Below, in pieces: positions 1-64,000 of a DNA stretch of 64,000 nt. The translations under genes were made by a program, and so were the position numbers. The stretch spans positions 558,001 to 622,000 of the forward strand of contig NZ_VAHD01000001.1 in assembly GCF_005876985.1 (NCBI RefSeq), in the 5' to 3' direction. Source of the DNA: Rhodoferax bucti (GTDB lineage Bacteria > Pseudomonadota > Gammaproteobacteria > Burkholderiales > Burkholderiaceae_C). The notes under the pieces were generated by a model. That model did no database searches, was not told the DNA's origin, and saw nothing but the letters and a program-made list of their open reading frames with translations. The first letter of the stretch is position 1; each line of letters starts with the position of its first letter.

Positions 1-126
1 AAACTGCCGGATGAGCGCAACGGCTTGTTGATGGTCTTCAGCACCTACGAACGCCTGTCGTACGCCCTGATTCTTGAAATTACGGATGGCGTGCGCATTG
101 GGGACCGGTTGGTGTCGCCCCGCTAA
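1..126 (+). CDS. 3' end of a gene, probably a LysM-domain protein (partial)
   Basis: An open frame runs from the window edge to TAA at 124-126 and encodes the last 41 residues of a protein ending in ITDGVRIGDRLVSPR. The 5' part lies outside the window. The tail resembles the C-terminus of the LysM peptidoglycan-binding proteins that often sit just before dprA in Comamonadaceae, and the position fits. The LysM repeat itself is not visible here, so the name rests on tail resemblance and context. The stop codon is in the dprA frame, which limits how far upstream dprA can start. Confidence 0.6.
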   Translation, partial: KLPDERNGLLMVFSTYERLSYALILEITDGVRIGDRLVSPR

Positions 127-141
127 ACCCTAGGCAACGCC

Positions 142-1308
142 TTGGAAGCGTCGGAATTACAAGGTTGGCTCCGCCTGGGGCTGACCGATGGCGTGGGTGA
201 CGTCACCGCACGCACCCTGCTGCAGCACTTTGGCTTGCCCGAAGCCATTTTTCAAGCGACCGAAGCCGAACTCTCCCGGTGCGTCACCGCCCGGCAAACC
301 CAGGCACTTTTGCGCGTCCCTGAAGGGCTGAAGCATCTGCTGGAAAGCACCCTCCAGTGGCTCCAAGACGACCCCAGCCGTCGACGCATCCTCACCCTGG
401 GCGATGCAGACTATCCCGCAGCCCTGCTGGACACCGAAGACCCGCCCTTGATGCTCTACGCCTTGGGTCGGGTAGAGGGCTTGGCAGACCACTTTGCGCG
501 CTGTGCCAGCACCGGTATTGCCATCGTCGGCAGCCGCAACCCCACGCCCCAGGGCGTGCAAAACGCGCGGCAATTTGCCGAGGCGCTTGGGCAAGCAGGG
601 TTGACCGTCGTATCCGGGCTGGCACTGGGTATTGATGGCGCGGCCCACGAAGGCGCCTTGGCGGGTTATGCATCGTCCGGCCTTGCCACGATTGCCGTGG
701 TGGGTACCGGCTTGGACCGGGTCTACCCCAAGAGCCATCGCGACTTGGCGCACCAGATTTGCGACCAGGGCTTGCTGCTCAGTGAATATCCGCTGGGCAC
801 CCCACCGTTGTCTGCCAATTTCCCCAAACGTAACCGCATCATTTCCGGGTTATGCAAAGGCACATTGGTGGTGGAAGCTGCTTTGAAATCAGGCTCCCTC
901 ATTACCGCGCGATTGGCGGTCGAGCAAGGCAAAGATGTCTTCGCGATTCCAGGCTCCATCCACGCCACGCAGGCCCGGGGCTGCCACGCACTCATCAAGC
1001 AAGGCGCCAAGCTGGTGGAGTCTGCAGAAGACATTCTGGAAGAGCTGGACCTCAGCGCGGTTGCGCATCCGGCTGCTGATGCGTCCGGCCATGGCGAGCC
1101 ACATCCATCGCCCGCTGAATCCTCGCTTTCCAGTCTGGAGAGGGGCTTACTGGACAGCATGGGCTTCGACCCCTGCGGTCTGGATGCCATTCAGGCACGC
1201 AGCGGGATGGACACCGCCACCTTGCAGGCCTTGCTGATGGGCTTGGAACTCGCCGGCTGGCTAGCACGGCTACCCGGCGGCAAGTTTCAGCGCCTGGGAC
1301 GCTGCTGA
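142..1308 (+). CDS. dprA: DNA-processing protein DprA
   Basis: DprA (Smf) binds incoming single-stranded DNA during natural transformation and loads RecA on it; it acts in the cytoplasm. The 388-residue product has a helical N-terminal region, a Rossmann-like core with a GSRNPTPQG nucleotide-loop-type motif near residue 130, the conserved FPKRNRIISGL stretch near 227, and a C-terminal winged-helix-like domain ending in GGKFQRLGRC. The start is TTG at 142: an in-frame stop at 124-126 excludes anything much further upstream and there is no ATG nearby. No strong ribosome site is seen. smg follows after about 90 bases, the usual smf-smg order. Confidence 0.93.
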   Translation: MEASELQGWLRLGLTDGVGDVTARTLLQHFGLPEAIFQATEAELSRCVTARQTQALLRVPEGLKHLLESTLQWLQDDPSRRRILTLGDADYPAALLDTEDPPLMLYALGRVEGLADHFARCASTGIAIVGSRNPTPQGVQNARQFAEALGQAGLTVVSGLALGIDGAAHEGALAGYASSGLATIAVVGTGLDRVYPKSHRDLAHQICDQGLLLSEYPLGTPPLSANFPKRNRIISGLCKGTLVVEAALKSGSLITARLAVEQGKDVFAIPGSIHATQARGCHALIKQGAKLVESAEDILEELDLSAVAHPAADASGHGEPHPSPAESSLSSLERGLLDSMGFDPCGLDAIQARSGMDTATLQALLMGLELAGWLARLPGGKFQRLGRC

Positions 1309-1395
1309 AACTCCAAACGCCAGCCAAAACCCAGAAAAGAGGGGCAGTTCAGACCCGCAGACGGCGGCGGTTTTTTCTGCGATATATTGGCTTCC

Positions 1396-1893
1396 ATGTT
1401 TGAAGTCCTCGCCTTTGTTTACGAAAACTACTACGCCGAAGATGCCTGCCCCGAGCCGGCACATCTGCAGCGCAAACTGCAAGCGGTGGGCTTTGAAGCC
1501 GATGAAGTCACCGAGGCCATGGACTGGCTGAACGGCCTCTCCAGCGCGGCCCGCTTTGCCCGGCCCATGGCTACGGATTTACCGACGGTGGTGCACAGCA
1601 CATGGTTGCATTTGCCCGCGCCCGGCAGCATACGGGTGTATTCCGTGCCCGAACAAAACCACCTCGGCGCCCAATGCCTGGGCTACCTGAGTTTTATGGA
1701 CGCCGCGGGGGTGCTCCCCGCTCACATCCGCGAGGTCGTCATGGACCGCGCCATGGCCACTCCACGTGCGCCGGTAGCGCTGGAGGACTTGAAAATCATC
1801 ATCCTGATGGTGTTCTGGTCGTTCGGCCAGGAGCCCAACGCACTGGTGCTGGACGAACTGTGTGACGATGCAGGACACCGTATCGCCCACTGA
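1396..1893 (+). CDS. smg: Smg family protein (DUF494)
   Basis: The 165-residue product belongs to the Smg/DUF494 family. These small cytoplasmic proteins are encoded between dprA and topA in many beta- and gammaproteobacteria, and their molecular function is not established. The N-terminus MFEVLAFVYENYY is the family hallmark, so I prefer ATG at 1396 over the in-frame TTG at 1387. Acidic helices and a C-terminal segment ending DDAGHRIAH are typical. It is downstream of dprA and probably cotranscribed. The topA gene that often follows is absent; a convergent DUF1631 gene begins 18 bases beyond the stop. Confidence 0.92.
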   Translation: MFEVLAFVYENYYAEDACPEPAHLQRKLQAVGFEADEVTEAMDWLNGLSSAARFARPMATDLPTVVHSTWLHLPAPGSIRVYSVPEQNHLGAQCLGYLSFMDAAGVLPAHIREVVMDRAMATPRAPVALEDLKIIILMVFWSFGQEPNALVLDELCDDAGHRIAH

Positions 1894-1911
1894 GGGCTGC
1901 ACCCACCGGGT

Positions 1912-4545
1912 TTAGCTGAGCAGTCGCTCCGGGTTGGCTTCCAGCTTGGCCAGTGCATCCCGCGTGGCGCGCACCGTCAACGCTTCTTCTTCCTGCGGCA
2001 GAAGCAAGCCGGCCTGCAAATAGGCTGCCAACCGCCCGCCCTGGATCAAAAAGCTCTTGCCGGATGTAGAGGCAAACAGATTCAGGTGTTTGCGATCGCT
2101 GCGCCAGGCAAACTGCACTTGGGTAATTTGATGGTTGTGGTCCAGGGTGTACCAAGTGCCCAGTTGCAGCTCTTGCGCCCACGCCATCATGGCCGCAGTC
2201 GGCTTGGAGCCCCCGTTGGCGACCACTTCGATGGCCGACGCGTCTATACCCAGCATCATCTCAATGCTCTCGGCATCCAGCGGCAAGTCGCCCATGCCGT
2301 CTTCTGAGACAAAGTCTTCCAAGTTGCCCAGGCGCTGGGCCATGGCATCAATTTTGTCCTGCGGAATCGCCTGGGTCTTGGACATGAAAGCGTCCGCCAG
2401 GGTATCGCTGATCCGCTTGACATGGGCTTCCTGCTCGGAGGGTGCCATCGCCAACAGCGTCATGCCTGAGCGCAAGCGCAGCAACAAATTCGGCAGGTCT
2501 TGAATCACCCGGGCCCGGTCTGCCCGGTTCGGCTTGGCACTGGCGGCCCAGACAAGATCTGTGGCGGACTTCTTGAGTACCAGCGTATCTGCGTGTTGTG
2601 GGCCCTTGCGCACTGCTGCTACGGCCAACACTTCGGCCCATACCTTGAACAGGAAATCCCGGATTTCATCGCGCACCGGCATGTCTTTGAGCATGTTGCG
2701 CATTTCGATGGTGTACTGGATCGTCAGCGTTTCTTTTTGCTCGACCTGCTGGGCGACCCCCACCACCTTTTGCGCCGGGCCTTTTTCGGTCAGGAACTTG
2801 GCGAGAAACTTCTGGAACTCGTCATAGACGATCTGGTACACCTTTTTGCCGGTTTCCGGATACTGCTCCACCACTTGCACAATCCGCTTGATTTCGGCCT
2901 CCATGGCGCTGCCATGCACACCGACCGCATCAAAACCCATGACGCACGAGCCCATGCGGTCAATCAGCATGCGCGCGGGGTGGGTAGCGGTGCCGAAGAA
3001 GTCCGGGTCTTCCAGCGCCACACGCAGCACCGGCATTTGCAGGCGGGCAAACCACACCCGGATGCCTGGCGGTATGCGCTCTTCCGCGAGAATGGCCTGA
3101 AACATCAAGGCCACGATTTCGATGGTGGCTTTTTCGCCCTTGGTTTCGGCCTTCTTTTTGAGTTCGGCTGTTTTCTCGCGCAGGTCTCCCGCAACCCGGG
3201 CGACACCGGCCGGGCTGTAATCCTCGTACAGCGTTCCGCCGGCTGCGTAGGACGCCTGGCCTGGACGAGGAGCCATCGCTGCAGCCAACGCGGGCGATGG
3301 GGCATGGTGCTCTGTACCCACAAAGTCGCCACCGCCGTGGGTCACAAACAGGCGGCGAATTTGCCCAATCACCCCCTGGGCGCGGCTTCGCGCACGGGCC
3401 AGCGGGGTCGTGGCGGTCAGCATCCGCGTTTCTTCAGATGCGCCATAAACCTGTCCAGGACCGCTTGCAGAACCGGACGATTGCCGCCAAAACGGCGTGG
3501 AGCCCCCTGTAGTCACAGCCTGAGGTCCGGAGGCAGGCACCGCATCACCAACGCTCTGTGGCGCAGCCGGGCCCGAACCCCAGCCCAAGCGCCCGCTGAA
3601 AAAGCCACCGCCAGAGCGCGCAACCGGTGCGCCGCCTCCCAAAGCACCCGCACCGGAAGGAACACCATAAGCTCCCCCAGCCTGGGGCATCCCCCCGCCT
3701 GAAGGGGGTAAACCACCGCGACCCGTTGCAGGCGCAAAACCCGTACTCCCGCCATACCCGCCACCGTGCTGAAACCCGGTTTGCGGGGCATAACCAGGGT
3801 CGGCGTAACCCACATCCCCGTATGCGCTATTGCCATGATCAGGAGGATTGGGCATGCCAGGGGCAACCGGCGGGCGAGCAGGCGCAGAAGACCTGACCGG
3901 AGCCTTCACGCGGTCTTTCAACTCAATCGTCGGCATCACGCCTTTGCTGATCAGCAAGTCATTGGCGTTTTTGTAGGCCACCGTCAACCGCTCGATCAAC
4001 AGCCGCTGCACCACTTCCGTGACCATCGGCCAAGATTCGCCGGGCATACCGGAGGTCGCCCATTGCTCGACCAGCAACAGCACCAACACCTCGGGGCGGA
4101 AGATGTCATGCCCCTCCAAATCCTCTGTACCTTCTAGGTACTTGATGCGAATGCGCAAATCCTCCAGCTGAGGCAGCACTTTCTCATTGACTGCCAGCAC
4201 CATGCGGGAGGCGAGGATTTTGTTCTCCACCACCTCGGTGCCGACCAGCTCCAGTCCGGCAGACTCCAGACCCGAGGATTTTTTCTGCTTGGGCGGCTCC
4301 AGGCATTCACGCCAGGCCTTGGTGGTGCCGTCTATCCACAGGGGACGGCTTTGCTTGTAGGCCATCCAGATATCGCGGCGCAACTGGGCATCCCGCGCAT
4401 TGGTCAACTCATCCACCAAGGTGGTCAAGCGCTCCTGGACTGCGCCACTGATCTCCAGCAAGGCCTTGCCGGCCTCTGCAAGAAAACGCTCACGCAGCGC
4501 ACGTGTCAACTGCAATCGCGGAGAGAGCACGGGACCGATTGCCAT
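1912..4545 (-). CDS. DUF1631 family protein of unknown function
   Basis: A large soluble protein of 877 residues matching the DUF1631 family of beta- and gammaproteobacteria; some databases mislabel it as thymidine phosphorylase. It has an all-helical N-terminal third, a Gly/Pro/Ala-rich low-complexity linker around residues 225-350, a helical middle, and a C-terminal beta-rich piece containing GTWYTLDHNH and a hydrophobic strand, characteristic of the family. No signal peptide, transmembrane segment or catalytic motif is apparent. It is convergent with smg and lies just downstream of secF on the same strand (21-base gap), so it may be read from the yajC-secDF transcript. Function unknown. 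Confidence 0.85.
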   Translation of the reverse strand: MAIGPVLSPRLQLTRALRERFLAEAGKALLEISGAVQERLTTLVDELTNARDAQLRRDIWMAYKQSRPLWIDGTTKAWRECLEPPKQKKSSGLESAGLELVGTEVVENKILASRMVLAVNEKVLPQLEDLRIRIKYLEGTEDLEGHDIFRPEVLVLLLVEQWATSGMPGESWPMVTEVVQRLLIERLTVAYKNANDLLISKGVMPTIELKDRVKAPVRSSAPARPPVAPGMPNPPDHGNSAYGDVGYADPGYAPQTGFQHGGGYGGSTGFAPATGRGGLPPSGGGMPQAGGAYGVPSGAGALGGGAPVARSGGGFFSGRLGWGSGPAAPQSVGDAVPASGPQAVTTGGSTPFWRQSSGSASGPGQVYGASEETRMLTATTPLARARSRAQGVIGQIRRLFVTHGGGDFVGTEHHAPSPALAAAMAPRPGQASYAAGGTLYEDYSPAGVARVAGDLREKTAELKKKAETKGEKATIEIVALMFQAILAEERIPPGIRVWFARLQMPVLRVALEDPDFFGTATHPARMLIDRMGSCVMGFDAVGVHGSAMEAEIKRIVQVVEQYPETGKKVYQIVYDEFQKFLAKFLTEKGPAQKVVGVAQQVEQKETLTIQYTIEMRNMLKDMPVRDEIRDFLFKVWAEVLAVAAVRKGPQHADTLVLKKSATDLVWAASAKPNRADRARVIQDLPNLLLRLRSGMTLLAMAPSEQEAHVKRISDTLADAFMSKTQAIPQDKIDAMAQRLGNLEDFVSEDGMGDLPLDAESIEMMLGIDASAIEVVANGGSKPTAAMMAWAQELQLGTWYTLDHNHQITQVQFAWRSDRKHLNLFASTSGKSFLIQGGRLAAYLQAGLLLPQEEEALTVRATRDALAKLEANPERLLS

Positions 4546-4566
4546 GAGTCAAGCCACCTTTACTAC

Positions 4567-5520
4567 TTACACCACTGCGCCTGAGTTGGGGTCGCTCGAA
4601 TCGGTGTCTTTCTTGCTGCCACCTTTGATCAGGTCTTCGCGCTGGATGCCCAGCCACATGGCAATGGCAGCCGCCACAAACACCGAGGAGTAAATGCCGA
4701 ACAAAATGCCGATGGTCAAGGCCAAGGCAAAGTAATGCAGGGTAGCGCCGCCGAACAGCAACATGGACAGCACCATCATCTGGGTTGCACCGTGGGTGAT
4801 GATCGTGCGGCTGATGGTAGATGTGATGGCGTTGTCGATGATTTCTTCGGTGTTCATCTTGCGATAACGCCGGAAGTTTTCCCGGATACGGTCAAAAATC
4901 ACCACCGATTCGTTCACCGAATACCCCAGCACCGCCAACACAGCGGCGAGCACCGGCAAGGAAAACTCCCACTGGAAGAAGGCGAAGAAACCCAGAATGA
5001 TGATCACATCATGCAAGTTGGCGATGATGGCCGCGACCGCGAACTTCCACTCGAAACGCATGGCCAAGTAAATCATGATGCCGACCACCACAAAGGCCAA
5101 TGCCTTGAGGCCGTCATGCGCCAGCTCATCGCCCACCTGGGGACCGACAAACTCGGTACGACGCAAGCTTGCCGTGCTGTCGGCCGCCTGCAAGGCCGTC
5201 AGCACCTTGTCGCTTTGCTGGCTGGATGTGCTGCCCTTTTGTACCGGCATGCGAATCAGCACATCTTGTGCCGTGCCGAAGTTTTGCACCTGCACATCAT
5301 TGATGCCCAGGTTGGCCACCGTGCTGCGGATGGAGTCCAGATTGGCCGGCTGAGAGTAGCTGACTTCCATCAACGTGCCGCCCGTGAACTCTACCGACAG
5401 GTGCAGTCCGCGTGAGAACAAAAAGAAAACTGCGGCAACAAACGTGACAAACGACACCAGATTGAATACCAGCGCATTCCGCATGAACGGAATATCGCGG
5501 CGGATTTTGAAGAATTCCAT
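4567..5520 (-). CDS. secF: protein translocase subunit SecF
   Basis: SecF pairs with SecD in the inner membrane and uses the proton gradient to help pull exported proteins through SecYEG. The 317-residue product has a first membrane helix near residues 15-35, a periplasmic segment beginning with the conserved VEFTGGTLMEV motif, and five more helices in the C-terminal half. The export-domain signature LGYSVNESVVIFDRIRENFR is intact near residue 200. It lies 11 bases downstream of secD in the yajC-secD-secF operon. Length and architecture are normal. Confidence 0.97.
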   Translation of the reverse strand: MEFFKIRRDIPFMRNALVFNLVSFVTFVAAVFFLFSRGLHLSVEFTGGTLMEVSYSQPANLDSIRSTVANLGINDVQVQNFGTAQDVLIRMPVQKGSTSSQQSDKVLTALQAADSTASLRRTEFVGPQVGDELAHDGLKALAFVVVGIMIYLAMRFEWKFAVAAIIANLHDVIIILGFFAFFQWEFSLPVLAAVLAVLGYSVNESVVIFDRIRENFRRYRKMNTEEIIDNAITSTISRTIITHGATQMMVLSMLLFGGATLHYFALALTIGILFGIYSSVFVAAAIAMWLGIQREDLIKGGSKKDTDSSDPNSGAVV

Positions 5521-5531
5521 GCCTTATTCCT

Positions 5532-7412
5532 TTACGGGGTGGTGACCTGCTGGCCGGACTCCGGACGCCAGACGGTCCCGATAGACACCGTTTTCAGCTT
5601 CTTTTGACGACCGTACCACAAATTAACCAAACCACGGGAGAAGAACACGCCCGAGAACATACTGGTCAAAATACCCAAACAATGCACTACGGCAAAGCCG
5701 CGCACCGGACCGGAACCAAAGGCCAACAAGGCCAAGCCGGCGATCAGGGTGGTGACGTTCGAGTCGATGATGGTGGCCCAGGCACGGTCGTAACCCGCAT
5801 GGATGGCGGCCTGCGGCGAGGCGCCGTTGCGCAACTCTTCGCGCACACGTTCGTTGATCAGCACGTTGGCGTCAATCGCCATACCCAGCACCAAGGCCAT
5901 CGCGGCCATGCCAGGCAGTGTCAGCGTGGCCTGCAACATAGACAGCACCGCCACCAACAACAACAGGTTGAAAGCCAGCGCAATACTGGAAATCACACCA
6001 AACAGCATGTAGTACACACACATGAAGATGGCTACCGCAGTGAAACCCCACGCTACGCTGTGGAAGCCCTTGGCAATGTTTTCTGCACCCAGGCTGGGGC
6101 CGATGGTGCGCTCTTCAATGATTTCCATGGGCGCCGCCAGAGAACCGGCGCGCAACAGCAACGCGGTATCCGCAGCCTCTACCGTGGTCATGCGACCGGA
6201 AATCTGCACCCGGCCACCGCTGATTTCAGAGCGAATCACTGGAGCCGTCACGACTTCGCCCTTGCCTTTTTCAAACAGCAAGATGGCCATGCGCTTGTTG
6301 ATGTTCTCGCGGGTCACATCACGGAAGATGCGGGCGCCCTTTGCATCCAAGGACAGGTTGACCGTGGGCTCCTGGGTTTGACCATCAAAGCCGGGTTGTG
6401 CGTCGGTGAGGTTTTCGCCGGTCAGGATGACCTGTTTCTTCACGATGACAGGGCGGCCATCGCGGTCCAGGTAACGCTCCGAGCCAAAAGGCACGGGGCC
6501 GCTGCCGGTTTCGGCGGAGCGTGCTTCGGTGCCTTCGTCCACCAATCGGACTTCCAGCGTAGCCGTGCGGCCCAGAATGTCTTTGGCCTTGGCCGTGTCC
6601 TGCACACCGGGCAGCTGCACCACGATACGGTCCAGACCCTGCTGCTGAATCACCGGCTCGGCCACGCCCAGCTCATTGATCCGGTTGTGCAGCGTGGTGA
6701 TGTTCTGTTTGAGCGCCTGCTCCTGAATGGTCTTGGCCGACACCGGCTTGATGCTGGCAACCAGCTTCACATCGGCCCCATCGGCTACAGACACGGTTTC
6801 GAGGTCCGCAAATTGGTCCTGGATGATGCGCTTGGCAGCATCCGCCGTGGCAGCGTCCCGGAAACGCACTTCTACGGTTTGTGCATTGCGGGCAATGCCG
6901 CTGTGGCGCACATTTTTCTCACGCAACACCGTGCGAATGTCCCCTGCGAGAGATTCGGCACGCTTGGTCAACGCTGCCTGCATGTCCACCTGCAGCATGA
7001 AATGCACGCCGCCGCGCAAGTCCAAGCCGAGGTACATGGGCGATGCATGCAAAGCGGTCAGCCACGCGGGGGAACGGGACAACAAGTTCAAGGCCACGAT
7101 ATAGGCCGGGTCGGCCGCATCCGGGTTGATGGCCTTCTGAATAGTGTCTTTGGCCTTGAGCTGAGCATCGGTATCCGCAAAGCGGGCCTTGATAGACGTG
7201 CCTTCCAAAGCCACCGCATCGGCGGCCAACCCCGCATCCTTCAAGGCTTGCTCAACACGGGCCAAAACGGCAGAGTCCACCTTCACGGCAGACTTGGCCG
7301 CAGACACCTGCACCGCCGGTGCTTCACCGAACAGATTGGGCAGGGCATACAAGCCACTGACCACCAGCGCGACCAGAATGATCGCGTACTTCCACACCGG
7401 ATAACGGTTCAT
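5532..7412 (-). CDS. secD: protein translocase subunit SecD
   Basis: SecD is the large partner of SecF; its periplasmic domain grips substrates emerging from SecYEG. The 626-residue product starts with a membrane helix (about residues 8-26), carries the hallmark LGLDLRGGVHFMLQVD near residue 127, a large periplasmic region, and a six-helix C-terminal domain with MAAMALVLGMAIDANVLINER. Position between yajC and secF and the 11-base gap to secF support one operon. ATG at 7412 begins MNRYPVWKYAIIL, which matches the usual start of the family. Confidence 0.97.
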   Translation of the reverse strand: MNRYPVWKYAIILVALVVSGLYALPNLFGEAPAVQVSAAKSAVKVDSAVLARVEQALKDAGLAADAVALEGTSIKARFADTDAQLKAKDTIQKAINPDAADPAYIVALNLLSRSPAWLTALHASPMYLGLDLRGGVHFMLQVDMQAALTKRAESLAGDIRTVLREKNVRHSGIARNAQTVEVRFRDAATADAAKRIIQDQFADLETVSVADGADVKLVASIKPVSAKTIQEQALKQNITTLHNRINELGVAEPVIQQQGLDRIVVQLPGVQDTAKAKDILGRTATLEVRLVDEGTEARSAETGSGPVPFGSERYLDRDGRPVIVKKQVILTGENLTDAQPGFDGQTQEPTVNLSLDAKGARIFRDVTRENINKRMAILLFEKGKGEVVTAPVIRSEISGGRVQISGRMTTVEAADTALLLRAGSLAAPMEIIEERTIGPSLGAENIAKGFHSVAWGFTAVAIFMCVYYMLFGVISSIALAFNLLLLVAVLSMLQATLTLPGMAAMALVLGMAIDANVLINERVREELRNGASPQAAIHAGYDRAWATIIDSNVTTLIAGLALLAFGSGPVRGFAVVHCLGILTSMFSGVFFSRGLVNLWYGRQKKLKTVSIGTVWRPESGQQVTTP

Positions 7413-7439
7413 GATCGCGCTTTGCTTCGGGTTGAATAC

Positions 7440-7769
7440 TTACTTGATGGAGCCCTTGGGCAACACCTGCACCACGGCGCTGCGTTGCACTTGCACTTCC
7501 ACGCCGCTGGCCACTTCCAGGCCGACATAGCTGTCGCCCAACTTGGAAACCTTGCCCAGCACGCCGCCGGCGGTCACCACTTCATCGCCCTTGGCCAAAG
7601 CGTCAATCATGGCGCGGTGCTCTTTTTGCTTCTTCATCTGGGGGCGGATCATCACGAAATACAGCACCACAAACATCAGCACCAAGGGGAGCATGCTCAT
7701 CAGGGAGGATTGCATGTCGCCTCCGGCAGCAGCAGGAGCGGTTTGGGCAAAAGCAGAAGAAATGAACAC
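7440..7769 (-). CDS. yajC: preprotein translocase accessory subunit YajC
   Basis: YajC is a small inner-membrane protein associated with SecDF. The 109-residue product has a short N-terminal segment (VFISSAFAQ), one membrane helix around residues 20-42 (LPLVLMFVVLYFVMIRP), and a cytoplasmic domain containing GDEVVTAGGVLGKV, the family signature. I choose GTG at 7769 because GGAG lies seven bases upstream and the protein then starts at the expected place. An in-frame TTG at 7799 would add ten residues without a better ribosome site. First gene of yajC-secD-secF. Confidence 0.93.
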   Translation of the reverse strand: MFISSAFAQTAPAAAGGDMQSSLMSMLPLVLMFVVLYFVMIRPQMKKQKEHRAMIDALAKGDEVVTAGGVLGKVSKLGDSYVGLEVASGVEVQVQRSAVVQVLPKGSIK

Positions 7770-7868
7770 AGGCAAACTCCACAAAAGGGAACAAAACAAA
7801 AACGTTTGCGGCCAGAGAGCTGCGCGCAGGCAGGCCTCTGGCCAGACAACCGGTCATTGTAAGCGGGG

Positions 7869-7895
7869 GAAAAGGCCCGCCCGGGACAAGCGGGC
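7869..7895 (-). terminator. probable Rho-independent terminator after the indolepyruvate oxidoreductase gene
   Basis: On the minus strand, just past the stop of the oxidoreductase gene, GCCCGC and GCGGGC arms (7890-7895 and 7875-7880) flank a nine-base loop and are followed by a short T run. The arms are GC-rich but the T tract is only about four bases, so efficiency is uncertain. It would separate this gene from yajC. Confidence 0.5.
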
Positions 7896-7901
7896 AAGGC
7901 C

Positions 7902-10900
7902 CTAAGCAGCCCGGGCTTGTTGCAGGGCTGGTGCTGCGTGGTAGCGGGCCAACAGCTCTGCCCACTGGACGCGGGCCGCCTTCAGATGGCGGGCTTTAAC
8001 GTGGCCATAGCCTCGGATGTGCTCCGGCACGCGAGCAAACGCGGCAGCCGCATCCCGGTTGGCCACGGTCAACGTAGGCAACAGGCCCTCGATGGCCTGG
8101 CGATAGTCCCCCACCAACGCCCGCTCCTCCCGGCGCTCTTCTGAATAGCCGAAGACGTCCAAGGCGGTACCGCGCAACACCTTCAAAGGCGCCAGGAGCC
8201 GGAATGCCAGCCCCATCCAGCTGCCGAAGCGGGCCTTTTGCGACTCGCCCTGCGCATTTTTGCGCGCCCACAATGGCGGCGCGAGGTGGTAGCTCAGCTT
8301 GAAATCGCCTTCAAACAAGGCACCCACCTTGGCGTGGAAAGCCGCATCCGTATGCAAACGGGCCACTTCATACTCATCCTTGTAAGCCATGAGCTTGAAG
8401 AAATAGCGGGCAACCGCCTCGGTGAGCACCAGCTTGTCCACGCCCAATGCGGACTCCGCACTGCGCACCCGTGCCACCAGATCGGCATATCCTTGGGCAT
8501 AGGCCGCATTCTGGTAGCCGGTGAGGAAGGCGATGCGGCGCTCCAACATGGCCTCCAGCGATTCATTGGTACGAGGGTGAAAGGCCACTACCTGACCCGG
8601 GTTGATCGCGCGCTGCACGGCAGGCCAGTCTGCCGCCGCCCGGCGGCCCCACTCAAAAGCCGCCTTGTTGTTGCTCACAGCCACCGCATTCAGCTCGATG
8701 GCGCGCATCAAGGACGCCAGCCCCAAAGGAATCCAGCCCTTTTGCCACGCATAGCCCAACATCATAGGGTTGGTGTAGATGCTGTCGCCCATGACCTTGG
8801 TGGCCACCGCATCGGCATCAAACAGCCCGACATGGCTTTCGCCCACGGTGCGGGTGATGTCGCTCACGCACTGGTCGCCCGGGTTGGTCCAGTCGGCATT
8901 CTTCACAAAGCCGGCGGTAGGCACCGTGTTGGCGTTCAACGCCACATGGGTGCGACCGGGACGCATGCGGATCAACGTTTCTTTGCCTGCCACCACGACC
9001 GGATCACAGCCCAGCACCAAATCTGCAGATGCTGTACCGACCCGCGTGGTGCGGATGGCATCTTGCGACGCGCCGATCAGCACATGGCTCCAAGTAGCCC
9101 CGCCTTTCTGCGCCAAACCGCCAGCATCCTGGGTGACGATGCCTTTGCCTTCCAGGTGGGCCGCCACGCCTAACAGTTGTCCCATGGTGATCACCCCCGT
9201 GCCGCCCACGCCGGCCACAATGGTGCCCCACACACCTCCCTGCACCGTTGCAAGGTCGGGAAGCTGCGGATCAGGCAGCGCCGGCCAGCCGCTGACATCG
9301 GTTTGCAGCTTGACCGGCTTCTTCAGGCTACCGCCTTCCACCGTCACAAAGCTGGGGCAAAAGCCTTTGACGCAAGAGATGTCTTTGTTGCAGGTGCTCT
9401 GGTTGATCTGGCGCTTGCGTCCGAAGGGGGTTTCCAGCGGCTCCACGCTCATGCAGTTGCTTTGCACGCCGCAGTCGCCACAGCCTTCGCACACCAACTC
9501 GTTGATGACTACGCGCTTGGCGGGGTCCACCATGGTGCCGCGCTTGCGGCGGCGGCGCTTTTCGGTGGCACAAGTCTGGTCGTAAATGATGACGGTGGTG
9601 CCTTTGATGTCGCGGAACTCGCGCTGGATGCGGTCCAGCTCATCGCGGTGCTCAATGGCAATACCCTCGGGCAGCCCCTCGACTGCATCGTATTTTTCAG
9701 GCTCGTCTGTCACCACTATGATTTTGATAGCGCCTTCCGCACGCATGCTCTGCGCGATCTGCACCACAGAGTGCCCTTCCGGCCGCTCACCCACCTGCTG
9801 GCCGCCGGTCATGGCCACCGCATCGTTGTAGAGGATTTTGTAGGTGATATTGACGCCGGCCGCAATGCTCTGGCGGATGGCCAGCAAGCCGCTGTGGAAG
9901 TAGGTGCCATCGCCCAGGTTGGCGAAGATGTGCTTGTCGTTGGTGAACGGTTGCTGCCCGACCCATGGCACGCCCTCGCCGCCCATTTGGGTAAAGCCAT
10001 CGGTGCTGCGGTCCATCCAGATGGTCATGAAGTGGCAGCCGATACCGGCCATCGCCCGTGAACCTTCCGGCACTTTCGTGCTGGTGTTGTGCGGGCAGCC
10101 TGAGCAGAACCAGGGTTGGCGAACCGCAGCCGCTGCACCGGAGTTACCCAAGTCAATGACGTGCATGGCACGCTCTTTGGCTTCCAGAATCGCCATCTGG
10201 GCATCGATGCGGGCGCTGGTGTCGGCATCCAGCCCTAGCTTCTTGATGCGCTGGGCAATCGCGCGGGCGATGATGGCCGGCGACAAATCCGCATTCGCGC
10301 GCAGCAAGGTGTTGGCACTCGGGTTGGGCATGGACCACTCGCCACCGGCGCCGTAATGGTCGGGCGTTTCCACCTCGTTGAACTTGCCCAGCACCGTGGG
10401 GCGCACGTCCGCGCGCCAGTTGTACAGCTCTTCTTTGAGCTGGTATTCGATAACCTGGCGCTTTTCTTCCACCACCAGAATCTCTTGCAAGCCGGTGGCG
10501 AATTCGCGGGTCAGCTGCGCCTCCAGCGGCCACACCACACCCACTTTGTGCAGGCGGATGCCGATGCGGCGGCAGGTGTCGTCATCCAACCCCAGGTCGA
10601 GCAGGGCCTGGCGGGTGTCGTTGTAGGCCTTGCCGCTGGAGATGATGCCGAAGCGGTCGTTCGGGCCCTCAATCACGTTATGGTTCAGGCGGTTGGCACG
10701 GATGTAGGCCAGCGCGGCATACCACTTGTAATCAAACAGGCGGGCTTCCTGGTCCAGCGCATGGTCGGGCCAGCGGATGTGCAGACCACCGGGAGGGAGC
10801 TCAAAGTCGGCCGGCATGCGGGTGATGACGCGCTCAGGGTCGATGGTGACGGTGGCGCTGGACTCCACAATTTCCTGGATCGTCTTCATGCCCGCCCACA

Positions 10901-11531
10901 CGCCGGAAAAACGGCTCATGGCAAAGGCATGCAAACCGAGGTCCAGAATCTCCTGCACATTGGCCGGGAAGAACACCGGGAACCCGCAGGCCTTGAAGAT
11001 ATGGTCGCTCTGGTGAGCGGCGGTGGAGCTTTTGGAAATGTGGTCATCCCCCGCCACGGCGATCACACCGCCCCAGGGCGTGGTGCCGGCCATGTTGGCG
11101 TGCTTGAACACGTCGGAGCAGCGGTCCACACCGGGGCCCTTGCCGTACCAGATGCCGAACACGCCGTCGTACTTGTTGCTGCCCGGCGGTGCGAAGCCCA
11201 GTTGCTGCGTACCCCACAGGGCGGTGGCGGCCAGCTCCTCGTTCACCCCCGGCTGGAACTTGATGTGGTGTGCTTCGAGGTACTTTTGCGCCTTGACCAG
11301 CGACTGGTCATAGGTGCCCAAGGGCGACCCGCGGTAGCCGCTGATAAAGCCCGCCGTGTTCTTGCCGGCGCGCTGGTCGCGCACGCGCTGCAGCATCGGT
11401 AGCTTGACCAGCGCCTGCACGCCGCTCATGAAAGCGCGGCCGTGGTCGAGGGCGTATTTGTCGTCGAGGGTGACCGAATCCAGCGCCGTGCGGATGTGCG
11501 CGGGCAGGTCCCGGTTGAGGGGTGCATTCAT
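7902..11531 (-). CDS. fused indolepyruvate ferredoxin oxidoreductase family protein
   Basis: A single-chain thiamine-diphosphate and iron-sulfur enzyme of about 1209 residues. It likely oxidatively decarboxylates aryl-pyruvates from aromatic amino acid breakdown to acyl-CoA, as known for fused proteobacterial members. The N-terminal half has the pyrimidine-binding and TPP-binding regions (GIGCHFM and GDGTYFHSG around residues 500-550). A cysteine-rich stretch with CEGCGDC and CVKGFC (about residues 675-735) should hold an Fe-S cluster. A gamma-type domain (VAGVGGTGVITMGQLLG) follows. I place the start at ATG 11531, nine bases after GGAGACA; a further 15 residues upstream have no such site. 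It is divergent from an Lrp regulator, which probably controls it. Confidence 0.9.
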   Translation of the reverse strand: MNAPLNRDLPAHIRTALDSVTLDDKYALDHGRAFMSGVQALVKLPMLQRVRDQRAGKNTAGFISGYRGSPLGTYDQSLVKAQKYLEAHHIKFQPGVNEELAATALWGTQQLGFAPPGSNKYDGVFGIWYGKGPGVDRCSDVFKHANMAGTTPWGGVIAVAGDDHISKSSTAAHQSDHIFKACGFPVFFPANVQEILDLGLHAFAMSRFSGVWAGMKTIQEIVESSATVTIDPERVITRMPADFELPPGGLHIRWPDHALDQEARLFDYKWYAALAYIRANRLNHNVIEGPNDRFGIISSGKAYNDTRQALLDLGLDDDTCRRIGIRLHKVGVVWPLEAQLTREFATGLQEILVVEEKRQVIEYQLKEELYNWRADVRPTVLGKFNEVETPDHYGAGGEWSMPNPSANTLLRANADLSPAIIARAIAQRIKKLGLDADTSARIDAQMAILEAKERAMHVIDLGNSGAAAAVRQPWFCSGCPHNTSTKVPEGSRAMAGIGCHFMTIWMDRSTDGFTQMGGEGVPWVGQQPFTNDKHIFANLGDGTYFHSGLLAIRQSIAAGVNITYKILYNDAVAMTGGQQVGERPEGHSVVQIAQSMRAEGAIKIIVVTDEPEKYDAVEGLPEGIAIEHRDELDRIQREFRDIKGTTVIIYDQTCATEKRRRRKRGTMVDPAKRVVINELVCEGCGDCGVQSNCMSVEPLETPFGRKRQINQSTCNKDISCVKGFCPSFVTVEGGSLKKPVKLQTDVSGWPALPDPQLPDLATVQGGVWGTIVAGVGGTGVITMGQLLGVAAHLEGKGIVTQDAGGLAQKGGATWSHVLIGASQDAIRTTRVGTASADLVLGCDPVVVAGKETLIRMRPGRTHVALNANTVPTAGFVKNADWTNPGDQCVSDITRTVGESHVGLFDADAVATKVMGDSIYTNPMMLGYAWQKGWIPLGLASLMRAIELNAVAVSNNKAAFEWGRRAAADWPAVQRAINPGQVVAFHPRTNESLEAMLERRIAFLTGYQNAAYAQGYADLVARVRSAESALGVDKLVLTEAVARYFFKLMAYKDEYEVARLHTDAAFHAKVGALFEGDFKLSYHLAPPLWARKNAQGESQKARFGSWMGLAFRLLAPLKVLRGTALDVFGYSEERREERALVGDYRQAIEGLLPTLTVANRDAAAAFARVPEHIRGYGHVKARHLKAARVQWAELLARYHAAPALQQARAA

Positions 11532-11618
11532 GGTGCTTGTCTCCGTGTTTTTGTTCGGCAAAGTGTATGCCCGCAACCCAGATAGGTGTTTGCTTTCTTT
11601 GCCTTAAAACCACCTCTT

Positions 11619-11633
11619 AAAGAACGATTCTTT
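11619..11633. promoter_or_regulatory. inverted repeat in the oxidoreductase/Lrp intergenic region, possible Lrp operator
   Basis: AAAGAA-CGA-TTCTTT is a perfect 6+6 inverted repeat with a three-base centre, lying eight bases before the ATG of the Lrp-type gene. Lrp/AsnC proteins bind palindromes of about 15 bp and commonly regulate themselves and a divergent neighbour. That this is the operator is inferred from position and symmetry only. Confidence 0.4.
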
Positions 11634-11640
11634 CTCCATA

Positions 11641-12159
11641 ATGCGTTTTATGGAAACACTTGACCGCTATGACCTGGCCATCCTGAGCGAACTGCAAAAC
11701 GATGGGCGCCTCAGCAACGCCGAGCTCGCCACCCGCGTGGGCCTGAGTGCGGCGCCGTGCTGGCGGCGGGTGAAGGCGCTGGAAGAGAGCGGCTTCATCA
11801 CCGGATACCGGGCGGAAATCAACCGCCACAAAATCGGGCTGGGGGTGCTGGCCTTTGTACGCCTGGATGCCAACCGCAACAGTGGGGATGTGTTGCAGGC
11901 GCTGGAGGACGCCATTCGGCTGATTCCGGAGGTCATTAGCTGCCACTACATCAGCGGCACCGGCACCTTTGAGCTGCAGGTGGTCAGCCGCGACCTCAAC
12001 AGCTTCAGCCAGTTCGCGCGCGAAGTGCTGATCAACCTGCCCAACGTCAAAGACCTGCACACCAGCTTCTCGCTGGGCGAGGTCAAGGCCAGCAGTGCGC
12101 TGCCCTTGAGCCAGTTACAAGCGCCGCCCACAGGCGCCACCATGAAAGGACGCCCATGA
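11641..12159 (+). CDS. Lrp/AsnC family transcriptional regulator
   Basis: A 172-residue regulator with the Lrp layout: an N-terminal winged helix-turn-helix (LDRYDLAILSELQNDGRLSNAELATRVGLS, residues 6-36) followed by an alpha/beta ligand-sensing (RAM) domain with GVLAFVRLDA and ISGTGTFELQVV. Family members sense amino acids. Its divergent neighbour is an indolepyruvate oxidoreductase, so an aromatic amino acid or its keto acid is a reasonable guess for the effector. Two ATGs are possible (11641 and 11650) and neither has a clear Shine-Dalgarno sequence. The stop overlaps the next start by four bases. Confidence 0.9.
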   Translation: MRFMETLDRYDLAILSELQNDGRLSNAELATRVGLSAAPCWRRVKALEESGFITGYRAEINRHKIGLGVLAFVRLDANRNSGDVLQALEDAIRLIPEVISCHYISGTGTFELQVVSRDLNSFSQFAREVLINLPNVKDLHTSFSLGEVKASSALPLSQLQAPPTGATMKGRP

Positions 12160-12803
12160 ACCGCAGAGATTGGCTGGCTTTGGCATTGTTTTGGCACCTG
12201 GCGCCCGCTGTATATGCGCAAGCAGCTATCAATTCAGGAGCAAATGCAACTCCTTTGCCCTTGCGCAATCTGCTCATCGAAGTGAGGCAGGTGCAATCCG
12301 AAGACGGCCAGCAGGCGGACATAGACGTACAAGGCGGCAGGGTCACAGGCGGCCTGGCGCAAGGCCGGAGCAGCGGCACGGCGGTGCAACAAATTCTCAT
12401 TTTGAATGGCCGGCCTGCACGCATCGCGGTGCAAACGCAAACGCCATTGCGCCTGCTGCAAAGCTTTGTGCGCAACGGGCAAATCGTGACCACCCAAGGG
12501 ACCGTGCTAATAGAAGCGGGCACGGGCTTTAGCGCGCTACCGCGTTGGGACGGTGGAGATATGGTCGAGGTGGAGCTCAACACCCAGCAAGCACTGCGCC
12601 CCCTGTTTCCCCAAGCAGGAGCAGTGAATGCTCCACCGGTACAGTCCAGCACCGGCAGCAGCATGCTGCTCCCAGTGGGCGAGTGGATGACAGTGGCAGA
12701 GACCGAGCAAAACCTCCAAAACAACCAGCAGAGCCTGCGGGGCGCACAACTGCAAGGCAGCACCACCCGCACCGAGGTGCAACTGCGCGTCCAGCTGCGC
12801 TAG
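12156..12803 (+). CDS. exported protein of unknown function
   Basis: A 215-residue product starting MNRRDWLALALFWHLAPAVYAQA, a clear signal peptide with probable cleavage after VYA or YAQA near residue 20-23. The mature part is rich in Gln, Thr and Val and predicted beta-rich; it contains QADIDVQGGRVTGG and a C-terminal TRTEVQLRVQLR. It may relate to the short periplasmic domains of secretin-type proteins, but I cannot name a family. It overlaps the Lrp gene by ATGA and so is probably translationally coupled. A copy of the dispersed repeat (12215-12241) codes for residues around the predicted cleavage site. Confidence 0.7.
   Translation: MNRRDWLALALFWHLAPAVYAQAAINSGANATPLPLRNLLIEVRQVQSEDGQQADIDVQGGRVTGGLAQGRSSGTAVQQILILNGRPARIAVQTQTPLRLLQSFVRNGQIVTTQGTVLIEAGTGFSALPRWDGGDMVEVELNTQQALRPLFPQAGAVNAPPVQSSTGSSMLLPVGEWMTVAETEQNLQNNQQSLRGAQLQGSTTRTEVQLRVQLR
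12215..12241 (+). repeat. dispersed 27-bp element, copy A (inside a coding region)
   Basis: TGCGCAAGCA followed by the 17-base core GCTATCAATTCAGGAGC. It matches the other four copies in the conserved TGCG, the fixed ten-base distance to GCTA, and core length; the right arm is degenerate (GAGC instead of TAGC). It is translated as AQAAINSGA in the exported protein at 12156-12803. Confidence 0.6.
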
Positions 12804-12819
12804 CCCCTGCGCAGAAGTG

Positions 12820-14262
12820 TCAGGCCGGTAAAGCCGCCAACCACGCCGCGTGGTAAGCCTGCAGCCCTTGCACCGGGGCCGGCTCTATCGGCAACACATC
12901 AGCAGCCGTGCCCTGCCCCCAGCGCGAGAGCATCCAGGCGCCCCGGGCCGTGCCCTCCACGGCATCGTGACTAACCCGGCACTTGGCCTGCGGCATCAAG
13001 GCCTGCAAACACCCGAGAAACACCGCATTGCGGGCCAAAGGCCCTTCCACCACCACCGTACGGGGCAGCTGGCTGTCGCTCCACAAACGCTGCACCAGCC
13101 AGGCCGTGGTTTGGGCGCAGTACACCGAGGCCAAGGCTGCGCGTTGGCCGGCAGAAAGCCCGGCCGCTGCACTATCAACAAACTCTTGCGCCCCCACACG
13201 CACACAACCCGTCTGCCCCCGGAACGGCCCGCCATGGGCGGCAAAAGAAGGCAAGGCCAGCACACCGTGAGTGAGCACGGTGTGCACATCACCCCAGTCC
13301 GCCGCATCCGGCGGTGCACCGGCCAGCAGGGCCTCAAACTCGCGCCCGCCCATGAAGCGGGCGGTGGGAGTGGCGCGGCCCAACACGTCCACATTGGCCA
13401 GCATGTCCCGCTCCGCCTGCAAGCCGTGGGTAGAGGCCCCCGGGGCCATCAGCACCGTCCAGGTGCCGGAAGACACCACGGTCAGCGCCTGCTCGTCAGC
13501 CGCCTCGGCAGGCGTGGCGCCCAGGTAGCGCGCCAAGCAGGCGTTGCTGTCATGCACACCGGTGTGCACCACGCAGTCCGGCGGCAAACCGAAACGGGCG
13601 GCCATGTCGGGCAACACCGGGCCCAACACCTCCCACGCGGAGCGCAGCGGCGCAAACAAGGCCGCCCAGCCCGCCGCCTGGGCTTGCACAGAGAACTGCC
13701 CGCTCTGCGGTTGCCACAGATGGGTGTGGCAGCCCAGAGACGACACCTCGCTGGCCTGCACACCACACAGGCGCCAGGCCCAGTATTGCGGGTAGGGCAC
13801 GAGGCAGCGGGTACGCTGCCAGGCCTGTGGATGCAGGTGCTGGATGAAGAACAACTGCCGCGCTGCATTCAACCCCGCCGGCAAATCGGGCGACAGGGTG
13901 GCCCCAAACGCATCTGCAGAATCTGCAAAGGCCTGTGCCAGTGCGGGGTGCGGGCCCAAGGCGTCATATTCGTAATCCACCGGGTCCCAGGCCAGGCGGC
14001 CATCGTCTGCCAAAGCCACCAAAGCGGCACCATGGGTGGAGGTGACCACCCGGCGGCACCGGCTTGCATGGGCGGAAGCCCGCAGGGTATCTGCCATCCA
14101 CGCCTCCAGGCCCTGCACATCCAGCGCGGGGTAGCCGAGGGCGGAAGGCACGCTACGGTTGTCACGCCCGTAGCGCTCCACCACCTCGCCTGCCGCATCG
14201 AGCATCAAGAGCTTGGCGTGGCTTTTGCCGATGTCGATCACCAGCGTCAGTTCATCCGGCAC
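12820..14262 (-). CDS. rhaK: L-rhamnulose kinase, FGGY family
   Basis: A sugar kinase of about 480 residues expected to phosphorylate L-rhamnulose to rhamnulose-1-phosphate with ATP in the cytoplasm. The FGGY/actin-fold features are visible: the N-terminal phosphate loop LVIDIGKSHAKLLML, the substrate motif HTGVHDSNACLARYLG near residue 255, and SSGTWTVLMAPG. It is the last gene of the rha operon. The start is GTG 14262, five bases after GGGGAG and just behind the mutarotase stop; GTG 14268 is too close to that site. The FGGY family covers many sugars, so the substrate is assigned from the operon. Confidence 0.86.
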   Translation of the reverse strand: MPDELTLVIDIGKSHAKLLMLDAAGEVVERYGRDNRSVPSALGYPALDVQGLEAWMADTLRASAHASRCRRVVTSTHGAALVALADDGRLAWDPVDYEYDALGPHPALAQAFADSADAFGATLSPDLPAGLNAARQLFFIQHLHPQAWQRTRCLVPYPQYWAWRLCGVQASEVSSLGCHTHLWQPQSGQFSVQAQAAGWAALFAPLRSAWEVLGPVLPDMAARFGLPPDCVVHTGVHDSNACLARYLGATPAEAADEQALTVVSSGTWTVLMAPGASTHGLQAERDMLANVDVLGRATPTARFMGGREFEALLAGAPPDAADWGDVHTVLTHGVLALPSFAAHGGPFRGQTGCVRVGAQEFVDSAAAGLSAGQRAALASVYCAQTTAWLVQRLWSDSQLPRTVVVEGPLARNAVFLGCLQALMPQAKCRVSHDAVEGTARGAWMLSRWGQGTAADVLPIEPAPVQGLQAYHAAWLAALPA

Positions 14263-14273
14263 GCGCACTCCCC

Positions 14274-14606
14274 TCAATCCATGTGGAACATGCAGGGCAG
14301 CGGCTCGGCGACCGGCGACCCATCCGGATTCGCCCGCATGATGTCGGCCATGTGGGCCCACCAGCGCTGCATCACCGGGTGCTGCGGTAGCGCCTCCATG
14401 GTGTGGCCGGGCAGGCGGCGCTGCACGGCAAACAGCACGTGGTGCTCTTCATCGAGGTAGATGCTGTAGTCACGCACACCGGCTTGGCTCAGCAAGGTAC
14501 TGAGCTCAGGCCAGATCTCGTCGTGGCGTTTTTTGTATTCGGCCACGCAGCCGGGGTTCAGAAACATGCGGAAGGCATATTTCTCGGTGCTTGGGAGCGT
14601 GCTCAT
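14274..14606 (-). CDS. rhaM: L-rhamnose mutarotase
   Basis: A 110-residue dimeric alpha/beta-barrel-type protein that interconverts alpha and beta anomers of L-rhamnose (RhaU/RhaM family). Family features are [19 protein letters not shown], the catalytic-region HDEIWPEL, and [10 protein letters not shown] near the C-terminus. It overlaps the upstream permease gene by four bases (ATGA) and is followed closely by rhaK, so all are probably one transcript. Length is typical. Confidence 0.93.
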
Positions 14607-15565
14607 GCCGTGGCTCCTTTGCGTTGCAGCAGTCGCGGCAGCACCATGGAGACAATCAGCAAGGCACCAATCACCATGCTCATCACAATACCGGTCACAT
14701 TGGCCATGCCCATGGCAAAGGTGAAGAGGCCCAGCAACAGCACGGCCAACATGGTGCCCACGATGCTGCCGCGCCCGCCTTCAATCGCCACACCGCCCAG
14801 AATCACCATGGTGATGGCATCCAGCTCCCAACCCATGGCAATGTTGGGGCGGGTGCTGCCAATACGGCCGGTCAGCATCACGGCTGCCAGTGCGGCCATC
14901 AAGCCAGCGAACACAAACAAGGCCATGCGGTAGCGGTCGACCTCGATGCCCGAGAAACGCGCGGCGATGGGGTTAGCGCCAATGGCATACAAGCGGCGTC
15001 CGGCCACCGTGCGGTGCAGGGTGATGCCCACCAACAAGGCGCACACCAGCAAAATGGCAAACTCGATCGGAATAATCAGCCCACGCACCCCGACCAACTC
15101 GCCCAGATAGCTGTTGCCCACGATAGAAAACGCCTCGGGGTAGCCTGAAATCGCCTGGTCTCCCAGCGCCACCAGCGCCAGACCGCGGTACAAGGACAAG
15201 GTGCCGATGGTCACCACAATCGAAGGCAATTTGTAGCGCGTGACCAGCACCCCGTTCACCGCCCCCGCCACGCCGCCGGTGACAAAGGCCGCCAGTGTCA
15301 TGCCCCAGGGGCCTGCACCCGCTTTCATGGCGTAACCCATGGCCAGCGAGCACAGCGCGAGAATGGCCGCGATCGACAAATCGATCTCACCCGCAATGAT
15401 GAGCAAGGCCAGCGCCAGCGCGAGGATGCCTTTTTCGCTGAAGTTGAAAGTGCTGTCTGCCAAGGCATCCGGCGTCATGAAACCGGGCTGTGCGAATCCG
15501 AAAACGAGCAGCAACAAGGCCAGCAAAGCCAGCAAGACGCGCTCCCATGTGTTCCAGGCACTCAT
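14603..15565 (-). CDS. rhaQ: rhamnose ABC transporter permease RhaQ-like
   Basis: One of two inner-membrane permease subunits of a CUT2-type sugar importer. The 320-residue product has eight to ten hydrophobic helices and the family motifs [19 protein letters not shown] and [24 protein letters not shown]. The correct start is ATG 15565 ([12 protein letters not shown]), which overlaps the stop of the other permease by ATGA. An upstream extension of the frame lies inside that gene and lacks membrane character. Assigned to rhamnose by its operon and by similarity of layout to the Rhizobium rhaSTPQ importer. Confidence 0.9.
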
Positions 15566-16569
15566 GCCACTGCTCCTTGCGTGTTGTCGAGGGTTGTCGT
15601 TTTGCGCTCCAGAATCTGGCGCCCGCCGCGTCGCTCGGCGCGTGCGTTCACGGTGACCGAAATCAGGATGACGGCACCGGCAATCGCCTGCTGCCAAAAC
15701 GGCGAGACCTGGATCACCGGCAAGGCACCATTCACCACACCGATGAACAGCACGCCCAGCGCTGCACCGGCCACGGTGCCGACACCCCCACCAATGCTGA
15801 CGCCACCAATCACACAGGCGGCCACCACCGTGAGCTCATAGCCGGCGGCCAGTTCGGTGTATGCAATTGAGTAGCGCCCCACCCACAGCAAGCCGGCCAA
15901 ACCCGCCAACATGCCCGACAGGGTGTAGACCCGCATCAAACACTTGCGCGGGGAAATGCCCACATAGGCCGCCGCCAACGGGTTGCCGCCCAGGGCATAG
16001 ATTTCACGGCCCTCACGGCGCAGCTTGAGAAACACGGTGCTCAATACCAAGACCGCAATCGCAAACCACACCAGTGCAGGCAGGCCCAGCCACACCTCGC
16101 GCGGCAGCCCCTTGATCACTTCGTGGATGTCCTGGTCGGACACCCACGCGCCTTTGCTCGCCACAAAGATGGCGCCCCGGTAGGCCGACAGAGTGCCCAG
16201 CGTCACCACAATGGGAGGCAAGCCGAAACGGGTGATGAGCCAGCCATTCACCGCCCCCAGCAAGGCGCCCAGCGCGAGTGCCAGCATGATCAGGACGGGC
16301 ACGGAAGCCCCGGGCCAGGCCTTCCCGATCAGGGCACACACCATGCCCGTAAGGGCTAGGTTGGAGGCAACCGACAGGTCAATGCCACGGGTCAGCAATA
16401 CCAGCATCTGCCCCATTACCAAGATAGCCAGAATCGCCGAGTCGTTGGCAATATCCAGGCCGTTGCGCCAGGTCAAAAACACCGGGGCACGCACGCCCAC
16501 CGCCAGTGCAATGGCCACGATGATGGCGAGCAACAGCCACTCGCGCCGAATCGATTTCAAAGCATTCAT
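15562..16569 (-). CDS. rhaP: rhamnose ABC transporter permease RhaP-like
   Basis: Second permease of the importer, 335 residues, with hydrophobic helices throughout and the CUT2 signatures MLVLLTRGIDLSVASNLALTGM and VIGGVSIGGGVGTVAGAALGVLF. It overlaps the ATPase gene upstream and the second permease downstream, each by four bases, so the subunits are probably translationally coupled. The C-terminal tail after residue 315 is charged and cytoplasmic. Confidence 0.9.
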   Translation of the reverse strand: MNALKSIRREWLLLAIIVAIALAVGVRAPVFLTWRNGLDIANDSAILAILVMGQMLVLLTRGIDLSVASNLALTGMVCALIGKAWPGASVPVLIMLALALGALLGAVNGWLITRFGLPPIVVTLGTLSAYRGAIFVASKGAWVSDQDIHEVIKGLPREVWLGLPALVWFAIAVLVLSTVFLKLRREGREIYALGGNPLAAAYVGISPRKCLMRVYTLSGMLAGLAGLLWVGRYSIAYTELAAGYELTVVAACVIGGVSIGGGVGTVAGAALGVLFIGVVNGALPVIQVSPFWQQAIAGAVILISVTVNARAERRGGRQILERKTTTLDNTQGAVA

Positions 16570-18104
16570 GCCGCCAACTCCTCGCTCGCACGCGCTGCCG
16601 CCGGGGGCGCTGCGTGCTGGTTCAATCCCGATGCCGCCGCCACGATGTCTTCGGCATGGGCCTGCGCTTTGTCAAACTCCGCCACCTGCTCCCCACGCCG
16701 CATGACGATGGTGCGGTGGGCCAGGTTCATTACCTCGGGCAATTCGCTGGAGACCAGAATCACCGCCAAGCCCTGCTCCACCATTTCGGCAATCAGGTGG
16801 TAGACCGCCTGTTTGGCGCCTACGTCAATGCCTTTGGTAGGCTCGTCCAGGATAACGATGCGCGGGTTCAGCCCCAGCCACTTGGCAATCACCACCTTTT
16901 GCTGGTTGCCGCCGGACAGGCCGGAGAGCAGGGTGTCGGGGGAATGGGTCTTGATGCGCAAGCGCGCAATCATGCGCTGGCACAGCTCCGACTCGCGCAG
17001 TTTGGAGAGCCAGATGCCGCGCGCAAAACGGGAGAGCCCCGCCAAGCTGATGTTGTGCTCCACCGAGAAGCCCAGAATGCCACCCTGGCGCTGGCGCTCT
17101 TCCGGCACATAGGCAATGCCGGCGGCAATCGCGTCGCCGGGACGGCGGGCATTCAACACCTGCCCGCCCACCACGAACTCGCCGCGCGCATCCGGGTTCA
17201 GGCCCATGATGGCCAGCATGGCCTCGCTGCGGCCCGAGCCCACTAGGCCATAAAAGCCCAAAATCTCGCCGCGCCGCAACTCGAAGTGGATGTTGTGAAA
17301 CTCGGTGGGGTGGGAGAGGTTTTTCACCGTCATCACCACCTCGCCCGGTGTGGAGGCAATGGGGGGATAAATCTGGTCGATGGAGCGGCCCGCCATGAGC
17401 TTGACCAGCTCTTGTTCACTCACATCGGCAATCGCGCCACTGCCGACTGCAGCACCGTCACGCAGCACCACATAACGGTCCGCCACGGCAAAAATTTCAT
17501 CGAACTTGTGGGTGATGAATATCACGCCCACACCCTGGTCGCGCAGTTGGCGCACGATGCCGTAAAAGTCGCGAATCTCCGCCTGCGACAGCGCAGCGGT
17601 GGGCTCGTCCAAAATGACCACCGAGGCCTTTTGCGACAAGGCCCGTGCAATCTCGACCAGGTGCCGCTCGGCCAAGCTGAGGTCTTTCACCAGCGTCACC
17701 GCCTTGAAGCGCGCACCGATCTGGTCCAGCACGGCCTGGGCCTGCTGGTTCATGGACTTCCAGTCGATGAAGGGGCCGCGCATCAGGTGGCGCCCCACAT
17801 AAATGTTTTCGGCCACGCTGAGTTCTTCGAACATCACCGTTTCCTGGTGCACGGCCAGAATGCCTGCCGCCTGCGAAGCCTGCGCGTTGGCAAAACGCTG
17901 GGCCACACCGTGGAGCGTGATCAGGCCTTCATCCACCGGCACCACACCGGTCAGCATCTTGACCAGCGTGGACTTGCCCGCGCCGTTTTCGCCCACCAGG
18001 GCCAGCACTTCTCCGGCCTGCAAATCCAGGTCCACCCCGCGCAGCGCATGGGTCGCCCCGTAGCGCTTGTGGATGCCTCGCAGGCTCAGCAATACATCAG
18101 ACAT
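16566..18104 (-). CDS. rhaT: rhamnose ABC transporter ATP-binding protein
   Basis: A 512-residue double ATPase typical of CUT2 sugar importers. The first cassette has Walker A GENGAGKSTL (near residue 40), a variant signature region DLSLAERHLVEIARAL, and Walker B VVILDEPTAAL. The second has a degenerate Walker A GLVGSGRSEA (near 290), an intact signature LSGGNQQKVVIAKWL, and IVILDEPTKGID. The degenerate second P-loop is normal for this family. It follows rhaS across a 75-base gap containing a terminator-like hairpin and overlaps rhaP by four bases. Confidence 0.93.
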   Translation of the reverse strand: MSDVLLSLRGIHKRYGATHALRGVDLDLQAGEVLALVGENGAGKSTLVKMLTGVVPVDEGLITLHGVAQRFANAQASQAAGILAVHQETVMFEELSVAENIYVGRHLMRGPFIDWKSMNQQAQAVLDQIGARFKAVTLVKDLSLAERHLVEIARALSQKASVVILDEPTAALSQAEIRDFYGIVRQLRDQGVGVIFITHKFDEIFAVADRYVVLRDGAAVGSGAIADVSEQELVKLMAGRSIDQIYPPIASTPGEVVMTVKNLSHPTEFHNIHFELRRGEILGFYGLVGSGRSEAMLAIMGLNPDARGEFVVGGQVLNARRPGDAIAAGIAYVPEERQRQGGILGFSVEHNISLAGLSRFARGIWLSKLRESELCQRMIARLRIKTHSPDTLLSGLSGGNQQKVVIAKWLGLNPRIVILDEPTKGIDVGAKQAVYHLIAEMVEQGLAVILVSSELPEVMNLAHRTIVMRRGEQVAEFDKAQAHAEDIVAAASGLNQHAAPPAAARASEELAA

Positions 18105-18126
18105 TGTGCGAAATCCAACTTGTCAT

Positions 18127-18159
18127 AAAAAAGGGGCACCTACCCGAGAGCGATGCCCC
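18127..18159 (-). terminator. intra-operon terminator/attenuator between rhaS and rhaT
   Basis: On the minus strand GGGGCA (18154-18159) and TGCCCC (18133-18138) form a six-pair GC stem around a 15-base loop, followed directly by six T. It sits in the 75-base gap between the binding-protein gene and the ATPase gene. Partial termination here would make more binding protein than membrane components, a usual arrangement for ABC importers. Confidence 0.7.
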
Positions 18160-18179
18160 ACGAACTTGCTTTTCGAGTG

Positions 18180-19172
18180 TCAGAAGAATTTGGCGAACTT
18201 CTCGACGTTGGAGGCATCGTACGTGAAGGGTTCTGCCATGGCGGCATCACCATTCGCATCCAGCGTCACGGTACCGACACGGCCCAGAGACACCTTGTCA
18301 CCCGCCTTACCGGTGACCTTGCCAGAGATGAACTGGCTGGCCGCGTAGATGGAGGAGTAGCCCAGGTCGATGGGGTTCCAGATGGCGAAGGACTTGACCG
18401 CACCGCTCTTCACGTGGCCGGCCATTTCCGAAGGCAAGCCCAAGCCGGTCACGAAGATCTTGCCGACCTTCTTTTCATCCTGCACGGCCTTGGCGGCTGC
18501 GGCCACACCCACGGTGGTGGGGGCGATGATGGCCTTCAGGTTGGGGTAGCTCTTGAACAGGCCCTGGGCTTCGCGGTAGCTCTTGTCGGTCTGGTCGTCA
18601 CCGTAGACCACGCTCACCAGCTTCAGGCCCTTGTAGGCGGGCTGTGCCAGCACTTTCTTGGCTTCTTCGATCCAGATGTTCTGGTTGGTGGCTTGGGCGG
18701 TGGCAGACAGCACAGCCACTTCACCGGTGGCGCCGATAGCGTCTGCCGTCATCTTCACCAACTTCTCGCCGATCAGCGGGTTGCTGGAGGGGTTCAGGTG
18801 CATCAGGCGGCCGTCTTTGCGCACGCCGGAGTCAAAGGACAACACCTTGATGCCACGGTCCATGGCGCGCTTGAGCACAGGGGCCAGCGCATCCGGATCG
18901 TTGGCGGAGATCACGATGGCGGAGACCTTTTGCGCGATCAGCGAGTTCACGATTTCGATCTGGCCTTCGGCAGTGGCTTTGGCTGGGCCGGTGTAAATGA
19001 TCTCGACGTTCTTGAGCTCTTTGGCCGCTTCCTGCGCGCCTTGGTTGGCCGCGTCAAAGAAGCCGTTGCCCAGGCTCTTCACCACTAGGGCGATCTTGTC
19101 GGCAGCGAACGCGGGGCTGACCAGGGCCGCGCTCAGGGCAATGGTCAGCAGGGTTTTGAGTTGTTTCTTCAT
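18180..19172 (-). CDS. rhaS: periplasmic rhamnose-binding protein
   Basis: A 330-residue type I periplasmic binding protein that delivers L-rhamnose to the importer. A signal peptide (MKKQLKTLLTIALSAALVSPAFA, cut after AFA at 23) is followed by the two-lobe fold with KIALVVKSLGNGFFDAANQGAQEAAKEL, VISANDPDALAPVLKRA and IIAPTTVGVAAAAKAV. This is the subfamily of RhaS in rhizobia. It lies 131 bases downstream of rhaI and is followed by a terminator-like hairpin, consistent with its being the most highly expressed subunit. Confidence 0.92.
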   Translation of the reverse strand: MKKQLKTLLTIALSAALVSPAFAADKIALVVKSLGNGFFDAANQGAQEAAKELKNVEIIYTGPAKATAEGQIEIVNSLIAQKVSAIVISANDPDALAPVLKRAMDRGIKVLSFDSGVRKDGRLMHLNPSSNPLIGEKLVKMTADAIGATGEVAVLSATAQATNQNIWIEEAKKVLAQPAYKGLKLVSVVYGDDQTDKSYREAQGLFKSYPNLKAIIAPTTVGVAAAAKAVQDEKKVGKIFVTGLGLPSEMAGHVKSGAVKSFAIWNPIDLGYSSIYAASQFISGKVTGKAGDKVSLGRVGTVTLDANGDAAMAEPFTYDASNVEKFAKFF

Positions 19173-19303
19173 GCTTGTCTCCTGGAATTGTTAGTAGGAA
19201 AAATTGACCCGAAGGCCGGTCTCGATACCGCCTGCACCGGCCACGAAGGGACACGGTGCACCGGGGTCGATGGGGAGTGCGCAACTGCCAATGGCAACCA
19301 CGC

Positions 19304-20593
19304 TCAAACAATGCCGCTGCTGGGGCCGCTGGCAGGGCGGATGGCCGCCATCTGCTGGCGGTAGCCGCTGGCGCGGTAGGCCTGGACCGGGTCGGCAGCG
19401 CCGCCCGCGTCGATACGGATCTTTTGCAGCAAGGGCGTCACATCGGTGTGGAAGGCCTGCTTCAGGGTCTGCGCGGCCATCAGCACATCGTTGCTGTCCT
19501 GGTAGGCGGTCAGCGCCTTGCGGTCTACCAACAGCGCCTGGGCATAGCAGCGCTGCACGGTCACGGCGCTGGTCATCAGGCTCTCAATCGGGTCGGTCAC
19601 GTTGTGCGACTGGTCCAGCATGTAGGCGGGGTCAAAGCCCGGCGCCCGGCTTTGTGCAGCGTCTACCAATTCACTGAACACGAGGAAGAGTTGGTAGGGA
19701 TTGATGCTGCCGCTGTCCAGATCGTCGTCGCCGTACTTGCTGTCGTTGAAGTGGAAACCGGCTAACTTTTGGGCATGTACCAGGCGGGCCACGATCAGCT
19801 CGATATTGGTGTTGGGCGCGTGGTGGCCCAAGTCCACCAGGCAATGCGCCTTGGGGCCAAGCGTCTGGGCGGCCAACAAGCTGCTGCCCCAGTCCTGGAT
19901 GACGGTGGCGTAAAACGCGGGCTCGAACATCTTGTGCTCGAGGAACATGCGCCAGTCGGCGGGGAGCGCGTCATAAATCTGGCGATTGCTGTCCAGGTAG
20001 CGCTCGAACTGGCGGCGGAAATGGCTTTGGCCGGGGAAGTTGGAGCCATCGCCGATCCACACGGTCAGCGCCTTGCTGCCCAACTGCTTGCCAATCTCAA
20101 TGCACTCCAGGTTATGGGCCACGGCCTGGGCGCGCACGCCAGCGTCAGCATGCGTGAGGCTGCCGAACTTGTAGGACAGCGGCTGGTCTTTCTGGTCGGA
20201 GAAGGTGTTGGAGTTGACGGCGTCAAACGCCACGCCATTGGCCTCGGCGTGCTGGCGCAGCTCTGTGTAGTCGCTCACCTTGTCCCAAGGGAAGTGGGGC
20301 GACACGGTGGGGGTGCAGCGCACCAGCTGCTGAATGACGCCGCAGTCCTGGATCTTGTCGAACACATGGCGCGGCTCGCCCAAGCCGGGAAAGCGCGCAA
20401 AGCGGGTGCCGCCGGTACCCACGCCCCAGCTGGGCACGGCCACGGCGAACTTCGCCACCTCGGCCTTGAGGACGGCAATGTCCACGCCGCGGCGGGCCAG
20501 TTGCTCGCCCAGGGTTTCATAGTCCAGGTTCACGCGGGCTGCGGCCTGGGCGTTGTGGTCGGCGATCAGCCCGGTGTTGATCTGTTGTGTCAT
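19304..20593 (-). CDS. rhaI: L-rhamnose isomerase (rhizobial/pseudomonad type)
   Basis: A 429-residue metal-dependent TIM-barrel isomerase converting L-rhamnose to L-rhamnulose. Conserved stretches include ALTVWIGDGSNFPGQ near residue 175, the FLEHKMFEPAFYATVIQDWG metal-ligand region, LVDLGHHAPNTNIE, and FHFNDSKYGDDDLDSGSINPYQLF. It is of the type found with RhaD-dehydrogenase fusions rather than the enterobacterial RhaA. It lies 24 bases after rhaD; the 131-base gap to rhaS contains no recognisable gene. Confidence 0.93.
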   Translation of the reverse strand: MTQQINTGLIADHNAQAAARVNLDYETLGEQLARRGVDIAVLKAEVAKFAVAVPSWGVGTGGTRFARFPGLGEPRHVFDKIQDCGVIQQLVRCTPTVSPHFPWDKVSDYTELRQHAEANGVAFDAVNSNTFSDQKDQPLSYKFGSLTHADAGVRAQAVAHNLECIEIGKQLGSKALTVWIGDGSNFPGQSHFRRQFERYLDSNRQIYDALPADWRMFLEHKMFEPAFYATVIQDWGSSLLAAQTLGPKAHCLVDLGHHAPNTNIELIVARLVHAQKLAGFHFNDSKYGDDDLDSGSINPYQLFLVFSELVDAAQSRAPGFDPAYMLDQSHNVTDPIESLMTSAVTVQRCYAQALLVDRKALTAYQDSNDVLMAAQTLKQAFHTDVTPLLQKIRIDAGGAADPVQAYRASGYRQQMAAIRPASGPSSGIV

Positions 20594-20617
20594 GGTGTGT
20601 CTCGAATACGTGGGGTC

Positions 20618-22723
20618 TTAGCGTGGGAAGGCAGCGAGGTTGCCTGCGTCCACGTTGAGGATGTTGCCGGTGGATTTGGCCGCGAGTTCGCTGGCCAAAA
20701 AGTAAGTGGCTTCGGCAATGTCTTCGGGGAAGACGCTGCGCTTGAGCATGGAGCGGTCGCGGTAGAAGGCTTCGAGTTCTTCCTCGCTCACCTTGTTGGC
20801 CGCGGCACGTTCCTGGCTCCACGTACCGGTCCAGATTTTGCTGCCGCGGATCACCGCATCGGGGTTCACCACATTGCAGCGAATGCCCAGCGGTGCGCCT
20901 TCCAGCGCAAAGCTGCGCGACAGCTGAATTTCAGCGGCCTTGGCCGCGCAGTAGGCCACGGCCTGGTTGCTGGCCACCATGCCGTTCTTGCTGGCAATGA
21001 AGACCATGGAGCCGCCCACGGCCTGCGCCTTCATGAGGCGGAAGGCTTCGCGGCCGACCAGGAAGTAGCCCGTGGCCAGAATGCTCTGGTTGCGGTTCCA
21101 CAGCGCCAGCGTGGTGTCTTCCAGCGGCGATGCGGAGGCGATGCCGGCGTTCGATACCAGAATGTCCACGCCACCGTATTCGATGGCGGTGCGGGCATAG
21201 GCCGCAATGACCGACTCTTCGCTGGTCACATCGCACACCACGCCGCGCACCACGTCTTTGCCAAACTTCTTGGAGAGTTCGGCCACGGTGGACTCCAGCG
21301 CGGCGGCATCAATGTCCAGCAGCACGGCGCACACGCCTTCCTGCAACTGGCGCTCCACAATCGCGCGGCCAATACCACCGGCACCACCGGTGACCAGGGC
21401 CACCTTGCCCACCAGAGGCTTGGCCTTGGGCATACGCTGCAGCTTGGCTTCTTCGAGCAGCCAGTACTCGATGTCAAACGCCTCCTGCTCGGGCAGGCCC
21501 ACATAGGTGTCGATGGCGTTGGCATCGCGCATCACGTTGATGGCGTTCACATAGAACTCGCCGGCAATGCGGGCCGTGGCCTTGTCCTTGGCGATGGCCA
21601 CCATGCCGATGCGGGGCAGCAGGATGATGACGGGGTTCGGGTCGCGCAGCGCCGGGCTGTTGGCGCGCTTGCAGCGTTCGTAGTAGGCAGTGTAGTCGGC
21701 GCGGTAGTCGGCCAGCTTGGCGGCAATGGCCTTGGACAGCTCGGCACCGCCCAGGGTGTAGACGGACTCGTCGAGGATCAGCGGCTTGATCTTGGTGCGC
21801 AAAAAGTGGTCGGGGCAGGAGGTGCCCAGAGCCGCCAGCGCTTCGAGCTGCTGGCTGTTCACAAACTCCATGACCACGGCCTGGCGGTCCACATGCAGCA
21901 GCTTGTGGCCGCTTTGTGAGGCCTGGCCGCGCAACACGGGCAGCACCCGGGCCAGCACCTCGTCTTGTGCGGCGGCATCCAGCGCGTTGACCTTGGCGCC
22001 ACCAAAGGGCACGGCCTTGCGGGCCTGCGCTTGCGCGGCCAACCAAGTCTGTGCTTGCTCGATCACGGCCACGGTGTTCTCGTAGCAGCTGCGGGAATCG
22101 TCACCCCAGGTGAACAGGCCGTGGCCACCGAGCACCAAGCCCTTGAGGCCTGGGTACGCTGCCACGTAGCGTTGCAATTGCAGGCCCAGCTCGTAGCCGG
22201 GACGGCGCCAGGGCAACCAGCCGATGGTGCCGCCAAAGGCTTCCTTGGTGATGGCTTCGCTATTGGCCATGGCAGCGATGGCGATGACCGAGTCCGGGTG
22301 CATATGGTCCACATGCGCAAACGGCAGGTAGGCGTGCAGGGGGGTGTCGATACTGGCGGCACGGGGGTTCAGGTTGAAGGTGCAGTGCGGCAGGTAGCTC
22401 ACCATCTCGTCTTCATGCTCGGGGCCGCGATAAATGCCTTGCAGCGCGTTGAGCTTGTCCATGTACAGCGTGGAGAAGCCGTCGAGCTTCATGGAGCCCA
22501 CGTCACCGCCGGAACCCTTGACCCACAGCACTTGCACGTCCTGGCCGGTCAGTGGATCTTTCTGGGTGATCTTGGCAGACGTGTTGCCGCCACCGTAGTT
22601 GGTAATGCGCAGGTCGGAGCCCAGCAGGTTGGAGCGGTACAGCAACAGGTTGGGCTGGTCGAGCTTGGCGGCATGGTCCGCATTCCAGACGGGGAACGGG
22701 GCGGGAGAAATACGTTGTGTCAT
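20618..22723 (-). CDS. rhaD: bifunctional rhamnulose-1-phosphate aldolase / short-chain (lactaldehyde) dehydrogenase
   Basis: A 701-residue two-domain enzyme. The N-terminal class II aldolase domain (NYGGGNTSAKI, the metal-binding HAYLPFAHVDHMHPDS, GLVLGGHGLFTWG) should split rhamnulose-1-phosphate into dihydroxyacetone phosphate and L-lactaldehyde. The C-terminal SDR domain (VALVTGGAGGIGRAI near residue 450 and catalytic YCAAKAAE) should oxidise lactaldehyde. The start is ATG 22723 (MTQRISPAPFPVW); a 15-residue extension upstream is less likely. First gene of the operon, divergent from a LysR gene. Confidence 0.93.
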   Translation of the reverse strand: MTQRISPAPFPVWNADHAAKLDQPNLLLYRSNLLGSDLRITNYGGGNTSAKITQKDPLTGQDVQVLWVKGSGGDVGSMKLDGFSTLYMDKLNALQGIYRGPEHEDEMVSYLPHCTFNLNPRAASIDTPLHAYLPFAHVDHMHPDSVIAIAAMANSEAITKEAFGGTIGWLPWRRPGYELGLQLQRYVAAYPGLKGLVLGGHGLFTWGDDSRSCYENTVAVIEQAQTWLAAQAQARKAVPFGGAKVNALDAAAQDEVLARVLPVLRGQASQSGHKLLHVDRQAVVMEFVNSQQLEALAALGTSCPDHFLRTKIKPLILDESVYTLGGAELSKAIAAKLADYRADYTAYYERCKRANSPALRDPNPVIILLPRIGMVAIAKDKATARIAGEFYVNAINVMRDANAIDTYVGLPEQEAFDIEYWLLEEAKLQRMPKAKPLVGKVALVTGGAGGIGRAIVERQLQEGVCAVLLDIDAAALESTVAELSKKFGKDVVRGVVCDVTSEESVIAAYARTAIEYGGVDILVSNAGIASASPLEDTTLALWNRNQSILATGYFLVGREAFRLMKAQAVGGSMVFIASKNGMVASNQAVAYCAAKAAEIQLSRSFALEGAPLGIRCNVVNPDAVIRGSKIWTGTWSQERAAANKVSEEELEAFYRDRSMLKRSVFPEDIAEATYFLASELAAKSTGNILNVDAGNLAAFPR

Positions 22724-22792
22724 GGGCAGTGCAGTTACGAAGAATTGGCGTGACTGTAGACAGTGCAAGCCATAGGCACAACGCAGACATTT

Positions 22793-22825
22793 TTATCCAT
22801 TCAATCAGTTATTCTTATGCATTCA
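22793..22825. promoter_or_regulatory. tandem 11-bp direct repeats between rhaD and the LysR gene, candidate operator
   Basis: TTATCCATTCA (22793-22803) and TTATGCATTCA (22815-22825) differ at one base and start 22 bases apart, close to two helical turns, so they face the same side of the DNA. The second copy also includes TATG-CATT-CATA symmetry. They lie in the 188-base intergenic region, about 70-100 bases upstream of rhaD. Binding by the divergent LysR regulator is inferred. Confidence 0.5.
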
Positions 22826-22911
22826 TACGGCGCTCAACGGCATCGCAGAAACACGCCATGCGCACGGCCGGCTTGGACGAGTGACAGGCCTTTTTCCTAG
22901 GGTAAGTACTG

Positions 22912-23940
22912 ATGAAAACCCCCAAACGCTCCGGCGCAAGCGCCTCCCCCGCACTAGGGATATCCCGCACGGAACGCACCCCTGTGCGCGAGGCGCCGAC
23001 CGAGCGGACACAGCACCGGTTGCGCAACCTCACCCTGCGGCAACTCCGCTTGTTTGAAGCGGTGGCCACCCACCTGAGTTACTCGCGCGCAGCAGAGGTC
23101 ATGAACGTCACCCAGCCCGCGGTGTCCATGCAAATCCAGCAACTGGAGACCGAGGTGGGCCTGCAGCTGCTGGTGAAGTCCGGACGCAAAGTCAGCCTGA
23201 GCCAAGCGGGCGAGGAGATGCTGCGGCAGTGCAGGCGCATCCTCAACCAGGTGCTGCTGGCAGAGGAATCCATGGGAGCCTTCCACCCTGCCGAAGGCGG
23301 GCGTGGCGGGCTGTTGCATTTGGGAGTGGTGTCCTCCGCCCATTACTTTGCGCCGACCCTGATGATGGCGTTTGCACAGCGTTGGCCGGGTGTGAAGTTC
23401 AAACTCACGGTAGACCGGCGGGAAACCATTCTGGCCATGCTGCAAGATCACCAGCTCGACGTTGCTATTGCGGGCTACCCGCCTTCCGAGGCCGATGTGG
23501 AGGCCGAAACCTTTGCCCAGAACCCGCATTGCATCGTGGCGGCGGCAAACCACCCGTTAGCCCGGAAAAAACGCATCGGTTGGGATGCCTTGCGCAACGA
23601 GCCGTTTATCTTCCGGGAACCGGGTTCGGCGACGCGCCACTTCTTTGAGCACCTGATTCAGGCGCAATCCCTGCAGGTGCGGCTATCGATGGAGTTGTCC
23701 GGCAACGAGACCATCAAGCAGGCGGTGATTGCCGGCATGGGCATCAGCTTTTTGTCGGCCCACACGTTCCAGGTGGAATTTGAAGCCGGCAAACTCGCCG
23801 TGCTACACATGGAAGACATGCCAAAAATGCTGGACTGGTGCCTGCTGCACCGGCGCGACTCCAGCTTGAGCGGGGTGAATCAGGCCTTCCGGGAGTTTGT
23901 GCTCACCGAAGGGCCAGGTCTGGTGCAGTGCAAGATGTGA
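22912..23940 (+). CDS. LysR family transcriptional regulator (CbbR-like), probable rhamnose operon regulator
   Basis: A 342-residue LysR-type regulator. The helix-turn-helix is LRLFEAVATHLSYSRAAEVMNVTQPAVSMQIQQLETEVG (given by ends, residues about 43-81), followed by the effector domain with GVVSSAHYFAP and SGNETIKQAVIAGMGISFL, resembling CbbR. ATG 22912 has AGGGTAAG upstream but leaves about 36 basic residues before the usual start; TTG 23020 would give the classic MRNLTLRQLRLF beginning. Divergence from rhaD suggests it controls the operon. That is inferred: better known rha systems use DeoR- or AraC-type regulators. Confidence 0.82.
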   Translation: MKTPKRSGASASPALGISRTERTPVREAPTERTQHRLRNLTLRQLRLFEAVATHLSYSRAAEVMNVTQPAVSMQIQQLETEVGLQLLVKSGRKVSLSQAGEEMLRQCRRILNQVLLAEESMGAFHPAEGGRGGLLHLGVVSSAHYFAPTLMMAFAQRWPGVKFKLTVDRRETILAMLQDHQLDVAIAGYPPSEADVEAETFAQNPHCIVAAANHPLARKKRIGWDALRNEPFIFREPGSATRHFFEHLIQAQSLQVRLSMELSGNETIKQAVIAGMGISFLSAHTFQVEFEAGKLAVLHMEDMPKMLDWCLLHRRDSSLSGVNQAFREFVLTEGPGLVQCKM

Positions 23941-23953
23941 TGCCGCTGCACGC

Positions 23954-24904
23954 TTAGCGGTGCAACACTTCGCGGATGGTGGCGGCCAACTCTTCTTCCA
24001 CGAACTTGGCGATGTAGGCATCCGCCCCTACGCTCTTGACGTGGCTCTCATTGGTCGCCCCGGTCAACGAGGAGTGAATGATCACCGGCACGCTGCTGAA
24101 ACGGCCATCCTGCTTGATGTTGCGGGTGAGCGTGAAGCCGTCCATCTCGGGCATTTCTAGGTCGGTCAGCACCAGAGCCACTTTGTCCTTGATGGTCTTG
24201 CCTTCCTGCGCGGCCTGGGCCTGCAGCGACAGCATTTTTTCCCAGGCCTCTTTGCCGGTTTTGGTCATGATGTAAGGCACGTCCATGGCCTTGAGGCCCT
24301 TCTCGATCATCATGCGGGCGACCGCAGAGTCATCGGCCGCCAGAATGACCTGGCCCGGCTCCAAACGCATTTTGGGGGTGGTGCTGGCGGTGTCGTCTTT
24401 GGCCTCCTGCGGCATCACATCGCGCAGGATTTGCTCCACATCGAGTACCTGGGCCAGGCGGGTGTTTTCGGCATTGCCATCGAGGCGGGCGATGCTGGTC
24501 ACCAAGCCGCCGCCGGTGTTCTCAGCGGAGAGCACCTGCTTCCACTCCAAACGCACGATTTCATTGACCTCTTCCACCGCGAAGGCCTGGGTGGTGCGGG
24601 CGAATTCAGTCACCAACAAAATACCCAAACCCTTGGTGGGCGTGCAGCCCACCACTTGAGGCAGGTTGATCACGGTGATCATTTGCCCGCGGATATTGGC
24701 CACGCCCATGACGGCAGGTGGCGAGTTCACCATGGCGGTGATTTCGGGCATGACCAGAATCTCGCGCACCTTGAACACGTTGATGCCAAACAGCTCGCGC
24801 CGCTGGGTACCCGGAGCCTCGCCCAAGCGGAACAGCAGCAGCTCAAACATGCTGTTGGCAGCCAGGTTGGTCCGCTCGTCAATCTCACGTAACTCTTTGC
24901 TCAT
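23954..24904 (-). CDS. cheV: chemotaxis protein CheV (CheW-like plus receiver domain)
   Basis: A 316-residue cytoplasmic coupling protein. The N-terminal CheW-like domain (FGINVFKVREILVMPEITAMVNSPP, given by its ends, and GVANIRGQMITVINL) links chemoreceptors to CheA. The C-terminal receiver domain holds the acidic patch LAADDSAV, the phospho-acceptor in LVLTDLEMPEMDG near residue 247, and a switch Ser/Thr in VIIHSSL. All receiver residues appear intact. It follows mltA on the same strand by about 60 bases and is convergent with the LysR gene. No other che gene is in the window. Confidence 0.94.
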   Translation of the reverse strand: MSKELREIDERTNLAANSMFELLLFRLGEAPGTQRRELFGINVFKVREILVMPEITAMVNSPPAVMGVANIRGQMITVINLPQVVGCTPTKGLGILLVTEFARTTQAFAVEEVNEIVRLEWKQVLSAENTGGGLVTSIARLDGNAENTRLAQVLDVEQILRDVMPQEAKDDTASTTPKMRLEPGQVILAADDSAVARMMIEKGLKAMDVPYIMTKTGKEAWEKMLSLQAQAAQEGKTIKDKVALVLTDLEMPEMDGFTLTRNIKQDGRFSSVPVIIHSSLTGATNESHVKSVGADAYIAKFVEEELAATIREVLHR

Positions 24905-24965
24905 GGCTCCATCCTTGTATTCCGAATCTCACAGATTCAATGCATCCATCCTACCGGCTTTTGGC

Positions 24966-26099
24966 TCATTTGGGCCACAAAATCCACATTTGCAAGGGCT
25001 GGCGCAAGCGGCCTGCCAGCTCTGCCGCCTCCGGGCCCCAGCCCGCAAAATAGTCGGCCCGCACGGCCCCAGTAATGGCACTGCCAGTGTCCTGGGCCAG
25101 TACCAATTTTTGCAAATTTGTTTGATTGCCATTGGAGGTCAGCCACACCGGCGCACCGTAGGGAATGCTGCCGGGGTCCACCGCAATCGAGCGGCCGGGC
25201 GTGAGCGCCACCCCTTGTGCGCCCTTGGGGCCGAAGGCGGCGTCCAGCTCGCCCAAAGGCTCTTCCTTGAAAAACACCACCCGGGGGTTGGACCACAACA
25301 GCTCCTGCTGGCGCTGCGGGTTTTGTGCCAACCAGGCTTTGATACCAGGCCACGAAGCATCTTTGACCAGGCCCTGGTCCAGCAACCAACGCCCCACGCT
25401 GCGGTAGGGTTGGTCATTGGTGCCCGCATACGCCAGACGCACCATGCGCTGACTGCCATCGGGCTGGGTAATGCGCATGCGTCCCGAGCCCTGAATCTGC
25501 AGCACCAGCGCATCCACCGGGTCGGCCAGGTACGCCAAGGCTTTGCCGCGCAGCGCGGTCTGCGCTTCGGGCAAGGTATCCATCTCCTGCCGGGTGAACC
25601 AGGGCTTGCGCTGGGCCAAGCCTGCAGGCACCTGGTACAGGGGCACGGTAAAGCCGGGCGCCGGGCTACGGCGCGCCTCCAGCACCGGCTCGTAGTAGCT
25701 GGTGAGCAAACCGGTGGACTCGCCCTGGGGGGTTTCCACACGGTGGGGTTGCAGACGGGTCTGCATCCATTCCAACTGCTCTTGCGGGCTGCCGATGCTG
25801 AGGCGCCGCACATCGCCGCACAAGGCGGCCAAGGGCGCTTGGGGTTTTTCGCAGCTCTTGAGCCAGGCATTCCAGGCTTCGAACAAACTATCGTTGCCCC
25901 AACCGGGCAGCTCTTCCCACGCCACGGGCACCCAGCGGCTGCGCCCCGGTGCAGCGGTGGCGGTACTGGCCGCAGGCGTGGCCGGGATGCGGAAGGATTC
26001 CATGGGCGCCCGCGACGGCGCCACAGGCGGCGCACTGCCACAGGCGGCCAGCGTTCCTACAATGGCGGCCCAAGACCACCACACCAGGACACGACCCAT
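24966..26099 (-). CDS. mltA: membrane-bound lytic murein transglycosylase A
   Basis: A lipoprotein of about 377 residues that cleaves peptidoglycan glycan strands from the inner face of the outer membrane. The signal MGRVLVWWSWAAIVGTLAAC ends in a lipobox (LAAC, Cys at 20). The MltA core and the C-terminal 3D domain (AQDTGSAITGAVRADYFAGWG, given by ends) with its catalytic aspartates are intact. ATG 26099 gives the only sensible lipoprotein signal, yet has no good ribosome site; an open frame continues 50 codons upstream. Its start codon overlaps in antiparallel fashion with that of a mini-ORF on the other strand. Confidence 0.91.
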   Translation of the reverse strand: MGRVLVWWSWAAIVGTLAACGSAPPVAPSRAPMESFRIPATPAASTATAAPGRSRWVPVAWEELPGWGNDSLFEAWNAWLKSCEKPQAPLAALCGDVRRLSIGSPQEQLEWMQTRLQPHRVETPQGESTGLLTSYYEPVLEARRSPAPGFTVPLYQVPAGLAQRKPWFTRQEMDTLPEAQTALRGKALAYLADPVDALVLQIQGSGRMRITQPDGSQRMVRLAYAGTNDQPYRSVGRWLLDQGLVKDASWPGIKAWLAQNPQRQQELLWSNPRVVFFKEEPLGELDAAFGPKGAQGVALTPGRSIAVDPGSIPYGAPVWLTSNGNQTNLQKLVLAQDTGSAITGAVRADYFAGWGPEAAELAGRLRQPLQMWILWPK

Positions 26100-26223
26100 G
26101 ACACTGCTATTGCTCGAAGCCCTGGGGGCCGGCCTGATATTTATCGGAATCATCTGGTGGACCATGTTTTCAGGCCGGGAAAACGGCGAACTTCCGCCGG
26201 ACGACAATGAAGACAAAAAGTAG
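26098..26223 (+). CDS. putative 41-residue single-pass membrane protein
   Basis: ATG at 26098 opens a 41-codon frame: MTLLLLEALGAGLIFIGIIW (residues 1-20), continuing WTMFSGRENGELPPDDNEDKK. It has one hydrophobic helix (about 2-24) and an acidic, cytoplasm-type tail. AGGA lies eight bases before the start, a good ribosome site. The start overlaps that of mltA on the opposite strand (CCATGA). I do not recognise a named family, though short proteins with a WWTMFSGR-like motif next to mltA seem to occur in relatives. Coding status is inferred from ribosome site and topology. Confidence 0.55.
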   Translation: MTLLLLEALGAGLIFIGIIWWTMFSGRENGELPPDDNEDKK

Positions 26224-26242
26224 CCCTGGCGCTCGTGGAACA

Positions 26243-26269
26243 TGCGCAAGCAGCTACTAATTTCATAGC
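26243..26269 (+). repeat. dispersed 27-bp element, copy B (intergenic)
   Basis: TGCGCAAGCA plus core GCTACTAATTTCATAGC, with GCTA/TAGC ends able to pair. It is the copy closest to the apparent consensus and lies between the mini-protein gene and the end of the Nit-type amidase gene, three bases from the latter's stop codon. Confidence 0.7.
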
Positions 26270-26271
26270 AA

Positions 26272-27090
26272 TTAGCCTAGCACCCGGTGTTGCAAAGCTG
26301 GTAGCTGGGTGCGGCATTGTTGGAGGCGGGCGTAGTCCAGATCCGCCAACACCACGCCCGCGCCTTGCGCCTGTTGGGCCAGCACGGTGCCCCAGGGGTC
26401 AATCAGCACACTCTGGCCCCACGTCTTGCGCCCGCTGGGATGCACGCCACCTTGGGCCGCCGCCGCCACAAAGCACAGGTTTTCAATGGCACGGGCACGC
26501 AAGAGCACTTCCCAGTGTGCCTCGCCCGTAGTGTGGGTGAAGGCGCTAGGGGCCAGAATCAAGTCCACCCCACGGCTGGCATAGTCACGGTAGAGCTCGG
26601 CAAAACGCATGTCGTAGCACACGCTCAGGCCCACCGACCAGGTGACGCCGTCCTTGGAGGGCAGGCTGAACACCGTGGGGGTGTTGCCACGCTCCAGCAC
26701 ACGGGATTCGTCGTAGCTCTCCGTGCCGTTGTTAAAGCGGAAGAGGTGGATCTTGTCGTACCGGGCCACGCACTCGCCGTGGGGGTTGAAGGCCAACGAG
26801 CTGTTGAACACATGGTCCGGCTGGCTGGCGCTCAAAGGCAGGGTGCCGGCCACGATCCACAAACCCAGCTCGCGGGCAGCCAAGGCCATGGCGTCTTGGA
26901 TCGGCCCTTTGCCGAAGGGCTCCTGGATCGCCAGTTTGTCGGAGTCTTTCAGGCCAATCAGGCAAAAATACTCTGGCAGCACCGCCAACTCGGCGCCGCC
27001 TGCGGCGGCCTGCTCCAGCAACGCTCGGGCGGTGCGCAGGTTGTCCTGCAGGTCGCCGGTGGACACCATTTGAAGGGCAGCTACTTTCAT
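26272..27090 (-). CDS. carbon-nitrogen hydrolase, Nit (deaminated glutathione amidase-like) type
   Basis: A 272-residue nitrilase-superfamily amidase. The catalytic triad is visible: Glu in LAVLPEYFCL (near residue 41), Lys in ARYDKIHLFRF (near 113) and Cys in SVCYDMRFAELYR (near 155). The nearest characterised relatives are Nit1-type enzymes that hydrolyse deaminated glutathione; the substrate here is inferred. The gene lies 31 bases downstream of yhdP on the same strand, a conserved pairing in betaproteobacteria, and ends at a copy of the dispersed repeat. Confidence 0.9.
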   Translation of the reverse strand: MKVAALQMVSTGDLQDNLRTARALLEQAAAGGAELAVLPEYFCLIGLKDSDKLAIQEPFGKGPIQDAMALAARELGLWIVAGTLPLSASQPDHVFNSSLAFNPHGECVARYDKIHLFRFNNGTESYDESRVLERGNTPTVFSLPSKDGVTWSVGLSVCYDMRFAELYRDYASRGVDLILAPSAFTHTTGEAHWEVLLRARAIENLCFVAAAAQGGVHPSGRKTWGQSVLIDPWGTVLAQQAQGAGVVLADLDYARLQQCRTQLPALQHRVLG

Positions 27091-27121
27091 GTCTTACTCC
27101 ACGGTCAGGGGCGCCACGCCC

Positions 27122-30100
27122 TCAGGGCTTGCGCGGCACCTGGGTTACTTTGGGGTCCAGCCAGGTGCCATCGACGATGAACTCCTGGGTGGCGGCATTC
27201 ACCAGCGGGCCGCGCAGCAAGAGCTGCGCGAGGAAGGTGCTCAAGCCCACCACCGGGTTGATGGCGGAGGCAATCAAAGAGGCGCTGCCGGCATTGATTT
27301 CCGGCACCACCACCACCCGCAGATTCTGGGTTTCCTTGCCGATGTCGGCCTGGCCGTCCATCAGCACGGCTGCATTCACGCCCTTCATTTGCAGGTTGCT
27401 GGTTTTGGCAATGCCTTGCTCCACGGCGATGTCGCCCCGGAAATAGTCGAAGGCAAAGCCTTCGCTGAACACATCGCGGAAATCCAGGGTCAAGCGGCGG
27501 GGCAGGCTTTGCAGGCTCAGTACCCCCAGCAGCTTGGCAATGCCGGGGTCCGCCTTCAGGAACTGGCCGGTATCCACATTCACATTGAACTTGCCGCTCA
27601 TGCTGGGGTAATCCACCGTGATGGGCGAGCCCGCCCATGCCACCTGGCCTTCCACCTTGCCCTCGCCTTTGCGCACCACACCCGGCATGCCCAGGCGGGT
27701 GAGCAGCTCACCGGAGTCGTGGATGTCGAGCTTGAAGTTCAGCACCGTGCGCCGCCGCTCCCGCACACTGCGCCCCACCGGCGCCGCACTGGCGTTGATG
27801 CTGGCCCAGTTGCCACTGGCCGTGAGCTGGGCCTCAGGCGTCTGGATGTTGAAACGGTTCAGCCGCCACTCCCGGGCACCTGCACTGCCGAGGTTGACCG
27901 CCTCAATGTCGATGCGGCCCAGCTTTTTGCCGCGCAGCACGAAGTCATCCACCTCAATATCCAGCGCAGGAATGGCCGTGGGCTGCTCATCGAGCAAAGA
28001 CTCCACATCCTGCGCACTGCTCTGACCGATCACCAAACGGGCCAAGCGCGCATACAAGCGCCCGGCGTTGGCCCCCGAGGGTTGGCGGTACTCCACATAG
28101 CCGCTGAGCTCCGAGGCATCCAGGTTAGCCCGCCACAAGTTGCCCTCCCGCCCACCGCCGACCACCACATTGTTGATCTGGCGGCCCGACACCAGCAGCT
28201 CCTTGGCGCGCAACACCACCACCGTCGGCATATAACCGGTGCCTGCGCTCAGGCGGGTAGGCCCGGCGCCACCGCTCTCCGCTCCCAGCTTGTCAAGCAC
28301 GGTGCTCCAGGCGTCGGTGTCGAGACGTGGAATGTTCAGGTTGGCGACCACGCCATCCTCCGGCAACGGCGCCGACTCATCGGCCGCCAGCCCCACGCCC
28401 ATGGCCCCTCGCAACACCTTGGGCTCTGCACCCGACAGATCACGCACAAAGGTGAGCGATGCCAGACGCCCGATGTCCAGCTGCACCTGGTCCCGCAAGC
28501 GGCCCGGCGTGGCCGGAGTGCTTGCAGATGCCGGGCGTTGCAAAGCAGACTCAAACCGCACCGGCAAGGGCGTATCTGCCGCCTTGGCAAAGGGTGCAGG
28601 CAAGGTCAGCCCCATGCCGACCAGATTGGTATTGATCAAGAGTTCCGGCACACCGGACCGCACGCCCAAAGTAGCAACATAGGCCGACGAACCGCTGGCG
28701 AATTGCGCCAGACGAGCCGCCGCGTCCAACTCCTTGGCCTGGCGCACGCCCTCTGCCGTAGCGACCCCGGTAAATTTCAATGTGTTGGGCAGGTTGCGAG
28801 CGTTGGCGGTCAGGGCCAATCCGCCCTCTATCCGCACATCGCCCCCCAGCGCACGGGCTTGGGCACCGGCCACGCTGAAACCGGCTTCGGTGAAGTTCAC
28901 CGTACCCCGGGCGCGGCTGAGCTTGGGCGTGTCCGGCACCACCTGCACGTCATTGCCGGCCAGCACCAGACTGCCCTGGACCGTGATTTTGTTGACATCC
29001 GCCACCGGAAAGGCGAGCTTGAGCTTGTAGTCCGCCACGCCGGTGGCGGTGGCGCGTGCCAGTACCTTGTCCGTGAGCAGGCTCAAGGGGGAGGTATTCA
29101 CCACCCCCAGCACGTCTGCCAACGGCCCCTTGGCATCGGCCGTCACGCTGAGCGTAGAAGCCTCATACAGGCGGGTGACCTGGGCCTCGGCCTTGCCGAT
29201 CTGCAGCCCGGTGTTGCCCACTACGCCGCGGTTGACCTTGACTTGCAGCAGGTCATTATTGAGCACCAGCTCGCCCTGCAGTTGGTTGAGCACAGGCCAC
29301 TGCGGGCTATCCTTGGGCAGCAAATAGGCCGGTGCAAAGGCCATAGAACCGTTTTGTAGATCGGCCGAAATACGAAATTCGCCATCTTTGGCATTGCTGT
29401 AAGGGAACTTGGCCAGATCGCCTTTGAGCTTGAATTTCACATTGCTGGCGCTGCCACCCAATACAGCGGCGCGGATGTAGTCGAGCGAATCCTTCTCCAT
29501 CACGAGCGGCAGGTAGCGGTGCAGACGGGCGCCATCTGCGCGGCTCAGGCTGCCTTGCAAATCCAGCACACCGGGGCCTGCATGACCAGCTGCTGGGCCT
29601 TGCCACTTGAACTGCAACTCGCCTTGCGCATCGGCATTGGCAAAACGCACATTGGATGCGGTCACGCTCCAGAGCTTGTCGAGCTTCCACTGCACATCGC
29701 CGCTGAGCTGCTCAAAGTACACCGCCGGATCATCGAACACGCCATAGGCATCCACCGTGCCGCGTTGCAGTGCAAGAGTGGCTTTACCCGCCGATTGGTC
29801 GAATTCAAAATCTGCATCCAAGCCCTGCACGCCGGGGCGGGCCTGTCCGGCGCAATGGCATGACGGCAGGCTCAGCTGACTGACGCGGCCTTTGACCGTG
29901 TAAGCACTGGGGCTGTGCACCGGACCTTTCCAGCTAGCTTGCAGTTGGTCCACCGTGCCACGAGGATTGAGGGCTTGCAGCATGGCGCGGGTGTTGTCAT
30001 CCAGCGGCAACTTTCCGGCAATCTGGGCCAGAGCCGCCAAGTCCAGGCGATCCGCCGCCAACTCGCCGTGCTCCGGCTCTTTCGCTTGGGCTGCCAGCAA

Positions 30101-31141
30101 TTGCAGGCGCACATTGCCGCCGGGCCAGCGCAGGCCGTCTTGGGTTTCAAACTGCAAGGCCTCGGTGCGGAACTCAGTGCCATCGGGCAGTGACTTGGCC
30201 CCCAGCCGGCCCGACACCGAGGCCAAGGCCAGCGGTTCGAGCTTGGGGTCGGTCGTCAGGCGCACGGCGGCCAGGCTCACATCGGCCGTTGCCCCCGTCG
30301 GGGTTCCGCGCACCACATCGACCCAAGCGCGCAAAGCGCCTGAGCCTTGTGTGAGCTGGACACCCAGGTCCACATAGCGCCCCAAATGCGCCAGGTCCAC
30401 CCGGGGGAAATCAGCATAGGCCTGGCCCTCCCACTCCGTCCATTCGCCGGCATGGCGGGACAGCAAGGGCTGCTTGAACACTCCCTGCAGACTCAGGCGC
30501 TCCCCCCACGCGGCCGGAGGCTCGGCATCCAGGCGCAAGGCATGAGTCCGCAGGCGGTTGCGCACCACTAGGCTCACTCCGCTCAGGCGTACCGGCTCCA
30601 CCGCGCGGGTCTCATCCGTCCAGGTCACGGTGCCGCGCACCAGCGCCAGCTCCGGCTGGGAAAACAGCCAATCTGCCGCAGCACCGTCTGAAGAGGAAGC
30701 ATCCGACACCGGCAAGCCCGCCACCCAGAAGCGTCCGTCGCGGGTACGACGAATATCCAGCTGCGGGCTGTCTACATACAGCTGCTCAAAACCGCCGCCC
30801 ATCAAAGAGCGGGGAGACAAGGCGGCGGAAACGCTGGGAAGAAGCAAGGCCTCCCGACCGTCTTTGTCAAACACGGTGACGCGCAAGAGTTCGATCGACG
30901 GAATCACCCCGTTTGAGCGGGCCTGCATATCGCCGATACGCACCTGCAACCCCAGTGCTTGCGTGGCCTGCTGCTCGGCCCAGGGACGGAAATCCGCAAT
31001 TCGCGGCACAATGATGAAATGCAGTCCGCACCAGAGCAAGCCCATGGCCACCCAGCCCGCAGCCAGCAAACGCAACGCCCATTTCGCAAGGACTGCAAAC
31101 ACCCTAAGTTGGGGTGAAGGGGCGGAGATCAATTCGTTCAT
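27122..31141 (-). CDS. yhdP: YhdP family protein (AsmA-like envelope lipid transport)
   Basis: A 1339-residue AsmA-like protein. An N-terminal membrane helix (about residues 20-50, LLAAGWVAMGLLWCGLHFII) anchors a very long periplasmic beta-rich region, expected to form a hydrophobic groove bridging the inner and outer membranes; YhdP in E. coli helps move phospholipids to the outer membrane. The C-terminal AsmA-type segment includes SGKFNVNVDTGQFLK and LLGVLSLQSLPRRLTLDFRDVF. Only 27 bases separate its start from divergent glnE, so promoters must reach into coding sequence. Nit-type amidase follows on the same strand. Confidence 0.92.
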   Translation of the reverse strand: MNELISAPSPQLRVFAVLAKWALRLLAAGWVAMGLLWCGLHFIIVPRIADFRPWAEQQATQALGLQVRIGDMQARSNGVIPSIELLRVTVFDKDGREALLLPSVSAALSPRSLMGGGFEQLYVDSPQLDIRRTRDGRFWVAGLPVSDASSSDGAAADWLFSQPELALVRGTVTWTDETRAVEPVRLSGVSLVVRNRLRTHALRLDAEPPAAWGERLSLQGVFKQPLLSRHAGEWTEWEGQAYADFPRVDLAHLGRYVDLGVQLTQGSGALRAWVDVVRGTPTGATADVSLAAVRLTTDPKLEPLALASVSGRLGAKSLPDGTEFRTEALQFETQDGLRWPGGNVRLQLLAAQAKEPEHGELAADRLDLAALAQIAGKLPLDDNTRAMLQALNPRGTVDQLQASWKGPVHSPSAYTVKGRVSQLSLPSCHCAGQARPGVQGLDADFEFDQSAGKATLALQRGTVDAYGVFDDPAVYFEQLSGDVQWKLDKLWSVTASNVRFANADAQGELQFKWQGPAAGHAGPGVLDLQGSLSRADGARLHRYLPLVMEKDSLDYIRAAVLGGSASNVKFKLKGDLAKFPYSNAKDGEFRISADLQNGSMAFAPAYLLPKDSPQWPVLNQLQGELVLNNDLLQVKVNRGVVGNTGLQIGKAEAQVTRLYEASTLSVTADAKGPLADVLGVVNTSPLSLLTDKVLARATATGVADYKLKLAFPVADVNKITVQGSLVLAGNDVQVVPDTPKLSRARGTVNFTEAGFSVAGAQARALGGDVRIEGGLALTANARNLPNTLKFTGVATAEGVRQAKELDAAARLAQFASGSSAYVATLGVRSGVPELLINTNLVGMGLTLPAPFAKAADTPLPVRFESALQRPASASTPATPGRLRDQVQLDIGRLASLTFVRDLSGAEPKVLRGAMGVGLAADESAPLPEDGVVANLNIPRLDTDAWSTVLDKLGAESGGAGPTRLSAGTGYMPTVVVLRAKELLVSGRQINNVVVGGGREGNLWRANLDASELSGYVEYRQPSGANAGRLYARLARLVIGQSSAQDVESLLDEQPTAIPALDIEVDDFVLRGKKLGRIDIEAVNLGSAGAREWRLNRFNIQTPEAQLTASGNWASINASAAPVGRSVRERRRTVLNFKLDIHDSGELLTRLGMPGVVRKGEGKVEGQVAWAGSPITVDYPSMSGKFNVNVDTGQFLKADPGIAKLLGVLSLQSLPRRLTLDFRDVFSEGFAFDYFRGDIAVEQGIAKTSNLQMKGVNAAVLMDGQADIGKETQNLRVVVVPEINAGSASLIASAINPVVGLSTFLAQLLLRGPLVNAATQEFIVDGTWLDPKVTQVPRKP

Positions 31142-31168
31142 CGTGCTGTGAGGACTTAGTCAGGAATT

Positions 31169-33874
31169 ATGACCCGCCTTGAGAATCCCGCTGTGACAGA
31201 CGGCACCCGGTTTACCCAGCGGATACGCCGCCGCTACGCCCAGGAAATCAGCATGTTGCCGCCCGGCTTGCCGGACAAAACCACACTGACCGAACTGGTG
31301 CATGCCTTGCGTGCCCTGGGCCACGATACCGGCACCGCATTGCGCATCACCCGGCAACTGACACTGGAGCGCTTGGCTGCGCTGGACAGTACGGGCCAGG
31401 CCGATGTCCCCCAAGTCACCGGGGTCATGACCTTGCTCGCGGAGCTGGCGCTGGATGTTGCGTTTATTGAAAGCTATGCGGCCCTCGCCCTGCAATACGG
31501 CGAGCCCCAAGGGCCGTCCGGCGAAGTGGCGCAGCTCTTCGTGATCGGCATGGGCAAGCTGGGCGCGCGCGAGCTCAACGTGTCCAGCGACATTGACCTC
31601 ATCTATGTGTACGACCAGGATGGCGATACCGCCGGTGACGCCATCGGGCGGGGCCGCATTTCCAATCAAGAGTTTTTTGCCAAGATGGTTCGCTCCATCT
31701 ACGCCTTGGTGGGCGACAGCACGGACCATGGGTTTGTGTTCCGGGTCGACCTGGCGCTGCGGCCCAACGGCAACTCGGGCCCACCGGCCGTGTCTTTGGG
31801 CGCGCTGGAGGAGTATTTCCATGTGCAGGGGCGCGAGTGGGAGCGGTTTGCCTGGCTTAAGAGCCGCATCGTGGCGCCCGCTGCCGCCATTGGCTCGTCC
31901 ACCGCGCTGCAGCTGCGCTCCATCGTGGTGCCGTTTGTCTTCCGGCGCTATCTGGACTACAGCGTGTTCGACTCCTTGCGCGTGCTGCACCGCCAGATTC
32001 GCGACCACGCCGCCAAGCGCAGCGCCGGTCGGCCGGAGCGCAGCAACGATGTGAAGCTGTCGCGTGGCGGCATCCGCGAGATCGAATTCACCGTGCAACT
32101 GCTGCAAGTGGTGCGGGGCGGGCAGTTTCCCGATTTACGGACCCGCCCTACCGTCAGCGCCCTGCAGCGCTTGGTGCAAGCGGGCCTGATGCCAGCGGCT
32201 ACCGCTGCCGGGCTCGCCGAGGCTTACGTGTTTTTGCGCCAGGTGGAGCACCGCATCCAGTATCTGGATGACCAGCAAACCCATGTCTTGCCTACCGACA
32301 CCGCCGACCTGCAATGGATGGCCGCCTCCCTGGGCCTGACCGACAGCAGTGCCTTGCTGTGCGAGCTGGACCGCCACCGCGAATTGGTGGCGCAAGAGTT
32401 TGACGCTTTGCTCGGCGGCAATACCCAGGAGTGCAAAGGCTGCTCCGGCAAGTCACACGCAGAGGTGTACGACTTTGACACCACGCTGGACACGCTGACC
32501 GGGGTGTTCAAGGAGCGTATTGCCTTCTGGCGCAGCCACCCCCGTGTGCTGGCGCTGAAAGAAGAGTCCCGACAGCGGCTGGCACGGCTGGTTCAACGCA
32601 CCGCCCTGTGGCTGAGCGAAGGCCGCGTGACCGAAGACGCGGCCGTCCGCCTGGCCGACTGGATGGAGCCACTGCTACGCCGCGAGAGCTACCTCGCCAT
32701 GCTGCTGGAGCGCCCGCAGGTGCACGAGCGCTTATTGCGCATGCTGGGCGCCGCCCGCTGGCCCGCACGGTACCTGCTCAAACACCCCGGCGTGATTGAT
32801 GAGCTGGCAGACAGCCGCATCCTGGACGAGCGCTTTGACCTGACGGGTTTTGAAGCCGACCTGGAGCGTCGCTTGCAAGCCCTGCAAGGCAGCGGTGAAG
32901 ACGACGACGAGAACCTGCTCAACCTGCTGCGCCGGGCCCACCATGCTGAGGTATTCCGTACCTTGGCGCGCGATGTGGAAGGCCGGTTGACCGTGGAACA
33001 AGTCGCCGACGATTTGAGCGCCTTGGCCCAATCGGTATTGGGCGTGACGACCCGTTGGTGCTGGCGTCGGCTCAAGTCCCGGCATCTGGAAACACCCCGC
33101 TTCGGCATTCTGGCCTACGGCAAATTAGGGGGCAAAGAGCTGGGCTATGGCAGCGACTTGGACATCGTGTTCGTCTACGACGACCAGGACGACAACGCCT
33201 CGGAAATTTACTCCGCACTAGTGCGCAAGCTCATCAACTGGCTCACCGTCAAAACCGGGGAGGGCGATCTGTACGAGATCGACACCGCCTTGCGGCCCAA
33301 CGGCAACTCGGGCCTGCTGGTCACCAGTTTTGATGCGTTTAGTAACTACCAACAACAGCGCGGCAGCAACACCGCCTGGACCTGGGAGCACCAAGCCATC
33401 ACCCGCGCGCGCTGCGTTTTCGGCAGCCCGGAATTCGCCGCGCGCTTTGATGCCGTGCGCCACGCAGTACTCTGCAGCCACCGCGACACGCCTGCACTAC
33501 GCACCGAAATCCACAGCATGCGTGACAAAGTCCGCAGTGGCCACCCGGTGCACCCGGACAACTTTGATGTCAAGCACAGCTTGGGTGGTATGGTGGACAT
33601 TGAATTTGCCGTGCAGTTCTTGGTCCTCAGCGCAGGCCATACCCATGCGGAACTGCTGGACAACGTGGGCAATATTGCCTTGCTGCAGCGTGCCCAAGCG
33701 GCCGGCTTGCTACCCAGCCCCGTCGGGGACGACGCAGCGCAGGCCTACCGGGAGCTGCGCCAGATCCAGCACAAAGCCCGCTTGGACGAGGTGCCCACCC
33801 AAATCCCGGAAGACCCGACATCGCCGGCACAGCTGGCCGGCCTTCGGCTTTGGAAACAGGTGTTCGGTAGTTAG
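31169..33874 (+). CDS. glnE: bifunctional glutamine synthetase adenylyltransferase/deadenylase
   Basis: GlnE adds and removes AMP on glutamine synthetase in response to PII. The 901-residue product has both nucleotidyltransferase halves: the N-terminal adenylyl-removing domain (GMGKLGARELNVSSDIDLIYVY near residues 130-150, ends given) with a matching RPNGNSGPP, and the C-terminal adenylylating domain (YGKLGGKELGYGSDLDIVFVYD near 650, ends given) with RPNGNSGLL and a final helical region. Both Asp pairs are intact. Divergent from yhdP; the stop overlaps the convergent rfaE2 stop by four bases. Confidence 0.96.
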   Translation: MTRLENPAVTDGTRFTQRIRRRYAQEISMLPPGLPDKTTLTELVHALRALGHDTGTALRITRQLTLERLAALDSTGQADVPQVTGVMTLLAELALDVAFIESYAALALQYGEPQGPSGEVAQLFVIGMGKLGARELNVSSDIDLIYVYDQDGDTAGDAIGRGRISNQEFFAKMVRSIYALVGDSTDHGFVFRVDLALRPNGNSGPPAVSLGALEEYFHVQGREWERFAWLKSRIVAPAAAIGSSTALQLRSIVVPFVFRRYLDYSVFDSLRVLHRQIRDHAAKRSAGRPERSNDVKLSRGGIREIEFTVQLLQVVRGGQFPDLRTRPTVSALQRLVQAGLMPAATAAGLAEAYVFLRQVEHRIQYLDDQQTHVLPTDTADLQWMAASLGLTDSSALLCELDRHRELVAQEFDALLGGNTQECKGCSGKSHAEVYDFDTTLDTLTGVFKERIAFWRSHPRVLALKEESRQRLARLVQRTALWLSEGRVTEDAAVRLADWMEPLLRRESYLAMLLERPQVHERLLRMLGAARWPARYLLKHPGVIDELADSRILDERFDLTGFEADLERRLQALQGSGEDDDENLLNLLRRAHHAEVFRTLARDVEGRLTVEQVADDLSALAQSVLGVTTRWCWRRLKSRHLETPRFGILAYGKLGGKELGYGSDLDIVFVYDDQDDNASEIYSALVRKLINWLTVKTGEGDLYEIDTALRPNGNSGLLVTSFDAFSNYQQQRGSNTAWTWEHQAITRARCVFGSPEFAARFDAVRHAVLCSHRDTPALRTEIHSMRDKVRSGHPVHPDNFDVKHSLGGMVDIEFAVQFLVLSAGHTHAELLDNVGNIALLQRAQAAGLLPSPVGDDAAQAYRELRQIQHKARLDEVPTQIPEDPTSPAQLAGLRLWKQVFGS

Positions 33875-34377
33875 CGAGGAGCGGCTTGTGCGCGAATTTT
33901 GCGCACCAAGCCCGTGGTGGAGTAACCGCTGACAAACGGCAAGGCCTGCGCACGCCCGCCCCAGGATTCCACGAGCCGGGTTTCCGGTAACTTGGCCATG
34001 TCGTAATCCCCGCCTTTGACCAAAACATCAGGGCGGATACGGGCGATCAAGGCTTCCGGCGTGTCTTCGGCGAACCAAGTCACCAGGTCCACCGCACCTT
34101 GGCTGGCCATGACCACTGCGCGGTCGTCTTGCGCGTTCAGGGGGCGGTCGTCGCCTTTGCCCAACCGGCGTACCGAGGCATCCGTGTTCAGCGCCACGAT
34201 CAGGCTGCCACCTAGCGCGCGGGCTTGCGCCAGATAGAGCACATGGCCGCGGTGCAGCACATCAAACACGCCGTTGGTAAACACCCAGGGGCGGGGCAAA
34301 TGCGCAAGCGCCTGTTCCAGGCCGGCATCGTCGGTGATTTTGTGGAGAAATTCGGGGAGTGGCACGGCGTCAGTCAT
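33871..34377 (-). CDS. rfaE2: D-glycero-beta-D-manno-heptose 1-phosphate adenylyltransferase
   Basis: A stand-alone nucleotidyltransferase corresponding to the C-terminal half of HldE. It makes ADP-heptose for the LPS inner core. The 168-residue product has the cytidylyltransferase-like signature TNGVFDVLHRGHVLYL with HxGH at about residues 40-43, the kinked VALNTDASVRRLGKG, and VKGGDYD; the C-terminal GYSTTGLVRKI is typical. ATG 34377 (MTDAVPLPEFLHKI) is the family-like start; an upstream extension of 45 codons is unlikely. The separate kinase half is not in this window. Convergent with glnE. Confidence 0.92.
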   Translation of the reverse strand: MTDAVPLPEFLHKITDDAGLEQALAHLPRPWVFTNGVFDVLHRGHVLYLAQARALGGSLIVALNTDASVRRLGKGDDRPLNAQDDRAVVMASQGAVDLVTWFAEDTPEALIARIRPDVLVKGGDYDMAKLPETRLVESWGGRAQALPFVSGYSTTGLVRKIRAQAAPR

Positions 34378-34467
34378 GCGGGTGATGCTATCAGTTCCAC
34401 CCCTTTCACCGCCCAATTCAAGTGCGCCACCGGCCTGCCGATGGTGACTGCATAATCGCGCAGCCTT

Positions 34468-35697
34468 ATGCACCTCGTTCCAGTCAGCATCGAATCCGTC
34501 CGCACCGGACACCCACTCCCTTTTCCATTGATGGACAAGGACGGCACCTTGCTGGCACGCAAAGGCTTTGTGGTGCCCTCACGCAGTGAGTTGAAAGAGT
34601 TTTCGGAGCGCGGCGGTGGACTTTTCATTGATGTGGCCGACTCCGAAGCCCACCACCGTGCCTATGTAGACCAGCTCCACGGGCTGGTGCGGGCCGAAAA
34701 GTCGCTAGGGGAAATTGCCAACACCCAGATTTCTGGAGAGACCCGTAGCGCCCGGCAGGCCAGCCAAGATGAGCGCATGGACTGGCTGGACCTGCAAGCG
34801 ATTGCCAACACTCTGCTGCGCGATACGCAGCCCGCTAGTTTTCAGGAGCGGCTAGAGCGCCTACAGCGCCAGCTGATGCGCCACATCCAGCGCAACCCGG
34901 ATGGGGCTTTGTTTGCGCTGATTTATCTGTCTGCCTCCGAGCTCCGCATGTACAGCGCGACCCACGCCATGCTGGTTAGCTTGATGTGCATGCTGGCCGC
35001 CAAGGAAGTGCTGGCGTGGCCGGAAGCCGAGCAACAGCTGATCGGCAAAGCCGCACTCACTATGAACATCGGCATGACCGAGTTGCAAGACAAGCTGGCC
35101 CTTCAACTGGAGCCTCCGGCGACTTCGCAGCGACAGCAGGTCAACAACCATTCCCACCACTCGGTCGAAATGCTGCTGGACCTCGGGGTTCAAGACCCTC
35201 TGTGGTTAGAAATAGTGCGGGACCACCACCGTGCAGTGCCGGGGCCCTTGGCGAGCCGCACCCCGGCAGACCGCATGGCCCGGCTGATTCGGCGCGCCGA
35301 CATGTTTGCAGCACGCCTATCGCCGCGTGCCTCGCGCCCACCGATTGCGCCAGCCGCCGCCATGCAAGCCTGTTACTTTGATGAGAACCAGGCCATTGAT
35401 GAAGCAGGTGCTGCCATCATCAAGGCCGTCGGTATTTACCAGCCGGGCTCCTTTGTGCGCTTGACCACCCAAGAAGTAGCCGTCGTGATTCAACGCGGCC
35501 AAAACACCACCACACCGCGGGTGGCGGTGCTTCTCAACCGCAGTGGAGTTCCCACGGTGGAGCCCATCTTGCGCGATACCCACCTGCGCGAATACCGGAT
35601 TGTGGCCAGCGTGCCCCACAAAGACGTGAAGATTCAGCTCAACCTGGAGCGGCTGCTGCCGCTCACCAGCCTGCCGAAATCAGACCGCCCCTGGTAA
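34468..35697 (+). CDS. HD-GYP-like protein with degenerate active site
   Basis: A 409-residue cytoplasmic protein with an N-terminal beta-rich domain (MHLVPVSIESVRTGHPLPFP) and a helical domain resembling HD-GYP cyclic-di-GMP phosphodiesterases. The expected HDIGK is replaced by MNIGM (in AALTMNIGMTELQD, near residue 195), and GYP by a HHRAVPGP stretch after the conserved NNHSHHSVEMLLDLG. The HD metal pair is therefore missing while the scaffold and later histidines persist. A binding or regulatory role is more likely than catalysis. It is convergent with the ferritin-like gene, their ends overlapping by 18 bases. Confidence 0.8.
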   Translation: MHLVPVSIESVRTGHPLPFPLMDKDGTLLARKGFVVPSRSELKEFSERGGGLFIDVADSEAHHRAYVDQLHGLVRAEKSLGEIANTQISGETRSARQASQDERMDWLDLQAIANTLLRDTQPASFQERLERLQRQLMRHIQRNPDGALFALIYLSASELRMYSATHAMLVSLMCMLAAKEVLAWPEAEQQLIGKAALTMNIGMTELQDKLALQLEPPATSQRQQVNNHSHHSVEMLLDLGVQDPLWLEIVRDHHRAVPGPLASRTPADRMARLIRRADMFAARLSPRASRPPIAPAAAMQACYFDENQAIDEAGAAIIKAVGIYQPGSFVRLTTQEVAVVIQRGQNTTTPRVAVLLNRSGVPTVEPILRDTHLREYRIVASVPHKDVKIQLNLERLLPLTSLPKSDRPW

Positions 35698-36543
35698 AGG
35701 CTGGGGCGCAGCCACCAGCTCTTTGGCAAGCTCTTTGCGGAACTTGTTGAGCTCCTGCACCGTGGTAAAGCTGTGCTCCATGAGCAGGCTCATGTTGTGC
35801 AGAATGCGCTCCACCACCTTGGTTTCCCACACCGCGTCGAAGTTGATTTGCTTGTCCAACCAGTGCTCCAGCCATTCGGGGTTGGGCAGGCGGCTCTGGA
35901 TGGTGTCATTCGGGAACAGCGCTTTGTTCACATGCAAATTGGTCGGGTGCAAGGCTTGGGCTGTACGGCGCGCACTGGCCATCAGCACACCCACTTTGGC
36001 AAAGGCCGACTTGGCTTCCACCCCGAACTTGCCGATGGCACGCTTCATGTACTTCAAATACGCACCACCATGGCGGGCTTCGTCCTGGCTGAGCTTAGTG
36101 TAAATCGCCTTGATCACCGGCTCGGTATGCCAGTCGCTAGCGCGACGGTACCAATGGTTCAAGCGAATTTCGCCGCAGAAGTGCAGCATCAATGTCTCCA
36201 GCGCGGGGGCGGGATCGAACTCAAAGCGCACCGCATGCAGCTCTTCTTCGGTCGGCACTAGGTCCGGACGGAAGCGACGCAGGTATTCCATCAGCACCAA
36301 AGAGTGCTTTTGCTCCTCGAAGAACCAGATGGACATGAAGGCAGAGAAATCGCTGTCGCCCCGGTTGTCCCGCAGAAACATCTCGGTCGCCGGCAGCGCG
36401 GCCCACTCGGTAATCGCGTTCATCTTGATGGTGGCGGCCTGCTCGTCAGAGAGCATGGCGGGGTCAAAGCTATCCCAGGGGATGTCTTTGTCCATGTCCC
36501 AACGCACGGATTCCAACTGCTTAAAGAGTTCAGGGTAGAGCAT
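35680..36543 (-). CDS. ferritin-like diiron protein, acyl-ACP desaturase-like
   Basis: A 287-residue helical protein with two diiron half-sites: WFFEEQKHS (E-x-x-H, near residue 94) and SQDEARHGG (E-x-x-H, near 151), plus upstream glutamates in TEMFLRD and CGEIRLNHWYRR. This ligand pattern is that of soluble acyl-ACP desaturases and related ferritin-like oxygenases. No signal peptide or membrane segment is seen. It is divergent, across 226 bases with a TGTCAA/TTGACA palindrome, from an operon with a CFA-synthase-like enzyme. A role in acyl-chain modification is therefore plausible but inferred. Confidence 0.75.
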   Translation of the reverse strand: MLYPELFKQLESVRWDMDKDIPWDSFDPAMLSDEQAATIKMNAITEWAALPATEMFLRDNRGDSDFSAFMSIWFFEEQKHSLVLMEYLRRFRPDLVPTEEELHAVRFEFDPAPALETLMLHFCGEIRLNHWYRRASDWHTEPVIKAIYTKLSQDEARHGGAYLKYMKRAIGKFGVEAKSAFAKVGVLMASARRTAQALHPTNLHVNKALFPNDTIQSRLPNPEWLEHWLDKQINFDAVWETKVVERILHNMSLLMEHSFTTVQELNKFRKELAKELVAAPQPLPGAV

Positions 36544-36583
36544 GACAACCTTTCAAAACTGCAGAAATTTTAGTCCTGACGTA

Positions 36584-36599
36584 TGTCAATTACTTGACA
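36584..36599. promoter_or_regulatory. perfect palindrome TGTCAA-N4-TTGACA in a divergent promoter region
   Basis: TGTCAA and TTGACA are exact reverse complements separated by TTAC, 40 bases before the ferritin-like gene and 170 before the flavoprotein gene. The arms double as -35-like hexamers on both strands, so a bound repressor could block either. No regulator gene is adjacent. Confidence 0.45.
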
Positions 36600-36769
36600 C
36601 ATTTCAGTCACATGGCAAGCACCGGGGACTTTGATCCTTAAAAAACACCACCCACAAAACTTATCAATGCGATATATTACCAATCAGTCACAATAATTAC
36701 GGCTTCGTATAAGCCTCGTCGTATGAACTCTCCGTTCCTCGCCCCCCGAACCGCCACGGGAGCCGCCAC

Positions 36770-38065
36770 ATGAAAGTCGCCATCGTCGGCTCCGGCATCT
36801 CCGGCTTGGCGGTTGCGCACCGCCTGCGAGGCTTGGTCGACATCACCTTACTGGAAGCGGGCGACTACTTCGGTGGGCATACGCACACGGTGGATGTGAC
36901 ACTGCCCGGCCCCAGCGGCCCGATCACCCATGGGGTGGACACCGGCTTTCTGGTGTTCAATGAGCGTACCTACCCCCAGCTGATTGCACTGTTTGCGGAG
37001 TTGGGCGTGGAAACGGCAAAGTCGGACATGTCCTTCTCGGTGCAGGTGCCCGGAGCCAAGCGTGGCGGTCCCCTGGAGTGGAGCGGCTCGTCGCTGGACA
37101 CCGTGTTCGCCCAGCGCAGCAATTTGGTGAACCCGCGCTTTTTACGCATGCTGCGGGACGTGCTCCGGTTCAATGCCCTGGCCACCGACATTGCGGTACG
37201 CAACGCCGAAAAGGAGCTGATGCAGCCCCTCTCCGAGTTTTTGGTACAGCACCAACTCTCGGCCGAGTTCCGCGACTGGTACTTTCTGCCCATGCTGGGT
37301 TGCATCTGGAGCTGCCCGACCGACCAGATGCTGCAGTTTCCGGTCGCCACCATGATCCGGTTTTGCCACAACCACGGCTTGATCCAGGTGAGCAACCGGC
37401 CCCAGTGGTGGACAGTGACCGGGGGCGCCCGGCACTATGTCGAGAAAATCATCGCAAAGATTGCCGATAAGCGCCTGAATACCCCCGTGCAACACATCGT
37501 CCGTGACGCGCAGGGCGTTTCGCTGAGCATGAACGGGCACACCGAGCGCTTTGACGAAGTCGTGCTGGCCTGCCACTCTGACCAGAGCTTGGCCCTGCTG
37601 GGTGACGCCAGCCCCGCAGAGCGTGAAATATTAAGCGCCATCCGCTACCAGCCCAACCGCGCCGTGCTGCACACCGATACCCGTGTGTTGCCACAAGCCC
37701 GCCGTGCTTGGGCTGCATGGAACTACGAACGCAGCGCAGACGCTGGCCAGGACAGCGCACGGGTCTGCCTGCACTACCTGCTCAACATGTTGCAGCCACT
37801 GCCTTTTGCGCAAAGCGTGGTCGTCTCCCTAAACCCGGTGAGCGACATCGACCCCGCCCTGGTGCATGGCAGTTTTGACTACGCCCACCCGGTGTTTGAC
37901 CTCGCCGCCATTCAAGCGCAGCAACAGGTGCCTGCCCTTCAAGGGCAGCAACACACCTACTTCTGCGGCGCCTGGACGGGCTACGGCTTCCATGAAGACG
38001 GCCTCAAGTCCGGGCTGGAAGTTGCCCGCCTTCTGAAGGCGCGGCTGGGACTGGAAGCCCCCTGA
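36770..38065 (+). CDS. FAD-dependent oxidoreductase (amine oxidase-like)
   Basis: A 431-residue flavoprotein: the dinucleotide-binding motif VAIVGSGISGLAVAHRL is at residues 3-19, the E of LLEAGDYFGGHTHTVDV binds the ribose, and a C-terminal FAD motif reads YFCGAWTGYGFHEDGLKSG. It belongs to the amine-oxidase-like proteins encoded with DUF1365 and CFA-synthase-like genes in many proteobacteria. In some alphaproteobacteria such clusters are linked to singlet-oxygen responses and methylated furan fatty acid synthesis. Acting on fatty acyl chains is a hypothesis here. First gene of an eight-gene run with short or overlapping junctions. Confidence 0.86.
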   Translation: MKVAIVGSGISGLAVAHRLRGLVDITLLEAGDYFGGHTHTVDVTLPGPSGPITHGVDTGFLVFNERTYPQLIALFAELGVETAKSDMSFSVQVPGAKRGGPLEWSGSSLDTVFAQRSNLVNPRFLRMLRDVLRFNALATDIAVRNAEKELMQPLSEFLVQHQLSAEFRDWYFLPMLGCIWSCPTDQMLQFPVATMIRFCHNHGLIQVSNRPQWWTVTGGARHYVEKIIAKIADKRLNTPVQHIVRDAQGVSLSMNGHTERFDEVVLACHSDQSLALLGDASPAEREILSAIRYQPNRAVLHTDTRVLPQARRAWAAWNYERSADAGQDSARVCLHYLLNMLQPLPFAQSVVVSLNPVSDIDPALVHGSFDYAHPVFDLAAIQAQQQVPALQGQQHTYFCGAWTGYGFHEDGLKSGLEVARLLKARLGLEAP

Positions 38066-38079
38066 ACCCATTGCCCACC

Positions 38080-38901
38080 ATGCCCGCCCTCGCTGCTACC
38101 CCAGACCACGCCGTGCCCCTGATCGGCTTTGGGGAGGTGCGGCATGCCCGGCTCAAACCGGTGCGCAATGCCTTTGTCTACGGCACCTACTTTTTGATGC
38201 TGCCCCTGCGCAGCATGGCGCGCCATGGCAGCGGCGCACTCGCGCGCAATCGCTCCGGAGCCCTGAGCTTTTTTGACCGCGACCATGGCGATGGCCGCAC
38301 GCTGGAGCAAGGCGGCGCCCTGGCGTGGTTGGACGAACTGCTGCACCGCGAAGGGGTTGTGGATGCCATCGGCGAGGTCTGGCTGCACTGTTATCCACGG
38401 GTGCTGGGTTTCACCTTCAAACCGGTGAGCTTCTGGTACTGCCACCGGGCAGATGGCAGCCTGCGCGCTATTCTGGTGGAGGTGAACAACACCTTCGGCG
38501 AGCGGCACTGCTACCTGCTGGACCAGCCCCGCTACGGGCAGGAGCTGCGGGCAGACAAGGTCTTCCACGTGTCCCCCTTCTGCCCGGTCGAAGGCGGGTA
38601 CCGCTTCCGCTTCATGCTCACCGCCGACCGCAGCCGCACGGTGGCGCGTATTGACTACGACGATGCCCACGGCCCCTTAATAGAAACCAGCGTGAGCGGC
38701 AAACTTGAAGCGTTGACTGCTGCAAGCCAGCGCCACGCTCTGTGGCACTACCCCGCCATGACGCTGGGCGTGGTAGCCCGCATCCACTGGCAGGCCCTCA
38801 AGCTGTGGATCAAAAAAGTGCCTTTCTTCCGCAAGCCTGTGCCTCCGGTGCTGCTGACCACCCGCCAACCCTTGGCTGCCCGCACGACCGATACCCCTTG
38901 A
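38080..38901 (+). CDS. DUF1365 domain-containing protein
   Basis: A 273-residue DUF1365 protein of unknown biochemical role, always found with the flavoprotein and CFA-like genes of this cluster. Family stretches are GEVRHARLKPVRNAFVYG near the start, NRSGALSFFDRDHGDG, and LGFTFKPVSFWYCH. ATG 38080 is preferred to the in-frame TTG at 38071; the ribosome site is weak for both. It starts 14 bases after the flavoprotein stop. No signal peptide; a hydrophobic stretch near residue 235 is too weak to call a membrane helix. Confidence 0.88.
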   Translation: MPALAATPDHAVPLIGFGEVRHARLKPVRNAFVYGTYFLMLPLRSMARHGSGALARNRSGALSFFDRDHGDGRTLEQGGALAWLDELLHREGVVDAIGEVWLHCYPRVLGFTFKPVSFWYCHRADGSLRAILVEVNNTFGERHCYLLDQPRYGQELRADKVFHVSPFCPVEGGYRFRFMLTADRSRTVARIDYDDAHGPLIETSVSGKLEALTAASQRHALWHYPAMTLGVVARIHWQALKLWIKKVPFFRKPVPPVLLTTRQPLAARTTDTP

Positions 38902-38908
38902 CTCTGAA

Positions 38909-40165
38909 ATGCAAGAGACCGATATGAACACCAACACCCTGAACCCCAGTGTGGCCACCCAGCCGTCCACCGCCCTGCCCCCCGGCACACCGGCCGCTGC
39001 CCGCACCGTGTTCAAGCTGCTGCGCCAACTGCGCCACGGCAGCCTGACCGTGCAGTTGCCCGACGGCAGCGCGCATCGCTTTGGCGGTGACGCCACCCCG
39101 CACGCCAGCCTGGTGCTGCACAACTGGAAGGTCTGCGGCGCCGCTCTCAAGTCCGGCGACATCGGCTTTGCCGAAGGCTTTATCGCCGGCGACTGGACCA
39201 CCCCCAACCTCACCGAGCTGCTTCGGGTGCTGGTGAAAAACCGGGCTGAAGTCGAGGGCGTGATCTACGGTAGCTGGGCCGGGCGCTTGCTCTACCGCAT
39301 CAAGCACCTGTTGAACCGCAACACCAAGGCCAATAGCCAGAAAAACATCCACGCGCACTACGACCTGGGCAACGCGTTTTACAGCCTGTGGCTGGACGAC
39401 ACGATGAACTACTCCTCCGCGCTGTTCAGCTCCAACCTGGCACAGCCCATGGCATCCGCCCAAAAAGCCAAAGTACGCCGCGCCCTGGAAGAGACCGGTG
39501 TGCAAGCTGGCGACCGGGTGCTGGAAATCGGCTGCGGTTGGGGCGCGTTGGCCGAAATGGCCACGACCGAATTCAAAGCGCACCTCACCGGCGTGACCCT
39601 GAGCACCGAGCAACTCGCCTTCGCCCAAGACCGCATGCGCAAACTGGGTGTGCAAAACCAAGCCGACTTGCGGCTGCAGGACTACCGCGACATCTCGGAC
39701 GCGCCCTTCGACGCCATCTGCTCCATTGAAATGGTCGAGGCCGTAGGCCGCGAATACTGGCCCACCTACTTCGCCACCATCGCCAACAAACTCAAGGCAG
39801 GCGGACGCGCCTGCATCCAGAGCATCGTGATCGACGACGCCCTGTTTGCCCGCTACATCGGCTCCACCGACTTCATCCAGCAGTACATCTTCCCCGGTGG
39901 CTGCCTGCCCTGCCCCCAAGAATTCCGCGCCCATGCACGGGCTGCGGGCCTGGATGTGGTGAACGAACTCTCGTTCGGCCACGACTACGCCGAAACCCTC
40001 AAGCGCTGGCGCGACGCCTTTCTGGAAAAGCGCGCTGACGTACTGACCAAGGGCTTCGATGAGCGCTTCATGCGCATCTGGGAGTTCTACCTCTGCTACT
40101 GCGAGGCGGCATTCCTTGAAGACAACATCGATGTCGTGCAGTACACCCTGCGCAAGCCGGACTGA
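38909..40165 (+). CDS. cyclopropane-fatty-acyl-phospholipid synthase-like methyltransferase
   Basis: A 418-residue SAM-dependent methyltransferase of the CFA synthase family, which methylates double bonds of membrane phospholipid acyl chains. The N-terminal lipid-binding domain has GFAEGFIAGDW; the core has HYDLGNAFYSLWLD, the SAM loop VLEIGCGWGAL near residue 204, SIEMVEAVGREYW, and IFPGGCLP. The catalytic region is intact. Context allows either a true CFA synthase or a UfaM-type enzyme that adds a methyl without ring closure; sequence inspection cannot decide. ATG 38924 is a possible alternative start with AGAGA upstream. Confidence 0.9.
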   Translation: MQETDMNTNTLNPSVATQPSTALPPGTPAAARTVFKLLRQLRHGSLTVQLPDGSAHRFGGDATPHASLVLHNWKVCGAALKSGDIGFAEGFIAGDWTTPNLTELLRVLVKNRAEVEGVIYGSWAGRLLYRIKHLLNRNTKANSQKNIHAHYDLGNAFYSLWLDDTMNYSSALFSSNLAQPMASAQKAKVRRALEETGVQAGDRVLEIGCGWGALAEMATTEFKAHLTGVTLSTEQLAFAQDRMRKLGVQNQADLRLQDYRDISDAPFDAICSIEMVEAVGREYWPTYFATIANKLKAGGRACIQSIVIDDALFARYIGSTDFIQQYIFPGGCLPCPQEFRAHARAAGLDVVNELSFGHDYAETLKRWRDAFLEKRADVLTKGFDERFMRIWEFYLCYCEAAFLEDNIDVVQYTLRKPD

Positions 40166-40199
40166 GCGCCAGCCCGCCCCACCACCGAAGCTGCCCACC

Positions 40200-40790
40200 A
40201 TGCACCACCCCGCCCCGCGCCCCCCCTTGCTCGCCCGCCGCAGCCTGCTCGCGCTGGGTGCGGCCGCCAGCCTGCCCCTGCTGGCAAGTACAACCGTGGC
40301 ACAAACCGGCGCGACGCAGCCCCCCGAAGTGAGCAGCGAACTACCGGGCGCCACCTTGGCCGGCAGCACCCGCATGCGCTTTTTCGGGCTCAACATTTAC
40401 GACGCCCGCCTGTGGGTCACCCCCGGCTTCAAGCCCGCCACCTACGGGCAGCACCCTTTCGCCTTGGAGCTGGGCTACCTGCGGAGCCTGAGCGGAAGCG
40501 CCATCGCCCAACGCTCCCTCGACGAAATGCGGCGCAGCGGCCCCATCGCCCCGGACACCGCCGAGCGCTGGCTGGCCGCCATGAACGCCGCGTTTCCAGA
40601 TGTGAAGGCGGGCGACCGCATCACCGGCCTGCACACGCCCGGCCAAGGGGCGCGTTTCTGGTTCAACGGCCAGCCCCGGCCGGCGGTCAAAGACGCTGAC
40701 TTCAGCCGCGCATTCTTCGGCATCTGGTTGGCCGACACCACCAGCGAACCCCGCTTGCGCACCGAGCTGTTGTCCGGCCTCGCACCATGA
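40200..40790 (+). CDS. chalcone isomerase-like exported protein
   Basis: A 196-residue product with an N-terminal LARRSLLALGAAASLPLLAS segment, a twin-arginine-like signal cut probably after VAQ near residue 36. The mature domain has the bacterial chalcone-isomerase-like pattern: MRFFGLNIYDARLWV, LGYLRSLSGSAIAQRSLDEM, and FFGIWLADTTSEPRLRTELL. It should bind fatty acids or act in the periplasm; true chalcone isomerase activity is not implied. The start at ATG 40200 follows the methyltransferase stop by 34 bases. Its stop overlaps the MFS start (ATGA). Confidence 0.8.
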   Translation: MHHPAPRPPLLARRSLLALGAAASLPLLASTTVAQTGATQPPEVSSELPGATLAGSTRMRFFGLNIYDARLWVTPGFKPATYGQHPFALELGYLRSLSGSAIAQRSLDEMRRSGPIAPDTAERWLAAMNAAFPDVKAGDRITGLHTPGQGARFWFNGQPRPAVKDADFSRAFFGIWLADTTSEPRLRTELLSGLAP

Positions 40791-42064
40791 GCCCACTCGC
40801 CCACACCCTGCCTGCCCCACAGGGCTGGCGCTATGGGCTGATGGGCCTGCCGCTGGCGTTTGTGGCCTTGCCGCTGTATGTCACCCTGCCCAACCACTAT
40901 GCCAAGGCCTTCGGGGTACCGCTGGCGGCGCTGGGTGCGGTGCTGCTGCTGGCCCGCTTGCTGGATGCACTCATCGACCCGCTACTGGGCCGCTGGAGCG
41001 ACCGGCTGTACCGCCGCGGGGCAGGCACCTTGCTCCAACGGGCGGCAGTGGCCTGCGCTTTGCTGGGGGCGGGCTTCTATTTGCTGTTTTTCCCGCAGGT
41101 GCAAGGCACCGATGCCTTGTTGCTCTGGGCTACCGTGAGCCTGCTGGTGACCTACGCCGCCTACAGTTTTCTCAGCATCAGCCACCAAAGCTGGGGCGCC
41201 ATGCTGGGAGGAGATGAACACTACCGCAGCCGCATCGTTGCCTGGCGGGAAGGTTTAGGTCTGGCAGGGGTCGTTTTAGCGTCAATTCTGCCTCTAGCCC
41301 TCGGCTTATCTGCGACTTCTGCTACTTTTTTAATAGCACTCACTGCAGGATGGTGGGCGTGGAGCCGCGCCCCCCGCCCACAGGTACCGCAGCCTGAGCG
41401 GCACGCCACGTCACCCACCCCCGACACCTCCATCTGGCAGCCCTTTCGCCGCCCCGCGTTCCGCGCTTTGCTGGCCGTGTTTGTGGTGAACGGCATTGCC
41501 AGCGCCATCCCCGCCACGCTGATTCTGTTTTTTGTGCAAGACCGGCTTCAGGCCGCGCCCCAGAGCGAGCCGCTGTTTTTGGGCAGCTACTTCGTGTGTG
41601 CGGCGCTCGCCATTCCACTGTGGCTCAAGCTGGTGGCGCGCATCGGGCTGGCTCGCACCTGGTTGGCGGGCATGGGCTTGTCGATCGCCGTGTTTGTGTT
41701 CGCCGCCGGGCTGGGCGCGGGGGACACGCTGCCGTTTGTTCTGGTGTGCGCGCTCTCCGGCGTGGCGCTGGGTACCGACCTCACCATCCCCGGCGCGCTG
41801 TTGGCGGGCGTCATCGCCGGCAGTGGTGACCGTGGCCACGCCGAGGGCGCCTACTTCGGCTGGTGGAACTTTGCCACCAAACTCAACCTCGCCCTGGCCG
41901 CCGGCGTGGCCCTGCCCGCGCTGGCGTGGCTGGGCTACACCCCCGGCGCGCGGGATGCGCAGGCGCTCAACACCCTCACATTCGCCTACTGCCTGCTGCC
42001 CTGTGCCTTGAAAGCCGTGGCGGCACTTCTGCTCACCACCCTTGTTCTGCGGAGGTCCCCATGA
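40787..42064 (+). CDS. MFS transporter of the GPH/MelB type
   Basis: A 425-residue inner-membrane carrier with about twelve hydrophobic helices. LARLLDALIDPLLGRWSDR near residue 50 is the loop 2-3 signature of the GPH cation symporter branch of MFS, and a second-half counterpart GTDLTIPGALLAGVIAG is present. The substrate is unknown; relatives sit in the same lipid-type clusters. It overlaps neighbours on both sides by ATGA. A copy of the dispersed repeat (41311-41337) codes for part of a membrane helix. Confidence 0.87.
   Translation: MSPLAHTLPAPQGWRYGLMGLPLAFVALPLYVTLPNHYAKAFGVPLAALGAVLLLARLLDALIDPLLGRWSDRLYRRGAGTLLQRAAVACALLGAGFYLLFFPQVQGTDALLLWATVSLLVTYAAYSFLSISHQSWGAMLGGDEHYRSRIVAWREGLGLAGVVLASILPLALGLSATSATFLIALTAGWWAWSRAPRPQVPQPERHATSPTPDTSIWQPFRRPAFRALLAVFVVNGIASAIPATLILFFVQDRLQAAPQSEPLFLGSYFVCAALAIPLWLKLVARIGLARTWLAGMGLSIAVFVFAAGLGAGDTLPFVLVCALSGVALGTDLTIPGALLAGVIAGSGDRGHAEGAYFGWWNFATKLNLALAAGVALPALAWLGYTPGARDAQALNTLTFAYCLLPCALKAVAALLLTTLVLRRSP
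41311..41337 (+). repeat. dispersed 27-bp element, copy C (inside a coding region)
   Basis: TGCGACTTCT plus core GCTACTTTTTTAATAGC. Ends and spacing match the other copies though the interior is diverged. It is translated as ATSATFLIA within a membrane helix of the MFS carrier, in the same frame as the other coding copies. Confidence 0.5.
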
Positions 42065-42594
42065 AACGACGCCTACTCCTCGCTGCCGCCACCGGCAGCG
42101 CCCTGGTGCTGGGGGGCTGCGCCTCCCAACACATCGACCAGTACCGCGCCGAGAAGCCGGAGCTGGACCTCCAAAACTACTTCAACGGCACGCTGGATGC
42201 CTATGGCGTCTTCACCGACCGCTCGGGTGCCGTGGTCAAGCGCTTCACCGTCGTCATGCGCTGCAGCTGGCAAGGCAACGAGGGCGTGTTGGATGAAGAC
42301 TTCACCTACTCTGACGGCAGCACGCAAAAGCGCGTCTGGCGCCTCACCAAGCTGCCGGATGGCAAGTACACCGGCACCGCCGGCGATGTGGTCGGCACCG
42401 CACAGGGCCAGGCACGCGGCAATGCGTTTTTCTGGACCTACACCCTGAGCCTGCCGGTGGATGGAAAAGTCTACGACGTTCAGTTTGCCGACTGGATGTA
42501 CCTGATGACCGACAAAGTCATGCTCAACAAGGCCACCATGCGCAAATTCGGGGTGACGCTGGGCGAAGTCACGCTGTCGTTCACCAAGCGCTAA
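42061..42594 (+). CDS. DUF3833 family lipoprotein
   Basis: A 177-residue lipoprotein: MKRRLLLAAATGSALVLGGC carries a lipobox with Cys at 20. The mature part is a DUF3833 domain (LDLQNYFNGTLDAYGVFTDR near 35-55 and DWMYLMTDKVMLNKATMRKFG, ends given), a lipocalin-like beta fold of unknown function found in the same clusters as CFA-like enzymes. GGAGG lies five bases before ATG 42061, the strongest ribosome site in the operon. The start overlaps the MFS stop by four bases. Confidence 0.9.
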   Translation: MKRRLLLAAATGSALVLGGCASQHIDQYRAEKPELDLQNYFNGTLDAYGVFTDRSGAVVKRFTVVMRCSWQGNEGVLDEDFTYSDGSTQKRVWRLTKLPDGKYTGTAGDVVGTAQGQARGNAFFWTYTLSLPVDGKVYDVQFADWMYLMTDKVMLNKATMRKFGVTLGEVTLSFTKR

Positions 42595-42599
42595 TTTTT

Positions 42600-43451
42600 A
42601 TGCCAAAACAAGCATTTGCCCAGAACCAGCCTGCGCCATACGCTACTAAAACAGTAGCAAAAAGACGTGCAAGGGGTTTCTTTGCGCCGCTGAACCCGCC
42701 CATTCAGGATTGGCAGGGCAAGTCGGTGTGGATCGTTGGAGCCTCCAGCGGCATCGGGGAGGCCACCGCCTCCACCCTGCACGCATTGGGTGCACAGGTG
42801 ACCGTGTCTGCCCGCAAAGAGGCCGCCTTGCAAGACTTTGTCGCCCGCCACCCCGGCAGCCGCGCACTGGTGCTGGACGCCGCCGACCCGGCGGCAGTGC
42901 AAGCCGCCGCCCACACACTGCTAGCCGCCGGCCCGCTGGACTGCGTGATCTACTGCGCCGGCCACTACAACGCCATGCGCGCCTTTACGCTGGATGTGCC
43001 CGACATGGAGCGCCACCTGCAAGTGAACTACACCGGCGCACTTTATGTATTGCAAGCCGTGATACCGGCCCTGCTGGCACAGGGCCACGGCCACATCAGC
43101 CTGGTGGGCAGTGTGGCCGGCTACCGCGGCCTGCCCAACAGCTTGGCATATGGCCCTACCAAGGCCGCCCTCATCAACCTGGCCGAAACCCTGTACCTCG
43201 ATTTGCAAGCCCATGGCGTGGGCGTGTCGCTCATCAGCCCGGGCTTTGTACAAACCCCACTCACCGCCAACAACGCCTTTGCCATGCCCGCCCTGATCAC
43301 CCCCGCCCAAGCAGCGCAAGCCATGGTGAAGGGCTGGGCCCAAGGGCGGTTTGAAATCCACTTCCCCAAACGGTTTACCCTGTGGATGCAACTGCTGCGT
43401 CTGCTGCCCGACCGTTTGTTTTTCGCGCTGGTGAAACGCGCCACCTTATGA
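42600..43451 (+). CDS. short-chain dehydrogenase/reductase with an unusual N-terminal extension
   Basis: A 283-residue SDR: nucleotide motif VWIVGASSGIGEATA near residue 43, catalytic Ser in LVGSVAGY and YGPTK near 180, both intact. The usual start for such proteins lies around LNPPIQDWQGK; that position is CTG (42690), and the only ATG is 30 codons upstream at 42600. The added residues are encoded partly by a dispersed repeat copy. Either the protein has a low-complexity leader or translation begins at CTG. It sits five bases after the DUF3833 gene and overlaps the next gene by four. Confidence 0.87.
   Translation: MPKQAFAQNQPAPYATKTVAKRRARGFFAPLNPPIQDWQGKSVWIVGASSGIGEATASTLHALGAQVTVSARKEAALQDFVARHPGSRALVLDAADPAAVQAAAHTLLAAGPLDCVIYCAGHYNAMRAFTLDVPDMERHLQVNYTGALYVLQAVIPALLAQGHGHISLVGSVAGYRGLPNSLAYGPTKAALINLAETLYLDLQAHGVGVSLISPGFVQTPLTANNAFAMPALITPAQAAQAMVKGWAQGRFEIHFPKRFTLWMQLLRLLPDRLFFALVKRATL
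42632..42658 (+). repeat. dispersed 27-bp element, copy D (inside the SDR N-terminal extension)
   Basis: TGCGCCATAC plus core GCTACTAAAACAGTAGC, whose GCTACT/AGTAGC arms pair perfectly over six bases. Translated as APYATKTVA in the SDR leader, same frame as copies A and C. Confidence 0.6.
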
Positions 43452-43912
43452 ACGCATCACCCACCCACGCGCCCGTCGACCCCCACCACGCCGCCGTGCA
43501 GCGGATGGTGGACTTCTTTGAGCACATCACACCGCAAACGGTGGCCGAGCTGCCGCAGATTTACGCCCCCGGCGCCCGCTTCAAAGACCCGTTCAATGAC
43601 GTGACCGGGCTGCCCGACATCCAGCGCATATTCAGGCACATGTTTGTGGCACTGGATCAACCCCGGTTTGTGGTGCTGGAGCGGGTGGTGCAGGGCTCGC
43701 AGTGTTTTCTAACCTGGGAATTCCGCTTCCGGTTCAAGCGCTTTTCGCCGGGCACCGAGCAAGTCATTCTGGGCGCCACCCACGTGGTGTTCAACGAGGC
43801 GGGTTTGGTAACTTTGCACCGCGACTACTGGGATGCGGCCGAGGAGTTGTACGAAAAACTACCGCTGGTCGGCGGCCTGATGCGCTGGCTGAAAAAGCGG
43901 GCCAACAGCTGA
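43448..43912 (+). CDS. NTF2-like (SnoaL-type) protein
   Basis: A 154-residue alpha+beta cone-fold protein: VQRMVDFFEHITPQTVAELPQIYAPGARFKDPFNDVTG (given by its ends) is typical of SnoaL/NTF2-like proteins; the later FRFKRFSPGTEQVILGATHVVFN forms the sheet. No signal peptide. Family members are small hydrolases, isomerases or ligand binders, so function is open. The start at ATG 43448 overlaps the SDR stop (ATGA). It appears to be the last gene of the flavoprotein-to-NTF2 operon. Confidence 0.82.
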   Translation: MNASPTHAPVDPHHAAVQRMVDFFEHITPQTVAELPQIYAPGARFKDPFNDVTGLPDIQRIFRHMFVALDQPRFVVLERVVQGSQCFLTWEFRFRFKRFSPGTEQVILGATHVVFNEAGLVTLHRDYWDAAEELYEKLPLVGGLMRWLKKRANS

Positions 43913-43928
43913 CGCACCGCCCACATGC

Positions 43929-43944
43929 GGCGCCTCAAGGCGCC
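43929..43944. terminator. short GC hairpin between convergent genes
   Basis: GGCGCCT-CA-AGGCGCC, seven perfect pairs around two bases, lies between the NTF2-like stop and the zinc-ribbon stop. No T run follows on either strand, so it may stabilise RNA ends rather than terminate on its own. Confidence 0.35.
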
Positions 43945-44166
43945 TCATTGCGGGGTGATTTCCAGCGGCGTGCGTTGGCTGGGCTGAAAGTCCGCCTGCC
44001 GGCGCGGCTCCCACCACGCCCGCAGGCTGGGGAACACATTGCGGCAGCCGGTGCATTTGTACTGCCCCGTGGCTTTGAGATCGCCGTTGGCGGCCCGCGC
44101 AATCACTGGCTGGTAGTTGGTGGCCCCGCATTCGCGGCATTTATAGACAGTTTTATATGTCGGCAT
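43945..44166 (-). CDS. small zinc-ribbon protein
   Basis: A 73-residue protein beginning MPTYKTVYKCRECGATNYQP with CREC and, 30 residues on, CTGC, forming a four-cysteine zinc ribbon. The rest is basic and tryptophan-bearing (RAWWEPRRQ). ATG 44166 matches the start of the ribbon; an upstream extension of 22 codons is unlikely. Function unknown; such ribbons bind nucleic acid or protein partners. Convergent with the NTF2-like gene and about 110 bases downstream of the GST gene on the same strand. Confidence 0.75.
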   Translation of the reverse strand: MPTYKTVYKCRECGATNYQPVIARAANGDLKATGQYKCTGCRNVFPSLRAWWEPRRQADFQPSQRTPLEITPQ

Positions 44167-44273
44167 AGTGGGCAGACTGTAAATAGTCCGCCCGGCTTTG
44201 GCGAGGGCATTTGTGTAATGCCTTGTAAGCACGCGGCTTGCAGCCGCATTCGGGCTGCCAGGCCGCGCCGTTC

Positions 44274-44888
44274 TTAGGCCGGCAGAGTGTCGGCAAAGCT
44301 GGGGCGCTGCGCCAGCTTTTCATAGAGCTTGGCGAGCCCGGGGTGGTCGTCACGCCACTGAATATCCGGAAAACGGAAGTCCAGATACCCCAGCGCACAA
44401 CCCACCGCAATATCGGCCAGGGTCAGGTGAATGCCGGCGCAAAACGATTTGTCCCCCAGGCCACGGGCCATCGCTTTAAGGGCATCGTGCACTTTGAGCA
44501 TCTGGCGGTCGATCCAGACCTGGCTGCGCTGGGCCTCGGTACGGCCGGGCCAGGTGGCCTCCAGGCGGGCCAGAATGGCCGCTTCCATCAGGCCATCGGC
44601 CAGCGCTTCCCAGGTTTTGATTTCAGCCCGCTCGCGGCCTACGGTTGGAATCAGCTTGCCCACGGGGGACAAGGTGTCGAGGTACTCCACGATCACGCGG
44701 GAATCAAACAGCGCCTCGGCCCCTTCCATCACCAGGCAGGGCACTTTGCCCAGCGGGTTGGAGTCGGCGATGCGAGTGTCCGCACCCCACACGTCTTCCA
44801 GAATGAAGGTGAAATCGAGCTTCTTCTCGGCCATTACTACGCGGACTTTGCGAACGAAGGGGCTGGAAGTGGAACCGATGAGTTTCAT
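44274..44888 (-). CDS. glutathione S-transferase
   Basis: A 204-residue soluble GST. The N-terminal thioredoxin-like domain has the catalytic-region STSSPFVRKVRVVMAEK and the cis-proline GKVPCLV at about residue 49, with glutathione-binding DSRVIVEYL. The helical C-terminal domain has LTLADIAVGCALGYLDFRFPD. This is the YibF-like branch; the physiological substrate is unknown. Divergent from purB over about 96 bases. Confidence 0.92.
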   Translation of the reverse strand: MKLIGSTSSPFVRKVRVVMAEKKLDFTFILEDVWGADTRIADSNPLGKVPCLVMEGAEALFDSRVIVEYLDTLSPVGKLIPTVGRERAEIKTWEALADGLMEAAILARLEATWPGRTEAQRSQVWIDRQMLKVHDALKAMARGLGDKSFCAGIHLTLADIAVGCALGYLDFRFPDIQWRDDHPGLAKLYEKLAQRPSFADTLPA

Positions 44889-44909
44889 GTGGACTTTGCT
44901 GTGACTTGA

Positions 44910-46363
<1,454 letters not shown>

Positions 46364-46364
<1 letters not shown>

Positions 46365-46924
46365 TGGCACTCAAATCCACCATCTACAAAGCCAATCTGC
46401 AGATTGCAGACATTGAAAACAGCTACTACGCGGACCACGCGCTCACACTGGCTCGCCACCCGAGCGAGACCGATGAACGCATGATGGTGCGCTTGGTGGC
46501 CTTGGCTTTCAATGCCCACAAGCTGCAGAGCGTGTGCAATGGCGATGGCACGCTGGCCTTTGGGGCGGGCCTGTCCGATCCGGAAGATCCGGATGTGTCA
46601 CTCACTGATTTCACCGGGCAGAAGCGCCTGTGGATCGAGGTGGGCCAGCCCGAAGACAAGCCGATTTCCAAAGCCTGTAACAAAGCAGATAGCGTATTGC
46701 TCTATCCCTTTGCCCACTCGGCGGACATCTGGTGGAAAGGCATTGAGACCAAGCTCACTCGCCTGGACAAATTGCAGGTGTGGCGCATCCCGTCCGTGAC
46801 CTCCCAGGCCTTGGCCAAGCTGGCGGCGCGCAGCATGCAGCTGCAAGCTACGGTCCAAGAGGGAGTGTTGATGCTAGGGGACGGCAGCAGCACCGTCGAT
46901 ATCGAGCCGATCCGCTGGAAGTAA
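46364..46924 (+). CDS. yaeQ: YaeQ family protein
   Basis: A 186-residue YaeQ protein, a conserved PD-(D/E)XK-like fold without a settled function. Typical segments are MALKSTIYKANLQIADIENSYYADHALTLARHPSETDERMMVR (given by its ends), GLSDPEDPDVSL, WIEVGQPEDKPI and a C-terminal WR-type strand. It starts one base inside the purB stop, so it is probably cotranscribed. Confidence 0.93.
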
Positions 46925-46970
46925 CGGGTTCAGCACAAGGGCCAAATCGGCCACTAGCGCAGGTGGAATC

Positions 46971-46997
46971 TGCGCGAGTAGCTATAAATTTAATAGC
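46971..46997 (+). repeat. dispersed 27-bp element, copy E (intergenic)
   Basis: TGCGCGAGTA plus core GCTATAAATTTAATAGC, able to form a GCTAT/ATAGC stem. It lies between the convergent yaeQ and DUF3717 genes, where a transcript-end hairpin would be useful. Confidence 0.7.
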
Positions 46998-47024
46998 AAA
47001 CCTGGCGACACGATCGATCGCGAA

Positions 47025-47444
47025 TCAGCTGCGTGATTTGGCTTCCGCTGCCCGCTCGGCATAGCGATTGAAACGCCAGGAGCTGGCATCCAGCGTGATA
47101 CGGCGCCACGTGGCCCGCTTCTCGGCTGGGCGCATTTCCGGCCAGAGTTGCACCTCTTCAAAGGTGCGTCCGCAGCCCTTGCAGGTTTCGTCCCCCTGGC
47201 TGGTGGAGCAAATGGCAATGCACGGGGTGTCGGGCGTTGACTCGTACCAGGTTTGCCAGGCCGCGAGCGCCTTGGGCGGCATGCTGTGCTCGTCGGCCTC
47301 TGTTTCGCGGCAGTACACCAGTAAGGCATACACCTCGGCCAGCGCCCGCGTAGGGGCGGGCAGCGACACGCCATCCGGCGAGGGCTCGCGCGCACGCCAA
47401 AAGTTAATGGCCGACTCAATATCAGTGATGTGTATGCCGGCCAC
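47025..47444 (-). CDS. DUF3717/DUF1289 two-domain protein
   Basis: A 139-residue protein joining two small conserved domains. The N-terminal DUF3717 part starts with ITDIESAINFWRAREPS and includes the helix LAEVYALLVYCRE. The C-terminal DUF1289 part has PCIAICSTSQGDETCKGCGRTFEEVQLW (given by ends) with four cysteines likely to bind metal. DUF1289 proteins are Fe-S or zinc candidates of unknown role. The start is GTG 47444; no strong ribosome site is seen. It is divergent from the TerC riboswitch region. Confidence 0.85.
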   Translation of the reverse strand: MAGIHITDIESAINFWRAREPSPDGVSLPAPTRALAEVYALLVYCRETEADEHSMPPKALAAWQTWYESTPDTPCIAICSTSQGDETCKGCGRTFEEVQLWPEMRPAEKRATWRRITLDASSWRFNRYAERAAEAKSRS

Positions 47445-47572
47445 GGAGTTCTGTCGCTAGTGGGTTGATGAGGGGCTTTGAGGGAGGCGCATCATATACC
47501 GCAGCTCTGCCAGCACGCGTGGACGGGTCGAATGGCCTACGGACTTCAGGCGCTTGCGGGAAGCCCTCGAGT

Positions 47573-47602
47573 TTTTAGGCCTAAAAGTTCTAGTGGTATA
47601 TT
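47573..47602 (+). promoter_or_regulatory. extended -10 promoter with overlapping 14-bp palindrome for the TerC leader RNA
   Basis: TGGTATATT (47594-47602) is an extended -10 element; a start about seven bases on would fall directly before the riboswitch. The -35 region has no good hexamer but is occupied by the perfect palindrome TTTTAGGCCTAAAA (47573-47586), a likely regulator site. The element and its spacing are seen; promoter activity is inferred. Confidence 0.6.
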
Positions 47603-47609
47603 GCGCGCT

Positions 47610-47780
47610 TCTCCGGGGGGGAGTAGCTCCAAGCGGCACCACGCCGCTTCGCCAGATCGTCAATACGAAGCGCAAGCTTCCGGTCTGTCGGGGTATCCGA
47701 GACTGGATATTCGAGCAAGACCTTCGATTCACGCCCATTGCAGGCGGAGTCGTGGTCCTATCCGCCTCCCACCTGCAACG
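47610..47780 (+). ncRNA. yybP-ykoY (manganese) riboswitch leader with expression-platform hairpin
   Basis: The leader has the aptamer hallmarks GGGGAGTAGC (47617-47626) and the second conserved strand CGTCAATACGA (47658-47668), with an ACCTTCG loop near 47720 where the other metal-site strand is expected. These match the yybP-ykoY class, which senses Mn2+ and often precedes TerC genes. After it, TTGCAGGCGGA (47738-47748) can pair with TCCGCCT and CCTGCAA (47761-47778), forming a hairpin just before the ribosome site GAGG (47799-47802), a plausible on/off switch. Outer boundaries are approximate. Confidence 0.8.
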
Positions 47781-47809
47781 GCTTCTTTGTTTCGTTGTGA
47801 GGTGCTTTG

Positions 47810-48520
47810 ATGGAATTCATGTCCGCTCCCTGGTGGTCCGCCCTGCTGGCCATTGTTTTGATTGATCTGGTGTTGGCCGGTGATAACGCCATCGTCATCG
47901 CGCTTGCGGCCCGTAACCTGCCACCCGCACTGAAGCAAAAAGCCATCATCTGGGGAACCGTGGGTGCCATCGTGGTGCGCTCGGCCATGACGGTGGGCGT
48001 GGTCTGGTTGCTCAAGATTCCGGGCCTGATGCTGGTGGGCGGCTTGGGATTGTTGTGGATTGCATACCAGTTGCTGGCCGACCAGGGCGATGGCGACCAT
48101 GATGGCCCGTCGGCCACTACCTTTTGGGGTGCGATGAAAACCATCATCGTGGCAGACGCGCTCATGGGCGTGGACAACGTGCTCGGCGTAGCAGGTGCGG
48201 CGCATGGCGCGATGGATTTGGTCATCATCGGACTGCTGATCAGCGTGCCCATCGTCGTGTTCGGCAGCAATGTGGTGCTGAAACTGGTGGAGCGCTTTCC
48301 GGCCATCATCCAAGTGGGCGCTGCGGTCCTGGCCTTTACAGCGGCCAAGATGGTGGTGCATGAGCCGTGGCTGGCATCCGTATTTGGCAAGGATGCAGAC
48401 TTGAGCAGCACCCAGAGTGCGACCCGTTGGGCGTTGTATGTACTGGCGATCGTGGCGGTACTGGGTGCCGGCTGGTGGAACCAAAAACGCCAGGCGGCGG
48501 GCAAGGCATCTGCCAGCTAA
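47810..48520 (+). CDS. TerC family integral membrane protein (probable Mn2+ exporter)
   Basis: A 236-residue membrane protein with about seven helices and the TerC metal-site motifs LIDLVLAGDNAIVIALAAR near residue 20 and DALMGVDNVLGVAGAA near 120, each with an Asp-Asn pair in a membrane helix. TerC proteins (MeeF/MeeY type) export manganese, some to metallate secreted proteins; control by a Mn riboswitch supports this role. ATG 47810 has GAGG seven bases upstream. A second TerC gene lies at 62587-63270. Confidence 0.92.
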   Translation: MEFMSAPWWSALLAIVLIDLVLAGDNAIVIALAARNLPPALKQKAIIWGTVGAIVVRSAMTVGVVWLLKIPGLMLVGGLGLLWIAYQLLADQGDGDHDGPSATTFWGAMKTIIVADALMGVDNVLGVAGAAHGAMDLVIIGLLISVPIVVFGSNVVLKLVERFPAIIQVGAAVLAFTAAKMVVHEPWLASVFGKDADLSSTQSATRWALYVLAIVAVLGAGWWNQKRQAAGKASAS

Positions 48521-48528
48521 GTGGTAGT

Positions 48529-48559
48529 CATGCGCCCCGGTGCTATGCTGGGGCGCATG
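48529..48559 (+). promoter_or_regulatory. ten-base-pair hairpin covering the start codon of the next gene
   Basis: CATGCGCCCC (48529-48538) and GGGGCGCATG (48550-48559) pair perfectly around an 11-base loop. The 3' arm contains ATG 48557 and the 5' arm the alternative in-frame ATG 48530. Without a T run it is not a standard terminator; it could hide the start codon. Confidence 0.6.
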
Positions 48560-48907
48560 AAATTACTGATCAAGTGGCTTTTGTGCGCCATGGCTTTGTT
48601 GGCTGTGGCGCATTTTTATTCAGGCGTCCAAGTGCAAAGCTTGGGGTCCGCCTTGATTGCAGCAGTGGTGATCGGCTTGTTCAACACCCTGCTGCGGCCC
48701 GTACTGGTGGTGCTGACCTTGCCGGTGACTTTGCTCACCTTGGGCTTGTTTCTTTTTGTGATCAATGCGCTCATGTTCTGGTGGGCCGCCAGCTTACTGG
48801 ACGGCTTTCAGGTGCGCGATTTCAGCGCTGCACTGCTGGGCTCGCTGCTTTATACCGTCGCCGGTATGGTGATCAACTCAGCGCTCGACAGCCTGTTCCC
48901 GAAGTAA
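48557..48907 (+). CDS. small integral membrane protein of the 'phage holin family' (PF04020-like)
   Basis: A 116-residue protein with four hydrophobic helices (MKLLIKWLLCAMALLAVAHF at the start, then ALIAAVVIGLFNTLLRPVLV, LLTLGLFLFVINALMFWW, and a last near residues 85-105) and the motif FNTLLRPVLVVLTLPVTLLTLGLF (ends given) of the bacterial four-helix family sometimes labelled phage holin. No phage genes are nearby, so the label is by family only. Starts at 48521, 48530 and 48545 are also in frame. Its end overlaps the convergent protease gene by 30 bases. Confidence 0.82.
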   Translation: MKLLIKWLLCAMALLAVAHFYSGVQVQSLGSALIAAVVIGLFNTLLRPVLVVLTLPVTLLTLGLFLFVINALMFWWAASLLDGFQVRDFSAALLGSLLYTVAGMVINSALDSLFPK

Positions 48908-50431
48908 CTGCTCAACCTGGCGCAACCGCACGTCCACGATAGACGCTTCAATGTGATCTGCAGCCTGAGCTGCGTTGCGGGCGATGTCTTGCGCCGCCTT
49001 CAATCGTGTGATGGCGGACGCGTAGTCAAGCTGCGACACATTCACCTCCGCTTCGGCTCGCACTGCGGCCACCGTGCGGCCTTGGGCGGTACGCGCCAAA
49101 GCCAGTTGCTGCCATGCTGCGGCATCCAGCGGTCGCTCTGACACCCATAGCTGTAGCGCATCTGCAGCCTGCCCCGCTTGCCCTGTGGCCAGCAATGCGG
49201 ACGCCCACACCAAGAGCGCAGCGCGTGTGCGCGGCGGGGTAGACACAGCGCCCCACAGCGACAGTGCCAGCGCGGGCTGGCCCATGGCCATATGCATTTC
49301 GGCGTGGAGGTAGAGCCACTGCGCACCAGCTTGGGGGTCACTTGCCACCAATGACTTCAAGGCAGCGGCATACGCCTGCGCTTTGTCAAATTCCCGCAGC
49401 TTCGTGGCGGCCAGAGCGGCTCCATACAAAGCGGCTGCGCGCTGAAACGGGGCGAGCTTTTCCAGCCGTATCGGATCGGCTTCCGCATACCAAGACCGAA
49501 GTCCGTCGACGGAGGCGTTCGACAAAAGACGGGCGCGAGCGGCCACCATGGCGTGCTCCATGTTGCCACTGTCTGGTGCCTTGCTTGCTTCAGGGATGCG
49601 GGACTTCATGTCGGCAATCCGCTCCGTGGTGAGCGGGTGGCTGCGCAAATAAGGGAAGTTACCGGAATCGTTGCTGCGGTTGGCCTGCTGCAGTTTCTCG
49701 AACATGCTCACAAACCCCGATGGGGCGAAGCCGGCTTGACCCGCAACCCCCAAGCCGATACGGTCCGCCTCCCGCTCCATGTCGCGGGAGAAGTTGAGCT
49801 GGGCTTGAGCGGCTGCCGCTTGCCCGCCCACGATCACGGCGTTCGCTCCGCCCGGGTTCTTGCTGGCAGCCATAGCACCCAAAATCATCGCACCGACCAA
49901 CCACGGCGCTTGCTCACTTTGCCGGCTGATGAGCCGTGCAATATGGCGCTGGGTCACATGGCTGAGCTCGTGGGCCAGCACCGAAGCCAATTCGTCTTTG
50001 CTGGACACCGCACCGATTAAACCGAGATGAATTCCAAAGTAGCCCCCCGGCAGGGCAAAGGCATTAATCGTCCTGTCTTTGCCTTGGAGTAACTGCCATG
50101 CAAACGCAGCGTCTAACTCGGGAGAGATTTCTGAACGTTGGCGGGCGGAAGCCATTAAGGGCTGCCAGATGCTTTGCAGGTAATCGGCGATGACTAGGTC
50201 GTCTAGATAGTCCGGATCGCGATAGAGGCCCTGGGCTGTGCGGTCGCCCAGGTGGCGCTCGAAATGAGTGGGAATATCAACTCCCCCGATCGGCAGTTCG
50301 TTCGCCATAACCATGGTGCAACCTAACACGCTGCATAACAGAATATGAATTATTGAAAAAAGTCCAATATTCCGTCTACCAACAGAAAAATAATCAACGA
50401 ACTTTATCATCTCCAGTTGAAAAAGAATCAT
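48878..50431 (-). CDS. M48 family metalloprotease with TPR region (BepA-like)
   Basis: A periplasmic zinc protease/chaperone of about 517 residues related to BepA, which aids outer-membrane protein assembly. An N-terminal signal segment (FSIIHILLCSVLGCTMVMA) precedes the catalytic domain with HELSH at about residue 167 and the third ligand in DMEREADRIGLGVAG; Ala-rich TPR-like helices follow from about 330. The first 40 codons are AT-rich like the upstream ligase gene, while the rest is GC-rich. Start choice (50431 or 50410) is uncertain and overlaps the ligase end. Confidence 0.88.
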   Translation of the reverse strand: MILFQLEMIKFVDYFSVGRRNIGLFSIIHILLCSVLGCTMVMANELPIGGVDIPTHFERHLGDRTAQGLYRDPDYLDDLVIADYLQSIWQPLMASARQRSEISPELDAAFAWQLLQGKDRTINAFALPGGYFGIHLGLIGAVSSKDELASVLAHELSHVTQRHIARLISRQSEQAPWLVGAMILGAMAASKNPGGANAVIVGGQAAAAQAQLNFSRDMEREADRIGLGVAGQAGFAPSGFVSMFEKLQQANRSNDSGNFPYLRSHPLTTERIADMKSRIPEASKAPDSGNMEHAMVAARARLLSNASVDGLRSWYAEADPIRLEKLAPFQRAAALYGAALAATKLREFDKAQAYAAALKSLVASDPQAGAQWLYLHAEMHMAMGQPALALSLWGAVSTPPRTRAALLVWASALLATGQAGQAADALQLWVSERPLDAAAWQQLALARTAQGRTVAAVRAEAEVNVSQLDYASAITRLKAAQDIARNAAQAADHIEASIVDVRLRQVEQLLREQAVER

Positions 50432-52061
50432 AATAACAATTATTACTCCGTCTTGTCGAGCAATATATCTTCATAGTTTCATCGTAGCCATAATAATCAC
50501 CACGTTGAAACTGCGCATTAGCAAGGCGCATCAAAATTTGTCCCGTTGGATTATGGCGAGCCACTTTCTTCAAATCTTTAAAATTATCTTCATCGAGATA
50601 CTCAGACGGATGCATTCTGTATATTTTTGTTACCGAAGAAAGATTTGTCAGTGCATATACGCTTGGTAGATTTCTTGGCGGCTGATTTCCAATTTTCGCC
50701 TCACGATAAGCCAAATCACTCCACTCCGATTCGTATGGAAAATACTCCAAAATCAGAGCCAACACAGCCAGCACGGCAAAGCATCCAATTACAAAGAATG
50801 TTCTGTCTCCGCCTTGAGAAATCAACTTCATACTTGATAAACTCTTATCGGGTTTAGCTCGAAGATAACCCATAAAAAACCCAATTGGAAGTAAAAAATA
50901 GGCATACCTATATGGATACTCAAGCATTGAATGCACAAAGACAACCAAAACCCCCGTCATCAAAATAAAACCCATCTCACTCCGGCCATTTAAAAAAATG
51001 GCCCTCAATTCCCGGCCAAATGAAAATACAAAAAATACCCCCAAAGGCAAACCAAGCCAAATAAACAAATCCAAAAATAGATTGTGAACACTGTTAAAGT
51101 AAGTATATGTCACATACTCACCACCCTTCACATATTCATTTAAAAAAACCACCTGATTCACTCCATACCCCAAAATTGGCGCATCTTTTATTGCTCTCAA
51201 TGCAATATTTATGTAAGCCAATCGTACACGACCACTATCCATTGATGTCAATACATCAACAGACGTGTGAGGATCTCTCATATGGTAGTAATCTATAAAC
51301 TCATAATAAAAAAAATAACCCATCAAAAGTGCAAATGCCATCCGCCCCACCATGGGAAATAACGAGACTCGATGAACCCTGAGATAATACAGCGCCAGCA
51401 CAATGATAGAAAGAAAAACAACAAAGGTTGTTCTAGATCCAGCCGCAGCCAAGCCCACGCTCAGATATATCTGCCCTATCAGCAATAAATATTTATTTAT
51501 TTTTTTATTTTTATATAAAAAATCCAAGGCGACAAGCCCCAAAAACAAGAGACTTGCCAAATGATTCGATTGAGCTAAATTTCCTACTGCCTTAGTCGCG
51601 GCTGGAGTCTCCACAAGCCATACCGAAAAGCGCTGAAGCCCCAGCGTCTGATGCAAGGCGATCCCAACCGACAATAGAGATGCAAACAGAATTCCCAAAA
51701 ACAGAGAATTCAACACCTTATCTTTTATATTTAAATTAACACTCCAACGCGCACGAACCCCCATCATATAAACCAGATAAAATCCCAAAAAATATAACGC
51801 ACATATAATTGCATCACCAAAATAATCAACAATTCCTACGCCATATTGAACAACAGGAAGAGCAGCAAAAAATATTAATATATTTCCAAATGGAACATTA
51901 ATTGCCTCTCCACCCCAATAATATGGCAATATAACAATAAATGCAAACGCAGCAAGCGCTTCTTGATGGAAGCTCAACCAGGGCGCATAGTGATTAGGCA
52001 ACAGATATGATAGAAAAATAGAAGTAGCAAACACTATTAACAGATAATTTTTAACACGCAC
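50394..52061 (-). CDS. O-antigen ligase / PglL-type pilin O-oligosaccharyltransferase
   Basis: A 555-residue inner-membrane protein with about a dozen helices and the Wzy_C/WaaL-type core: AAAGSRTTFVVFLSI near residue 212, GYGVNQVVFLNEY near 305, and the large-loop motif SVHNLFLDLFIWLGLPLG near 335. A C-terminal soluble part follows. PglL enzymes transfer lipid-linked glycans to pilin, and the pilin gene is directly upstream, so pilin is the likely acceptor. GTG 52061 has AGGAGG five bases upstream. The gene is markedly AT-rich against its surroundings. Confidence 0.86.
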   Translation of the reverse strand: MRVKNYLLIVFATSIFLSYLLPNHYAPWLSFHQEALAAFAFIVILPYYWGGEAINVPFGNILIFFAALPVVQYGVGIVDYFGDAIICALYFLGFYLVYMMGVRARWSVNLNIKDKVLNSLFLGILFASLLSVGIALHQTLGLQRFSVWLVETPAATKAVGNLAQSNHLASLLFLGLVALDFLYKNKKINKYLLLIGQIYLSVGLAAAGSRTTFVVFLSIIVLALYYLRVHRVSLFPMVGRMAFALLMGYFFYYEFIDYYHMRDPHTSVDVLTSMDSGRVRLAYINIALRAIKDAPILGYGVNQVVFLNEYVKGGEYVTYTYFNSVHNLFLDLFIWLGLPLGVFFVFSFGRELRAIFLNGRSEMGFILMTGVLVVFVHSMLEYPYRYAYFLLPIGFFMGYLRAKPDKSLSSMKLISQGGDRTFFVIGCFAVLAVLALILEYFPYESEWSDLAYREAKIGNQPPRNLPSVYALTNLSSVTKIYRMHPSEYLDEDNFKDLKKVARHNPTGQILMRLANAQFQRGDYYGYDETMKIYCSTRRSNNCYYDSFSTGDDKVR

Positions 52062-52072
52062 CTCGCCCTCCT

Positions 52073-52099
52073 AAAAAAAAAGCACCCGAAGGTGCTTTA
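52073..52099 (-). terminator. Rho-independent terminator between pilin and ligase genes
   Basis: On the minus strand AAAGCACC-TTCG-GGTGCTTT with a stable UUCG-type tetraloop, followed by a long T run (52073-52080). It lies after the pilin stop and before the ligase start, limiting ligase expression to read-through or a separate promoter. Confidence 0.85.
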
Positions 52100-52116
52100 T
52101 TAAAAATCTAAATCAA

Positions 52117-52608
52117 TCAACCACGGCAAGAACCAGGAAGGTATTTAGCACTCATAGTTCCGGGACCGCACTTCCACTTGAAGACAGGCTTATTAAATTC
52201 TGTTGCAGCAGTGAAAGTAGTAGTATCGTCTTTATAAGGCGTCATGATGATTGTCTTATCTTTTGCATCACCAAGATCACCAAGGTTTGTTGTACGAATT
52301 GTAATAACCCCAGTGGTAGATGTTTTCAAAGACAACACATATTTAGTCGGTGCAGATGCAGCACTCTCACCAGTATTTTGCTCACACCCCCATGTATCTG
52401 CAGCGGGAAGCCCTGTGCTCGAGTAATTTAAAATTGTCTCAGTAATTGTATTTTTACATGTTGATCCGGCAAGAATAGCCTCGGATACTCGTGCGCGCAC
52501 AGTGTAGTCTTGATAAGCAGGCAACGCCACGGCAGCCAAAATACCAATGATCGCAACAACGATCATCAATTCGATCAGGGTAAAACCCTTTTGAATAGAA
52601 CGCTTCAT
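52117..52608 (-). CDS. pilA: type IV pilin (PilA-like)
   Basis: A 163-residue major-pilin-type protein. The short prepilin leader MKRSIQKG is cut by PilD before [32 protein letters not shown] (given by ends), with the essential Glu at mature position 5. Cysteines near the C-terminus (WKCGPG and GSCRG) form the D-loop disulfide; the body is Ser/Thr-rich, suited to O-glycosylation. ATG 52608 has GGAG seven bases upstream. Preceded by a sigma-54-type promoter and followed by a terminator. Confidence 0.93.
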
Positions 52609-52641
52609 AAATAACTCCAATAAAAAAAGGGTTCAGCAAGA

Positions 52642-52657
52642 TGCACTTAACGTGCCA
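52642..52657 (-). promoter_or_regulatory. sigma-54 (-24/-12) promoter of the pilin gene
   Basis: On the minus strand TGGCACG-TTAA-GTGCA matches the RpoN consensus TGGCACG-N4-TTGCW except for one base. It ends 33 bases before the pilin ATG, leaving a leader of about 20 bases with the ribosome site. PilA genes in many proteobacteria use RpoN with PilR, so the match is expected. Confidence 0.85.
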
Positions 52658-52699
52658 AGCCCCAATAAGCCGCAAACAAACACTAAAGCAATGAATCAC

Positions 52700-52713
52700 T
52701 GACATTTATGTCA
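52700..52713. promoter_or_regulatory. palindrome upstream of the sigma-54 promoter, candidate enhancer site
   Basis: TGACAT-TT-ATGTCA is a perfect 14-bp palindrome roughly 70-80 bases upstream of the expected pilin transcription start. It contains TGTC/GACA half-sites like those bound by PilR-type activators. Position and symmetry are seen; the binder is inferred. Confidence 0.5.
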
Positions 52714-52753
52714 AAAATGCGGCGTGAAGCGGACAAAGAGCATGACTTCGACA

Positions 52754-55174
52754 TCACTTGATACAAACTTGTCGTACCATCTTCAGGTCTGTCATTCCCA
52801 TCAACACCTTCTCCATCCCATCCATTTTCAGCGTACGCATGCCACCCTCTACGGCCGTCGCAAACAGCTCAGCCACGCGCGCGCGCTCTTGAATGAGTTT
52901 TTTGAGCTCGTCGTCAGCCACCATCAGTTCGTGCAAACCGATACGTCCTTTGTATCCCGTCTTATTGCACTTGTCGCAACCCACAGCCTTGTAGAGCCGC
53001 AGCTGCCCCTCCTGCCCATAGTTCTGGGTCCATTGATCGACTAACTTTTGGGATTCAGCGGCGTAGTTGTCTTTCCACGCTTTGGTGCTGCGCAATTCTT
53101 CGGCGTACTCCTTGCAAAACAAACGCAGCTCCTCGGGGGAGGGTACGTATGATTGTTTGCAATCACACAATTTCTTGGCCAAGCGTTGCGCCAGAATTCC
53201 CAGCAAAGCATCTGCAAAATTGAATGGGTCCATGCCCATATCTAGCAACCGGGTAATCGACTCCGGTGCCGAATTGGTGTGCAATGTGGAAAACACCATA
53301 TGTCCTGTAAGGGACGCTTCCACGCCCATGGACACCGTTTCTTTATCGCGCGACTCGCCCACCATGATGATGTCCGGGTCGGCACGCAAGAAAGCTCGCA
53401 TCACGAGCGCAAAGTCAATTCCTGCCTTTTTATTGATTTGAACCTGCCGCAAGCCTTTTTGTGTAATTTCTACAGGATCTTCGGCCGTCCAAATCTTAGT
53501 ATCTGGTGTGTTGAGAAACTTTAATATGGAGTGCAGAGTGGTGGTTTTACCCGAACCGGTAGGCCCACATACATAAAAGAGGCCGTAGGGTCTGCTCACT
53601 GTGGCTTCCAGGCGCGTCTTGTTGTGCTCGGTCAAGCCCAACTTTTCGAGAGGGATAGGCTCGCCGGCAGCCAGTATGCGCATAACTACATCTTCCACCC
53701 CTCCGGCGGATGGAATCGTAGCTACGCGTAATTCAATATCCAGTGGACCATACTTCTTAAATTTAATCTTTCCGTCCTGCGGCTTACGGCGCTCAGATAT
53801 ATCCAGATCGCACATAATCTTCAAGCGTGTGACCATAGCCTGCCTGAAATGCGCAGGCACTTCAACATACGGAACCAAGCTGCCATCAATACGAAAACGA
53901 ATGCCTGTCTTAAACTTCCCTGGCATAGGCTCGATGTGAATATCAGACACTTTTTGGTGATAGGCATCAATAATTACTTTATTGACAAACTTCACCAATT
54001 CATTATCTGCAGCAGCGGACTCCAACGACTCATCATTATTACCGTCATCAATAGGCCCACCATCCATGTCCGCCAGCAACTGATCAATGGTCCCACTGTC
54101 TGCAACAGAACCGAATATCTGCGCTAAGGTTTCATTGAACTCTTGCTGCGTGGTGACCCGATACGCAAACTTGCTGATACGGGGAAACACCTGCGGTACC
54201 ACTCTGGAGCCACGCACGGCTTCCGGATCTGTACACATGATCACCAAACCCTCGGGCGATTCCTCCAGAGGAATCCACTCTTGCTCCTCCAGGAACTCTC
54301 GCTTCAGTGGGCCATGAAGTATTTCGGAGCGAATACGCCCAGAGTTGAAAGGCTCATAGGGCACCCCAAAAAACTGGGACAGGCTAGGCCCGATTTGCCC
54401 TGGCCGCAAACCCGTCCTGCTAATAATCAAGTCCTCCAGCTGAGTACCCTCATCCCTGGATTCTTGTGTTAACTGCTGGAGATCAGATTCCGTCATCAAA
54501 CCAGCATCTACCAGCACATCGTATTTAGTCGCCTTTTTACGAGGCGTATTGTCATGCTGCCTCTGACGGTGGCGTATTGCAGTAGCCAGTGTTTTGCACA
54601 GCTCGTTTACACCGTCCAGCTCCAGCTCACCGAATGGCTCGTCACTTTTGTTATTGATAACTTGGAGCACACCATAGAGCGCCTTTCCCTCCAAAATAGG
54701 CGCCACCATCATTTGCTTGGTGCGATAGCCGGAACGCTTATCGACCTCTTTGAGAAAGTTCAGAGAAGGATGTATTTTTCTCAGCGCTTCATCGTCATAC
54801 ACATCCGACAAATTAAGAGCTGTTTTACTGAATGCCGCATAGCCAGCCAAACTCTGGGGAGAAATTGGAAGCTTGAGCTCCCGGCTAGTATTCAAGCCTG
54901 TTTTAATTTTCGAAACAATAGAAACTCTATCCTCCGCCAACGCGTACAGGGTCAATCGATCAGCATTCAATAACTTGCAAATATCCTGGCTGGTTTCCAG
55001 CATGATTTGCTCGAGGTGTTCGGTATCATGAATTCTGGCGGTGACTTGATGCAGTTGGCGGTAGAAGAGTGCCTCGAATGTCATCCCCCTTTTTTTGATG
55101 GGATGTTTTTGTGATTCAAAAAATGCCTGCTCGCTGATTTTGATTGGCGAATCTTGATTCGTAGGGATACTCAT
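52754..55174 (-). CDS. GspE/PilB-type secretion ATPase with N-terminal GAF domain
   Basis: An 806-residue hexameric motor ATPase of the type II secretion/type IV pilus family. It has a GAF domain (about residues 35-205), a GspE N-terminal domain (220-360) and the ATPase core: Walker A GPTGSGKTTTL near 533, Asp box ADPDIIMVGESRD, His box LTGHMVFSTLHTNSA, and a zinc site from CDC and CDKC near 655 and 740. The GAF carries NK at 175-176 and F181, as in the NKFDE motif of cyclic-nucleotide-binding GAFs, but E-L replaces D-E. Last gene of the signalling operon; overlaps the MBL gene by four bases. Confidence 0.88.
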   Translation of the reverse strand: MSIPTNQDSPIKISEQAFFESQKHPIKKRGMTFEALFYRQLHQVTARIHDTEHLEQIMLETSQDICKLLNADRLTLYALAEDRVSIVSKIKTGLNTSRELKLPISPQSLAGYAAFSKTALNLSDVYDDEALRKIHPSLNFLKEVDKRSGYRTKQMMVAPILEGKALYGVLQVINNKSDEPFGELELDGVNELCKTLATAIRHRQRQHDNTPRKKATKYDVLVDAGLMTESDLQQLTQESRDEGTQLEDLIISRTGLRPGQIGPSLSQFFGVPYEPFNSGRIRSEILHGPLKREFLEEQEWIPLEESPEGLVIMCTDPEAVRGSRVVPQVFPRISKFAYRVTTQQEFNETLAQIFGSVADSGTIDQLLADMDGGPIDDGNNDESLESAAADNELVKFVNKVIIDAYHQKVSDIHIEPMPGKFKTGIRFRIDGSLVPYVEVPAHFRQAMVTRLKIMCDLDISERRKPQDGKIKFKKYGPLDIELRVATIPSAGGVEDVVMRILAAGEPIPLEKLGLTEHNKTRLEATVSRPYGLFYVCGPTGSGKTTTLHSILKFLNTPDTKIWTAEDPVEITQKGLRQVQINKKAGIDFALVMRAFLRADPDIIMVGESRDKETVSMGVEASLTGHMVFSTLHTNSAPESITRLLDMGMDPFNFADALLGILAQRLAKKLCDCKQSYVPSPEELRLFCKEYAEELRSTKAWKDNYAAESQKLVDQWTQNYGQEGQLRLYKAVGCDKCNKTGYKGRIGLHELMVADDELKKLIQERARVAELFATAVEGGMRTLKMDGMEKVLMGMTDLKMVRQVCIK

Positions 55175-55965
55175 AACTCAAACTCCTGCCCAGCACTGAG
55201 CCAACGGATATCGTGTTCACAAGCAGCCCCCGCCATCGTGCTGTGCTCAAACAAAGCAATTTCATTCATGATGAGGTTCGTTTCTGCAGGCTTGGTATGT
55301 GTGATGTAGATGGGGTACAGGTTGGACTGATCAATGTGGCGTAATTCTTGAGCCAACGTCTGCGGTGCGAGGTGTTTGCTCAGCACCGCAAGCTCCGACT
55401 CTCGGTTGCTGAATGCCGTTTCAATCACCAGCATGCCGACCCTCATCTGATTAATACGCGACCAGAGCGCGGGGTTATGGCCCGTATCTCCGGTGAATAC
55501 CCAGTTCACTCCACCTGCAGACGATGCTGCGTAGCCAACTGCAGGCACGGAATGGCTGGCTGGTAAAGCTTCAATCATCAAGTTGCCGATCTCTCTGACC
55601 TCACCAACGCTGAGCGGGGAAAATTGAATGAAGGGATTCTGAACCGTTGGCAGCAACGTGAAATCGGGCCAGATCACATTATTGAAAACATGTGTTTTCA
55701 ATGCGCTCAGTGTCTCAGGCAAAGCGTGCAAAGTCACCGGGGACTTACGCCGGGATGCCACGGCATCCACCATCAGGGGAAGGGCCGCAATATGGTCGAG
55801 GTGGGAATGGGTCAAAAACACATGATCGATTCCCAACATTTCTTCCAATGTCAGATCTCCCACTCCTGTGCCTGCATCGATGAGCATTGCCGCATCAAGC
55901 AGGAAAGAAGTCGTCTTGCAATCCTTAGCAATTGCTCCTGAACAGCCCAGCACGCGTACCTTCAC
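55171..55965 (-). CDS. MBL-fold hydrolase, cyclic-nucleotide phosphodiesterase-like
   Basis: A 264-residue metallo-beta-lactamase-fold protein. THSHLDHIAALPL gives the metal ligands H53, H55, D57 and H58; VFTGDTGHNP supplies the bridging Asp and YITHTKPAE a late His. HxHLDH is shared by class II 3',5'-cyclic-nucleotide phosphodiesterases, though the rest of that signature is only partly met. Related proteins are often annotated so. Placed directly after a nucleotide cyclase gene (15 bases), a cAMP/cGMP-degrading role is likely but inferred. Cytoplasmic, no signal peptide. Confidence 0.8.
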   Translation of the reverse strand: MKVRVLGCSGAIAKDCKTTSFLLDAAMLIDAGTGVGDLTLEEMLGIDHVFLTHSHLDHIAALPLMVDAVASRRKSPVTLHALPETLSALKTHVFNNVIWPDFTLLPTVQNPFIQFSPLSVGEVREIGNLMIEALPASHSVPAVGYAASSAGGVNWVFTGDTGHNPALWSRINQMRVGMLVIETAFSNRESELAVLSKHLAPQTLAQELRHIDQSNLYPIYITHTKPAETNLIMNEIALFEHSTMAGAACEHDIRWLSAGQEFEL

Positions 55966-55980
55966 CTGCTCGTCTCCATC

Positions 55981-58230
55981 TCATTTGGTTTCGAAATTGG
56001 TAGCACCATCCCAATCAGGATCAAACAGCAAATACCGCATGGAGACTACTCTCTCACTGTAAAGGCGGTAAAGGTACTTATGGGCATTTAAACGGGATAT
56101 GTTCAGTAGCGCCACATCCGCCTGATCCCAGTTTTGCGCGCGGTACGCCTTCAGAAATTGGGTCCACAGCTTAATTTCTTCCAGAACCGCACTCTCAGCC
56201 TTTTTCGCAATAGCGAGTGGGCAAAAGATAGTCACGGACTTGTCTTTGCCTTTCACGCGGACCTTGTCCAACTCTTGCCACACAAAGTCATTCGCCATGC
56301 GCCTTGTCTGCTCGCTCGCCACAATATCAACGCCATACACCTTGGATAGAGACTCCAATCGCGCACCCAGATTTACCGTGTCACCAATCACGGTGTAGCT
56401 GCGCCGGATGTCCGAACCCATGTCACCGACACACATGGTTCCTGTGCTGATTCCTATGCCGATTCCTATCACCGGCAACCCCCGTGCTTGATGGTCTTCA
56501 TTGATCTCTCGCACCACCGCCGCGATATCCAAGGCCGTTGATACCGCTAGATGGGCATGGGCAGAAGATTCGATAGGAGCACCCCAGAAGGCCATCACAC
56601 AGTCGCCCATGTATTTGTCGATAGTGCCACGGTGCCCGCGAATCACTGCCGTCAACTTGCTGAACACGCCAGTCAGCATGGCCTGGAGTTGCAAGGGCTC
56701 CATGGTTTCAGACATGTTGGTAAAGCCCCGCATGTCGCAAAACATCACGGTCATCTCGCGGTTCATCGCCTGCATGCTGTAACTGTCCGGGTCTTCGAGC
56801 ATCTCATCCACCAGCTCTGGAGGCACATAGGTCCCGAACAAGTTCGCAAGATCCCGCTTGGAGCGACTTTCTACAAAATAGCCATAGCTCATATTGAGCG
56901 CAAAAGCGGTTACTGTCATCAGCACAGCAGAAGCCAAGGGCAGCACGAGACCGTGACCGAGGTACAGCCACAGATTAAGCAGCGTCAATGCCGACAACAC
57001 CAGCACACTCAGCAGCACCGCTCTGGCCGCGCTCAAAAGCGGCAAACAAATGGCGAGCATCAGGCCCGACACCATCAAAGTCACCACTTCATACCCGATC
57101 GAATAATCGGGTTTGACCAAGATATGCCCATCCAACAGTGCGGAAATGACATTCGCATGCGTTTCCACGCCGGGATAGGTTTCCCCCACGGGCGTAACGC
57201 GCATATCAAAGAGCCCCAACGCGGTTGTACCCAGCAAAACTATCTTGTTTTTTAGCTCGCCGGGAGGAACTTGCTTGTTCAGAATATCTACCGCAGACCA
57301 ATATTTGAATGAGCCGCCCTGCGAATTGCCTCGCCCCCGATAAGGAATAAGCGCAGTACCACGGCCATCCACCGGGATGTCCAGTGCTTTATCGCCTTGA
57401 ACTAGCGATAGCTTATTTAGAGCCTGATCGTCGCGCGATAGATAGGCTTCTGCTGAAAACTGCGGCACTATTTTTGGCAAGCCAACAACGGCCCGGAATA
57501 TCGCCAAGGAAAGCGACTCGTAATAGTCGTCCTTGTATTGCGCTATCAACGGTATGGAGCGCACCACACCATCTGAATCCGTCACCGAATTGAAGTGCCC
57601 CGCCAAGGGCGCAGCACGCGCGAATTGCTCCAAATTCGAGCCATAGGCCGACCACTCCGGCGCAGGCAGTTGTCGGCCCTCAAGATCACTTGCACCAAAC
57701 ACGGGGAGGGGCAACTGGCCACTCGCACGGCCCTGCGCATCGTTAGTGAAGAAATACCCTAAAACAACGGCCTTGTCTTTGAGAGCCGCAGCAAAACTTG
57801 CGTCGTAATCCAAACGGGGCTTGAGTTGTTGGAGCTTGTCTGTAAAAGACGGCTGGTCTTTCAACTCGTTACCTGCCAACGCCATGAGTTGTTGAAGCCC
57901 CGAACTGTTATCAGGCTCAGCAAAGACGACGTCCACGCCCAGCAACGCGATGTGCTGATTCTGAAACAAGGCGGTTACCAATTCTGCGAGCTTGTTCCGT
58001 CCCCACGGCCAGCGGCCGATCTCCGCCAAACTCTTTTCATCAATATCAACGATGACGATCCGCTCATCCATGGTTTGCGGCATGGTGGCGCGCAGACGAG
58101 CGTCGTAAATGATGTCATCAAGCCGCTGTAGTACGCCCAAGGGAAGAGCACCAGTGGCGTGCAGCAGTGCAAATACCAGCGGTATCAGGGTGACCGCAAT
58201 ACGGGGCCAATGTCGTTTAATGGCCTTCAC
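55981..58230 (-). CDS. CHASE2-domain class III adenylate/guanylate cyclase
   Basis: A 749-residue membrane cyclase. One N-terminal helix leads to an extracytoplasmic CHASE2 sensor (about residues 30-340, VDIDEKSLAEIGRWPWGR, VVLLGTTALGLFD), then three helices (about 360-445) and a class III catalytic domain. MFCDMRGFTNMSE and KYMGDCVMAFWGAP provide the metal Asp pair and a base-specifying Lys; IGDTVNLGARLE supplies Asp/Thr and the transition-state Arg. These suggest adenylate cyclase, but specificity needs an assay. Sits between the FHA and MBL genes with gaps of 20 and 15 bases. Confidence 0.93.
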   Translation of the reverse strand: MKAIKRHWPRIAVTLIPLVFALLHATGALPLGVLQRLDDIIYDARLRATMPQTMDERIVIVDIDEKSLAEIGRWPWGRNKLAELVTALFQNQHIALLGVDVVFAEPDNSSGLQQLMALAGNELKDQPSFTDKLQQLKPRLDYDASFAAALKDKAVVLGYFFTNDAQGRASGQLPLPVFGASDLEGRQLPAPEWSAYGSNLEQFARAAPLAGHFNSVTDSDGVVRSIPLIAQYKDDYYESLSLAIFRAVVGLPKIVPQFSAEAYLSRDDQALNKLSLVQGDKALDIPVDGRGTALIPYRGRGNSQGGSFKYWSAVDILNKQVPPGELKNKIVLLGTTALGLFDMRVTPVGETYPGVETHANVISALLDGHILVKPDYSIGYEVVTLMVSGLMLAICLPLLSAARAVLLSVLVLSALTLLNLWLYLGHGLVLPLASAVLMTVTAFALNMSYGYFVESRSKRDLANLFGTYVPPELVDEMLEDPDSYSMQAMNREMTVMFCDMRGFTNMSETMEPLQLQAMLTGVFSKLTAVIRGHRGTIDKYMGDCVMAFWGAPIESSAHAHLAVSTALDIAAVVREINEDHQARGLPVIGIGIGISTGTMCVGDMGSDIRRSYTVIGDTVNLGARLESLSKVYGVDIVASEQTRRMANDFVWQELDKVRVKGKDKSVTIFCPLAIAKKAESAVLEEIKLWTQFLKAYRAQNWDQADVALLNISRLNAHKYLYRLYSERVVSMRYLLFDPDWDGATNFETK

Positions 58231-58250
58231 TGGGGCTCAGAAAAACGGGC

Positions 58251-58919
58251 TCAGCTTTGCACAAACTGCATTTGAGTTCCGGCCAACTCTACCAAGTCAC
58301 CATTTTTCAGCGGAATCGGGTCTGAACCGATAGGTGCGCCATTCACGGTCGGATTGCCCGCACCCTCGACGTGATGCACTACAAACCCGTGTTGTCGTCG
58401 CGTGATCGCAGCAACTGCGACGCCGGGCTTCCCGATAGTGGTGACCACTTTGGTCAGTGGAACCTCACGTCCGGAGGCAGCCCCTGAGAGTACTTTGATC
58501 GCAGCGTGGAATGCACCCAACCCCTGCGAATCGCCCGCGCTGGCCGCAAATCCGGAATTAGCCGCTTGCGGCGGAGCAGCAAATGCCGGGCGTGCCTGCA
58601 CGATCATGGTTTTATCGAAATTTTCCACCACACCATCAGCAACAAACTTGATTTTGTACTTGCCAATTTCAATGCCGTCGCCATGCTTGAGCTGCTGCTT
58701 TTTCACAGCTTTCCCGTTCACATACGTGCCATTGGTGCTGTTCAGGTCTTCCAAGAACACATCGGAGCCTGCCATCAAAATCACGGCATGCTCTCCACTT
58801 ACTGCCAGGTTATCAATAACGATATCGTTGTAAGGCCTGCGTCCCAAGGTGGTTCTGTCCTTGGTGAGTTGGACTTCTTTGATCACGACCTCATCGATCG
58901 AAACGATCATCTTCGGCAT
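58251..58919 (-). CDS. two-FHA-domain phosphothreonine-binding protein
   Basis: A 222-residue cytoplasmic adaptor. The first FHA domain (about residues 15-95) has all recognition residues: GRR near 27, SGEH near 41 and NSTNGTYVNG near 60. After a linker containing FDKTMIV, a Thr placed like the kinase sites of GarA/OdhI-type proteins, a second FHA-like domain (about 135-220) has TIGKPG, RRQHG and NPTVNG, so its pocket looks degraded. It lies between the phosphatase and cyclase genes and is the natural reader of the kinase's phosphothreonines. Confidence 0.9.
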   Translation of the reverse strand: MPKMIVSIDEVVIKEVQLTKDRTTLGRRPYNDIVIDNLAVSGEHAVILMAGSDVFLEDLNSTNGTYVNGKAVKKQQLKHGDGIEIGKYKIKFVADGVVENFDKTMIVQARPAFAAPPQAANSGFAASAGDSQGLGAFHAAIKVLSGAASGREVPLTKVVTTIGKPGVAVAAITRRQHGFVVHHVEGAGNPTVNGAPIGSDPIPLKNGDLVELAGTQMQFVQS

Positions 58920-58964
58920 GATCGACTCCTTTTCCTGTAGTTGGTTCTGGAAAACACTTGTAAT

Positions 58965-59750
58965 TTACTTCCCTAGCAGCCTGGCAAAAATGCCTTTTTT
59001 TTCTGCTGCTTCGCTCACAGCAACCATCAGTACAGAAATATTGTCTTTTCCGCCATTATTGTTGGCAGCCATAACAAGGCTCTCTGCAATCTGGCCTAGC
59101 CCTGAGCCCTCGGCTACGATTCTAGCGATTACTTCGTCTTGGACCATATCGGACAAGCCGTCTGAGCACATTAGATACACATCTCCCGGCTGTACCTGAT
59201 ACTCGTTGACCTCCAACATGACCGATGGCTCGACCCCCAATGCGCGGGTCACCAAATTCTTGATGGGCGAGACCGCCGCTTGCTCCAGCGTGATCATTCC
59301 TGCGTCGATTTGCTCTTGGAGCAGTGAGTGGTCTTTGGTGACCTGCTGCATCACGCCGTCACGAATGCGGTAGCAGCGTGAGTCACCGATGTGCCCCACC
59401 GTCACCTGGCCGCCCCGGAATACAGCCAATACAAGCGTCGTCCCCATTCCGGCATAAGCGGCATTGGCATTTGCAGAATTAAAGATGGCGAGATTCGCGT
59501 TGTCTACGCAAATCTCCATGGCCCGACGAATCTCTTTGGGTTGCGCCACAGGGCCAGCCTCTACAAGCCAGCGGCTCAACTCTGACTTGATGAATGCCGT
59601 GGCCATGCCGCTGGCAATTTCACCCGCGTTGTATCCGCCCATGCCATCCGCCAACACCGCAACCATCGCCTCTTCGTCGAATGCGACCGAATCCTCGTTG
59701 TTATCTCTGGCGCGGCCAGCGTCCGTGATGGCGTGAAATTGGTAGTTCAT
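58965..59750 (-). CDS. PP2C-family serine/threonine phosphatase (Stp-type)
   Basis: A 261-residue soluble PPM phosphatase that should reverse phosphorylation by the adjacent kinase. Metal-binding motifs are intact: DNNEDSV near residue 17, VLADGMGGYNAGE near 35, VGHIGDSRCYRI near 120, MCSDGLSDMV near 195 and DNISVLM near 237. It begins with the standard MNYQFHAITDAGRARDNNED. It is 24 bases downstream of the kinase gene and 45 upstream of the FHA gene. Confidence 0.95.
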   Translation of the reverse strand: MNYQFHAITDAGRARDNNEDSVAFDEEAMVAVLADGMGGYNAGEIASGMATAFIKSELSRWLVEAGPVAQPKEIRRAMEICVDNANLAIFNSANANAAYAGMGTTLVLAVFRGGQVTVGHIGDSRCYRIRDGVMQQVTKDHSLLQEQIDAGMITLEQAAVSPIKNLVTRALGVEPSVMLEVNEYQVQPGDVYLMCSDGLSDMVQDEVIARIVAEGSGLGQIAESLVMAANNNGGKDNISVLMVAVSEAAEKKGIFARLLGK

Positions 59751-59774
59751 TTTTATGGGTTGTATGAGGCCGCT

Positions 59775-62411
59775 TTATTGCGGACCGGCAGAGGACGCCT
59801 CGGACCGCTGCTGTGCAATCGTCTGAGCAAAGGCTTGAGAATCCTGCTTGCCATCTGAGTTCGATGGCTCAGCCGCGGCCACTGTGCCAGCGACCGCCAC
59901 GGGCTGGTCAATAGGAATGCCTGCCAGCAGTTCCGCTGAAAAATCGCTGCCAGACTGATAGCGTGCAGAAGGCTGCTTACTCAGTGCTTTGCCGACTACG
60001 TACGCAATGTGTGGACTCAACTGGGGTTGGTGCTCCCGTATACCCGCCGCATCTTCATTAGCTATTTTGTACATCAGCTCAGCCATAGACTCTCCACGGA
60101 AAGGCAATACCCCCGTGAGTAACTGGTACAGCATCACGCCCAGGGAATACAAGTCAGAGCGACCATCCACCTTTTTGCCCGCCAGCTGCTCCGGGGACAT
60201 GAAACTGGGGGTACCCAAAACCAACCCGGTTTTAGTTTTACTGCTGTCAGTAATGCGGGCAATACCAAAGTCTGTCACCTTCACCGTATCGGTAGCCTGC
60301 TCGTACATCACATTGGCTGGCTTGATGTCTCTGTGCACCACTTGCTGGCGATGCGCATAGTCCAACGCGAGGGCCACGCGGCTAACAATACTGATCACTA
60401 CCGGTGCCGGCAACAAGTGGCCGGGCTTGGTGTGCTCTGCCAGATCTCGCCCCTTCAGAAACTCCATGGCGATGTAAGCCAGGTCATGCTCCTCACCCGC
60501 ATCAAATATCGTCACGATATTCTGGTGCTGCAACCGGCCCGCTGTCTCGGCCTCTCGGAAAAAACGCTCGCGCGCATCCACCAGCTCGTCGCCCGCAAAC
60601 TCTGCGCTCAACGCCATGGTTTTGATGGCCACAACGCGTCCGATTTTGGGGTCTCTCCCTTGGTACACCACACCCATGGCGCCCTTACCCAGCTCTTTTT
60701 CGACTTGGTATCGACCCAGCATGGGCTTCTCCACCGGCCCACCATCCAGCAACAAGGTGCCACCCGGGTGCGCGGAGGAGCCCAATATGACCGTTTCGGA
60801 AAGCTGCTTGGCACGACCCAACTTGACTTTCACATCCTTGTACGACGGATCAATACTCGCCACGTGCTCGTACACCGATTGGGCTTTATTGAATTGCCGC
60901 TTGCGCTCAAAGTCTTGTGCGAGCCCATACAAATTACCCAGCAGAGCGTCGCTGGGCGCCACACGGCGAAAACGGTCAAAGGCCATATCCAACTGGCCTT
61001 GACCCTGCAACGCCAGCCCCATCATGCGATTGGTCTCTGCCGATTCTTCGTCAGACTTCACCTTACCCGCCTCCGTCATCAGAAAGCGCTTGGTAGTCAG
61101 TCCCACATGCCCGGTCAGCAGCACCAAGGCAGGCAACACAAGCTTTACCCACATGCCTGCGGCCGACAAAAGCCCGTACTCTGCGAGCACAGCGCTTACC
61201 AGCAAAACTGCAGTGCCCAGTGCTCCGGCACCGGCAGATAGGCGTGGCAGCAACCACGCCACATAGCCGCCCACCAAGAGCAGTGCCCCCAAGCTCACCC
61301 ACAACCCCCACGAAGGCTGCACAATGAAATGCTCGCTCAAGATACTAGAGGTGATGTGGGCCACTGTTTCGGCAGGAGACAAGCCCGGATGCCCCGGCAC
61401 CGGAAATTGATTGCCTACGCCAGCGGCAGTCGCGCCCACGATGACGATCTTGTCCGCATACTTGCTAGCCGGTATTTTTCCGCTCACTACGTCGTAGAAA
61501 GAGTCCACCTGGAAAGCGGCGCGCCCATCCCTGTCGCGGTAAAACTGGGGAAGCATCAGCCCTGAGGTCTCCGTCTTGATCTTCAGACGACCAATTTGTA
61601 CCGAATCTCCCGCATTCAAACGAATATCAGCGGGGCCCAGGTTCAAGCTGGTCATCGCAGCCAGCAAGGCCATGGAAGGTACCGCTTTACCGTAGTAGTT
61701 CACCAAAAGGGGCTCAACGCGCACCGCACCGTCCACATCCAACAATTGATTCAGATGCCCGACTCCGGCAGCCTCTTTACCCAGTAACTCAATCGGCATT
61801 TGCCCCCGTGAAGACGCTAGGGCAAACCCGGAAGGATCATTGATCGCGTGCTTCGCAACAAAGGCGGGCAAAGGGCTGTCTGACTTGCCCTGCGGCTCGC
61901 CCAACGTAAACACGGCAGGAATCAACACATTGTTGGCCGCGCGCAAGCTGGCAGCCAACACAGCATCTGTATCTAGCGCCGTTTCGGCCTCCGACAAGGT
62001 GGCCGCCATGGCCTGCACACCAGGGGTTGACTCATCCAAAGCGCTTACTTGGTCTTTGAGCTTCCGGATGTAGACCAAACCAGGATCGATCTGAGGCTCC
62101 AGGAAAAAAACCGTTTGCACCACAGTCTTCGCCTTTGCCTGGGCGAGTAGGTCAATCAACTGGGCTTGGTAGCTGCGCGGCCACGGCCAACGCCCCAGAT
62201 TGGCGATGCTCTGGTCATCAATGGCGATAACGGCAATACGGTCCGACGGTTGTCGGTTGGCAGAGCTGCTCCCCACATCGTAAAACCGGCGCTCCAAGGT
62301 ACCGGCAAAGTCTGTGGTGGTGTACACCACCAGAGAAGCAAGGACCAGCACGATGCCCGTGAACCAGTCCGCCCTCCAAAAACCTGCTTTTTTTGTTTGC
62401 TTTCCAGTCAC
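59775..62411 (-). CDS. CHASE2-domain serine/threonine protein kinase
   Basis: An 878-residue membrane kinase, first gene of the operon. After one helix (about residues 15-32) comes an extracytoplasmic CHASE2 sensor (about 40-345, with IAVIAIDDQSIANLGRWPWP), three helices (about 350-430), a TPR-like stretch (about 455-540), and a Hanks-type kinase domain (567-830). G-loop LGKGAMGVVYQG, Lys in VVAIK, HRDIKPANVM near 690, DFGIAR and GTPSFMSPEQLAG are all intact. A Ser/Gln-rich tail may be autophosphorylated. It shares its sensor type with the cyclase four genes on. Confidence 0.94.
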   Translation of the reverse strand: MTGKQTKKAGFWRADWFTGIVLVLASLVVYTTTDFAGTLERRFYDVGSSSANRQPSDRIAVIAIDDQSIANLGRWPWPRSYQAQLIDLLAQAKAKTVVQTVFFLEPQIDPGLVYIRKLKDQVSALDESTPGVQAMAATLSEAETALDTDAVLAASLRAANNVLIPAVFTLGEPQGKSDSPLPAFVAKHAINDPSGFALASSRGQMPIELLGKEAAGVGHLNQLLDVDGAVRVEPLLVNYYGKAVPSMALLAAMTSLNLGPADIRLNAGDSVQIGRLKIKTETSGLMLPQFYRDRDGRAAFQVDSFYDVVSGKIPASKYADKIVIVGATAAGVGNQFPVPGHPGLSPAETVAHITSSILSEHFIVQPSWGLWVSLGALLLVGGYVAWLLPRLSAGAGALGTAVLLVSAVLAEYGLLSAAGMWVKLVLPALVLLTGHVGLTTKRFLMTEAGKVKSDEESAETNRMMGLALQGQGQLDMAFDRFRRVAPSDALLGNLYGLAQDFERKRQFNKAQSVYEHVASIDPSYKDVKVKLGRAKQLSETVILGSSAHPGGTLLLDGGPVEKPMLGRYQVEKELGKGAMGVVYQGRDPKIGRVVAIKTMALSAEFAGDELVDARERFFREAETAGRLQHQNIVTIFDAGEEHDLAYIAMEFLKGRDLAEHTKPGHLLPAPVVISIVSRVALALDYAHRQQVVHRDIKPANVMYEQATDTVKVTDFGIARITDSSKTKTGLVLGTPSFMSPEQLAGKKVDGRSDLYSLGVMLYQLLTGVLPFRGESMAELMYKIANEDAAGIREHQPQLSPHIAYVVGKALSKQPSARYQSGSDFSAELLAGIPIDQPVAVAGTVAAAEPSNSDGKQDSQAFAQTIAQQRSEASSAGPQ

Positions 62412-62586
62412 AAGGCCCCCACTGAGTCCGCAGACCTGGCGGCCGCTGTTATTCGCAAGTTAAAAACTGACTGAAATGACGATAGCAGAGCCTCAGCGCG
62501 CTCACAAGGCACCCGACCGCACATTTGCAGTTCTGCGGACAAAAGGCCACAGCGCACGATGAGTGGCCGGGTGATCGCGTCAGGCG

Positions 62587-63270
62587 TTATGCGGTCTCAG
62601 GAGCATGGCTCCGGTTCAAGCCTTTGCCCACACCGAGCACGAGGCATGCGCCCACCGCAGCAGCAGCCCAATGCAGCCAGTGGTGTGACTCCACGACCGA
62701 CTTCAGCGCGGTGTCGCTCGCAATGGTTTCGCCGGCGACCCAACCAATCAGCGCAGCCCCCAAAGTCACAATGACCGGGAAGCGCTCCATCAAGCGGATC
62801 ATCAGGGTGCTACCAAAAATCACCAAGGGAATACTGATTGCCAAGCCAAGAACCAATAGCACCATGCTGCCTTGTGCTGCAGCAGCCACCGCAATCACGT
62901 TGTCCAAACTCATGACCAAATCAGCAATCAAAATGGTACGTACCGCCACCATCAGGCCACCTTTGGCACCATCCGCATGGTCGTCCCCATCGCTGTCGGT
63001 CAGCAACTGAACGCCAATCCACAACAGCAAGATTCCACCCACAATTTGCAGGAAAGAAATCTGCATCAGCTTGGCCGCCACCACGGTCAGTGCAATCCGC
63101 AGCACCACTGCGGCCCCGGAGCCGAAAAGCACCGCCTTTTTCTGCTGCTCTACCGGCAAAGAACGGGCTGCCAACGCGATGACCACCGCGTTATCACCCG
63201 ACAAAATGATGTTGATCCAAACGATCTTGATCAGACCGATCCAGAAGTCTGCGTGTTGCAGCAAGTCCAT
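62587..63270 (-). CDS. TerC family integral membrane protein, second copy
   Basis: A 227-residue TerC protein with about seven helices and the metal motifs IILSGDNAVVIALAAR near residue 22 and DLVMSLDNVIAVAAAAQ near 118. It resembles the YjbE-type branch and may handle manganese. Unlike the TerC gene at 47810 it has no yybP-ykoY leader; tandem hairpins separate it from sucD. About 175 bases without a recognisable element lie between it and the kinase gene and must include the operon's promoter. Confidence 0.9.
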   Translation of the reverse strand: MDLLQHADFWIGLIKIVWINIILSGDNAVVIALAARSLPVEQQKKAVLFGSGAAVVLRIALTVVAAKLMQISFLQIVGGILLLWIGVQLLTDSDGDDHADGAKGGLMVAVRTILIADLVMSLDNVIAVAAAAQGSMVLLVLGLAISIPLVIFGSTLMIRLMERFPVIVTLGAALIGWVAGETIASDTALKSVVESHHWLHWAAAAVGACLVLGVGKGLNRSHAPETA

Positions 63271-63287
63271 AGCGTATATATCCAGTT

Positions 63288-63318
63288 AAAAAAAATGCCC
63301 AGTCTTGCGAACTGGGCA
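63288..63318 (-). terminator. Rho-independent terminator between sucD and the second TerC gene
   Basis: On the minus strand TGCCCAGT (63311-63318) and ACTGGGCA (63296-63303) form a perfect eight-pair stem with a seven-base loop, followed by eight T (63288-63295). It is 18 bases before the TerC start, so TerC needs its own promoter or read-through. Confidence 0.85.
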
Positions 63319-63336
63319 TCTGCATGGCAGGAAGAC

Positions 63337-63357
63337 GCCCCTTCGCTTCGAAGGGGC
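63337..63357 (-). terminator. second stable hairpin just downstream of sucD
   Basis: GCCCCTTCG and CGAAGGGGC form nine perfect pairs around three bases, 13 bases after the sucD stop on the minus strand. It has no T run and probably protects the 3' end of the sucCD transcript, working with the terminator that follows it. Confidence 0.55.
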
Positions 63358-63370
63358 ATCTTAATCGCAG

Positions 63371-64000
63371 TTAGAGCAAAGCCTTCAGTAGCTTCGCCAT
63401 CTCGGAGGGGTTGCGGGTCACTTTGAAACCGCACTCTTCCATCACCGCCAGCTTGGCGTCAGCCGTATCAGCACCGCCGGAAATCAAGGCGCCAGCGTGG
63501 CCCATGCGCTTTCCAGGAGGGGCTGTCACGCCGGCAATGAAACCGACCACAGGCTTTTTCATGTTCAGCTTGCACCAGCGAGCAGCTTCAGCTTCGTCGG
63601 GTCCGCCGATTTCACCGATCATGATCACCGCATCTGTATCGGGATCTTCGTTGAACGCTTGCATCACATCGATGTGCTTCAAACCGTTGATCGGGTCGCC
63701 ACCGATACCGACCGCAGAAGACTGGCCCAGACCGATTTCGGTAAGTTGCGCCACGGCTTCGTATGTCAGCGTACCGGAGCGGGACACCACGCCGATACGG
63801 CCCTTGCGGTGGATGTGACCGGGCATGATGCCGATCTTGATTTCGTCAGGCGTGATCAAACCGGGGCAGTTGGGGCCCAACAGCAAGGTCTTCTTGCCCC
63901 CGGCAGCTTCCTTGGCCTTCATCTTGTTGCGCACTTCCAGCATGTCCTTGACGGGGATGCCTTCAGTAATGCAAATCGCCAAATCCAAGTCCGCTTCTAC
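63371..64000 (-). CDS. sucD: succinyl-CoA synthetase alpha subunit (3' part only)
   Basis: The C-terminal 209 residues of SucD, the ADP-forming succinate-CoA ligase alpha subunit of the TCA cycle; the N-terminal CoA-binding part lies beyond the window edge. Visible features are the GPNCPGLITPDE loop, the SRSGTLTYEAVAQLTE helix, VGIGGDPINGL, and the phosphohistidine region KRMGHAGALISGG near the end. sucC would be expected further upstream on this strand. Confidence 0.96.
   Translation of the reverse strand, partial: VEADLDLAICITEGIPVKDMLEVRNKMKAKEAAGGKKTLLLGPNCPGLITPDEIKIGIMPGHIHRKGRIGVVSRSGTLTYEAVAQLTEIGLGQSSAVGIGGDPINGLKHIDVMQAFNEDPDTDAVIMIGEIGGPDEAEAARWCKLNMKKPVVGFIAGVTAPPGKRMGHAGALISGGADTADAKLAVMEECGFKVTRNPSEMAKLLKALL

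Follow-up and report, generated by a model that had tools for sequence, protein, structure and literature searches.

In the PpkA-PppA-Fha system, a Hanks kinase, a PP2C phosphatase and an FHA protein are encoded in one cluster, and threonine phosphorylation controls type VI secretion. The operon described here also clusters these three proteins, but its kinase carries a CHASE2 sensor, it probably serves a type IV pilus, and its FHA protein scores 43.8 against the TagH model, below the cut-off of 120.25, and so is not a TagH-type FHA protein. A comparable set of parts acts on a pilus-family filament in Sulfolobus, where Hanks kinases, together with a phosphatase and an FHA protein, make up the ArnA/ArnB/ArnC/ArnD/PP2A network that controls the archaellum (PMC5300886). 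That network, however, belongs to an archaeon and acts on archaellin expression, and the sections of the account at hand describe no cyclic nucleotide branch (PMC5300886).

According to the available parts of one source, the direct second-messenger control described for pilus assembly motors is by c-di-GMP, and the control of pili described for cAMP is transcriptional (PMC11656802). MshE and other MshEN motors resemble the motor of our operon in carrying an N-terminal second-messenger-sensing domain on an assembly ATPase of the T2SSE family (PMC11656802, PMC10519070), whereas our motor family lacks the MshEN half-motif and has a CyaB2-like GAF domain in front. Anabaena CyaB2 itself fuses a cAMP-binding GAF to a regulated effector, but there the effector is an adenylyl cyclase behind tandem GAFs, as opposed to one GAF on a pilus-type motor (PMC4411481). 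In Acinetobacter baylyi, TfpB is a second, phylogenetically distinct PilB-like motor that serves one pilus beside the canonical PilB; the main text, in the sections at hand, makes no mention of a GAF domain (PMC8213720), and our ATPase falls under the TfpB cut-off. In Pseudomonas, Chp-CyaB-Vfr ties an adenylyl cyclase to type IV pili (PMC11656802). It differs from the control proposed here in working by transcription, via Vfr. To our knowledge, no operon of that system combines a class II phosphodiesterase or a GAF motor. While the parts of our operon are known individually, its wiring seems undescribed, and a literature search judged from titles and abstract openings returned no report of an ATPase for pilus assembly that is controlled directly by cAMP.

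Gene order and content across relatives

The window, a 64,000-nucleotide stretch of the Rhodoferax bucti genome, contains six consecutive genes (Table 1) separated, in the order kinase, phosphatase, FHA protein, cyclase, phosphodiesterase-like protein (MBL) and ATPase, by 24, 45, 20, 15 and -4 bases between the window ORFs. An earlier note had listed these genes with their domains, motifs and gaps, and all of these match our ORF and Pfam check; the domains of all six proteins (CHASE2 and Pkinase; PP2C; FHA; CHASE2 and Guanylate_cyc; PDEase_II/Lactamase_B; GAF, MshEN and T2SSE) score over the Pfam gathering scores. The list missed the pilin and the Wzy/PglL-like gene that lie beyond the ATPase on the same strand. 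The catalytic motifs, which the note had called intact, are so both in the window and in aligned relatives for the cyclase, MBL, kinase and ATPase (the alignments comprise the window sequence and those rows that reach at least about 85-90% of the query length). Upstream are genes that we take to encode a TerC-like membrane protein and, as sucD, succinyl-CoA synthetase alpha.

Table 1. Features of the operon and its surroundings, in window coordinates
Feature	Coordinates	Strand	Basis
KIN: CHASE2, TPR-like stretch and Hanks Ser/Thr kinase, 878 aa	59775..62411	-	ORF and Pfam
PPP: PP2C-type phosphatase, Stp1/IreP family, 261 aa	58965..59750	-	Pfam and NCBIfam
FHA: N-terminal FHA domain and second beta domain, 222 aa	58251..58919	-	Pfam
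CYC: CHASE2 and class III nucleotide cyclase, 749 aa	55981..58230	-	Pfam
MBL: class II cyclic-nucleotide phosphodiesterase-like, metallo-beta-lactamase fold, 264 aa	55171..55965	-	Pfam PDEase_II/Lactamase_B
ATP: GAF, degenerate MshEN and T2SSE/PilB-like ATPase, 806 aa	52754..55174	-	Pfam
Type IV pilin, ATG at 52608	52117..52620	-	Pfam Pilin 49.9, N_methyl 38.8 bits
Wzy/PglL-like membrane O-oligosaccharyltransferase, neighbour	50394..52061	-	Pfam Wzy_C 51.7, Wzy_C_2 44.8, PglL_A 27.3 bits
TerC-like membrane protein (presumed), frequent upstream neighbour	62587..63270	-	upstream in many relatives
sucD (presumed), truncated by window end; syntenic landmark	63371..63988	-	position in relatives

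The earlier note had made gene order in relatives one check on its proposal, and the six-gene order does recur, both in named relatives (25 of 53 complete loci) and in other families of the order (5 of 20 loci, hand-picked among MBL hits and hence non-random), the remaining loci of both sets being reduced versions. The gene set is thus supported as a conserved unit, but not as an indivisible one. The 53 complete MBL-anchored loci all hold the phosphatase and FHA genes, while the cyclase is called in 44, the kinase in 40 and the ATPase in 29 (absent from 24), these being counts from the reciprocal-search set, to which tblastn adds a kinase in L083, an ATPase in L082 and a cyclase in L151. In 53 of 61 loci the overlap between the genes for MBL and the ATPase is exactly 4 bases long, a count that predates the reciprocal check separating kinases from cyclases. 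With this overlap and the recurring order, the arrangement is not due to chance.

Of 250 Burkholderiales genomes, 103 encode the GAF-ATPase, and these come from 30 families. At least 88 of them have an MBL gene upstream of the ATPase gene at a distance of up to 5 kb and in the same orientation, and in at least 72 the distance is no more than 512 bases; in 51 of the 103 the cyclase also stands beside MBL, with MBL before the ATPase. The cyclase is present in 74 of the 103 genomes with the ATPase vs 24 of the 147 without it (odds ratio 13), and a count by family, made by eye, gives 26/4/7/14 (p 2e-4), neither figure carrying a tree correction.

Could the signalling genes simply sit between sucD-terC and pilA by inheritance, with no joint function? 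The landmarks would allow it: sucD occupies the same place in a first set of relatives except L057 (91-97% identical), in most further named loci reaching far enough and also among the loci from other families, and sucD, terC and the pilin gene adjoin one another in reduced loci as well. However, the conserved overlap, the recurrence in about 30 families, the co-occurrence of cyclase and ATPase and the intact active sites in aligned rows all argue against this, and we disfavour ordinary synteny as highly improbable.

Kinase, phosphatase and FHA protein

The kinase combines a CHASE2 domain (62339-61266, 161.5 bits) with a Pkinase domain (60710-59958, 183.3 bits), whose catalytic K597, D695 and D714 are kept in 60/60 aligned rows; the TPR-like stretch was judged by eye. 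The phosphatase scores 249.1 bits against NCBIfam NF033484, over the cut-off of 230, and its GDSR, SDGL and GG-DN stretches are conserved in aligned relatives, as are GRRPYN, SGEH and STNGT in the FHA protein. The FHA domain proper (58853-58662, Pfam FHA 87.1 bits) matches, as residues 1-96 of model m59484739a416, the FHA domains of OdhI, GarA and FhaA at Z 16-17 and that of ArnA (5a8i) at Z 13.3; the second beta domain looks in its sequence like a degenerate FHA. The tie between FHA protein and motor is one of gene position.

The constancy of the phosphatase and FHA genes in the complete loci raises the question of whether phosphothreonine signalling is the whole of the control, with the kinase, phosphatase and FHA core acting on the pilus as PpkA-PppA-Fha acts on type VI secretion, and the cyclic-nucleotide genes and ATPase optional and separate. 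In the complete loci the phosphatase and FHA genes are kept more often than those of the cyclase, kinase and ATPase, an FHA protein is present in 105 of 120 genomes of the family, and two loci (L172 and L174) keep phosphatase, FHA protein and pilin where we found no matches to MBL, cyclase, kinase or ATPase. Yet the kinase is frequently absent where phosphatase and FHA protein persist, and in the outer loci the MBL-ATPase pair is seen in 15 of 20 vs 11 of 20 for phosphatase and FHA, which indicates that the MBL-motor pair stands alone too. We regard control by phosphothreonine alone as improbable.

Cyclase, phosphodiesterase-like protein and the GAF domain

The cyclase joins its CHASE2 domain (58164-57064, 192.6 bits) to a Guanylate_cyc domain (56760-56227, 90 bits), in which D499, K539, D543, T613, N620 and R624 are kept in 73/73 aligned rows. 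A Lys/Thr purine pair marks a class III cyclase as an adenylyl cyclase. With this pair, the two metal Asp and the Asn/Arg, the protein is a predicted class III adenylyl cyclase. Apparent dead cyclases in five loci turned out to be kinases, confused with cyclases via the common CHASE2 domain and separated from them by reciprocal search. The earlier note had kinase and cyclase share one sensor fold and one envelope signal. Both do carry CHASE2, but the two domains are only 29% identical, and presence and loss of kinase and cyclase show no association; a single common signal is therefore unsupported.

MBL, which the note had proposed as a cyclic-nucleotide hydrolase, does resemble a class II cyclic-nucleotide phosphodiesterase: it scores 57.2 bits against PDEase_II (cut-off 23.7; the match spans positions 83-178 of the 340 in the model), and its closest PDB match is the class II phosphodiesterase PDE1 of yeast (4ojv, E 1.1e-11), with FN-IWPD shared by 4ojv and 4ojx. 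HxHxDH and the full metal site are present, the seven metal ligands being kept in 96/96 aligned rows. Against NF041851, the NCBIfam cyclic nucleotide-degrading phosphodiesterase, it scores 34.2 bits, under the cut-off of 400. These features make MBL a putative class II cyclic-nucleotide phosphodiesterase. A role as partner of the operon's cyclase only is unsupported, given that 9 of the 53 loci retain MBL although no cyclase is called in them.

The GAF domain of the motor (55042-54560, Pfam 44 bits) is nearest in sequence to Anabaena CyaB2 (1ykd, E 1.6e-22; next PDB entry 2e-7), and a profile search against the PDB also places 1ykd first (2.5e-31 vs 8.5e-13 for the next entry). The CyaB2 GAF contacts cAMP through R291, T293 and D356 (PMC4411481), and their equivalents in our motor are R73 (77/78 rows), T75 (77/78) and D145 (78/78); I308 corresponds to V or I (70/78) and N359 to S or T (78/78). 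Of the NKFDE motif, N174 and F181 are invariant and K176 is present in 52/78 rows, while the acidic positions vary. With its closest relatives among cyclic-nucleotide GAFs and the purine contacts kept, the domain is a candidate cyclic-nucleotide-binding GAF, and we predict that it binds cAMP. The earlier note's proposal of cyclic-nucleotide binding by the GAF is supported by this likeness in sequence, while the fold shows no special likeness: 1ykd ranks 10 in Foldseek and 38 in VIA-align (Z 14.6 vs 18.4 for the top match), below 4mcw (HD-GYP) and the GAFs of a dual-sensor kinase and PtsP, so that cyclic-nucleotide GAFs are not singled out. The DKR-GYRT stretch of our GAF is also carried by 4mcw.

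Alternatively, the cAMP made by the operon may work through CRP/Vfr-type transcription factors, with the motor GAF taking another ligand or merely dimerising. Chp-CyaB-Vfr is the described path by which cAMP acts on type IV pili (PMC11656802), and the genome encodes 10 CRP-type cNMP_binding proteins as possible cAMP targets. In addition, the ligand of the GAF is not readable from fold alone, and its contacts are kept in four loci (L194, L199, L203 and L210) whose genomes have no cyclase match at E 1e-130. This route is nonetheless rather unlikely in our view, as the GAF sequence is closest to cAMP-binding GAFs with its purine contacts retained, and the phosphodiesterase-like gene overlaps or directly precedes that of the motor.

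An accessory motor and its pilus

The ATPase carries T2SSE (54010-52775, 378.9 bits), and its Walker A and B, His box and four cysteines are kept in 78/78 rows, which places it in the type II/IV secretion ATPase superfamily. By curated cut-offs it is neither PilB (TIGR02538, 468.6 bits vs 675.65), TfpB (NF053534, 387.6 vs 850) nor GspE (TIGR02533, 431.3 vs 630.25), and the genome has each of these separately, scoring 808.9, 908.7 and 657.9. Its MshEN domain (54541-54107) scores 31.1 bits, over the cut-off of 23.1, and the c-di-GMP half-motif of the RLGxx(L/I/V)xxxG type is seen in 0 of 78 orthologues, while the genome's own MshE-like motor has it. In the ATPase tree the 13 GAF motors cluster together (97/100), the remaining motors having long branches.

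Of the 'pilus or type II motor' of the earlier note, the pilus is favoured. The pilin encoded directly downstream of the ATPase is the only PF00114 match in the genome, which makes a type IV pilus the likely target and output of the operon. Within the family, 62 of 76 relatives show a pilin signature no further than 2.5 kb away, vs 5 of 380 background windows (L052 is scored here as lacking the ATPase, although tblastn finds one there). Type II secretion is disfavoured as the output, since a separate gspE scoring above the curated cut-off is present in the genome and the pilin gene lies 3' of the operon. The Wzy/PglL-like neighbour perhaps serves pilin glycosylation. Outside the family the pilin link is weak: of 15 motor loci, only 3 have a pilin gene in the next 2.5 kb, and in 12 the motor is followed by a gene for a GAF-HD-GYP protein, which is predicted to be a c-di-GMP phosphodiesterase, so c-di-GMP may matter too.

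On balance, we think it somewhat more probable than not that an accessory pilus motor senses cAMP directly and is controlled both by a phosphothreonine module and by a pair of adenylyl cyclase and phosphodiesterase. We infer every biochemical step of this model. The CHASE2 kinase would sense an extracytoplasmic cue and phosphorylate threonines, the PP2C protein would undo this phosphorylation, and the FHA protein, which we infer to work on the motor, would bind phosphothreonine and so recruit or release pilus components. The CHASE2 cyclase would respond to an envelope cue of its own by making cAMP, which MBL would degrade. Binding of cAMP to the GAF of the PilB-like ATPase, which is without the c-di-GMP motif of MshEN, would switch its activity (activation being our guess), and assembly of the adjacently encoded pilin would thereby track the signal.

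More tentatively, the operon may encode a type IV pilus motor gated by cAMP, together with a phosphothreonine relay and its own means of making and degrading cAMP, and this arrangement may be old in Burkholderiales. Sensing of cAMP by GAF would then have replaced c-di-GMP sensing by MshEN; in the fuller outer version, the adjoining HD-GYP gene would lower c-di-GMP as cAMP rises. If true, this would help to account for one genome keeping several assembly ATPases, and would assign a role to the phosphodiesterase-like family that occurs in at least 147 of the 250 Burkholderiales genomes sampled. MBL and the GAF motor would then constitute a two-gene system in which second-messenger gating could be studied directly.

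The operon and its phosphorylation parts

The six open reading frames lie on the minus strand with gaps of 24, 45, 20, 15 and -4 bases, just as the earlier note described them, and in order they carry the Pfam domains CHASE2 and kinase; PP2C; FHA; CHASE2 and class III cyclase; PDEase_II/MBL; and GAF, MshEN and T2SSE. The motifs of the kinase, the phosphatase and the FHA protein are intact, and the phosphatase scores above the NCBIfam Stp1/IreP cut-off (249.1 vs 230). In the FHA protein model (mean pLDDT 78.4) residues 1-96 match the OdhI, GarA and FhaA domains at Z 16-17; the C-terminal part has what looks, by sequence, like an FHA-like pattern.

The CHASE2 domains of the kinase and the cyclase are nearer each other than to those of the genome's two other CHASE2 proteins, which makes an old duplication possible. 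The proposal that a single envelope signal drives both branches found no support: the two domains share 29% identity across 391 residues, and kinase and cyclase presence is not associated among 53 loci spanning the whole region (p 0.2). The two further CHASE2 proteins are a 573-aa frame (G000:C1:844285-845268, locus L003) and a 495-aa frame (G000:C2:632263-633231, L004) of the same genome.

Conservation in the family and the order

In 20 ATPase-anchored neighbourhoods in relatives, the usual order is sucD, terC, kinase, phosphatase, FHA, cyclase, MBL, ATPase, pilin. The complete set is not an indivisible unit, and reduced forms occur: phosphatase-FHA-ATPase (L045, L048), phosphatase-FHA-MBL-ATPase (L053) and FHA-cyclase-ATPase (L061), with the ATPase standing without the other operon genes in L057. 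From at least 428 MBL matches in named genomes, the best 80 include Polaromonas, Rhodoferax, Ramlibacter, Hydrogenophaga, Acidovorax, Curvibacter and Caenimonas, which we take to be Comamonadaceae, as well as many unresolved Burkholderiales and one MAG titled Pseudotabrizicola. Among the 53 spanning loci from this set, where MBL is present by choice of anchor, we found the phosphatase in 53, FHA in 53, the cyclase in 44, the kinase in 40, the ATPase in 29 and all six genes in 25; kinase-ATPase and cyclase-ATPase presence are weakly associated (p 0.06 each).

A survey of 120 family genomes, one per genus, found FHA in 105, MBL in 89, cyclase-like genes in 58 (some of them paralogues near 30% identity) and the kinase in 31, six of these by the kinase part only. 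The ATPase is matched in 77 (E of 1e-100 or lower), of which about 24 have the full GAF form. One genome has a split locus (L169 and L181, G013:C2), with MBL and pilins ~90 kb from sucD-terC-kinase-phosphatase-FHA. Signs of decay appear across L061, L151, L082 and G003:C1:3523406-3524186: a cyclase that is broken by an in-frame stop or was not called as a single frame, an ATPase match without a clean frame, MBL in two pieces. A second FHA paralogue (37%) lies on the opposite strand near the isolated ATPase of G063 (L057:17802-18422), and other genomes also hold second copies.

Of 250 genomes of the order Burkholderiales, 147 have MBL, 105 match the ATPase with E no higher than 1e-175, and 98 have the cyclase, which in 70 of them immediately precedes MBL (gap 0-212). 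ATPase matches extending into the GAF domain number 103, from 30 families; for at least 88 of these MBL lies in the same orientation no more than 5 kb upstream, for at least 72 no more than 512 bases, and cyclase, MBL and ATPase stand in line in 51. ATPase and cyclase tend to occur together: the cyclase is in 74/103 genomes with the ATPase and 24/147 without (raw counts, kinship ignored); per family the counts are 26/4/7/14 (p 2e-4; by eye, assuming 51 families, kinship ignored). In G199:C10, G249:C109 and G320:C72 the coordinates put a cyclase so close ahead of the GAF motor that MBL would not fit between them. Twenty loci from other families, hand-picked among MBL matches, show MBL-ATPase in 15, phosphatase-FHA in 11, the kinase in 7 and the cyclase in line in 7. 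All six genes stand in order in five (L196, L197, L200, L201, L207), so that conservation of gene order, which the earlier note had left to be checked, holds both within the family and beyond it.

A pilin-linked motor with a GAF domain

Directly 3' of the operon, the minus strand continues with a type IV pilin gene and then a Wzy/PglL-like gene. The 3.67 Mb genome has no second PF00114 match besides this pilin; pilin-like genes without such a match exist elsewhere (e.g. in L063 and L065). A same-strand pilin signature occurs within 2.5 kb of the last operon gene in 62/76 family loci with enough sequence (37/47 with the ATPase, 25/29 without a called ATPase) and in 5/380 background windows. Beyond the family, only 3/15 motor loci have one within 2.5 kb of the motor (L197, L199, L201).

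The window ATPase falls below the curated NCBIfam cut-offs for PilB (468.6/675.65), GspE (431.3/630.25) and TfpB (387.6/850). Since the genome has PilB, TfpB, GspE and an MshE-like motor of its own, the window ATPase brings its assembly-type motors to five; there are also three PilT-type matches.

Motors of the genome and three of the GAF-HD-GYP genes of loci outside the family
Feature	Location	Remark
PilB above cut-off	L063	PilC-like gene adjoining (neighbour named by reading)
GspE above cut-off	L064	in type II-like cluster (cluster named by reading)
MshE-like motor	L065	canonical MshEN half-motif
TfpB	G000:C2:443678-444829 (L066:7043-8857)	908.7 vs curated cut-off 850
GAF-HD-GYP gene	L196:14388-15980	after GAF motor
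GAF-HD-GYP gene	L195:4254-5954	after GAF motor
GAF-HD-GYP gene	L201:13693-15324	after GAF motor

All 78 rows of the GAF motor alignment share Walker A, Walker B, the His box and four cysteines without change, and the c-di-GMP half-motif of MshEN, as defined in PMC10519070, is found in 0/78. Conservation, as mean majority over 63 rows, falls from the ATPase domain (0.89) through GAF (0.81) and MshEN (0.76) to the linker (0.66). Relatives also hold a second set of PilB-like ATPases (L176, 822 aa; L178, 871 aa; similar frames in L179 and L180); those of L176 and L178 have >200 N-terminal residues ahead of MshEN without a Pfam match above cut-off.

Outside the family, the motor gene of 12/15 motor loci is followed, in the same orientation, by a gene for a protein of ~530-570 aa. 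GAF and HD_5/HD domains are above cut-off in all eight scanned, and HHERMDG-GYP, a mark of HD-GYP c-di-GMP phosphodiesterases, is present in eleven of eleven read. The gene directly follows MBL in L212, lies on the other strand in L204 and is followed by a pilin in L197, L199 and L201. A search at 1e-20 found no counterpart in either the window or the family loci read.

Candidate cyclic-nucleotide control

In 73/73 rows the cyclase retains its two metal aspartates together with the Lys/Thr and Asn/Arg pairs; in class III cyclases the Lys/Thr pair denotes ATP as substrate. The seven metal ligands of the MBL protein are invariant (96 rows), and its profile finds yeast PDE1 (4ojv) top in the PDB (1.1e-11), with an FN-IWPD stretch in common beyond HxHxDH. 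For the motor GAF, a PDB sequence search places CyaB2, the Anabaena adenylyl cyclase with cAMP-binding GAFs (1ykd), top at 1.6e-22, with the next entry at 2e-7. The profile search agrees, and 18/28 of the other listed sequences are, by eye, cyclic-nucleotide phosphodiesterase GAFs. The cAMP contacts of CyaB2 GAFb, as given in PMC4411481, transfer (chain index plus 57) to R73, T75, I90, K91, D145 and S148. Of these predicted contacts, R73 and T75 are each kept in 77/78 rows and D145 in 78/78; position 148 is S or T in 78/78, position 90 is V or I in 70/78, and K91, kept in 76/78, stands where CyaB2 has Thr309, a backbone contact in that source.

Against a cAMP-binding GAF stand a fold comparison that places other GAFs above CyaB2, the DKR-GYRT stretch shared with the HD-GYP GAF 4mcw, an incomplete NKFDE motif, and the persistence of the contacts in motor loci where the cyclase is not seen. 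Direct gating of the motor by cAMP is the best reading of the parts, and we hold it to be moderately probable. From its position, the phosphothreonine branch may plausibly act on that machine too, at slightly better than even chances.

A literature search of titles and abstract starts, with thin coverage of subscription papers and preprints, found no paper on this gene set, and its silence is weak evidence of novelty. The parts examined of PMC10519070, PMC5300886 and PMC6755745 hold nothing on it. A 2024 review of PilB control (PMC11656802), in the portion available, treats c-di-GMP, cAMP through Vfr, FimX/PilZ, CpiA and TfpB, and neither GAF nor FHA occurs in that portion of its main text. 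That this is a genuine, conserved system with, in the window's family, a link to a pilus is in our view very probable.
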